From Candidatus Desulfaltia sp. (lineage in GTDB: Bacteria; Desulfobacterota; Desulfobacteria; Desulfobacterales; ETH-SRB1): a DNA stretch of 37,072 nucleotides. Position 1 is the first letter of the stretch, and every line of letters begins with the position of its first letter. Below the pieces are notes generated by a model. It made no database searches, was not told the DNA's origin, and was given only the letters and a program-made list of their open reading frames with translations. The stretch is taken from positions 2,501 to 39,572 of the forward strand of contig JAUSPN010000087.1 in assembly GCA_030656555.1 (NCBI GenBank), written 5' to 3'. The position numbers were made by a program, and so were the translations under genes. Shown in pieces: positions 1 through 37,072 of the stretch.

Positions 1-2324
<2,324 letters not shown>

Positions 2325-2426
2325 AAAATAATTGACACAAATTAGACGAAAGCTTTTAGGTACTTATATTTAAATTGAGTTGCAAAATGGATAAACTTCT
2401 ATTTTACTGAAAACAGGTATATTTTT

Positions 2427-2542
<116 letters not shown>

Positions 2543-2554
2543 AAATTATTTGTA

Positions 2555-2590
2555 AACCCGGAATCATTTACTGATTCCGGGTTTTTTATT
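2555..2590 (+). terminator. Rho-independent terminator of the rRNA operon
   Basis: A perfect 12-bp stem (AACCCGGAATCA at 2555-2566, TGATTCCGGGTT at 2572-2583) with a 5-base loop is followed by a T-rich tract. It ends the rRNA transcript. fabH comes toward it from the right, so it may also act for fabH, with a weaker T tract in that direction. Confidence 0.92.
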
Positions 2591-2620
2591 TAAGTGACTC
2601 TATTTATGCGTACTTATTTA

Positions 2621-3610
2621 TCAGTCAATAGCCCATTTAAGCAGCAAGCTTCCCGAGGTAAAGCCAGCACCGAATGTTGAAATAATTATCCAGTCACCTT
2701 TTTTCATCATTTTCTTTTGGTAAGCTTCCGACAGGGCAATCGGGATCGTGCCTGCTGTTGTGTTGCCGTATTTTTCAATATTGATTACTACCTGATCATC
2801 ACTAAGCCCTATCTTTTTTGATACAGCATCAATTATTCTGCGGTTGGCCTGATGCGGAATAAGCAGTTTGATATCTTTGTTTTCGAGTTTGTTTTTTTTC
2901 ATAATTTTTAGAGAAATATCCGCCATCTCGGTTACAGCAAACTTAAAGATTTTTTTACCCTCCTGATAAACACAGTGCTTTTTTTTATCCACGGTTTCAT
3001 GAGAAGCCGGCATTAAACTACCACCGGCCGGCATATTAAGGTATTTTATGCCTGAACCGTCAATATGGAAAATAAAATCTTCTACTCCAAGATCATTCTC
3101 CTCCGATGCTTCCAGCAGAACAGCTCCGCCGCCATCTCCAAATATAAGACAGGTGTTTCTGTCTTCATAATTAAGGATAGAGCTCATTTTATCTGCCCCG
3201 ATTACCATAACCTTTTTGTGCTTTCCGGTTTCAATAAATTGTGAAGCGGTTGCTAAAGCGTAAACAAATCCTGAGCAGGCAGCGTTGATGTCAAATCCCC
3301 AGCATTTAGTGGCATTGAGTTTGCTTTGAACAGCTGTCGCTGTCGGGGGTACAAGCATATCTGGAGTTGATGTTGCAACAATGATTAAATCAAGTTCATC
3401 TGCCGCAGTATTTGTCTGCTCAAGCACTTTCTTCGCAGCTTTTACAGCCATATAGGAGGTGCCTTTATCTTTTCCCAGGATCCTCCTTTCCTTTATCCCT
3501 GTACGCGATACAATCCATTCATCGCTTGTTTCCACCATCTTTTCTAAATCTTTATTTGTTAGTTTTTGAGTCGGAACAAAATGTCCGACTCCGGTTATGA
3601 TAGCCCGCAT
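2621..3610 (-). CDS. fabH: 3-oxoacyl-[acyl-carrier-protein] synthase III (FabH)
   Basis: Initiates type II fatty acid synthesis in the cytoplasm by condensing acetyl-CoA (or another acyl-CoA) with malonyl-ACP. The 329-residue length is normal for FabH. The catalytic triad is visible: Cys112 in NAACSGFVYA, His in the PHQANRRI block, and Asn in NTTAGTIP. The N-terminal SDEWIVSRTGIKERR block is typical of the family. The start ATG is preceded by a good AGGAGG site. The gene stands apart from other fab genes here, next to nagZ on the same strand with an 80-base gap holding a palindromic repeat. A FabH-like KAS III with a different acyl preference cannot be excluded. Confidence 0.96.
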   Translation of the reverse strand: MRAIITGVGHFVPTQKLTNKDLEKMVETSDEWIVSRTGIKERRILGKDKGTSYMAVKAAKKVLEQTNTAADELDLIIVATSTPDMLVPPTATAVQSKLNATKCWGFDINAACSGFVYALATASQFIETGKHKKVMVIGADKMSSILNYEDRNTCLIFGDGGGAVLLEASEENDLGVEDFIFHIDGSGIKYLNMPAGGSLMPASHETVDKKKHCVYQEGKKIFKFAVTEMADISLKIMKKNKLENKDIKLLIPHQANRRIIDAVSKKIGLSDDQVVINIEKYGNTTAGTIPIALSEAYQKKMMKKGDWIIISTFGAGFTSGSLLLKWAID

Positions 3611-3653
3611 TAGTAAAACCTCCTAAAATGTAATTTGAATTGCAAACACGAGT

Positions 3654-3696
3654 GCCAGCCCTGTCCCGCTTTAGCGGGTTGCGGAGAGCTTTAATT
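3654..3696. repeat. Short palindromic repeat between nagZ and fabH
   Basis: Contains CCCGC(3665-3669)/GCGGG(3674-3678) followed by GCGGAGAGCTTTAATTAA. The segment resembles CGGCAGAGAGCTTTAATTTT near 18165, so it looks like a member of the dispersed repeat family of this window. It reaches into the last codon of nagZ. Confidence 0.5.
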
Positions 3697-4692
3697 AAGA
3701 TACTTTCTTTTAAGATTCAATATGTTTCTGACAGATTCCCTGCCTTTTTCCATTAGTTGATCAGAAAAATTAAGCCCATTTAATATTTCATTAAATGCAA
3801 GCTCAATATTTGGACCTTTATGACATATAAGGGCAATATTTATATCAGCCGCCAGAATTTGCCTGATTATTGTTTTAATGTCAAAACGCCCTTTTATTGC
3901 TCCCATGTCCAGATCGTCTGTAATAACAATTCCGTTAAACCCCATCTGTTTTCGCAAAATGTCGACGGCGATACAGCCTGACAAACTCGCAGGCCAATCA
4001 GGATCGATTTGTTTGTAAAGTATATGCGACAGCATAATACCGGCCACCTCATGCTTTATAGCGGCCTTAAACGGCAAAAGATCAACAGATTCCATAGAAA
4101 TTAAATCTGTTTTTAGAGTCGGCATATCAAGATGCGAATCCAAGGTGGTGCGTCCTATCCCAGGGAAGTGTTTTGCAACAGCCATAATTTTATTTTGCTG
4201 CAAAGTTTCTATTATCTTGATGCCCAGCTTTGATATCCAGGCAGGATCGCTGCCAAAGGCCCTGTCTGCCATTACACTGTTTATCCCTTTTTGAGCCACA
4301 TCCAGAACAGGGGCCATGTTCATGTTTATTCCAACATCTTTAAGCTCTTTTGCTGTAACCTGTGCAAAGTTAATGGCGTCTTCTTCCCCTTTCATTTTTG
4401 GATTGCCAGGGAACTGAGTAAAAGGGGGGGTCAGCCTGGCTACCTGTCCGCCTTCCTGGTCAATGGATATAAATAGCGCCGGTTGTCCGCATTTTAATGC
4501 ATATTCCTGTGCGGATAAGCACAGGTCTTTGATTTGCTCCGGAGAAGATAAATTCCTGGCAAAAAGAATTATTCCTCCAACCTTTATTGTGTTGATCAGC
4601 AACTTAAGGTCGTCATTTAGTCCGGTTCCGTCAAACCCGACCATCAGGCGTTGCCCGGCCAACTGTTCATTTGAAAGGTCTTTAATTTCCAT
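3691..4692 (-). CDS. nagZ: Beta-N-acetylhexosaminidase, glycoside hydrolase family 3 (NagZ-like)
   Basis: Predicted to remove N-acetylglucosamine from anhydromuropeptides during cytoplasmic peptidoglycan recycling. The single-domain, 333-residue TIM-barrel size fits NagZ. Visible family blocks are SIDQEGGQVARL (about 77-88), the KHFPGIGRTTLDSH loop (174-187) carrying the Asp-Ser-His catalytic loop, and ITDDLDMGAI (257-266) with the nucleophile Asp. The usual KHFPGHG reads KHFPGIG here, a substitution in the substrate loop but not in the DSH dyad. There is no signal peptide. It lies 20 bases downstream of the cupin gene on the same strand. Export or broader GH3 specificity is possible but less likely. 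Confidence 0.9.
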   Translation of the reverse strand: MEIKDLSNEQLAGQRLMVGFDGTGLNDDLKLLINTIKVGGIILFARNLSSPEQIKDLCLSAQEYALKCGQPALFISIDQEGGQVARLTPPFTQFPGNPKMKGEEDAINFAQVTAKELKDVGINMNMAPVLDVAQKGINSVMADRAFGSDPAWISKLGIKIIETLQQNKIMAVAKHFPGIGRTTLDSHLDMPTLKTDLISMESVDLLPFKAAIKHEVAGIMLSHILYKQIDPDWPASLSGCIAVDILRKQMGFNGIVITDDLDMGAIKGRFDIKTIIRQILAADINIALICHKGPNIELAFNEILNGLNFSDQLMEKGRESVRNILNLKRKYLN

Positions 4693-4712
4693 ATTTCGCC
4701 GATTTGACCCTA

Positions 4713-5177
4713 TTACTTTTTGTTATGTGCCGGACTATTTTTCTTAATAGTTATCGGCATGTTTTGTACACCGGAATAAAAAACTATGATTTCCGCTGGT
4801 TTATTACCTTCGTTCTTTCCATAATGCCATTTATTCACAACATCAACAATTGAATCACCAGCTTTTAGATGTAACGTCTTATTGTCTTCTGTAATTACAG
4901 TAAACTCTCCATTTAACAATACACCCGCATTTATCACTGGATGTTTATGTGGTGACAATTCCACCCCGGCCGGAATTTTGATTCTTAGAATTGTTATCTC
5001 AGGTTTACTTTTTAGATAGTTTGGCAGAGGACTTTTGTCCCAGCTTAAACTCGTTTTCGCTAATATTTTAACTTCAACAACATCTACATTTTCAGCAAAA
5101 ACATTACTCAACAACAATAATACCAAGCATATTCCACAAAGTAGCCTTTTTATTTTATGTTTTCTCCTTTTATACAC
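4713..5177 (-). CDS. Exported cupin-domain protein; start disturbed by IS remnant
   Basis: A small single-cupin protein with an N-terminal hydrophobic signal (about residues 10-27, ending LLLSNVFA), so probably periplasmic. The cupin core shows PHKHPVINAGVLLNGEF and a later WHYGKN, supplying His residues for metal binding. The substrate is not predictable. The longest frame begins at a GTG exactly next to the outer end of the IS3 remnant at 5178. A ribosome-binding-like AAAGGAG lies inside the frame about ten bases before an ATA codon, so the native start may have been lost or altered by the insertion. nagZ follows 20 bases downstream. Confidence 0.75.
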   Translation of the reverse strand: MYKRRKHKIKRLLCGICLVLLLLSNVFAENVDVVEVKILAKTSLSWDKSPLPNYLKSKPEITILRIKIPAGVELSPHKHPVINAGVLLNGEFTVITEDNKTLHLKAGDSIVDVVNKWHYGKNEGNKPAEIIVFYSGVQNMPITIKKNSPAHNKK

Positions 5178-5207
5178 TGGACGGGGCCTAAAAATGTTGA
5201 CAGTTAA

Positions 5208-5294
5208 TTAAGCCGCTTTTTTCATTTCAATACATTCATACTCCTCAGGTGAACAATAATCAATAGAACTGTGTAGCTGCTTACGATTATAAAA
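5208..5294 (-). pseudogene. C-terminal fragment of IS3-family transposase OrfB
   Basis: Translates to 28 residues, including YNRKQLHSSIDYCSPEEYE, before a TAA stop. This is the characteristic end of IS3-family integrase-domain transposases (consensus YNRxRLHSxLGYxSPxEFE). Nothing upstream belongs to the catalytic core, so it is inactive. Confidence 0.88.
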
Positions 5295-5374
5295 TAATTG
5301 AAGCTCCCCGCCGCAAGCAGCTATGTCTTTTGGGCTCCAGACCGGCTTATTCCATCAGCCTCTTAGCTCGTGTT

Positions 5375-5428
5375 TTACCACATGGCATCCTCTTTAAATT
5401 CTTTTGAATAGGTTTTTCTTTTTCTCAT
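5375..5428 (-). pseudogene. N-terminal fragment of IS3-family OrfA
   Basis: ATG with a good AGGAGG site upstream opens MRKRKTYSKEFKEDAMW and then a stop. KRKTYSKEFK is the usual beginning of IS3-family OrfA helix-turn-helix proteins. The rest of orfA is deleted. Confidence 0.82.
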
Positions 5429-5513
5429 TGCTTGAAACCTCCTAATACTATAAATTAAATTAGCTATTCAAGGTATCAACAAGTTTAGGGACAATTCAGA
5501 ATATGAGGACCAG

Positions 5514-5891
5514 ATGAAAGAAGTCATTAAACAACAAAATCTTAGCAATGAGTTCTATACCACCGAAAAGTGTTACATTACTGAATTGTCCAACACGCCT
5601 GACGATCCGGATGCATCAATAGCGCTGGCAAGAGTGGAGCCTGGGATAACAACTCGTTGGCATCGGCTTACAGGAACCGTTGAGCGCTACTATGTTGTCA
5701 ATGGCAGAGGTCGTGTGGAGGTTGGGAAACTACCGCCGCAGGAAGTAAATGCCGGTGATGTCGTGCTCATCCCGCCGATGTGTCGTCAACGCATCACCAA
5801 TACCGGTTCGGAGGATTTGGTCTTCTTAGCTATCTGCACACCTCGGTTTTCGAATGATGTTTGTGAAGATATTGAGGACAACCTAACTTAG
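5514..5891 (+). CDS. Small cupin-domain protein
   Basis: A 125-residue cytoplasmic single-cupin protein. The first cupin motif reads TTRWHRLTGTVERYYVVNG (about 46-64), with His52 and Glu58 placed like the metal ligands of the family. The second has GDVVLIPPMCRQRITN (about 83-98), where the usual final His is replaced. No signal peptide is seen, unlike the exported cupin on the other side of the IS remnant. It ends one base before the long version of the GNAT frame and about 97 bases before its likely start, so the two are probably co-transcribed. Ligand and reaction are unknown. Confidence 0.8.
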   Translation: MKEVIKQQNLSNEFYTTEKCYITELSNTPDDPDASIALARVEPGITTRWHRLTGTVERYYVVNGRGRVEVGKLPPQEVNAGDVVLIPPMCRQRITNTGSEDLVFLAICTPRFSNDVCEDIEDNLT

Positions 5892-5988
5892 AATGAATCG
5901 TCTGCCTAACATTCGGTTCAACTCGAACCAGTTAACCGACACAGACGCGTTAGCCACCAAATGGCGATATTTTTTTCAGGAGTTTACT

Positions 5989-6840
5989 ATGCAAGACAAA
6001 AACCACAGAATCAGAACAATGAACCGAAAGGAAGTTAACTTAGCCATTGAATGGGCAGCAAAGGAGGGCTGGAACCCTGGTGTTCACGATGCGGATTGTT
6101 TTTATTCAGCCGATCCGAATGGTTTCCTAATTGGGCTTTTGGGCGATGAGCCGATTGCTACAATCTCTGCGATCAAATATGGTGAGACTTTTGGCTTTCT
6201 TGGATTCTACATTGTCAAACCAGAATATCGTTTCAAAGGTTACGGCATTCAGATATGGAACGCCGGTTTAAAATATCTTGAAGGGCGAAATGTTGGTCTT
6301 GACGGAGTCGTTGCCCAACAGGACAACTACAAAAAATCCGGTTTCAAATTGGCCTATCGCAATATACGCTATGAAGGGCGCGGTGGAGGCGAATTTCCTG
6401 AATGTTCAGAAATTGTAAGGCTTTCCACATTGCCGTTTGAAACTATTGATTTATACGATCTACCTTTCTTTCCTGCAAACCGAACACAACTTATCAAATC
6501 CTGGATCAATCAAGCCGGCTCCAATGCTCTGGGAATCATGCAAAACGGCAAACTTGCAGGTTATGGCGTTATTCGCAAGTGCCGCTCTGGATATAAAACA
6601 GGTCCTCTTTTTGCCGACAGTCCGGAATTAGCGGAAGAGCTTTTTTTAGCTCTAAAATCCGGGATCAAACCAGCAGAACCATTTTATCTTGATACACCAG
6701 AAGTCAATCGAGCGGCTGTTGCATTGGCAGAGCGATATAACATGAAGGTTGTGTTCGAAACTGCCAGAATGTATACGGGGAAAAAACCTGATATGCCGTT
6801 AAATCGTCTTTTTGGTGTGACTTCCTTTGAGCTTGGCTGA
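5989..6840 (+). CDS. GNAT-family N-acetyltransferase with C-terminal Acetyltransf_18-like domain
   Basis: Predicted acetyl-CoA-dependent acyltransferase of 283 residues. The N-terminal half holds the GNAT core: a beta strand ending GFLGFYIVKPEYRFKGYG, in which RFKGYG corresponds to the acetyl-CoA-binding R/Q-x-x-G-x-G/A loop. The C-terminal half (about 150-283) resembles the second GNAT-like domain of YitH-type proteins. The frame is open from 5893, but the ATG at 5989 has AGGAG six bases upstream and is the better start. The stop codon TGA is the first triplet of a dispersed-repeat motif (TGAACCGCAATA), so the protein end may have been set by that insertion. The acceptor substrate is unknown. 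Confidence 0.82.
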   Translation: MQDKNHRIRTMNRKEVNLAIEWAAKEGWNPGVHDADCFYSADPNGFLIGLLGDEPIATISAIKYGETFGFLGFYIVKPEYRFKGYGIQIWNAGLKYLEGRNVGLDGVVAQQDNYKKSGFKLAYRNIRYEGRGGGEFPECSEIVRLSTLPFETIDLYDLPFFPANRTQLIKSWINQAGSNALGIMQNGKLAGYGVIRKCRSGYKTGPLFADSPELAEELFLALKSGIKPAEPFYLDTPEVNRAAVALAERYNMKVVFETARMYTGKKPDMPLNRLFGVTSFELG

Positions 6841-6860
6841 ACCGCAATAAGTGAGTGCTA
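6838..6860. repeat. Repeat end (TGAACCGCAATA type) overlapping the GNAT stop codon
   Basis: TGAACCGCAATAAGTGAGTG closely matches the 19-base inverted end TGAACCGCAATAGCGAGCG of the element at 18132-18345. The TGA is the stop codon of the preceding gene. A matching inward end occurs near 7494, on the other side of the RRM gene. Confidence 0.55.
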
Positions 6861-6989
6861 TGAAACTATAATAAGTCAAAATAATATTTGTCACATTTTT
6901 TATTTTGAAAACACGAATTACCTTCTAAGTTTGTCTAAAATGTGATAGCAACAACTAAATCCAAATGATTTTAACGGCTCATTTAGGGT

Positions 6990-7009
6990 TATAATTTATT
7001 ACAAAAGGA
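6990..7009 (+). promoter_or_regulatory. Probable -10 box and ribosome-binding site of the RRM gene
   Basis: A perfect TATAAT at 6990-6995 is followed by AAAGGAG (about 7003-7009) before the ATG at 7017. No convincing -35 box is placed 16-18 bases upstream. The leader would be very short, so it is not a long cold-shock-type leader. Confidence 0.4.
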
Positions 7010-7016
7010 GATTAGA

Positions 7017-7448
7017 ATGAAGATCTATGTAGGAAATTTGTCGTATGAGGTCACCGAAGAGGACTTACGGCTGGCTTTAGAACAATTCGGGCAGGTTGAA
7101 TCTGCCGCCATTATAAAAGACAAGGATAGTGGTCAATCAAAAGGATTTGGATTCGTGGAGATGGCCTCTAAAGCTGAAGGGCAGTCTGCAATCGAGGGCC
7201 TAAATGGCAAAGAGCTAAAAGGAAGAGCGCTTAATGTGAATGAGGCTCGTCCTCGCACCGAAAGTAGTGGTGGCAGAGGGGGATACGGCGGTGGCAGAGG
7301 AGGACAAGGCGGCGGCAGAGGAGGACAAGGCGGCGGCAGAGGAGGACAAGGCGGTGGCAGAGGAGGACAAGGCGGCGACAGAGGAGGACAAGGCGGTGGC
7401 AGAGGAGGACAAGGCGGTGGCAGAGGGGGATACGGCGGTGGTAGATAG
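7017..7448 (+). CDS. RRM-domain RNA-binding protein with RGG-repeat tail
   Basis: Residues 1-80 form one RNA recognition motif: RNP2 is KIYVGNLSY at 2-10 and RNP1 is KGFGFVEM at 42-49. Residues 85-143 are a low-complexity Gly/Arg tail in which Arg recurs every seven residues (GGRGGQG unit). This is the architecture of bacterial Rbp proteins, related to cyanobacterial cold-induced RNA-binding proteins, probably acting as RNA chaperones. The gene has a strong AAAGGAG site, is monocistronic, and is bracketed by ends of the dispersed repeat family. A DEAD-box RNA helicase is encoded convergently downstream, a plausible functional partner in RNA remodelling. Confidence 0.93.
   Translation: MKIYVGNLSYEVTEEDLRLALEQFGQVESAAIIKDKDSGQSKGFGFVEMASKAEGQSAIEGLNGKELKGRALNVNEARPRTESSGGRGGYGGGRGGQGGGRGGQGGGRGGQGGGRGGQGGDRGGQGGGRGGQGGGRGGYGGGR
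7269..7445 (+). repeat. 21-bp tandem repeats encoding the RGG tail
   Basis: A unit close to GGCAGAGGAGGACAAGGCGGT recurs eight times. Copies differ mainly at third codon positions, and one has GAC (Asp) for GGC. The first and last units carry a Tyr codon in place of Gln. Long open frames on both strands and in other frames here are repeat artefacts. Confidence 0.92.
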
Positions 7449-7457
7449 GACCAAACT

Positions 7458-7570
7458 ACATGGAATCTTCGGCTGTAAGTAAGTCGGCCACTTTTAGATT
7501 CGCTCGCTAATCCCGCAGCCCCGCTGGAACGGGATATCCGTTTTGCTCCGGAAAGCTACGGGGTTAGCGC
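7458..7570. repeat. Dispersed repeat copy with palindromic segment
   Basis: Bases 7458-7511 align without gaps to 18284-18337 with 43 of 54 identities by hand, including TTTTAGATTCGCTCGCTA in both. The remainder has CCCCG/CGGGG-type complementary arms and GC-rich palindromic character unlike the surrounding AT-rich DNA. With the next 165 bases it makes up the 287-base gap between the RRM and helicase genes, where I see no coding potential. Confidence 0.75.
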
Positions 7571-7735
7571 GCGCTTTTGCTGTTCAAAAGTCTCACAATG
7601 GATTCCGCTGGACAGAAAAAATTTGATATATATCTTTGAAATATCAATTTTAGGATAAAGGGTTATAAAAAAGGTCTGGAAATTGGCGATCAGGGTGATG
7701 GAGTACAGCGCTGTTTTAATCGATTGCTTTGTATT

Positions 7736-9415
7736 TTAACTTTTCTTTCTATTTTTACTTTTTTTAGATTGTTTGGTTTGCGGTTTTTTATCTTCGACAT
7801 ATTGAACCCGAATATTTCGACCATCAATTTTCGCACCTTTCATTGATTTTAACACTTTAGCCGCAACACTTGTTTCAACTTCAAAAAAAGAAAATTCCCG
7901 CATGATTTCTATTGGACCAATCTTTTCAGAGCTGATTCCAGAATTGCTGCATAGAGTTCTTATCACAGTGCCTTTTTTTAGATTGTCCATAGAGCCTGCA
8001 TTTAAGAAAAACCGTTTCGATCTTCCATGCTCTAAATTTTTTTGTTGCCGATCTTTTTTTACAGGATGATGAGCATCTTCCTTTTTTTCCAAGGATGCAT
8101 TTATATCCTTGGAATCTTTATAGTAATTAAGAAAGCGGTTAAATTGAATTGAAACAAACTTGCAAATGAGTTCTTCTTTTGTAAGACCGTTTAGTGTATT
8201 ATAGACCGGTTGCAGGAAACGCACGATTTCTTTCTGATCCACTTCAACTTCTACCATTTTGTTAATCATGGCACAGAGCTGTTTCTCACAAATTGCATAT
8301 CCTTCCGGGACTTTTGCACAAATAAATTTAACCCCCGATTTTTTTTCTATAAACTGAAGTTTACTTTTTTCCCGGGAATTGATGATGACGATAGATGTTC
8401 CTGATTTGCCAGCTCTTGCTGTTCTGCCGCTCCTGTGAGTATAGTTGCCAGCCTCATCCGGGAGTTTATAGTTAATGATATGAGTGATATCCTGAACATC
8501 TATCCCGCGGGCAGCAACATCTGTTGCAATAAGGATCTGAATGGATTTGGTTTTAAATCTGCTCATGACTTTATCTCGCATCGCCTGAGAAAGGTCGCCA
8601 TGAAGGGCTTCAGCATTATAGCTGTCTTTGATCAGTTTTTCTGCTATTTCCTGTGTCTCTTTTCGCGTGCGACAAAACACAAGGCCATAAATATCCGGGT
8701 AATAGTCAATAATCCGTTTTAACGCCTGATACCTGTCTTTTTCTTTAATTATATAATTTACATGCAAAATATTTTCCGCGCCGCTATTTTTCTTTCCTAT
8801 GGTTATCTCAACCGGATTTTTCATATATCTTTTTGCAATTCTTGCAACCTCATTAGGCATTGTTGCGGAAAACAGCCAGGTTCTTTTCTGAGACGGTGTA
8901 TTTTCAAGAATGGCATCTATATCTTCCTGAAATCCCATGTTGAGCATTTCATCCGCTTCATCAAGAACCACATATGAGACTTTAGAAAGTTTTGCTATTT
9001 TTCTGTTAATAAGATCAAGCAATCTTCCTGGTGTTGCCACAATAATCTGAGCACCTTTTTTGATCTGATTCCTCTGATCTTCAATACTGGCGCCGCCATA
9101 AACGGCAACAACCTTTGCACCTTTTACATATTTGCATAATTTTTTAATATCATCGGAAATCTGCAAACAAAGTTCCCTGGTTGGGCAAATCACTACCCCT
9201 TGAGTATGTGTCAGATCAAAATCAATTAGCTGGATCATAGGTAAACCAAAAGCTGCTGTTTTACCTGTTCCGGTCTGGGCAAGCCCTACAAGATCCCTGT
9301 CCCCTCCAATAATTTCAGGAATTGCATCTGTTTGGATGGGCGTGGGTTCAACAAACCCTAGTTCTTTAACTGCCTTTAATAACTCGTCAATTAAATCCAA
9401 ATTTTCGAAACTCAT
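7736..9415 (-). CDS. DEAD-box ATP-dependent RNA helicase with DbpA-type RNA-binding domain
   Basis: A 559-residue helicase of the DeaD/CsdA/DbpA group. Motifs run in order: Q motif FENLDL...PTPIQ (3-28), Walker A AQTGTGKT (46-53), PTREL, TPGRL, DEAD (152-155), SAT (183-185) and the motif VI region HRSGRTARAGKSG. Motif VI usually reads HRIGRTGRAG, so two positions differ. The C terminus (about 460-540) resembles the DbpA RNA-binding RRM, followed by a Lys-rich tail. The frame is open 54 codons further upstream, but the ATG opening MSFENLD is the family's usual start. It likely unwinds structured RNA in ribosome assembly or cold adaptation. Confidence 0.93.
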   Translation of the reverse strand: MSFENLDLIDELLKAVKELGFVEPTPIQTDAIPEIIGGDRDLVGLAQTGTGKTAAFGLPMIQLIDFDLTHTQGVVICPTRELCLQISDDIKKLCKYVKGAKVVAVYGGASIEDQRNQIKKGAQIIVATPGRLLDLINRKIAKLSKVSYVVLDEADEMLNMGFQEDIDAILENTPSQKRTWLFSATMPNEVARIAKRYMKNPVEITIGKKNSGAENILHVNYIIKEKDRYQALKRIIDYYPDIYGLVFCRTRKETQEIAEKLIKDSYNAEALHGDLSQAMRDKVMSRFKTKSIQILIATDVAARGIDVQDITHIINYKLPDEAGNYTHRSGRTARAGKSGTSIVIINSREKSKLQFIEKKSGVKFICAKVPEGYAICEKQLCAMINKMVEVEVDQKEIVRFLQPVYNTLNGLTKEELICKFVSIQFNRFLNYYKDSKDINASLEKKEDAHHPVKKDRQQKNLEHGRSKRFFLNAGSMDNLKKGTVIRTLCSNSGISSEKIGPIEIMREFSFFEVETSVAAKVLKSMKGAKIDGRNIRVQYVEDKKPQTKQSKKSKNRKKS

Positions 9416-9573
9416 ATTTTTTCTCTGTCTTTCTAATAATTTTAAATGTTTATAAAATAAAAGATTGTAACACGGGCAAAATGGTAAGGCAAACGTTATA
9501 TATCCCAAATCTGAAACTTTAAGAATAAGGTCACCCGTTTCAGGCACACTATTCAAGAGCTTAATAAAGAAAA

Positions 9574-9606
9574 CCACTAATCTTAGAATGGATCTAAGAT
9601 TAGTGG
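9574..9606 (-). terminator. Rho-independent terminator overlapping the typA stop codon
   Basis: A perfect 13-bp inverted repeat (CCACTAATCTTAG 9574-9586 and CTAAGATTAGTGG 9594-9606) with a 7-base loop, followed on the minus strand by TTTTCTTTATT. One arm contains the last typA codons and its TAA, so the terminator starts inside the gene. It separates typA from the helicase gene downstream. Confidence 0.88.
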
Positions 9607-11426
9607 ATCGGTCCCTTACCCACGGGACGGTTATGGGCGGTCAGAATAGTTTTTCGCAACCGGATTGAAAGAGGGGTTACTTCCACCATTTCATCGGCTT
9701 TGATGAAGTGGATGGCCCTCTCCAGGGTCATGGGCATGACCGTAGTCAAAACGACGGCGTCATCCTTGCCCGATGCCCGCATATTGGTGAGTTTTTTTTC
9801 CTTACAGGGATTTACGTTGAGATCCACTTCACGGTTGTATTCCCCCACGATCATGCCTTCATACACCGGATTGTTGGGGATCACAAACAACCGCCCCCTG
9901 GGTTCCAGCTTGAACAAGGCATAGGCCACGGCCTGTCCATGGCGGTCCGAGACCAATGATCCCGTGTACCGGGACTGAAAATCTCCCATATAATCGTCAT
10001 ACCCGGAAAAATAAGAATTCAGAATCCCAGTACCCTTGGTATCGGTTAAAAATTCCTCTCTGTACCCGATCAGTCCCCGGGAGGGCATGATGAATTCGAT
10101 TCTAACCCGGCCAGTGCCTTTATTCACCATATTGCTTATACGGGCTTTTCGGTGGGCCAACTTTTCAGTTACCACCCCAACGAAGGACCCATCGCAATCT
10201 ACAAACACATGCTCCATTGGTTCCTGGCGCTTGCCGTTCTTTTCCTTATAGATTACTTCAGGTCTTCCTACACACAATTCAAACCCTTCTCGGCGCATGG
10301 TTTCGATGAGAATTGCCATTTGGAATTCCCCCCGGCCCTTGACAATGAAGCGTTCTTGACTGCCGGCATCTTCCACGCGTATAGCCACGTTGCGCAGGGT
10401 CTCTTTCATGAGCCGTTCCCATATTTTGCGGGATTGAACTATTTTACCTTCCTTGCCCGCCATGGGGCCGTTGTTGATGGTAAAGGCCATGGAGACCGTG
10501 GGCTCGTCCACGCGGATGCGCTTTAAGGCCTTGGGCTCGGTTCGGCTGCAGATGGTATCACCGATTTTCACATCGTCGACACCCGACAGCACGATGATAT
10601 CTCCAGCATCGACGCGATCCACGGCTTTCAGTATCATGCCCTGGTACACCTGTAGTTTGCTGAGCTTGATAGGCAGGTGGGAGTTATCTTCCGTGATACA
10701 GACCAGGCTGTCATTAGAGGAGATGGAACCGTTTATGATCTTGCCCACAGCCAGGCGGCCCAGATAGTCGGAATAGGACAGATCTGCTACCAGCATTTGA
10801 AAGGGTTCTTCCGAATCGTAAACAGGTCCCGGGATTTCCGACAAAATCGTATCAAAGAGCAGGTTGAGATTTTCCCGTGGCTCATCCAGGGCGGGTTGAA
10901 CAATGCCCTGACGGCCAATAGCATAGAGGACCTGAAAATCCAATTGATCCTCGGAAGCATCCAGGTCGATGAACAGATCGTAAATCTCGTCCAGCACTTC
11001 ATCTGCCCGGGCATCTTTGCGGTCGATTTTATTGATTACCACCAGCATGATCAATCCGGCTTCCAGGGCTTTTTTCAAAACGAACCGGGTTTGGGGCAGG
11101 GGGCCTTCTGAAGCATCTACCAGTAAAATAGCGCCGTCCACCATGGCCATGGCTCGTTCCACTTCCCCGCCGAAATCCGCATGGCCCGGAGTATCCAGAA
11201 TGTTGATCTTGGTATTTTTCCATATAACCGAGCAGTTCTTGGCTGCGATTGTAATGCCACGCTCCCGCTCCAGATCCATGCTGTCCATGATCCGATCATC
11301 CATTACCTTGCCTTCCCGGAACAGGCCGCTTTGGCGGAACATGGCGTCCACCAGGGTGGTCTTGCCATGGTCGACGTGGGCAATGATAGCAATATTTCTC
11401 AATTTTTGATTTTGTTGTTTGGTCAT
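9600..11426 (-). CDS. typA: Translational GTPase TypA/BipA
   Basis: Ribosome-associated GTPase of the EF-G superfamily, linked to 50S assembly and stress or cold adaptation. The 608 residues match the family length. G motifs: G1 AHVDHGKTT (16-24), G2 RERGITI, G3 DTPGHADFG and G4 NKIDR, followed by the EF-Tu domain II, EF-G domain V and the TypA-specific C-terminal domain ([22 protein letters not shown]). The gene looks clearly richer in GC than its neighbours (33 of 60 bases on one sampled line against 22 of 60 in the helicase gene), which may mean transfer or strong codon selection. It has its own terminator. Confidence 0.97.
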
Positions 11427-11525
11427 AATAAATTTAAAGCCTCTCTGAGTTCAATCCATCATCTTTCAACACCCTTTAACAATGAATGGATTTGGATTAT
11501 GATAAATAATTTTAAAAGCGTCAAA

Positions 11526-13496
11526 TTAAATCACTCTTTCATTGCCGCCGTCTATCGGAATCTGTGCCCCTGTTGTCTTGGCAAAAGCCGGGCCAGCCAT
11601 GCAGCAGACCAGATCAGCTACATCTTTTGAAGTAACTTCGGTTCTAAGCAGATTTTTGGTTTTATATTCCTGAACAGTAAGTCCGTAATGTTTAGCTCGT
11701 CCATTTAAGACTTCTTGAGTCCATATGCCGGTATCAAACACGGCATCAGGATGAATAATATTAACTCTAATTCCATCTGCAGCCAGTTCCAGCGCGGCTA
11801 CCCTGGCAAGTTGAGTTAAACCTGCTTTGGCAACCGAATAGGCGGCAGCTCCGGGGCCTGGAGCAGGAACGTTTTTTGAAGCGATAAATATCACAGAAGG
11901 ATCAACACCCTGTTTGAGATAAGGGATACATATTTTCAGTAATCGCTGATGACTCGACAAATTGATCTCCATGCTTCGATTCCAGGTTTCAGGGTCCATC
12001 TCTTCAATGCTTTGGCTGTGGGTAAATATTCCAGCATTATTTATCAATATATCAAGGCCGCCAAAACTGCGAACAGTAAATTCTACTGCTTCTTTTATAT
12101 TTTTATCATCAGAAATATCACAAGTTAATCCTACCATATCAGGCTGATCAAACATCCGGGTGATTGCAGGGTTTAGATCCATGCCGACAACTGTGGCGCC
12201 ACGTTCATGCAGAGCTTTAGCACAGGCAAGCCCTATGCCGCTTGCAGCGCCGGTAACAAGAGCTATCTTGCCCTGGAATATTCGAGTTGTATCTTCTTTG
12301 CGCAATTTTGATTGTTGCAACTCCCAGTATTCCATATCGAAAATATCTCTTTCCGGCAGGGCTTTCCAGCCGCCGATGGCTTCACCCCACTGAATTGCCC
12401 TGACAGTATGAAAAGCAATATCGGAAACAATATTTGCATCCCTTACACTTTGCTCAAAAGCTATTATACCGTGCCCGGGCCAGACTCCCCATCTGGGGGC
12501 GGGATCAAGGCAGAGCAGACGGCCATTGGTATTTCGCTTAAAATACTCTTTGTATACCGAGCAAAAGCCGGTTATTTCTTTTTCAATATCTTTTTTTATT
12601 ACAACCGGTATATGCTTTGTGCGGACTACATGATCAGGAGTTAAAGGGCCACGGACGGCGATTGAATCTACATTGTTCAGGTTGACAAAACCGCAGGCTT
12701 CAGGGGAGCTATCGAGCCTGGCTATCATGGCAGACCCTTTTGTTAGAGAGACCTGTTTGCGAATTTTTGCCAGTGTAAGCAGATCTTTTCCAGCTTCTGC
12801 CTTGGCGACTGAATCAAGGGCTCCGCTTGCTTGAAGATAGTCTTCAGCAAGGGAAACAATATGGATCATCTGCTTATAACTTTCTTTGGCATTGTCTGAA
12901 AAGGTAAAGATGCCATGGTTCATCAGTATTATGCCTTTAATCTCATGCCAGTTGATATTACTGGTCATTTCATAAACTTTTTTTGCCAGGATAAAACCGG
13001 ACATTGCATAAGGTACCATCAAGACACTGTCTTTATAAATTTCTCTAATCAGCCTTTTGCCTTTTACGTTATTAGTGATCGTTACAACCGCATCCGCATG
13101 GGTGTGATCAACATACTTGAAGGGTATAATGGCGTGCAGGATCGCTTCTACAGAAGGATTCGGGGCCAAATGATCAATCATTGCAGTTTTTTGAAGCCCT
13201 ACCATATCCGTATCAGACAGGCGCTCAAGCTTTACCATCCTTTTTAGCGCTTCCAGCTTGACAGGAGCAAATTCTACTGCCTGAATGGTTTTCAGATCCC
13301 AGCCGCTTCCTTTTATATAAAGCACCTTTTCCATGTCGCCGAAGAGGTTTTTTATTTCAGCTTTTAAGGATGTGTTGCCTCCGCCATGTAAAACCAGACT
13401 GGATTCCCGGCCCAATAATCTGGAGGTGTAAGCCCTCAGCTCTAATGGATCATCCAAAAAGCTTTTTGCCTCATTGTCGTTCCATAAACTTTTCAT
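11526..13496 (-). CDS. Bifunctional class II aldolase / short-chain dehydrogenase
   Basis: A 656-residue fusion of the RhaD-ADH type. Residues about 20-300 are a class II aldolase domain with a glycine-rich phosphate loop (HGGGNTSLK) and Zn-binding HTHAD (131-135) plus NHG (193-195). Residues about 408-656 are a short-chain dehydrogenase with NAD-binding TGAASGIG (415-422), NNAG and the catalytic YSVAK. Such fusions cleave rhamnulose 1-phosphate or a related sugar phosphate and oxidise the lactaldehyde formed. No rhamnose kinase, isomerase or transporter is nearby, so the substrate is open. It starts 14 bases after the comM stop and is probably in the same transcript. Confidence 0.9.
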   Translation of the reverse strand: MKSLWNDNEAKSFLDDPLELRAYTSRLLGRESSLVLHGGGNTSLKAEIKNLFGDMEKVLYIKGSGWDLKTIQAVEFAPVKLEALKRMVKLERLSDTDMVGLQKTAMIDHLAPNPSVEAILHAIIPFKYVDHTHADAVVTITNNVKGKRLIREIYKDSVLMVPYAMSGFILAKKVYEMTSNINWHEIKGIILMNHGIFTFSDNAKESYKQMIHIVSLAEDYLQASGALDSVAKAEAGKDLLTLAKIRKQVSLTKGSAMIARLDSSPEACGFVNLNNVDSIAVRGPLTPDHVVRTKHIPVVIKKDIEKEITGFCSVYKEYFKRNTNGRLLCLDPAPRWGVWPGHGIIAFEQSVRDANIVSDIAFHTVRAIQWGEAIGGWKALPERDIFDMEYWELQQSKLRKEDTTRIFQGKIALVTGAASGIGLACAKALHERGATVVGMDLNPAITRMFDQPDMVGLTCDISDDKNIKEAVEFTVRSFGGLDILINNAGIFTHSQSIEEMDPETWNRSMEINLSSHQRLLKICIPYLKQGVDPSVIFIASKNVPAPGPGAAAYSVAKAGLTQLARVAALELAADGIRVNIIHPDAVFDTGIWTQEVLNGRAKHYGLTVQEYKTKNLLRTEVTSKDVADLVCCMAGPAFAKTTGAQIPIDGGNERVI

Positions 13497-13510
13497 AATA
13501 TCCTAAATCC

Positions 13511-15046
13511 TCAAAATCCGCGCCTGTTTCTGTCCAGACTCCTGTATTGAATTGCCTCGGAAACATGATCGATCTGAATATCTTTTTCTCCAGCTAAATC
13601 GGCGATGGTACGGGCGATTTTTAGAATACGATTATAAGCGCGGGCAGACAGACCGAGTTTGTCTATGGCCGATTCAAGAAGATTGCAGGATGCATCGTCA
13701 ATTTTGCAATATTTTTTTATATGACGATTGTTCATGTGGGAATTGCAAAATATTTTTGTTTTAACAAATCGTTCGTATTGAATTAGTCTGGATGCAAGCA
13801 CCCGTTTCAAAATTTCTTCTGACGATTCTGCCCATGAGTCACTTGAGAGGTCTCTATATTGAACCGCCGGTACTTCAACATGAATATCTATTCTGTCCAT
13901 TAACGGGCCTGAAATCTTTGATCTGTACTTATGAATCTGATGATATGTACACCGGCACTCGTGTTTGGGGTCGGAAAAGTAGCCGCACGGACACGGGTTC
14001 ATAGCGGCGACCAGCATAAAACTGGCAGGATAGGTTATGGTTGATGAGGCACGTGAAATAGTTACATTTAAATCTTCTAACGGTTGGCGCAGCACTTCTA
14101 ATACATGTTTTTTAAATTCCGGAAGTTCATCCAGAAAGAGAACTCCATTATGAGCCATGCTCACCTCGCCCGGCCTGGGGATATGTCCACCTCCTATTAA
14201 ACCTGCATCTGATATTGTGTGGTGAGGAGATCTGAAAGGCCTTTTTGTAACCAGGGCCTGACCTTTTGAAAGCATTCCAACTACGGAATAAATTTTGGTG
14301 GTTTCAATTGATTCGTCAAATGTAAGTGGCGGGAGTATGGTCGGCAAACGTTTCGCCAGCATGGTTTTTCCGGAACCTGGTGGGCCGACCATAATTAAAT
14401 TGTGACCTCCGGCAGATGCTACCTCCAGCGCCCGCTTTACATGTTCCTGGCCCATGACTTCGGAAAAATCCACTTCAAACTTGCTATCCTGGCCAAGTAT
14501 ATTAGAAATATCGGTTTTTTCAGGTTTGATTTGAGTGAATCCGCAAAAAAAATTAACTATCTGGGACAGAGTTTTCACAGGAAGAACCGATATTTCATCT
14601 ACCACTGATGCTTCATGCCTGTTATCGTATGGCACGATAATTCCCGAATAGCCTGAAGCTTTTGCGGCAATGGCCATGGGAAGAGATCCCTTTACAGGTT
14701 TTATACGGCCATCCAGTGAAAGCTCGCCCAAAATAAGGTATCTGGAGGCTATTTTCGCGGGGACTATACCGGATGCAACCAATATCCCCAACGCTATCGG
14801 CAGATCAAAACCAGTGCCTTCCTTTTTGATGTCTGCCGGGGCTAAATTTACAGTTATCCTGTCGTCGGGAAAGCTATAGCCGGAATTATTAATGGCGGAT
14901 TTAACCCTTTCCTTGCTTTCCTTTACGGCTGTTTCAGGGAGTCCCACAGTAGTAAATGTTGGAAGGCCTTGGGCTATATCTACTTCCACTTCCACAAGAT
15001 AGGCATCTATACCGATAACAGCACTGCTTAAGATCTTTGCTATCAA
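13511..15046 (-). CDS. comM: YifB/ComM-family Mg chelatase-like AAA ATPase
   Basis: A 511-residue protein with the three-part ComM layout. An N-terminal Lon-protease-like fold (1-170) is followed by an AAA+ module with Walker A GPPGSGKT (221-228) and Walker B GVLFLDELPEF, then a C-terminal Mg-chelatase-like domain with a Cys-rich PCPCGY block. ComM helicases promote branch migration during natural transformation in some bacteria; elsewhere the role is unproven. The start is a TTG with GAGGAG six bases upstream. It heads the comM-aldolase pair. A tRNA and its terminator lie upstream. Confidence 0.94.
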   Translation of the reverse strand: MIAKILSSAVIGIDAYLVEVEVDIAQGLPTFTTVGLPETAVKESKERVKSAINNSGYSFPDDRITVNLAPADIKKEGTGFDLPIALGILVASGIVPAKIASRYLILGELSLDGRIKPVKGSLPMAIAAKASGYSGIIVPYDNRHEASVVDEISVLPVKTLSQIVNFFCGFTQIKPEKTDISNILGQDSKFEVDFSEVMGQEHVKRALEVASAGGHNLIMVGPPGSGKTMLAKRLPTILPPLTFDESIETTKIYSVVGMLSKGQALVTKRPFRSPHHTISDAGLIGGGHIPRPGEVSMAHNGVLFLDELPEFKKHVLEVLRQPLEDLNVTISRASSTITYPASFMLVAAMNPCPCGYFSDPKHECRCTYHQIHKYRSKISGPLMDRIDIHVEVPAVQYRDLSSDSWAESSEEILKRVLASRLIQYERFVKTKIFCNSHMNNRHIKKYCKIDDASCNLLESAIDKLGLSARAYNRILKIARTIADLAGEKDIQIDHVSEAIQYRSLDRNRRGF

Positions 15047-15149
15047 TTGTTCTCCTCTTTGTAAATAATCTTTCGCTAATTCGAGAAGTTAGCATGGATT
15101 ACCATTCTAAGGCAAATGTATTATCATTTTACGTTTCTTCTTTTTCGAT

Positions 15150-15187
15150 AAAAAAAAGGTTACAGCTAATAAAAAACAACTGCAACC
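15150..15187 (-). terminator. Rho-independent terminator after tRNA-Val
   Basis: On the minus strand the stem GGTTGCAG/CTGTAACC (15180-15187 with 15158-15165, one G-T pair) is followed by a run of eight T. It sits 19 bases after the tRNA 3' end and should end the HU-tRNA transcript before comM. Confidence 0.78.
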
Positions 15188-15205
15188 CGTTATATTTTTC
15201 ACAAA

Positions 15206-15280
15206 TGGTAGGCGATACTGGATTTGAACCAGTGACTTCTACCGTGTGAAGGTAGCACTCTCCCACTGAGTTAATCGCCC
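15206..15280 (-). tRNA. tRNA-Val (anticodon CAC)
   Basis: The minus strand folds as a 75-base cloverleaf with encoded CCA. The acceptor stem is GGGCGAT/ATCGCCT (first pair G-U), the anticodon arm CTACC-TTCACAC-GGTAG, and the T arm CTGG-TTCAAAT-CCAG. The loop TTCACAC places CAC at 34-36, reading GUG valine codons. It begins 7 bases after the stop codon of the HU/IHF gene on the same strand, so it is probably excised from a shared transcript. Confidence 0.95.
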
Positions 15281-15287
15281 ATAATTG

Positions 15288-15563
15288 TTATTTATCGACC
15301 ATGTCTTTTAACTCTTTACCTACTTTGAAAAATGGTAGTTTCTTGGAATATACCTTAATCTGTTTGCCGGTTTTTGGGTTTCGACCTGTGTACGGTTTGT
15401 ATTTTTTAACAGTAAAACTTCCAAAACCCCTGATTTCAACACGTTCGCCATTGGAAAGGGTTTTTGTTATAGTTCCAAAAAATGTATCAATGATCTTTTT
15501 GACACTTTTTTTGCTTATACCGGTTTTATCCTTAAGCCCATTGATTAAGTCGACTCTGTTCAT
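15288..15563 (-). CDS. HU/IHF-family histone-like DNA-binding protein
   Basis: A 91-residue protein that bends or packages DNA. The signature GRNPKTGKQIKV occupies the beta-arm region, with the GFGSF block before it and the helical MNRVDLINGLKDK start. Length and motifs fit HU and IHF subunits; the longer C-terminal helix and RNPKTG arm do not separate IHF-alpha/beta from HU. The ATG at 15563 with AAAGGGG upstream is preferred over a TTG one codon earlier. A tRNA-Val follows 7 bases after the stop. Confidence 0.94.
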   Translation of the reverse strand: MNRVDLINGLKDKTGISKKSVKKIIDTFFGTITKTLSNGERVEIRGFGSFTVKKYKPYTGRNPKTGKQIKVYSKKLPFFKVGKELKDMVDK

Positions 15564-15650
15564 CAAAACCCCTTTTCAATAAATTTGTTCTGTTTTCTCA
15601 ACTTGTTATTTTAAATAAGAATATATTGGAATATAATTAATTCATTGCTT

Positions 15651-16148
15651 TTAAGTCAAGCATTTTCCTAATATGAATGAACAAATCTCGTTTCCCGAAC
15701 ATTGTCGAGATATTACCTTGAAATCCATATCTTCCATAAATTCTCTGGCAAAAACACCATACTCGACAGAGCATATTACATCGCTAATTCTCTCTGCCAG
15801 ATGCTCTCGATTCGATTGTTTTAACAAGGTAAGCCACGGGCATTTCTTGATGATGATATTAATCTGTGAATTTTTCCTTAAGAACTCGCTTGCAAAACTT
15901 TCAGCATTCAGCTTGAACTTAAGAGCGGTTAGCAGATCTTCTTCAGAGGCGGTTTCAAGCTTTAACAACTCTTTTATCTTTCTGGCCTGTATTTTGGGCA
16001 GTATTTTCCATACCCTGCCGTCAACCTCAAGGGCTTTGTCAAATGAGTCTGTTTTTTCCAGCATCATAAACCACAGACCATCTACGGCAATAAAACATTT
16101 TTTAAAATATTCACTTAATATTTGGGTAACGTTCAAAAGTTCCGGCAT
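15651..16148 (-). CDS. DUF6125-like protein, promoter region displaced by transposon
   Basis: A 165-residue soluble protein. The early AVDGLWFMMLEK block and the late RISDVICSVEYGVFAREF and CSGNEICSF segments look like the DUF6125 / L-2-amino-thiazoline-4-carboxylate hydrolase-like family, with paired Cys residues near the C terminus that could bind a metal or ligand. Function is unknown. Its ATG is only two bases after the stop codon of the transposase, so the upstream region was separated by the insertion; expression may now depend on read-through from the transposase. The family assignment is from memory and is moderately certain. Confidence 0.65.
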   Translation of the reverse strand: MPELLNVTQILSEYFKKCFIAVDGLWFMMLEKTDSFDKALEVDGRVWKILPKIQARKIKELLKLETASEEDLLTALKFKLNAESFASEFLRKNSQINIIIKKCPWLTLLKQSNREHLAERISDVICSVEYGVFAREFMEDMDFKVISRQCSGNEICSFILGKCLT

Positions 16149-16150
16149 CG

Positions 16151-17503
16151 TTACGAAACCACTAAAATCTCAATGTTGAAATAGCCCTTGATGCCGAGTT
16201 TTTCTTTCCAGTATTTCTCCCACTTGTCCCTGGAGTATTGTCTGATCATAATCATTTTAGAGATATTGGTTACTGCCTTATCGGACCATCCCCAAGCTAT
16301 CCTTTTCAGACGTCGGCCAATTTCTCTAAATAACCGCTCCAGTAAAGAGGTGGTCTTTGGGGCAATTACACCCGTTTTCAACCAAAGCTCTATGTTCGTA
16401 AATAAGCGATTTGAAAGGTTTTCAAGGTACGATGTCCCGTGTTTATATCCCTTTTCCCGAAACGTTTGTATGAGCTCTTTGATTTCAAATTTGCTGGTTT
16501 CGTATTTGCTCCTCACTTGTTCTTTATCTTCTTCTTTAAGGATCTCAAAATCCCCCTCGGGGAGCTCTATGCCTATTAACTGTTTTATTTTATCTGTTTC
16601 TGGCTTACTCTGTTTTTTCTTTAAGCCGTCTTCCCAAAGGGCATGATAAAGTCCTCTGGGTCCGTGCCAAGTGCACCGCTGGAGTTCGGCAACCTCAGAG
16701 AGAAAATCATCAAGTCCAGGCTCCCCGTCATAAATAAAGGGGATGTTATATGGTTCGGCTTCTTTAATCCGCTCTTTGATAATACACTCTATTTCCGGCC
16801 ACTCGGTATTGGTAAAAGATCCAAGGGGCTCTACACAACCTCCTTTGGTAATTCCAATAACGGCTCTAAGTTCTCCTTTACGGCCCTGTTGCTGTTTAAC
16901 CCCTGTGCCATCGGCCATTATGGCTGATAAATCTTTTATAGCTACAGGTTCTTGAAAGGTCTCATCAATATCACTGCCAACAACGATATTATGAATGCCC
17001 CCTAATGATATATCGATCGATCTTCCATCAATGAGCCGTCGATAATTGGTATCAATAACCGCTTCGATAACCTCATGCTCAAAATTCATCTCCTTGCGAG
17101 CATAGCGACCAATTTTCAAGGCGTCTAAAACAGGGCTGTACCGAGCACTACACGTGCCGCATTCAACCTCTCTTATAGCCACGGAAAGATCACCAAATAC
17201 CGTGGACATCTTGCGGGAGTCCTTACGATAGCCCCGCTTTCGTACCTTGCGGCCCCTGCAAAACCGTCTTTCTGGATTGCCCTTGCGTATGTGTCGTCCT
17301 AAACCCCTTCGCGCCTTGCTTGGAAAAATGTCTGTCCGGCTTAACCTCTCAGTAATAATATCATCATAATCTTGAACAATTTTCTCTGTGACTCGAAGCA
17401 TCAAAAGATTCTTGAGCTCGTTTAATCGATAAATAATCTCATTTAAATTGACATCACCTATTGCCAAATCATACCGAAGTGTTATATGAATTTCCTGCTC
17501 CAT
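16151..17503 (-). CDS. DDE transposase (ISH6/ISLre2-like, family uncertain)
   Basis: A 450-residue, apparently intact transposase. An acidic triad can be proposed: Asp in MADGTGVK, Asp in FIYDGEPGLDD and Glu in TTSLLERLFREIGRR. The N-terminal half has a basic CRGRKVRKRGYRK block and a Cys pair (VECGTCSARY) that could form a zinc-binding site. The Glu is followed by a basic helix and WGWS, as in Mutator-like, ISLre2 and ISH6 enzymes. The ATG at 17503 lies inside a large hairpin that would mask its ribosome-binding site. The stop codon falls in the presumed target duplication. The exact IS family needs comparison with ISfinder entries. Confidence 0.82.
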   Translation of the reverse strand: MEQEIHITLRYDLAIGDVNLNEIIYRLNELKNLLMLRVTEKIVQDYDDIITERLSRTDIFPSKARRGLGRHIRKGNPERRFCRGRKVRKRGYRKDSRKMSTVFGDLSVAIREVECGTCSARYSPVLDALKIGRYARKEMNFEHEVIEAVIDTNYRRLIDGRSIDISLGGIHNIVVGSDIDETFQEPVAIKDLSAIMADGTGVKQQQGRKGELRAVIGITKGGCVEPLGSFTNTEWPEIECIIKERIKEAEPYNIPFIYDGEPGLDDFLSEVAELQRCTWHGPRGLYHALWEDGLKKKQSKPETDKIKQLIGIELPEGDFEILKEEDKEQVRSKYETSKFEIKELIQTFREKGYKHGTSYLENLSNRLFTNIELWLKTGVIAPKTTSLLERLFREIGRRLKRIAWGWSDKAVTNISKMIMIRQYSRDKWEKYWKEKLGIKGYFNIEILVVS

Positions 17504-17562
17504 CACGATCTCTTTCCTTTCGGTTGTTGTTCATCACTTTAACCATAGAAAGAGATCGTGAT
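17502..17562. promoter_or_regulatory. 15-bp perfect hairpin over the transposase start
   Basis: ATCACGATCTCTTTC (17502-17516) pairs with GAAAGAGATCGTGAT (17548-17562) around a 31-base loop. In the transposase mRNA this covers the ATG and the AAGGAAAGAG site, consistent with translational silencing of transcripts entering from outside. On the plus strand it is followed by TTTTTT and would act as a terminator. Confidence 0.7.
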
Positions 17563-17583
17563 TTTTTCAATAGCAATCGTACG

Positions 17584-17664
17584 TTACGATAAAATTTCCA
17601 ACTCGTAACCGCTACGGTAGGTCATGACCTCCACTCCATTTCTTGGGGATTCCGTTCCGGTCAT
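17584..17664 (-). CDS. Short ORF (26 codons) with a strong ribosome-binding site, upstream of the transposon
   Basis: ATG at 17664 is preceded by GCGGAGGTGGGGC, a strong site. The frame reads MTGTESPRNGVEVMTYRSGY and ends EILS with a TAA inside the right 8-bp repeat. Removing the transposon and one repeat copy would place this stop two bases before the DUF6125-like ATG. A 42-codon frame (17624-17752) runs on the opposite strand, so which strand, if either, is coding is unsettled. Confidence 0.3.
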   Translation of the reverse strand: MTGTESPRNGVEVMTYRSGYELEILS

Positions 17665-17738
17665 GCCCCACCTCCGCTTAAACCTTGCACATCCAAAAAT
17701 GCTTTGGTATGATTTAGTAAATCCAAATGCCGTGACTT

Positions 17739-18089
17739 TTGAACGATACTAAATATTTTGATACTTCTCGTTGTTTTGTTGGTTCATTTTATCACCGAAG
17801 CATTTTAAAGGCAAAACAGATAGACCCCACAGTTAAAACTATAGCTCTTATAGAAGGTGTGCCGGTTTCCATAAAAAATATTGTTCACGATTCTCAGTGC
17901 GATTATCTCGGGTTGGGCATAGAGTCATTGGATGAGCAACAAATACAGGAAGCCCGCTCGGAAGGTTGTGGGGTTATAGTTTGGACTGTTGATGAAGCAG
18001 ATGGGTTGCCTCTGTTATGCGAATTAGGGATAGACGGGGTCGTTAGCAATTTTCCAGATAAGATTATGAAAGCCTTGTCAGACACATAA
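17739..18089 (+). pseudogene. C-terminal fragment of glycerophosphodiester phosphodiesterase (GDPD)
   Basis: The 116-codon frame reads like the second half of a GDPD TIM barrel: SFYHRSILKAKQIDP, then LGLGIESLDEQQIQEARSEG, VIVWTVDEADG and GIDGVVSNFPDKI. These match the late barrel strands of the family. The N-terminal half with the catalytic HRG and ExD motifs is absent, and the only available start is a TTG without a ribosome-binding site. The truncation point lies in the disturbed DNA next to the transposon. It should be inactive as a phosphodiesterase. Confidence 0.8.
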
Positions 18090-18131
18090 CTTTCAAAATA
18101 GAACCATTTTGAGGGCTATTAATAATTTCTT

Positions 18132-18345
18132 TGAACCGCAATAGCGAGCGCATTCCCTGCTGCTTACGGCAGAGAGCTTTAATTTTGTGTTCACAAATCT
18201 GGTGGTTAGAAACAACAGATTTAGAACAAATAGTGGTATACCTACTGCGAGTGCTGCAAGATTGAAGAACCCCGCAGCAAGCTACGGGGAATCTTCGACC
18301 GTAAGGAAGTTAGCTGTTTTTAGATTCGCTCGCTATTGCGGTTCA
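18132..18345. repeat. 214-bp MITE-like element with perfect 19-bp inverted ends
   Basis: TGAACCGCAATAGCGAGCG (18132-18150) is exactly the reverse complement of 18327-18345. Between them lie two smaller palindromes, around CTGCTGCTTACGGCAG and CCCCGCAGCAAGCTACGGGG, and the segment 18284-18337 that is shared with 7458-7511. No plausible protein is encoded; a 72-codon frame across the right half is best explained as repeat DNA. This accounts for most of the 312-base gap between the GDPD fragment and the methyltransferase gene. Confidence 0.75.
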
Positions 18346-18401
18346 GAAGGGCGCTTTTGGAAAAAATCTGATCTCTTATATGAAGCTAAACAAGGAAAAG
18401 A

Positions 18402-19010
18402 ATGAAATTAAAACCTGAAAAATATCGAATAGTTCTATCTCGTATTGCGGCAGCCATAGGTTTGTTTTTTTTATGCAGTACACAGAGTTATTGGGAAACA
18501 AAAAACGAAATTCTCGTATTTTCTTTGTTTTTTATAGGCATGATTCTTGTCGCTATTGCTTCATTGGGAAGGATGTGGTGTTCACTTTATATCGCCGGTT
18601 ACAAAGATAAAAAACTAATTAAAGAAGGCCCTTACTCCATTTGCCGAAATCCTTTGTATTTTTTTAGCATGATAGGAGTGGTTGGAATTGGTTGTGCCAC
18701 CGAAACCTTTACTTTTCCGATAGTCTTCATTGTTCTCTTTGCTCTCTACTATCCTTTTGTTATCAAAAGTGAAGAAAAGCGCCTCAAACAACTTTTTGGA
18801 ATTGAGTTTGAAGAATACATAAAAAGAGTGCCTGCATTTTTCCCAAAGTTTTCGACTTTTGTTGAACCTGAAAATTACAACGTGAATCCTGCTATCTATA
18901 GGGGGCATATTTTTAGTGCAGTATGGTTTATTTGGATAGTTGGAATACTCGAGGTAATCGAGGGAATGAGAAAAATTGGATTGTTTACATACTTGTGGTT
19001 ACTTTATTAA
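18402..19010 (+). CDS. Isoprenylcysteine carboxyl methyltransferase/PEMT-family membrane protein
   Basis: A 202-residue integral membrane protein with about five hydrophobic segments. The family signature is clear: EGPYSICRNPLYF (about 73-85) followed by EEKRLKQLFGIEFEEYIKRV (about 124-143), the AdoMet-binding region of ICMT-like and phospholipid methyltransferases. Bacterial members usually have unknown substrates (lipids or small molecules). The ATG has AAGGAAAAG upstream. Length is typical, though the C-terminal 40 residues form an extra membrane segment. It follows the MITE-like element directly, so its promoter may lie in or behind that repeat. Confidence 0.83.
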   Translation: MKLKPEKYRIVLSRIAAAIGLFFLCSTQSYWETKNEILVFSLFFIGMILVAIASLGRMWCSLYIAGYKDKKLIKEGPYSICRNPLYFFSMIGVVGIGCATETFTFPIVFIVLFALYYPFVIKSEEKRLKQLFGIEFEEYIKRVPAFFPKFSTFVEPENYNVNPAIYRGHIFSAVWFIWIVGILEVIEGMRKIGLFTYLWLLY

Positions 19011-19075
19011 TATTAGCCCAACAAGTGATTTCATTCTATCCTTTTGGATGATGATGGAGAAAAACCAGTACGCTC

Positions 19076-19489
19076 ATGAGCATTATACAAAAAACCGGTT
19101 TTGATTTCAGCTTTGATTCCTGCGAATGTGAAGGCTGTCCCGGCTACTGCTGCTGTGGCAAATCCGGAAATATTTGGGTAAGCCAAAATGAGATTCTTCA
19201 AATCAGCTCCTTTTTACAAATAAATATAATTGATTATATAGGGACATATCTTAACCGTATCGGCAATAGATTCTCCATCAAAGAACGTCTTGCCGAACAA
19301 GGTTTAGAATGCGTCTTTTTTGAACCGCAAAAGCAAGCTTGCTGCGGGAAGCTTCAACACTCCAAAAAACAATGTTCGATTTATCCGGTTAGACCATTTC
19401 AATGCCGTCAATATCCATTCTGGGAGCATTTTAAGGAACACAAGGACCAAGTAATCAAAGAGTGTCCAGGCATCATCGCAAAGAAATAA
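19076..19489 (+). CDS. YkgJ-family cysteine cluster protein with an in-frame repeat insertion
   Basis: A 137-residue protein with the CxCxxC...CC pattern at the N terminus (CECEGCPGYCCC, 16-27) and the later CSIYPVRPFQCRQYPFW block (100-116). This is the YkgJ/Fe-S or Zn cluster family (CxxCxxCC, then CxIYxxRPxxCRxYPF). Function is unknown. Residues 82-94 (FEPQKQACCGKLQ) are encoded by a 38-base palindrome of the dispersed repeat family, placed where relatives normally have a short loop before the Cys of CSIYP. The frame is kept, so the protein may still be made. Confidence 0.82.
   Translation: MSIIQKTGFDFSFDSCECEGCPGYCCCGKSGNIWVSQNEILQISSFLQINIIDYIGTYLNRIGNRFSIKERLAEQGLECVFFEPQKQACCGKLQHSKKQCSIYPVRPFQCRQYPFWEHFKEHKDQVIKECPGIIAKK
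19320..19357. repeat. Palindromic repeat inside a coding sequence
   Basis: TTGAACCGCAAAAGCAAGC followed by TTGCTGCGGGAAGCTTCAA. The arms TTGAA/TTCAA and CCGCA/TGCGG and the centre GCAAGCTTGC pair. The start matches the TGAACCGCA ends at 6838 and 18132. It is translated within the YkgJ-family protein. Confidence 0.65.
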
Positions 19490-19728
19490 GGCAAGCAAAG
19501 AATTGTCGGGTGCGGATTATAGATAAACCAGCAAACAGCAAAGTCGGCGCGGCCATCCATTATGGCCTGAGGCGCCTCCCTGTGGTGAATATGTTCACCA
19601 TACTCAACTTTTGTGCCTGAAAGTTCATCTGAAAGAAAAGATAAATCAACGTCTTTCCGGGCTGCTACTCCTTTCGGGGTATCAATATATCCTTTGTAGA
19701 TCATGGCTTCGGTTTTGGAAGCTGTCAT
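19408..19728 (-). pseudogene. Truncated ORF downstream of the J-domain gene, possibly substrate-binding-protein-like
   Basis: The ATG overlaps the J-domain stop codon as ATGA, suggesting translational coupling. About 75 residues look protein-like (GYIDTPKGVAARKDVDLSF, then KVEYGEHIHHREAPQAIMDG and RADFAVCW), faintly resembling periplasmic-binding-type ligand domains. After about 19500 the frame runs antisense through the YkgJ-family gene and looks like chance sequence. I read it as a gene whose 3' part was removed. Family assignment is weak. Confidence 0.4.
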
Positions 19729-20732
19729 GTTTTGCTTTTTAACAATTCATTATATGCTTCCGACAATTTGACAAATTTTTCCTTTTCTCCTCCTTTGTCC
19801 GGATGCAGTTTTTGAGCCATTTGCCGGTATATACGGGTTAAACTCTTTTTGCTCATTTTTCTCAGAACATCCTTTTTTAAACCAAATATTGTACTTGCCT
19901 CATCTAAAATTACTGAAGCGCTTCTGCGTGGAGGAACATAACCTCTTTTGCTGTTTATGTAGTCACGGATATAGTCGTCCAGAAAAGAACTTCCGCCATA
20001 TTCGCTATCAAAAAACATAACAACATACCTGGTCAGATATTCGTACAGGTTTCCCTCTGTATCCATTCCGATCCAGAAATCACGGTCGCTGTTCAACCGG
20101 CATATTTCTTCGAGTAAATATTGATCAACCTTATTTTGATTCAGGCCCTGAGGCATTGATTTTGCTATCAGCTCGGTAAAATACTTTTGCAGATCAAAAA
20201 TTACATAAACATATAACTTGTATTCTGATCTATCAAGAGACCTCTCCATGTCCATAAAGTATTGTTCGAGCTCATCCCTTGATTTATTGATAAATTTGCT
20301 AAACAGCTTTGGAGACATACGTCCGATTCTTCCCTGATCTATATGCCCAAACTTTAAACAATGAATTCTCCGCTTGTCGAAAAGATGAAACTCTGTTGGC
20401 GGCTTCCCCCCTTTTTCTTTATCGGCGATTTTTCTTCTCGATATTCCTCCCATGTGACGATACGGCTCCAGCGCTACTCTGATTTCAGGCTTTAAAAAAC
20501 GCCAGAAAATATCGTCAAGATCGTCAACAGAATAATTACGGCTTAAAGTCTGGATTCTGTCATCAACTGTTTCATCAATATAGAATGCGTTTCCTCCGGG
20601 ATAAATAATATATTGGGATGGGTCTGTCCCCAGATCAAACAGATCGCGGCTCTGCAGGCATGTCCCATCACGGTAGGATTCGCTGATAAAATAACGGGTT
20701 TCCCCTTTGATTGTTTTTAAAGCAAGATACAA
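19725..20732 (-). CDS. J-domain protein of unknown function
   Basis: A 335-residue protein with a C-terminal J domain (about 270-333): AQKLHPDKGG carries the HPD (310-312) that stimulates DnaK-type ATPases. No Gly/Phe or zinc-finger regions of DnaJ follow. The first 260 residues are unrecognised; they are charged and contain a central SMPQGLNQNKVDQYLLEEI segment and several Asp/Tyr-rich stretches, without membrane spans. The start is a TTG with GGAGA nine bases upstream. It is divergent from a cysteine-cluster gene, with a perfect hairpin between. It probably recruits DnaK to a specific client. Confidence 0.72.
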   Translation of the reverse strand: MYLALKTIKGETRYFISESYRDGTCLQSRDLFDLGTDPSQYIIYPGGNAFYIDETVDDRIQTLSRNYSVDDLDDIFWRFLKPEIRVALEPYRHMGGISRRKIADKEKGGKPPTEFHLFDKRRIHCLKFGHIDQGRIGRMSPKLFSKFINKSRDELEQYFMDMERSLDRSEYKLYVYVIFDLQKYFTELIAKSMPQGLNQNKVDQYLLEEICRLNSDRDFWIGMDTEGNLYEYLTRYVVMFFDSEYGGSSFLDDYIRDYINSKRGYVPPRRSASVILDEASTIFGLKKDVLRKMSKKSLTRIYRQMAQKLHPDKGGEKEKFVKLSEAYNELLKSKT

Positions 20733-20762
20733 ATTGTTTTATCTCCAAGGCGATATAACCCC

Positions 20763-20782
20763 AATTGAGCTTTGGCTCAATT
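20763..20782. promoter_or_regulatory. 8-bp perfect inverted repeat in a divergent promoter region
   Basis: AATTGAGC-TTTG-GCTCAATT lies between the J-domain gene (minus) and the cysteine-cluster gene (plus), 51 bases before the latter's preferred ATG. There is no T tract after it, so an operator or leader hairpin is more likely than a terminator. Confidence 0.45.
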
Positions 20783-20833
20783 ATGATAATACATTCAATT
20801 GTAATCAAGCATTTGTTTTGTTATGGTAATTTT

Positions 20834-21517
20834 ATGGTGCCGGTACCCAAACAATCTAATTGTATCCGATGTGGAACCTGTTGCAAAAAAGGGGGGCCAT
20901 CTTTTCATCTTGAAGATAAGCATCTGATTGAAAAGGGTATTGTTTTATCAAAATATATTTATACTATCAGAGAGGGCGAACCTGTCTTTGATAATGTTAA
21001 GGGCCGGCTTCTGACAGCAACCACCGATATAATAAAAATAAAAGGCGGCAAGCATTCATGGACGTGCATCTTTTTCGACGAAGATGATACTAACTGCAAA
21101 ATATATAAAAACAGGCCGATTGAATGCAGAGCTCTTAAATGCTGGGATACTGAAGAATTAGAAAAGATATATTCAAAAAACCGGCTGACCCGTAAAGACC
21201 TGTTATCAAAAATCAAGGGCCTTTGGAATCTGATCGAAGATCATCAGGCTCGGTGCTCGTATAAAAAGATCAAGGGATTTGTAAGTAAATTAAATACTGA
21301 TAAAAAAAATAAGGCCGTTGAAGGCATACTCGATATCATCAAATATGACATTCATCTGCGCCCCTTGCTTGCTGAAAAGGCGGGAATAAACCCTGATATG
21401 GTTGATTTTCTGTTTGGCCGTCCTTTAACTGAAACAATCAAAATGTATAACTTGCAGGTAAAACACAAAGACGACAGGTATTATCTTAAATCATTAGATA
21501 TGTCCTCAAAATTATAA
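20834..21517 (+). CDS. YkgJ-like cysteine cluster protein, long form
   Basis: A 227-residue protein. CIRCGTCCKKGGPSF (10-24) is the N-terminal CxxCGxCC signature, and CKIYKNRPIECRALKCW (about 87-103) the second Cys block, as in YkgJ/UPF0153 zinc or iron cluster proteins. A further 110-residue helical C-terminal part is not recognised. The frame is open from a TTG at 20765; the ATG opening MVPVPKQSNCIRC is preferred because it puts the Cys motif at the usual place. The last 6 bases overlap the convergent MBL-fold gene. Function unknown. Confidence 0.8.
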   Translation: MVPVPKQSNCIRCGTCCKKGGPSFHLEDKHLIEKGIVLSKYIYTIREGEPVFDNVKGRLLTATTDIIKIKGGKHSWTCIFFDEDDTNCKIYKNRPIECRALKCWDTEELEKIYSKNRLTRKDLLSKIKGLWNLIEDHQARCSYKKIKGFVSKLNTDKKNKAVEGILDIIKYDIHLRPLLAEKAGINPDMVDFLFGRPLTETIKMYNLQVKHKDDRYYLKSLDMSSKL

Positions 21518-22240
21518 TTTATCCACATCGAACGGCCGGCAATAACCATGCCCCGGATAGATAAATTTTACACCCTTTATCTGCTTGATTTTATAGATTG
21601 AATTTTCCTGATCTTGCCTGCTTGCCACAAATGAATTGTTTACAAGCTTATCCTGGATTACCACAATGAAATCTCCGGAAACAAGGATTCCGCTGTCAGG
21701 GTCAAAAAAGGAAACCGAGCAGGGTCTGTGACCGGGAGTCTGTATGGTAATAAAGCCCGGCAGCACTTTTTGTTCGTTTGCAAAGAATTCAACTCGATCC
21801 AGGGGAAATCCTTTTTTAAACGGCGTGCCATAAAACCCGCCATTAAACAGATCACCAAACTTCGGGTAATAACCATACTCTTTCATGCACGGCAGGAGTA
21901 TTTTAATATAATCGCCAAACGAAGGATAAGGGATGCGTTTACGGCCGACAACAAAAGGTTTTGCCTTTTCGTGAAGCCAGATTTCGCAGTTTTTGAAAAC
22001 TTTTTTAAGGCTTATCCATCCTGCAACATGATCCACATGAAAGTGTGTGCAAACAATGCGCCTTAAAACAGGTAAGGGCTTTAACACGTTAAATAAGCTT
22101 TCCATATCAGAAGGCATGCCGCAATCAATAAGAAATGTAGCATTCTGTCGTTTGTCTTCTATAATATAAATATTACTGGTTCTGCCCCTGAATTGATGGA
22201 TAGTACGGTCACCAGAAAGCTTTTGAGTCTTAGTAATCAT
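21512..22240 (-). CDS. MBL-fold metallohydrolase
   Basis: A 242-residue metallo-beta-lactamase-fold enzyme. Metal-binding residues are visible in CTHFHVDHVAGW (64-75), TPGHRPCSVSF, VSGDFIVV and the final YPGHGYCRPFD. The THxHxDH form indicates a dinuclear site. The thiolesterase/glyoxalase-II-like layout fits, but the substrate is unknown. The ATG lies inside the last codons of the AOR gene (11-base overlap), so the two are translationally coupled and probably act in one pathway, for instance acid or thioester release after aldehyde oxidation. That link is inference. Confidence 0.87.
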   Translation of the reverse strand: MITKTQKLSGDRTIHQFRGRTSNIYIIEDKRQNATFLIDCGMPSDMESLFNVLKPLPVLRRIVCTHFHVDHVAGWISLKKVFKNCEIWLHEKAKPFVVGRKRIPYPSFGDYIKILLPCMKEYGYYPKFGDLFNGGFYGTPFKKGFPLDRVEFFANEQKVLPGFITIQTPGHRPCSVSFFDPDSGILVSGDFIVVIQDKLVNNSFVASRQDQENSIYKIKQIKGVKFIYPGHGYCRPFDVDKL

Positions 22241-24014
22241 TTTTTATTATAACTTTAGGCAGACCGTTTTGATCCCATCCTCTAAGATTATAGTAATCCT
22301 TAAGCATGGCCTTTAGCTCATCTTCAGTTATGCTGTTTTCGGTTTTATGAAACTTTTTGTATAAACGCATGGGAAGATTGTCATCCTCCGGTTTCAGGCC
22401 TTCACGAATATTAAAACAACGGATCAGGTCCGTTATTTCCGCGGCTCTTTTCTGGAGAGACTCTTTGCTTTCTTTTAAGCCGGTTGTAATTTGAATGAGT
22501 TGGCTCAGCCCTTCCCATGAACACTGGTCTTTGTAAAACCGACACAGTATCAGAACATCCATGAGGGTCAGACGATCCTCGAAATCAACAAAGAACTTTG
22601 CTTTGTTTTTAATAACATCAGGATCGATAAGGCCGGTTAATTCCGGATTGTGGAAGTTTGCTCTTAAATGGCATGCTCCTCTTTCAGATACCGCAAAAGC
22701 AAGCCCGCTTCCCTTAAGGCTTCTTGGATCGTATCCCGGCGGCTCGAGTCCCTTAACATGAACTGCAAAATCTTCAAGGTTCCATTCTTTCGCGGCATAT
22801 CTAATCCCCCTTGCAAGAATATCCCCAATCCCTTCTCTTTTTGCAATCATTTTAAGTAAACCGGCAATGCCATCCACATCACCATAATCTATATGAAATT
22901 CTATCCTTTTCTTTCTTGCAGCTTCGATTGTAAATCCGCAAAGATTGCCTGCTGTTATTGTGTCCATTCCAAGCCTGTCGCAGATATCGTTTAAATAAGC
23001 AATTTCCTCGATGCTGTCAATCAGGCAAATGCCGCCAAAAGCATAAATAGTCTCGTATTCAGGCCCTTCGATTTTAAGCCCTGCATGGCGGCCGCTGACA
23101 ACTGTGGTCATCCTTCCACATGAAATAAAACATTTGGGGCAGGCATGAGGTTTAACGCTGCAGCGCTCATGCAGCGCCTGTGAGCTGATATTTTCCCATC
23201 CGTCAAAAAATCCCTGTGCCCAGTATCTTGTTGGAAATGCTCCGGCTAAATTAGCGGTCCTGACCATGTTTGGAGTCCCCCAGGATTTGAAAGCCAGAAC
23301 CGACGGATTATCCCTTGATTTTTCCGCAACCTGCTTTGAAAAGGTTTTGATATTCTCTTTATCAAAAAGCAACCGCCTTTTATCACCTTTAAAAACTATT
23401 GCCTTGAGATTTTTCGATCCCATGACCGTTCCTGTTCCGGTTCTTCCGGCAGAACGCCAGTAGTCGTTTTCGATAACAGCAAAGCAAACAAGCCTTTCGC
23501 CGGCCGGCCCTATTACTACTGAACCTGTCTTTTTTCTTTTACTTCCGGTAATTCCAAACCGCTGATTAACAGCATCTTCTGCTTCATAAGTCTCCATTCC
23601 CCATATGTCACCGGCATCGTGAAAAACAGCCCCTTCAGGGTGTATTTCCAGAACAGCGGGCTTCTTGCTTTTACCCATAATAACAATAGCGTCAAATCCT
23701 GTTGAATCAATGGCTTCCGGAACTCTGCCTCCTGAGTAGGATTCTGAATAAAGGCCTGTCTGAGACGATTTGGTAAAAACTCCGTATCTGCTCGAACCCC
23801 ATATGACGCTTCCGGTAACAGGGCCGGTTGCAAAGATCAGGCAGTTGGCAGGGGAAAGAGGGTCAACCCCTTCAGGATTAAGCGTATAAAGAAGATAAGA
23901 AGCAAGCCCCTTTCCACCAAGATATCTACAATAAATTTTCTCGTCTATTGTTGTTATATTAAATCGTTTTGTGGAAAGATCGACTTTTAAAATCCTGCCA
24001 TAAAAACCATACAT
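22230..24014 (-). CDS. Aldehyde:ferredoxin oxidoreductase family protein (tungsten pterin enzyme)
   Basis: A 594-residue AOR-family enzyme that would interconvert aldehydes and carboxylic acids with ferredoxin. The N-terminal domain has YLGGKGLASYLLY and the pterin-binding RTGTGTVMGSKNLKAI (191-206). The 4Fe-4S ligands are C292, C295 and C299 (ACPKCFISCG), with the fourth probably in DVLILCRF near 490. The EGPEYETIYAFG and LGMDTITAGN blocks are also typical. The start has AGGAG upstream. Length matches the family (about 580-620). Substrate class cannot be told from sequence. It shares a transcript with the MBL-fold gene. Confidence 0.93.
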   Translation of the reverse strand: MYGFYGRILKVDLSTKRFNITTIDEKIYCRYLGGKGLASYLLYTLNPEGVDPLSPANCLIFATGPVTGSVIWGSSRYGVFTKSSQTGLYSESYSGGRVPEAIDSTGFDAIVIMGKSKKPAVLEIHPEGAVFHDAGDIWGMETYEAEDAVNQRFGITGSKRKKTGSVVIGPAGERLVCFAVIENDYWRSAGRTGTGTVMGSKNLKAIVFKGDKRRLLFDKENIKTFSKQVAEKSRDNPSVLAFKSWGTPNMVRTANLAGAFPTRYWAQGFFDGWENISSQALHERCSVKPHACPKCFISCGRMTTVVSGRHAGLKIEGPEYETIYAFGGICLIDSIEEIAYLNDICDRLGMDTITAGNLCGFTIEAARKKRIEFHIDYGDVDGIAGLLKMIAKREGIGDILARGIRYAAKEWNLEDFAVHVKGLEPPGYDPRSLKGSGLAFAVSERGACHLRANFHNPELTGLIDPDVIKNKAKFFVDFEDRLTLMDVLILCRFYKDQCSWEGLSQLIQITTGLKESKESLQKRAAEITDLIRCFNIREGLKPEDDNLPMRLYKKFHKTENSITEDELKAMLKDYYNLRGWDQNGLPKVIIKNDY

Positions 24015-24175
24015 ACTAATTCTCCTGCCCCTAACCCGAATATTTCATGAAAAAAAACAAAAACACTTTGAGCCAAACATAAACAGTCCAACATAATTGA
24101 CAGTAACAGTCTTTTTTGATAGTTGTAAATAATAAGTTGCGATGAATTGAGGTTAATCCGGAGTAGGAATATATT

Positions 24176-24952
24176 ATGGGAAGAAAAAGTCGATTTAAAC
24201 AAGAAAGAGCAAAAATGCGATCTCAAATAGCGGAAAAACACCCAATGAGAACAGAAATCAAGGAATTCTTATTAAAACGAGATGTTGATATCAATAAAGC
24301 ATCTGGACTGTTGTATATTGTATCTATGATGGCTAACTTTTTAATTTTTCGCTCAATCAAGGAGCACTCCGAGCTTCCGGATATTAAGCCGGAAGAAAAT
24401 AAGGATGATGAAAACCGAATGGAAAAGCTCGGTCAAGCACTGTCTTATGAATGTGAACAACTCAGCATTGAATTTCAGGAAATCATGAATGAGCTGGTAT
24501 TTCCAATGGCCGGCAATACAGCGCTTGTTAAACCGATTTTAAAAAAAATTTACAATCTCCTTGAATCTCTCATACCATCTGATAATTTTCGAGAAACCAC
24601 GGAAAGCCAGATCGAAAATCCCGATTTTTGGGGCGACAGTCTAACGCACTATGTAGAACTTAAAGAAAAATATTTTGAAGCAATTAAAGACCTCTTCGCC
24701 CTTGCCTTAAAGGTTGTCCAATGTAGTCTTAACGGCAGGGAAATGGAACAGGACAGTCACATAAAAAAGCTTGAAGAAATCAGAAAAACACATGGGATCG
24801 AAACCGATGATTTTCTAAAACTCAGACGCAGGGCAACAGAGTTTTTTAGGATTGCGTTTGCAACATACCTAAGGATTGAATTCCAACCCCTGAGGGAAGA
24901 TGTAGATACAAAGATTTTGGAGCCCGCTTATAATATGTATACCGGCTATTGA
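24176..24952 (+). CDS. Hypothetical helical protein upstream of a PASTA gene
   Basis: A 258-residue soluble protein that I do not recognise. It starts with a strongly basic segment (MGRKSRFKQERAKMRSQ), and the rest looks almost entirely alpha-helical with many Glu/Lys. There is no signal peptide, membrane span, Cys cluster or nucleotide motif. The ATG is followed one base after its stop by the GTG of the PASTA gene, so the pair is likely co-translated. A TTGACA occurs about 80 bases upstream, but without a good -10 box. Confidence 0.7.
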   Translation: MGRKSRFKQERAKMRSQIAEKHPMRTEIKEFLLKRDVDINKASGLLYIVSMMANFLIFRSIKEHSELPDIKPEENKDDENRMEKLGQALSYECEQLSIEFQEIMNELVFPMAGNTALVKPILKKIYNLLESLIPSDNFRETTESQIENPDFWGDSLTHYVELKEKYFEAIKDLFALALKVVQCSLNGREMEQDSHIKKLEEIRKTHGIETDDFLKLRRRATEFFRIAFATYLRIEFQPLREDVDTKILEPAYNMYTGY

Positions 24953-24953
24953 C

Positions 24954-25922
24954 GTGATCACACGAATTGTAAAAGTTTCAACCTTCATTATTGTGTTGAT
25001 TCTTATTATCGGAGCATCTGCCTACTTTACTCTCACGCTCATTATTAAGAGTGAAGACACAGTTGTCGTCCCTGATCTTGTCGGAAAAAAAGTATTGTAT
25101 GCGCTTGAAATTTTAACAGATCTTAAACTTAATGCGAAAATCAAGGGATCTGAATACAGCTCAGACATTCCGGCAGACCATGTAATCTTTCAGGAGCCCG
25201 AACCTGGCTCGGAAATAAAAATCGGGCGTGATGTCAGAATAATTATTTCAAAAGGGACAAAAACCATTTTAATGCCGAATCTTCAAGGTCTTTCAATTCA
25301 GCAGGCACGAATAATCCTTGAAGAAAACGGATTGCATCTTGGAGAATTGTCGACAATATACAGTAAAAATATTAAAAAAGAGGGAATTATCGCCCAGTCC
25401 GTCTCTCAGGGCAGCATTATTACGCGTGACGCATATGTAAATCTTCTTGTAAGCGGGGGTATGCGGCCAAAAGCATACAAGATGCTTGATCTAAAAGGGC
25501 TTTCCCTTGAGGATGCAGTATTTTTAATCGAAAAAAACAATCTATTACTCGGGAAAATTAAATTTTATCCCCATGAGGACAAACCAAAAAATGTTATTGT
25601 CAGCCAGGAGCCGTTATACGGACATCGGGTTGTCGAGGGTACATTTGTAAATATTATCATAAACAGAAAACACGACCGGATAAACGAGCAATATTTACAT
25701 GCTGCGGAAGGGGCGAGCATTTTCAGATACAGGTTAAGTGACGGATTTCTAAAAAGACACATTCTTGTATACTTAAACAGCTCCGGGCTTTCAATTGATC
25801 TTTTTGATAACTTTGCAAAACCTGGTGAAGAAATTTTACTGATAGTCCCCAGAAATCATGATTCAACCATTTTTCTATATGAAAACGACAAACTAATTAA
25901 AACTCAGATTTTCGAACAATAA
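24954..25922 (+). CDS. Membrane-anchored PASTA-domain protein
   Basis: A 322-residue protein with one N-terminal membrane helix (about 6-30) and three consecutive PASTA repeats outside the membrane (about 35-100, 101-167, 168-234). Each repeat has the VPDLVGK / MPNLQGLS / MLDLKGLS opening and an EPxPGSxxxxG-type end. About 85 unassigned residues follow. PASTA modules bind muropeptides or peptidoglycan in kinases and PBPs; this protein has no kinase or transpeptidase domain. The start is GTG, one base after the upstream stop. rpe follows 26 bases later, a neighbourhood reminiscent of kinase-rpe clusters. Confidence 0.88.
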   Translation: MITRIVKVSTFIIVLILIIGASAYFTLTLIIKSEDTVVVPDLVGKKVLYALEILTDLKLNAKIKGSEYSSDIPADHVIFQEPEPGSEIKIGRDVRIIISKGTKTILMPNLQGLSIQQARIILEENGLHLGELSTIYSKNIKKEGIIAQSVSQGSIITRDAYVNLLVSGGMRPKAYKMLDLKGLSLEDAVFLIEKNNLLLGKIKFYPHEDKPKNVIVSQEPLYGHRVVEGTFVNIIINRKHDRINEQYLHAAEGASIFRYRLSDGFLKRHILVYLNSSGLSIDLFDNFAKPGEEILLIVPRNHDSTIFLYENDKLIKTQIFEQ

Positions 25923-25948
25923 TAGAATAAACTTCAGGAGATATGACA

Positions 25949-26608
25949 ATGAAGAAACTTATTGCGCCTTCAATACTATCTGCCGATTTTTCAAAGCTCG
26001 GAGATGAAATAAGATCTGTTGAAGATGCGGGGGCGGACTGGATACATGTTGATGTTATGGACGGTCATTTTGTCCCAAACATAACAATGGGGCCATTAAT
26101 CGTTAAAGCTGCAAGCAGTATTACATCGCTGCCGATCGACGTGCACCTGATGATAGAAGCGCCTGACCGCTACATTCCGGATTTTGCAAAAGCCGGAGCA
26201 GATCTGATTTCCGTTCACATTGAAGCATGTGTTCATGCAAACAGAACTATCCAGATGATAAAAGAATCCGGCTGCCGTGCCGGAATAGCGCTAAACCCCT
26301 CAACAGCAATTTCGTCAATAGACTGGATTCTGGAATATATCGATCTTGTGGTGATAATGAGCGTTAACCCCGGATTCGGAGGGCAGACATTTATAACAAA
26401 CACGCTCGATAAGATCAGAACCCTGCGCAGCATGATTGAGAGTCGGAACCTGTCCACCTTGATCCAAATAGATGGCGGGGTGTGCGAAGAAAACATTGGA
26501 GATATTTCAATTGCCGGTTCAGACGTCTTTGTAGCAGGATCAGCGATTTTTGGAAGCCCTGATTATAAAAAAACAATATCAAATTTTAAGAAAATAATCG
26601 GGCGATAA
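25949..26608 (+). CDS. rpe: Ribulose-phosphate 3-epimerase
   Basis: Interconverts ribulose 5-phosphate and xylulose 5-phosphate in the pentose phosphate pathway. The TIM-barrel motifs are all present: SILSADFSKLGDE, HVDVMDGHFVPNITMGP with the metal-binding His and Asp, HLMIEAPD, MSVNPGFGGQTF and IQIDGGV. The length of 219 residues is normal. Two ATGs are available; AGGAG is two bases before the one at 25943 and eight before the one at 25949, so the second is preferred. It sits between the PASTA gene and aroQ on the same strand. Confidence 0.96.
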   Translation: MKKLIAPSILSADFSKLGDEIRSVEDAGADWIHVDVMDGHFVPNITMGPLIVKAASSITSLPIDVHLMIEAPDRYIPDFAKAGADLISVHIEACVHANRTIQMIKESGCRAGIALNPSTAISSIDWILEYIDLVVIMSVNPGFGGQTFITNTLDKIRTLRSMIESRNLSTLIQIDGGVCEENIGDISIAGSDVFVAGSAIFGSPDYKKTISNFKKIIGR

Positions 26609-26650
26609 TCACGAAAACACGAAATAGAAAGCAAAAAACTGAAAAAAATC

Positions 26651-26725
26651 TTACCACAGAGATCACAGAGCACACTGAGATTTTCTAAAAAAAATTCTCT
26701 GCGATCTCTCTGTGTTCCGTGGTAA
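26651..26725. repeat. 75-bp palindrome of the TTACCACAGAG type
   Basis: TTACCACAGAGATCACAGAG at the left pairs imperfectly with CTCTCTGTGTTCCGTGGTAA at the right around an A-rich centre. This palindrome type is common between genes in many environmental bacteria. It ends directly before the AAGGAG of aroQ. Confidence 0.8.
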
Positions 26726-26738
26726 AGGAGAAGAAATA

Positions 26739-27185
26739 ATGAAGCCATCTAAAAAACGCCGGAAGATCATGGTAATTCACGGTCCAAATTTAAATATGCT
26801 GGGGAAAAGAGAGCCTGATATTTATGGGAAGGAGACCCTTGAAGAAATTAATTCAAGACTGGAAAACCTCGGGAAAAAACTGGAGATTGATGTAGAGACA
26901 TTTCAATCAAATCATGAGGGGGCAATTGTTGAAAAGATCCAAGAAATTTCAGGAAAATACAAAGGGCTGATCATTAATCCCGCTGCATTTACACATACAA
27001 GCATTGCTATCCGTGATGCACTTCTTTTGCTCGATATACCTGTAATTGAAGTACATCTATCCAATATTTACAAGAGAGAGCCTTTTCGTCACAAGTCCAT
27101 GATAGCCGATGTTGCAACCGCTCAAATTTCAGGTTTTGGAGTTCAGGGATATATAATGGCTTTGGAGGCTATTGCTAAAATGTAA
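26739..27185 (+). CDS. aroQ: 3-dehydroquinate dehydratase, type II
   Basis: Third step of the shikimate pathway, dehydrating 3-dehydroquinate. The type II signature is clear: VIHGPNLNMLGKREPDIYG with the catalytic Tyr loop, QSNHEGAIVEKIQ, NPAAFTHTSIAIRDAL and VIEVHLSNIYKREPFRHKS with the catalytic His. At 148 residues it has the usual size, with a slightly basic N-terminal extension. The ATG has AAAGGAG eight bases upstream; the frame is open nine codons further into the palindrome, which is not needed. It closes the plus-strand cluster and is followed by a terminator. Confidence 0.96.
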   Translation: MKPSKKRRKIMVIHGPNLNMLGKREPDIYGKETLEEINSRLENLGKKLEIDVETFQSNHEGAIVEKIQEISGKYKGLIINPAAFTHTSIAIRDALLLLDIPVIEVHLSNIYKREPFRHKSMIADVATAQISGFGVQGYIMALEAIAKM

Positions 27186-27217
27186 GGCCGTTGCAAATTC
27201 TAAATTCGCAACGGCCT
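27185..27217. terminator. Bidirectional terminator between aroQ and tmcA
   Basis: AGGCCGTTGC (27185-27194) pairs with GCAACGGCCT (27208-27217), a 10-bp perfect stem. CATTATTATAT follows on the plus strand and TACATTTT on the minus strand. The two convergent transcription units both end here. Confidence 0.75.
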
Positions 27218-27251
27218 CATTATTATATATCCTATATCCTGCTATTCTTTT

Positions 27252-27632
27252 TCACTTGGGATGGCACTCACCGCATGTAAGCGGGCCTTTATTTTCTTTT
27301 TCATGGCATCCCTTGCAATTGGTATGAAATGCCTTCATTAGCGGCATCATCTTGCCGGCAGACTCAACTTTATGACATTCTGCACATTCAGTTTCAGCGG
27401 AATCATCCCATACATTTTCACCATTTTTATATATATGATGACACGCCAAACAATCGATTCCCGCTTTGTCAGCATGAAGTGTATGCGAAAAAACAGCCCC
27501 AGGCCTTTCCCGGTCTATAAAGGAATCACTTTTCAACAAGGTTATCTCATCCTGAGCATATGCAGCGCCGATGATAAAAAGAGACGCCAAACCCGCTATA
27601 GCTATATATAATGCTATCCTATTTTTTTTCAT
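27252..27632 (-). CDS. tmcA: Tetraheme cytochrome c3, TmcA-like (type II)
   Basis: A 126-residue exported cytochrome with a signal peptide (about 1-26, ending AAYAQ). Four CxxCH heme sites are visible: CLACH, CAECH, CKGCH and CGECH, with additional His residues (FSHTLH, CHHIY, AFHTN) as second axial ligands. The mature part has more acidic than basic residues (about 17 to 12), as in the acidic type II c3 (TmcA). It would accept electrons in the periplasm from hydrogenase-linked c3 and pass them to TmcBC. The start with AGGTGG upstream is preferred over one 12 codons earlier. It is the last gene of the tmc unit here. Confidence 0.88.
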   Translation of the reverse strand: MKKNRIALYIAIAGLASLFIIGAAYAQDEITLLKSDSFIDRERPGAVFSHTLHADKAGIDCLACHHIYKNGENVWDDSAETECAECHKVESAGKMMPLMKAFHTNCKGCHEKENKGPLTCGECHPK

Positions 27633-27671
27633 TCCAATCCACCTCAAATTTTTTATTGTCATGTACAATAG

Positions 27672-29078
27672 TTACTCTTCTTCTTTTGGTTTTAAATGAT
27701 CCGGCACAATCACCATATCGAGAAGAATGGGTTTCAGGAAACTCCACTTGATGCCGATTTTGTAAACTTCTTCCAGGTCCCTGATTGCATCCCAGCAATT
27801 ATGGCACGCAGAAACCACAAATTTTGCTCCGGTGGCCAGAATCTGATCACGTTTGACTTTCAAGCCTATGTTTCTTTCTTTCCTGTAACGTCCAATGCCG
27901 TTCATGCCGCCCCCGCCGCCGCAGCAAAAATTATGTTCACGGTTTGGGCTCATTTCACGGAAATCCTCTGCTATATACGACATGATTTTTCTTGTAACAT
28001 CAGTCAAGCCATGATTTCTAATATAGTTGCACGGATCCTGAAGCGTGACAGGCTCTTTGATTTTTTTGGCTGGATCCAGCTTAAGCTTTCCTGTTTCCAA
28101 CGCCTCTAATACCCACTCAACGTAATGAAGTCCCGGAACAGGTGGGTCGCCGCTTTTTCGTCCAGCCCAATAAGGTCCTTCAGTAATAGTTGCACGGTGC
28201 TGATGGCCGCATTCTGTGCCAACATATCTCTTTACTTTTAGCCTTTCCATTGCTGCATAGACATTTTCTACCTGCTGCTTGCAACATGCCCAGTCGCCGG
28301 CAAACATAGCCAGACTTGTTCCTTCCCAGCCTTTGCTGGGGACTGTCCAGCTTTCACCGGCCAGATGGAACAAAATTGCAGCCTCTGCAAGATCCTGTGG
28401 ATAATGTTTTGGTTCACGGGCATTTACTACGTACATAATATCCGCCCCCACTTTATCAACAGGAATTTCAAGACCAGGATAATATTCCTCATTTTCTTCC
28501 ACCATCCATTTACAGGTATCAACATAGTCTTCTACAGTAACATCCATCTGTGCATTATATATCCAATGCATTCCTGATCCGATTTTCATTTCATGCGGCA
28601 CAAAACCCTGCGAAAAACACAGGCCTCTCAAGTAGCCGAACATGACTCCCATATCAATGCCGTGAGGACAATACATCCCGCAGCGATTACAGCAGGTGCA
28701 TTTGCCCCATGCTGTATCCATACAATTTATCATGAATTGAGTATCAACATCCCCCTTTCTCTTTACCAGTTCACCAAGTGTGGATTTTATTTTATAAGAG
28801 GGGATCTGCTTTGGATCATTGTCATTTGCAAGATAAAAGAAACAGGTATCAGCGCACAAACTGCAATGAGCGCAAATTTCAAGCCAGGTACGGATGCGGG
28901 ATTTGCAGGTAGCATCCAGAGTTTTTTTCAACGCGGCCGTATCAACGGGAAATACTTCGAGTTCCTTATAATACCTCACGCCCCTGTCTGCCAATAAGAG
29001 ATCGAGTTCCTCTTTGGTCTTCACAGGTTTTCTGGTAACAAGAGGTGGAAGGTCTTGGCTTTTTGCTTCTTCTGCCAT
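27672..29078 (-). CDS. tmcB: TmcB-like iron-sulfur protein (HdrD/DsrK family)
   Basis: A 468-residue cytoplasm-facing Fe-S subunit. Two cubane-type motifs are seen: [11 protein letters not shown] (about 66-76) and [12 protein letters not shown] (about 122-133). The C-terminal half has CCG-domain features, including EDPCNYIR-like [15 protein letters not shown] and a final SACHNCWD, resembling the special [4Fe-4S] site of heterodisulfide reductase and DsrK. In Desulfovibrio the Tmc complex links periplasmic cytochrome c3 to cytoplasmic acceptors. RBS GGAG is nine bases from the ATG. It lies between tmcC and tmcA, separated by 43 and 39 bases. Confidence 0.88.
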
Positions 29079-29121
29079 ATTTATATCTCCTTAATGAAAA
29101 TATTGTTAAAATTTTATATAA

Positions 29122-29796
29122 TTACCAAGCGATCCCCCTGCCTTTCGCCCCCCCCCTCTTTATGCCGTAATCCATACCGAGCTGGATTCTGGAGCAGAAG
29201 AAGAGAAAGAAATGCGAAAGTTTTGTAAAAGGAATTGCTATCAGCATGATCTCGCCACAGAGAATATGCACAATCAACCAGAACTTGTAGTCCATCCATT
29301 GATGATAGGCAATATAGCCTGTAATAAAAGGAGCTAACGCAATAGCCAGAACAATATAATCCGATGCAGTTGTTAAAATCTTGACATTGGGGTCAGTAAG
29401 ACGACGAATTAAAAAGAAGATTCCCGCGGCAATTACTGCTAAAGTCATATAATCTGCTATATAGTCGGGTATGGTAATCCAGCTTATACTCCACGATTCT
29501 TCTATCAGTACAACATGAGCTACCAGAAAGATCGAAGCTATGACAAGGCAGATATGGAACAGATAGGTTACAGCCATAAAAACGGGATGGTTTGCGGTTG
29601 TTCGATTGAAAGGCAGCAGCCAATGAAAAAGAGATCTTGCAGCTCCAGTAATTCCCGCGCCAAGCTTTTCAGTATAGGCTACTCTATCGAGCCGCCAATC
29701 AAGACCTTTTACATACCAAACAATTCTGGTGATAATCCCGACAAAAAAGATAGCAAATGAAATTAAGGCTAATGGCCCACTTATAAATTCATACAT
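29122..29796 (-). CDS. tmcC: TmcC-like membrane anchor (DsrM/NarI-type cytochrome b)
   Basis: A 224-residue integral membrane protein with about five or six hydrophobic helices. His residues within helices (HPVFMAVTYLFH, VAHVVL, WLIVHILCGE and KLSHFF) can ligate b-type hemes. The C-terminal RIQLGMDYGIKRGG tail is typical of the TmcC/DsrM group as I recall it. It would exchange electrons with menaquinone or conduct them across the membrane between TmcA and TmcB. It is the first gene of the unit, with a GGAGGAG site. No tmcD-like gene is found in the window. Confidence 0.86.
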   Translation of the reverse strand: MYEFISGPLALISFAIFFVGIITRIVWYVKGLDWRLDRVAYTEKLGAGITGAARSLFHWLLPFNRTTANHPVFMAVTYLFHICLVIASIFLVAHVVLIEESWSISWITIPDYIADYMTLAVIAAGIFFLIRRLTDPNVKILTTASDYIVLAIALAPFITGYIAYHQWMDYKFWLIVHILCGEIMLIAIPFTKLSHFFLFFCSRIQLGMDYGIKRGGAKGRGIAW

Positions 29797-30162
29797 AGCT
29801 CCTCCTCAATAGAAAAAACTAAATTACTTGTAACACGAGGCCTTTGCAAAACATCTTACTCGGACAAAATTGAACATTTTTTAAAGGTCTCAAATTTCTG
29901 CCTGTTTTATAAACCTTAATTAAAATCTACCAATTAGGTAGGAATACCTAACTATCCAAGAACAGAAGGCTTTGTCAAGCAAATTTTTCATTAATCAAGC
30001 ATTCTGGAAAATTATACACACCCCCAAATCCGGTCTATTGTGTAATAATTGCAGGGGGTTTCAAAACAAAACAAACGCAACTTCATCTCTATGTATAACA
30101 TAGGTTAGCACAACCTCTTTAAAGCTGATTTCCATTTAATTTTAATAATTATAGTCCCGTTG
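29797..30162. other. 366-bp intergenic region upstream of tmcC
   Basis: AT-rich and without a credible ORF. It contains the TTAGGTA dyad at 29934-29951 and a C5/G5 pair near 30021/30054 too weak to call a terminator for the preceding antiporter gene. It presumably carries the tmc promoter, which I cannot place with confidence. Confidence 0.5.
29934..29951. promoter_or_regulatory. Candidate operator dyad upstream of tmcCBA
   Basis: TTAGGTA-GGAA-TACCTAA is a perfect 7-bp inverted repeat with a 4-base spacer, about 140 bases before the tmcC start. Its size fits a dimeric regulator. No regulator gene lies in the window, and the motif does not match a site I can name. Confidence 0.4.
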
Positions 30163-31677
30163 TTAAAAGAAAATTAAAGTTACGAGCACAAAGGTCGGAA
30201 GCAAATAGATTATGGAAAATTTCAGTATGTAGCCAAAGAAACTCGGCATGGGTGTGCCCGCCTCCTCTGCAATTGACCGCACCATAAAGTTAGGCGCATT
30301 CCCAATATAGCTAAATGAACCAAAGAAGACAGCGCCTGCTGAAATCGCCTTCAAATAAATCGAGGTTTCCGTCATAAGAAGAGGAACAGCCTGAGGTTCC
30401 GGCATCCCGGGATAAAAGGCTCCAAGTGCGGTATTGAAAAATGTAAGGTAAGTAGGCGCATTATCAAGAAAACCGGAAAGAGCGCCTGTAACCCAGAAAT
30501 AATGAGCCGGTTCCTTTACTGCGGCAATCAAAAACGCGAGTTCCCCTTTTAAGCCTGCCTTGAGTATAAGAAGGCACGGGACCATGGTAATAAATATTCC
30601 GATAAAAAGATATGCCACCTCGATGATCGGAAACCAGCTGAAGTCATTGTCTTCATGTATCTTTTTCGAAGTGGTCAGCATGGAGAGGACACCCATTACG
30701 ACCAGAATACCATCGCGTGCCCAGTCCTGTATGGACCTGTGAATTCCAAACGTGTTTACCTGTCCCCAGTCCACTATTCCGCTCATGAGCACCGCCCCGA
30801 CAATACCGCCAAGAAAGAGAAAATTGTGTGTTCCCACTAATTTCAAGGGTTCTTTTTCTCCTTCTTCAACAGGCGCTCCCTTTAATCCTTCCTTTTTATA
30901 ATGATATGAATCGAGGATAAAATAGATTCCCAGGAGAATTCCGGCGGTTACAAGCATGTGCGGCAGAATCTTCATTGTCCAGAAAAAGGAAACCCCGTGA
31001 AGAAATCCTAAAAAGAGCGGCGGATCACCTAAGGGGGTCAATGAACCTCCTATGTTTGCAACCAGAAAAATGAAAAAGACGACCATGAATGTCCTGTTTT
31101 TCCGGTAATTATTCGCCTTTAAGAAAGGGCGGATCATCAGCATGGCAGCTCCTGTAGTACCCATCCACGAAGCAAGCACTGTGCCGATAAGTATCATAAT
31201 AGTATTTACAACCGGTGTCCCGCGTAATGTGCCCTTAAGCATGATGCCGCCGGAAACTGTAAAGAGCGCCCACAGAAGGATAATAAAGGGAACATAGTCG
31301 GCAACGATGATATGAGTAATTGCGTACAGAGCAGCGCCCTTATAAGCGATCAAAAAGGGGATACCTATAGCTGCCGCCCAAAAAGCTGAAACCTTGCCAA
31401 AATGGTGATGCCAGAACTTTGGGGCCAGAAGCGGGAAGAGCGCTATAGAAAGGAGCATGCACGCAAAAGGGATGCAGCTCCAGAGCGGAAGCACCTCTCC
31501 AAGATTGATATGTCCTCCGTGTCCGGTTTCTGCAACAGCATGCGCTGTTTCTTGAGTAGAGCTATGTTTTGTGTCATTTGTTGCTGCAACGCCATGGTCT
31601 GAGGCGGCAATAGCCGGAACCAAAAACGCAAAAATACTAAGTAAGAAAATTATCGCTATCCATTTCCCAAGTCTCAT
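30163..31677 (-). CDS. NhaD-type Na+/H+ antiporter with signal peptide and His-rich N-tail
   Basis: A 504-residue member of the ion transporter superfamily. Residues 1-25 look like a cleavable signal. Residues 26-60 are exported and His-rich (SDHG, TKHSS, TAHAV, TGHGGH). About 11 membrane helices follow. Signature blocks are ASWMGTTGAAMLMIRPFL, NIGGSLTPLGDPPLFLGF and DNAPTYLTFF, with acidic and Asn residues in membrane segments as in NhaD/ArsB proteins. It would exchange Na+ for H+. AGGAGG precedes the ATG. It follows uspA by 25 bases and rnfB further upstream, so it probably works with a Na+ or H+ gradient built by Rnf. Confidence 0.85.
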   Translation of the reverse strand: MRLGKWIAIIFLLSIFAFLVPAIAASDHGVAATNDTKHSSTQETAHAVAETGHGGHINLGEVLPLWSCIPFACMLLSIALFPLLAPKFWHHHFGKVSAFWAAAIGIPFLIAYKGAALYAITHIIVADYVPFIILLWALFTVSGGIMLKGTLRGTPVVNTIMILIGTVLASWMGTTGAAMLMIRPFLKANNYRKNRTFMVVFFIFLVANIGGSLTPLGDPPLFLGFLHGVSFFWTMKILPHMLVTAGILLGIYFILDSYHYKKEGLKGAPVEEGEKEPLKLVGTHNFLFLGGIVGAVLMSGIVDWGQVNTFGIHRSIQDWARDGILVVMGVLSMLTTSKKIHEDNDFSWFPIIEVAYLFIGIFITMVPCLLILKAGLKGELAFLIAAVKEPAHYFWVTGALSGFLDNAPTYLTFFNTALGAFYPGMPEPQAVPLLMTETSIYLKAISAGAVFFGSFSYIGNAPNFMVRSIAEEAGTPMPSFFGYILKFSIIYLLPTFVLVTLIFF

Positions 31678-31702
31678 CTACCAATTACCTCCTACCATTG
31701 CT

Positions 31703-32170
31703 TTATTCAACAATCCAGACAGTGCAATCTTTTATATTCTGTACAATCTTATTAGATACGCTTCCCAACACAAAGGCAGCAGTCGCGGACAACCCTCTAC
31801 GTCCCAACACAACTGTGTCGTATTTTCCGTTTTCTGCCTCTGCTATGATATCCCTGGCAATGCCGATAAGCTTGTTTTGTATCTTTACTTCAACGGTGTC
31901 ATCAGAAAATCCAGCATCCCTTAAAATGGTCCGGCATTCCTCCATCCTTGATTCCGCCTTTTTTCCCCCCTCACTGACCATCCATTTCAGTTCAACAACC
32001 TTTTCTGAAAAGAATGGCTGCCCGATCTGTTTTTCCAAGCTTGAAGACATTGTCGGCAATACGCTAAATAAAGTTATATTATTATTTGTTGCGGGCTTAA
32101 CAGCAGAAGCAACATAAATAACAACTTTTTTCGCATAATCGGATTCATCTAAAGCAATTAGAATCTTCAT
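31703..32170 (-). CDS. Universal stress protein (UspA family)
   Basis: A 155-residue single Usp domain. It begins MKILIALDESDYAKKVVIY and has the ATP-binding-type VVLGRRGLSATAAFVLGSVS (about 122-141) ending with KIVQNIKDCTVWIVE, matching G-x2-G-x9-G-S. Such proteins bind ATP and modulate partners, often transporters, under stress or starvation. It lies between rnfB (46 bases) and the antiporter (25 bases) in one direction, so a regulatory role on the antiporter is plausible but unproven. Confidence 0.92.
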   Translation of the reverse strand: MKILIALDESDYAKKVVIYVASAVKPATNNNITLFSVLPTMSSSLEKQIGQPFFSEKVVELKWMVSEGGKKAESRMEECRTILRDAGFSDDTVEVKIQNKLIGIARDIIAEAENGKYDTVVLGRRGLSATAAFVLGSVSNKIVQNIKDCTVWIVE

Positions 32171-32216
32171 ATTCTTTTTTCTCCTGATTTATTAGGTCAG
32201 CCAACCCTTGGTAATG

Positions 32217-33017
32217 TCAGGCGGCAATCAAATTTTGAATAATTCCTGTCGGGCATTCTTCAAAACACTTGCCGCAACCGGTACACTTTCCACCGTCAAC
32301 TATCGCCAGGAATCTATCAACTATTATAGCCTCTTCCGGGCATGCTTTTTTACATTTTCCGCAGCCCTGACAGCCAACATTGCATATATCCTTAACAACT
32401 TTTCCGCCGTCATGGGAACTGCAAAGAGTCGCTACTTTTTGCGATTCTTTTATCAACGCCGGAATGTGGCGGGGGCAGATATTTACACATGTGCCGCAGC
32501 CCGTGCAGAGCTTTTCATTTACTACAGGCAGACCAGCTTCTCCCATTTTCAAGGCTCCAAACGGGCAATTTACAACACAGGTCCCAAGACCAAGGCAGCC
32601 ATACTTGCAACTTTTGTCTCCTCCGGCAAGCAGAATAGCCGCCCGGCAGTCTAATACGCCCTTGTAATTGTATTTTCGTTCTGCAGCGCTATGGGTGCCT
32701 TTGCAAAATATGTTGATTATATCCCTTTCAGCTGATCCAGCGGATACTCCAAGAACAGCGGCAATCGCCTCTGCGATGTCATCGCCGCCGGCCTTACAAG
32801 CACTGGGCGGGGCTTCGCCAGCCGCTATAGCAACGGCTGCGTCGCTGCAGCCGGCATAGCCGCATCCCCCACAATTCGCGCCGGGAAGACACTCATCTAT
32901 AGCAAGAACTTTTGGATCAACATAGACATAAAAAACTTTTGACGCAATTCCCAGTACAACACTTAGCGCCAAGCCGATGCCGCCCATTGCCACCATCGCA
33001 TTTAATATGGGTCCCAT
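32217..33017 (-). CDS. rnfB: Electron transport complex subunit RnfB
   Basis: The 266-residue ferredoxin-interacting subunit. The N-terminal membrane helix (about 5-28) is followed by the Fe-S domain ECLPGANCGGCGYAGC (about 42-57). Four further Cys groups follow: CKYGCLGLGTCVVNCP, CTGCGTCVNICP, GCQGCGKCKKACP and CTGCGKCFEECP. Length and order match the RnfB of clostridia and sulfate reducers. It is encoded on the strand opposite to rnfCDG, at the head of an rnfB-uspA-nhaD unit. Usually rnfB ends the rnf operon. Whether another rnfB lies past the right edge cannot be seen. Confidence 0.93.
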   Translation of the reverse strand: MGPILNAMVAMGGIGLALSVVLGIASKVFYVYVDPKVLAIDECLPGANCGGCGYAGCSDAAVAIAAGEAPPSACKAGGDDIAEAIAAVLGVSAGSAERDIINIFCKGTHSAAERKYNYKGVLDCRAAILLAGGDKSCKYGCLGLGTCVVNCPFGALKMGEAGLPVVNEKLCTGCGTCVNICPRHIPALIKESQKVATLCSSHDGGKVVKDICNVGCQGCGKCKKACPEEAIIVDRFLAIVDGGKCTGCGKCFEECPTGIIQNLIAA

Positions 33018-33526
33018 AAAATTCGCTGCCTCCTAATTTTGCCGGTTTTGTAAAAAGTCGTATTCCCCCATTTATGACGGAACTTATTGAAAAGTTGCCT
33101 ACATGGCTTGTAGGATATTGATTTGACAAAAACTTTGAAAAAAGACCGCCTGGGGAAATAGTTAATTTCATCACTTTTATTTTACATTTATGTAGACTTG
33201 TCTTAAAAAATAAAATTTAAAGAAAGATACAATTGGCCGCAAGTATAATGAACTGCCGATATTGTCAAGTGAAAAAAGGTAATTTAACTAAATTACAGCA
33301 AGGAAACAAGCATTGCCGTTATTAAATTTAGCCTAAATAACAATAGGTTATGATATAGAGCTATCGAAACATTCTTTTAAATACTGTTTTGCCAAAATTT
33401 TTCAGGTTCCAAACAATTTTTATTATTTTTAAGAAAAAAAGTCTTGAAAGCTTGTTTGCATTATGGTACGGGAGCTCAGATTTTATTTCACGCCTACTTA
33501 GAAACCTTGAAAGGATCGAACATAAA
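33018..33526. other. Divergent intergenic region between rnfB and the c3-type cytochrome gene
   Basis: 509 AT-rich bases. A frame is open on the plus strand from 33389 in the cytochrome reading frame, but it lacks protein character before the ATG at 33527. In the rnfB leader, CCTACA-TGGCT-TGTAGG (33098-33114) and AACTT/AAGTT nearby could form adjacent hairpins. The gene starts on both sides imply promoters here, but I could not place -35/-10 pairs with confidence. Confidence 0.5.
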
Positions 33527-33907
33527 ATGACTTCTCACAAAGAATTGCAGTTAGTTTATGGCTTGGCTATCATTTTGTTGGTTGTGGGTGTTCTAAGTTA
33601 TGCTGCTTTTCCTGCCAAAGCTCCGGAACGACCGGTCAGGTTAATGTTTAAATGTGTTGCGGGAAAGATTCTGTTTGATCACAAGACACATACTGTTGAA
33701 TCAGGTTACGGTATTTCATGCAGTAGCTGTCATCATAATCTTGAAGAAGGCGAGACAAATCCCCAGGCCTGCGGAGAATGTCATGAACCTGAAAGCCAGG
33801 AGGAAGATATGCTAAGCAGGTCTGATGCATTCCATAAACAATGTATCAGTTGCCATAAGGAATCTGAAGCAGGTCCTGAAAAATGTGAATCATGCCATGT
33901 AATGTAA
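33527..33907 (+). CDS. Membrane-anchored tetraheme cytochrome c3-family protein next to rnfC
   Basis: A 126-residue cytochrome with an N-terminal hydrophobic helix (about 10-28) and no clear cleavage site, so probably tethered to the outer face of the membrane. Four heme motifs are seen: CSSCH, CGECH, CISCH and CESCH, with extra His in FDHKTHT, CHHN and AFHKQ. Spacing and sequence resemble TmcA across the window (both have CHH, then an AFH before the third heme), so the two look like paralogs. Its place before rnfC parallels the cytochromes of Rnf clusters in Desulfovibrio and Methanosarcina. It has its own terminator, so it is not strictly co-transcribed with rnfC. Confidence 0.87.
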   Translation: MTSHKELQLVYGLAIILLVVGVLSYAAFPAKAPERPVRLMFKCVAGKILFDHKTHTVESGYGISCSSCHHNLEEGETNPQACGECHEPESQEEDMLSRSDAFHKQCISCHKESEAGPEKCESCHVM

Positions 33908-33941
33908 AGCAGATAGCTTTTTTGCCGTCTGCTTTTTTTTG
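33908..33941 (+). terminator. Rho-independent terminator after the cytochrome gene
   Basis: AGCAGA (33908-33913) pairs with TCTGCT (33928-33933), extended weakly inward, and is followed by a run of eight T. It lies directly after the stop codon. Confidence 0.75.
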
Positions 33942-33987
33942 TGTTTTTAAACTGAGAGCGTCGTCAAGTTGAATAAAAAAACCCGTT

Positions 33988-34050
33988 CGCTTCGCCTGTA
34001 TTGCAAATCATATAGGCTTGACCGCCATTGAAAAGTGCTCAGGCGAAGCG
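33988..34050. repeat. 11-bp inverted repeat upstream of rnfC
   Basis: CGCTTCGCCTG (33988-33998) is the reverse complement of CAGGCGAAGCG (34040-34050). The following GAGTGGAGAGCTTAGAAAGG recalls the GAGAGCTTTAAT edge of the dispersed repeats. The segment lies in the 5' leader or promoter region of rnfC. Confidence 0.55.
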
Positions 34051-34080
34051 CGCGAGTGGAGAGCTTAGAAAGGTTAAACT

Positions 34081-35367
34081 ATGATAAAAAGATCGTTTAT
34101 CGGTTTGTCAAAACCACGACTTGCATATGGATCGCTTGAAGACACACCTTCCCTTAAGCAAATCCCAACCTCAAAAGAGGTCACCCTTTTAGCAGACTGT
34201 CCGTTTGACAAAAAAAATCTGTTATTTAAAAAAAAAGCGGCTGTTAAGACCGGCCAGAGGCTTTTACTTTACAAGGAAAGCGATGAGTATGTTGTGTCAA
34301 GTGTCACAGGAGAAGTATCATCAATATCCTCTTATACAGGCGACTTTGGCCGATCTTATACTGCCATTGCAATTGAAGTGGCTGGTGATGAGGAAATAGA
34401 TGATGAATTCAATTCCGCCGCAAGCGGATCAAAGGACGCCTCTCTTGAAACCGTCAAAAATTATCTTGCGTTTGCTCCGGGCAACCCTCCCGTTAAACTG
34501 TTTTCCGACAAAGACAAACCTATAAATACAATCGTTGTTTGTTGTGTTGACAGCGATCTATTAATAACAACAAACCAATATATTGTTAAATCCGATATTG
34601 ATGCAATAAAAAATGGTATAAGTATCCTGAAAACAGTAACCGGAGTTAATGATATTATAATGGTAGCTTCACAGAGCCAGATGCATGAACTCTCCGCAAC
34701 CGGTGAAAAAGTAAATCAGGTTAATGATACATATCCATCCGCGCTTCCGCATCTTATTATGAAAAATGTCCTTGGCAAGATGGTACCTGCCGGGAAAACC
34801 CCTGAAGATATCGGGGTGTGTTTTATCAGCGCTGAAGCGGTTGCATCTATCGGAAATGCTTTTAAAAGCGGCCAAATACCCGTAACAAAAATCTTTACTC
34901 TTGTTAAGAAAGATGGCTCTAAATCACTTGTATCCGCAAGGATAGGAACACCGGCAAGCGATATCTTCAAGGCTTTTAATATTACCTTAAACGAAAACGA
35001 CAGGATAATTTTCGGCGGCCCCATGACAGGATCGTCCGTCTATTCAGAAGATCATCCGGTTCAGCCCGACACCGATGCCATTATCGTACAGGATAAAGAT
35101 GATATACCTGTTATTTCAGATTACCCCTGCACAAACTGTGGCGACTGCATAAGGGTATGCCCGGCAAATATTCAGATTAACCTGCTTGTCCGGTTTCTTG
35201 AAGCCGGACAATATGAAGCAGCAGCAGATCAGTACGATTTGTATTCATGCATTGAATGCGGTCTTTGCAGTTATGTTTGTGTGTCTGAAATGCCGATATT
35301 CCAGTATATCAGGGCGGCAAAATATGAGCTTGGCAGGGCAAATACAGCGGAGGCAACCAATGGTTGA
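34081..35367 (+). CDS. rnfC: Electron transport complex subunit RnfC, variant lacking the NADH-binding loop
   Basis: A 428-residue peripheral subunit of Rnf. The N-terminal barrel-sandwich region, the SLBB-like IIFGGPMTGSS block (309-319) and two 4Fe-4S motifs (Cys350, 353, 356, 360 and Cys390, 393, 396, 400) identify RnfC. Typical RnfC has a GxGGAGFPTxxKL loop followed by NGAECEP. Here the aligned segments read APGNPPVKL (132-140) and CCVDSDLLITTNQY (154-167), so the glycine loop for FMN/NADH is absent. The protein may therefore not react with NADH. It overlaps rnfD by 8 bases. A repeat and a cytochrome gene precede it. Confidence 0.9.
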   Translation: MIKRSFIGLSKPRLAYGSLEDTPSLKQIPTSKEVTLLADCPFDKKNLLFKKKAAVKTGQRLLLYKESDEYVVSSVTGEVSSISSYTGDFGRSYTAIAIEVAGDEEIDDEFNSAASGSKDASLETVKNYLAFAPGNPPVKLFSDKDKPINTIVVCCVDSDLLITTNQYIVKSDIDAIKNGISILKTVTGVNDIIMVASQSQMHELSATGEKVNQVNDTYPSALPHLIMKNVLGKMVPAGKTPEDIGVCFISAEAVASIGNAFKSGQIPVTKIFTLVKKDGSKSLVSARIGTPASDIFKAFNITLNENDRIIFGGPMTGSSVYSEDHPVQPDTDAIIVQDKDDIPVISDYPCTNCGDCIRVCPANIQINLLVRFLEAGQYEAAADQYDLYSCIECGLCSYVCVSEMPIFQYIRAAKYELGRANTAEATNG

Positions 35368-36358
35368 TAATAATATAGCTGATAACAACACGGTTAATAC
35401 TAACAAATTCATAGTTTCACATGCCCCTTTCTGGCACGATGGAAGCAAAATATCTCTGCGAAATTATAATATGGCGCTTGCGGCTCTCCCTGCAATCCTG
35501 TTTGGCATTTATTACTATGGCATGCAGGCTGTCGGTGTTTTGTCACTTTCCATCTCCACGGCAATTATATGGGAATTTATTTTTTGTCGTATAACAAAAC
35601 GTTCAAATACAATTGGAGACGGTAACGCAGCCATTATAGGCATGTTATTAGGCATGCTTTTACCTGCAACAGCGCCATGGTGGTTTGTAATAACAGGAAC
35701 ATTTGTTGCCATTATTATCGGAAAACAGATCTTTGGCGGAATCGGAGCCAATCCTTTTAATCCTGTAGCTGTTGCTATTGCTATCCTGATGTTATCGTGG
35801 GGAAATGTATTTGATTTTAACGAAGCGCTTATAAATTTTGATTTCGATTTTGCCATGGTCTATCCTCTTGCCGCTTTGAAACATTTTGGCGTATCTGCTG
35901 TTGATTCCTTCAGCATGGGTAATCTTTTAATGGGCAAACAGTCAGGAGGAATAGGTTCAACCTTTGGTCTTGGCCTTATTGCCGGAGGAATTTACCTCAT
36001 TATCAGAGGAATCATCAGGTGGGAAATATCAATTTCCTTTTTAGCCGGTATCATTATAACCTCTCTGATATTTAATATAACTGATCCCGCGCGTTACGCA
36101 GGCCCGGTTATCCATCTTTTTGCCGGCTATACTTTGATCGGGGCCTTTTTCCTTGCAACAGAAGATTCATCTTCACCCGTTAACTTTATTCCAATGCTTA
36201 TTTATGGAGCAGGCGCTGGATTTTTGACCGTGCTTATAAGAAATATCGGCTTTTATGTTGATGGAGTGATATTTGCAATCCTGATCATGAATCTTATAAA
36301 TCCGCTTATAGATAAAATCAGACCAAAAGCTATTGGAAAGGTTGTAGAAAATGCGTGA
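35360..36358 (+). CDS. rnfD: Electron transport complex subunit RnfD, flavinylation residue not conserved
   Basis: A 332-residue integral membrane subunit with about nine or ten helices. GKQIFGGIGANPFNPVAVA (121-139) and NITDPARYAGPVIHLFAGYT are typical of RnfD/NqrB. The periplasmic flavin site is normally S/T-G-A-T/S-P-L; the aligned segment here is AMVYPLAALK (165-174), with Tyr168 in place of the flavin-carrying Thr. The ATG at 35360 with GGAGG upstream overlaps rnfC by 8 bases; the longer frame from 35186 is only the shadow of rnfC. It overlaps rnfG by 8 bases. The operon is tightly coupled. Confidence 0.9.
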   Translation: MVDNNIADNNTVNTNKFIVSHAPFWHDGSKISLRNYNMALAALPAILFGIYYYGMQAVGVLSLSISTAIIWEFIFCRITKRSNTIGDGNAAIIGMLLGMLLPATAPWWFVITGTFVAIIIGKQIFGGIGANPFNPVAVAIAILMLSWGNVFDFNEALINFDFDFAMVYPLAALKHFGVSAVDSFSMGNLLMGKQSGGIGSTFGLGLIAGGIYLIIRGIIRWEISISFLAGIIITSLIFNITDPARYAGPVIHLFAGYTLIGAFFLATEDSSSPVNFIPMLIYGAGAGFLTVLIRNIGFYVDGVIFAILIMNLINPLIDKIRPKAIGKVVENA

Positions 36359-36947
36359 AATAATTAAAATGATTGTAGTGCTTACAGTTTTAAGCTGTTT
36401 CTCGGGTGGTCTGCTTGCGGCAATCCGCGGTGGAACAAAGGATAAAATTGAAAACCAGCAGTTAGAGTTTGTTAAAGGGCCTGCAATAAGGAATATTCTT
36501 AAGGGGTCTTCCAACGATCCTATTGCTGACCGCTTTAAAATCAAGGACGGCGATGTTGAAAGAAGCTTCTTTGTAGGTATATTTGACGGAAAGGCTAATA
36601 CAGTTGCGTTTGAAAGCTTTGGAAAGGGATTTGGCGGTGATATCGGCATTATGATTGGTGTAAACATAAATGATGACAAGATTGTTAACATGGGCGTAAC
36701 TACCCATAGTGAAACACCGGGCGTTGGTTCCAAAGCACAATCAGAACCTAAATTATCAAATAGATTCAAAGGATTGGATCTGTTTCAATCCTTTAAAGTC
36801 AAACCGGATGGTGGACAGATTGATGCCATGTCAGGAGCCACAGTTACTTCACGCGGAGTTTGTGGCGGAGTAACAGAAGCCGGCAGTGTTTATAAACGCT
36901 TAAAACCTCAAGTCATTGAAAAAATGAAACAATTTAGTCCATTATAA
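36351..36947 (+). CDS. rnfG: Electron transport complex subunit RnfG
   Basis: A 198-residue periplasmic flavoprotein subunit anchored by an N-terminal helix (about 5-24). The FMN-binding domain has THSETPGVGSKA (118-129) and DAMSGATVTSRGV (158-170), in which Thr164 of SGAT is the covalent FMN site. All key residues are present, unlike in RnfD. The ATG overlaps the rnfD stop by 8 bases. In Rnf it relays electrons near the outer membrane face, and in this cluster it could face the tetraheme cytochrome. Confidence 0.93.
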   Translation: MREIIKMIVVLTVLSCFSGGLLAAIRGGTKDKIENQQLEFVKGPAIRNILKGSSNDPIADRFKIKDGDVERSFFVGIFDGKANTVAFESFGKGFGGDIGIMIGVNINDDKIVNMGVTTHSETPGVGSKAQSEPKLSNRFKGLDLFQSFKVKPDGGQIDAMSGATVTSRGVCGGVTEAGSVYKRLKPQVIEKMKQFSPL

Positions 36948-36951
36948 AAAC

Positions 36952-36970
36952 CCTTGCCCTCAGGGCAAGG
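36952..36970 (+). other. Perfect 8-bp hairpin between rnfG and the next gene
   Basis: CCTTGCCC-TCA-GGGCAAGG lies five bases after the rnfG stop. No T tract follows, so it is more likely an mRNA-stabilising or processing hairpin than a terminator. The remaining 87 bases up to the next start contain no ORF. Confidence 0.5.
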
Positions 36971-37057
36971 TCAGAGTTCATTGGCTTTGCCTTTTGAACG
37001 ACCCATTGTTACATCCAGACCTGAGTTGTCCCAACAGCATCAGGAAAGGAGTAACAA

Positions 37058-37072
37058 ATGAGTCGTTTTCGA
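37058..37072 (+). CDS. Start of next gene, probably rnfE (truncated by window edge)
   Basis: ATG at 37058 preceded by AAAGGAG, followed by MSRFR before the window ends. In rnf operons the order is usually C-D-G-E-A-B, so rnfE is expected. Only five codons are visible, so the product is inferred from order alone. Confidence 0.45.

Follow-up and report, generated by a model that had tools for sequence, protein, structure and literature searches.

Energy models of sulfate-reducing bacteria draw Rnf as a ferredoxin:NAD+ pump (e.g. PMC4215793, PMC10553843). In Desulfovibrio (DVU2791-2798, Dde_0580-0587), the gene of the cytochrome DhcA stands before rnfCDGEAB (PMC4841214, PMC10920352), and a ferredoxin:cytochrome c3 activity of the Rnf of Desulfovibrio and other sulfate reducers has already been suggested in print (PMC10920352). 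In the vesicle experiments that PMC4841214 recounts for D. alaskensis, attempts to show that a gradient is formed when ferredoxin is oxidised and NAD+ reduced were unsuccessful. According to the passages of PMC4023990 on the Rnf of Methanosarcina acetivorans, this complex makes no use of NAD(P), and rnf is co-transcribed with the gene of a multiheme cytochrome c. RnfG was proposed there to feed the cytochrome c, the authors routing electrons via RnfC and RnfD to RnfG, and a possible flavin motif, SGTF, was noted in RnfD (PMC4023990).

The window analysed here, the whole stretch of 37,072 nucleotides from Candidatus Desulfaltia sp., carries an rnfC gene (34081..35367, + strand) whose frame is open and clean and codes for 428 amino acids. 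The product is a loop-less RnfC (type A, as defined below). The solved RnfC chains 7zc6, 9eri and 8ahx match it with E values of 2.7e-29 to 1.1e-26. Its TIGR01945 score, 183.9 bits, lies below the cut-off of 245.95, a cut-off that is no test of the glycine-rich loop, as the loop-less L229, L082 and L235 exceed it. The initial annotation had claimed that this protein lacks both the Gly-rich GxGGAxFPT loop and the NGxECEP-type block, and regex scans of the whole protein together with profile alignment bore this out. It had also placed APGNPPVKL at codons 132-140 (34474..34500, +) and the residues C154-Y167, CCVDSDLLITTNQY, correctly. A profile of 24 relatives of the window RnfC (A1) was aligned by hhalign with a profile of 16 loop-bearing RnfC (A3; Prob 100, E 3.2e-59), and the register was good on either side of the motifs, PGN-PPVKL being paired with GxGGAxFPTHVKL and CCVDSDLL with NGxECEPY. 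APGNPPVKL thus occupies the position of the loop and CCVDSDL (codons 154-160, 34540..34560, +) that of NGxECEP, while YPSALPH (codons 218-224, 34732..34752, +) stands in the place of YPQGxEK, which we take, from NuoF-type proteins, to be the third flavin-pocket element of loop-bearing RnfC. A relocation of the loop within the protein, which had been named as a way in which the claim might fail, is ruled out by this profile-profile alignment. The canonical motifs of solved RnfC align with the loop-bearing relative L098.

Both CxxCxxCxxxC motifs are intact, as first reported, and all eight cysteines stand in invariant alignment columns (C350, C353, C356 and C360, 35128..35160, +; C390, C393, C396 and C400, 35248..35280, +). 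The fold was modelled with AF2, without ligand (mean pLDDT 93.0, pTM 0.92), and the RnfC fold is kept: the closest matches are five solved RnfC chains with Z of 32-34 (8rbm_C 34.1, 9eri_C 33.9), followed by NqrA (up to 26.6) and then NuoF-type chains (up to about 18). The NqrA model TIGR01936 gives 49.9 bits, short of its cut-off of 321.05, and the eight Fe-S cysteines set the protein apart from NqrA, which has none.

With the window RnfC as query, matches were found in 88 of 94 related genomes, and two kinds of RnfC were distinguished. Type A (at least 300 bits on the A1 profile) has about 430 aa and is 37-94% identical to the window protein; type B, which was picked by the motifs themselves, has 450-500 aa. 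At least one motif regex is found, by locus sequence, in the RnfC of 23 genomes. A type A match was obtained in 21 of them as well, so that at least 21 of the 94 carry both types; G050 is counted among these 21 on a search row alone, with an internal stop. Among the best 80 of 259 matches listed, type A carriers include Desulfonema magnum, Desulfosarcina cetonica, D. widdelii, Desulfospira joergensenii, Desulfofustis glycolicus and a MAG labelled Acidobacteria (L194, 337 bits); no Desulfovibrio appears among these 80 in the contig scan.

Residues were tallied in 226 RnfC sequences (206 distinct full-length and 20 more), the loop-bearing ORFs L282 (780 aa) and L291 (664 aa) and the NqrA-like proteins being left out. 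All 11 diagnostic residues are present in 48 of the 49 type B sequences, and 10 in the remaining one. Neither motif occurs in any of the 152 type A sequences, none of which has more than four of the 11 residues, and the eight Fe-S cysteines are complete in all 152. A further 25 loop-less RnfC of other branches form the X group, to which the RnfC of a MAG labelled Spirochaetes (L197, 268 bits, among the same best 80 of 259 matches listed) belongs. One member comes from the loop-bearing clade: L110:3445-5031 (G083) has a degenerate loop, GLGGAGIP, and a block SESEP, so that both regexes fail, and it is counted under X in the residue and locus tallies.

Since the type B set was chosen by its motifs, a tree serves as the independent test. 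In a tree of 170 rows from which the motif columns had been removed, two clades stand out: one (SH-aLRT 100) unites the 36 motif-bearing rows with L110, the other (SH-aLRT 99) holds 115 of the 116 type A rows, L247 (310 bits) being the exception. The motif changes essentially once on this tree and the counts are not independent; therefore, no p-value is given for the associations described here. As type B and NuoF align with each other in the loop region, it is more likely that an ancestral loop was lost in the loop-less forms than that it was gained in type B. In one genome of the window's own family (G013), the only RnfC match, L082:2076-3410, is a loop-less protein of another branch, 31% identical to the window's, with no multiheme ORF in the stretch examined around it.

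The absence of the motifs is thus a clade-wide property and no peculiarity of the window protein. A decaying gene, already dismissed by the initial annotation, is ruled out by the clean frame and by the loss in 152 type A sequences, despite an insertion-sequence-like element in the operon. The proposal that the subunit has lost NADH reactivity is supported as far as sequence goes, three FMN/NADH elements being gone while fold and Fe-S cysteines are kept, and it is the best-supported reading of the RnfC subunit; its scope was too narrow, as the property belongs to the whole clade.

The neighbouring subunits tell which parts of the complex have changed together with RnfC. The window rnfD (35360..36358, +; 332 aa; profile matches and alignment) has a tyrosine codon, Tyr168 (35861..35863, +), at the position of the covalent-FMN threonine, T156 in A. 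woodii (PMC11889175), as judged from alignment to 9eri_D and a column tally. Threonine stands in this column in 0 of 145 RnfD encoded beside type A (103 have Tyr), in all 42 beside type B and in 4 of 21 beside X loci. The riboflavin residues are mostly kept beside type A: N123 is Asn in 122 of 145 and His in 17, and at D249 there is Glu in 126 and Asp in 19. In rnfG (36351..36947, +; NF045876 RnfG_DVU2794, 249.9 bits, cut-off 205), the covalent-FMN threonine codon within SGAT is intact by alignment (36840..36842, +), and this threonine is kept in 135 of 142 RnfG beside type A (5 gaps, 2 Ser). Two cysteine columns each are invariant in the RnfA (90 of 90) and RnfE (101 of 101) of type A loci, where they presumably hold the [2Fe-2S] cluster. 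Given the conserved RnfG threonine and RnfA/RnfE cysteines, the input side and the periplasmic hub appear intact, whereas the return branch to NAD would be without both of its FMN sites, as the pocket elements of RnfC and the RnfD threonine are gone.

These data also bear on whether RnfC might bind FMN and NADH by a remodelled pocket. The preserved fold in a confident model would agree with this, as would the PF01512 FMN-binding domain, which still matches the window protein with 37.3 bits against a cut-off of 31.2. However, a protein family in which four at most of the 11 diagnostic residues remain, and in which this loss accompanies that of the RnfD threonine, makes such a pocket highly improbable.

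Directly upstream of rnfC lies a gene (33527..33907, +) for a tetraheme class III-like cytochrome c of 126 aa with an N-terminal hydrophobic stretch (PF02085, 49.0 bits; the TmcA-like model NF045722 gives 61.9 bits, below its cut-off of 114). The locus is therefore not "cytochrome-free": as in the Methanosarcina type, a multiheme cytochrome c is encoded with rnf. Defined by at least three CxxCH motifs within 1.3 kb upstream, and counted where the sequence extends at least 1 kb upstream, a multiheme cytochrome precedes rnfC at 138 of 139 type A loci and at 0 of 34 loop-bearing loci. L070, the sole type A exception, has a five-heme ORF overlapping the front of its long stop-to-stop frame. No upstream cytochrome was seen at 15 further motif-bearing loci; L288 has one 8 kb downstream, and the motif-bearing L291 showed no rnf neighbours. 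The N-terminal hydrophobic stretch is found in 145 of 148 type A cytochromes. The initial annotation had asked whether cytochrome-free RnfC mostly lack the loop as well. In fact, they mostly carry it, as all 34 loop-bearing loci are without an upstream cytochrome; nine of 18 loop-less RnfC of other branches are also without one. Between the cytochrome gene and rnfC there is a terminator-like hairpin with a T run (33905..33941, +; z -4.39); a consensus terminator scan limited to loops of 8 does not list it. The hairpin is followed, still ahead of rnfC, by an inverted repeat of 18 bases that is imperfect (33981-34057).

The RnfB subunit shows a second difference between the two groups. The window rnfB (32217..33017, - strand; profile matches and family comparison) encodes a short form of 266 aa without a GltD/NfnL-like module. 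Short separate RnfB, in frames of 271-277 aa, were found in 15 of the 17 genomes of the window's family, 2 showed none, and a fusion was seen in none of the 17. The rest of this genome was likewise searched for a fused RnfB, and none was seen among the matches listed. In many type A operons, RnfB is a protein of about 700 aa that joins an RnfB N-terminus to Fer4_20 and Pyr_redox_2 (in sister families, e.g. L112:7183-9291, L113:7254-9368 and L111:8493-10610), and the solved structures nearest to its second half are chains of NfnABC (9bov_A, 9n5u_A) and StnABC (8oh5_C) and of the NfnL/GltD type (4ylf_B, 5jca_L). Of the type A loci that extend at least 5.6 kb downstream, 59 of 75 have the fusion, against 0 of 23 loop-bearing loci. 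It occurs also at the loop-less L235, L244, L283 and L284, all without a cytochrome. Across the clade, the loss of the RnfC motifs is tied to the cytochrome gene, to the loss of the RnfD threonine and, in sister families, to this NAD(P)H-type module on RnfB.

Such a pattern suggests that the NAD(P)H site might have moved, the FAD-NAD(P)H module fused to RnfB working at the input side and relieving RnfC. By analogy, NAD(P)H might there be joined with ferredoxin by con- or bifurcation, and the window's family would have lost the module or never had one. The nature of the fused domains and their distribution, with and without a cytochrome, speak for this possibility, which we take seriously while giving it somewhat less than an even chance. 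No fusion was seen in the window's own family, and at eight loop-bearing loci (L234, L239, L274, L275, L276, L281, L282, L289) rnf is followed, on the same strand, by a separate GltD-like ORF, so that GltD-like modules are not confined to loop-less operons. Moreover, both the redox role of the module and its preference for NAD(P) are putative, and a bifurcating role would be assigned by analogy.

For the window's own family, we consider it rather probable that the NAD arm of Rnf has been dismantled and that the complex is a ferredoxin:cytochrome c oxidoreductase with its path through RnfB, RnfA/RnfE and RnfG. Indeed, as a nucleotide-binding module is recognised in neither RnfC nor RnfB of this family, the complex should exchange electrons between ferredoxin and cytochrome c, in either direction. 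Electrons from ferredoxin would enter at RnfB and pass by the RnfA/RnfE [2Fe-2S] cluster to RnfG in the periplasm and its covalent FMN, ions being pumped at this crossing. From RnfG, they would reach the co-encoded cytochrome, presumably anchored in the membrane, and then the periplasmic c3 pool, with no return through RnfD and RnfC to NAD. RnfC would keep its fold and both 4Fe-4S clusters and have lost FMN and NADH binding, and we infer that there is no flavin in RnfC or at the RnfD site. This route from ferredoxin to cytochrome c is the simplest one that uses conserved redox residues alone. It would fit the failed vesicle experiments with D. alaskensis, with the reservation that failed assays have many causes.

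Several observations do not sit easily with this path. In the experiments reported for D. alaskensis, rnf mutants are sick, while dhcA mutants have no fitness loss bar one experiment (PMC4215793). Among loop-less RnfC below 300 bits, an upstream cytochrome is found at just 9 of 18 loci (a count that takes in L110); L082, L083, L084, L229, L232 and L290, all loop-less proteins of other branches, lack the cytochrome and the RnfB fusion alike, L236 being left unjudged as its contig ends in rnfB; and the RnfD threonine is kept beside four X loci. In this genome, moreover, the hairpin splits the cytochrome gene from rnfC, and the insertion-sequence-like element splits rnfG from rnfE. The largely kept riboflavin residues of RnfD suggest that half of the return path may survive, and two invariant Fe-S motifs would be needless in an RnfC that was purely structural.

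The last two points raise the possibility that RnfC is still an electron output, using its two 4Fe-4S clusters to hand electrons on to a soluble partner in the cytoplasm other than NAD, such as a flavodoxin, an Hdr-like protein or a thiol. The invariance of the eight cysteines throughout type A, the RnfD riboflavin residues and conserved type A residues of RnfC such as P133-G134 and D159 would be explained in this way. Yet the RnfD FMN threonine that links RnfG to riboflavin is gone, and in a scan that covered rnf, GltD-like and multiheme genes nothing linked came up as a partner except the cytochrome and the fused RnfB, a weak objection given the genes scanned for. We regard such an output as doubtful.

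It may also be asked whether RnfC has become structural in the manner of NqrA, with menaquinone taking up the electrons close to the riboflavin of RnfD, as happens in Na+-NQR. NqrA is the second-best fold match, the NqrA-like proteins of relatives keep two Cys motifs, and NqrA falls on the type A side of a tree (97/90). In that tree, however, long branches meet, so that an NqrA origin is a mere lead. The quinone site of NqrB uses N-terminal helices that, in the description given in PMC12174285, are absent from RnfD, and the window RnfD, with 332 aa, is no longer than that of the loop-bearing relative L098 (334 aa). Type A RnfC keeps the Fe-S cysteines, and the cytochrome would be left unexplained; a quinone-reducing complex of this kind is therefore improbable. 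NqrA-like genes of the relatives deserve mention in their own right: at 19 loci (L294-L312, e.g. L294:1474-2829), the product keeps both CxxCxxCxxxC motifs of RnfC and the gene lies beside an NqrB/RnfD gene. Three of the 19 exceed the nqrA cut-off, and the best nqrA match, L293, is without these motifs.

If the ferredoxin:cytochrome c reading is extended beyond the window's family, Rnf might have been rewired as a unit across the order and beyond. Its NAD arm (the RnfC FMN/NADH site and the RnfD FMN) would have been stripped, electrons would leave RnfG through a membrane-anchored cytochrome c, and NAD(P)H would, in many families, have come to be bound on the input side by the NfnL-like module fused to RnfB. 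The result would be an ion-pumping cytochrome c reductase driven by NAD(P)H and/or ferredoxin, possibly confurcating. Such RnfC, and with them the NqrA-like proteins of this order that bear the cysteines, would be intermediates that have survived from the passage of RnfC to NqrA. So wide a scheme is tentative, and we think it somewhat unlikely to hold in full.

In this genome (2.73 Mb, 107 contigs), the window lies at the end of contig C36. RnfD, RnfG and RnfB are encoded in the window and RnfE and RnfA at the start of contig C48, which completes the set of Rnf subunits. The final 125 bases of the window (36948..37072, +), the end of a repeated, insertion-sequence-like element between rnfG and rnfE/rnfA, occur at 11 places in the genome at 100% identity, 10 of them at contig ends. 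Contig C48 opens with about 150 bases (L322:1-150), followed by rnfE and rnfA, and these opening bases and the window tail have an inverted 13-base word in common. In G003, whose RnfC is 94% identical, rnfG directly adjoins rnfE. Thus, an insertion-sequence-like element probably interrupts the rnf operon between rnfG and rnfE in this genome, and it is probably also the cause of the contig break. Less than 4 kb from rnf, the window encodes homologues of HmcF (872.8 bits) and HmcE (304.8 bits; 27672-29796, -), a transmembrane redox pair of sulfate respiration. Between Hmc and rnfB (30163-31677, -) come a membrane protein, putatively of the citrate transport type (PF16980), and a universal stress protein, and ORFs similar by eye to this pair are found upstream of rnf at L114:10065-11609.

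Should the NAD arm be physically absent from the complex, ferredoxin would be tied through Rnf to the pool of periplasmic cytochromes, and energy balances would change both for syntrophy and for cells growing on H2, formate and ethanol. The sequences make this question directly testable, as a second, loop-bearing Rnf provides an internal control in 21 of the 94 relatives. In an incomplete literature search, we found no published statement of the missing FMN sites in RnfC and RnfD of the type A group, of which there may be earlier notice, and none of an RnfB fused to an NfnL-like module.

Compared with the ferredoxin:NAD+ Rnf of A. woodii, Clostridium tetanomorphum and Azotobacter vinelandii (9eri, 7zc6, 8ahx), type A complexes have the same RnfC fold and Fe-S motifs, the same RnfG FMN threonine and two invariant cysteines each in RnfA and RnfE. 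They differ from them in the absence of the RnfC FMN/NADH elements and of the RnfD FMN threonine, and in the cytochrome c gene in front. NqrA of Na+-NQR has a homologous fold (Z 26.6) without FMN or NADH; it is described as being without Fe-S clusters (PMC4014512, PMC12174285), whereas type A RnfC keeps all eight cysteines. In Desulfovibrio, the cytochrome gene comes first as in the window, with ten hemes in DhcA and four here, and the window RnfG exceeds the cut-off of NF045876, a model named for DVU2794. The f110/g141 genomes (L285, L313-L315), which have a ten-heme cytochrome, a loop-less RnfC and a short RnfB, were taken as a stand-in for Desulfovibrio and its DVU2792. Their RnfG score 282.6 (L285) and 277.0 bits (L314) on the same model, and the masses of their RnfD, G, E, A and B resemble the D. 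vulgaris values in PMC10920352 (taken as kDa), although their RnfC, at about 46-47 kDa from the likely Met, is larger than the 43.5 listed there. By analogy with these genomes, we infer that the Desulfovibrio Rnf may also be loop-less. The ferredoxin:methanophenazine Rnf of M. acetivorans, as described in PMC4023990, differs in that type A is bacterial and, in the window, has a tetraheme cytochrome; if our reading is right, the two complexes would work alike.
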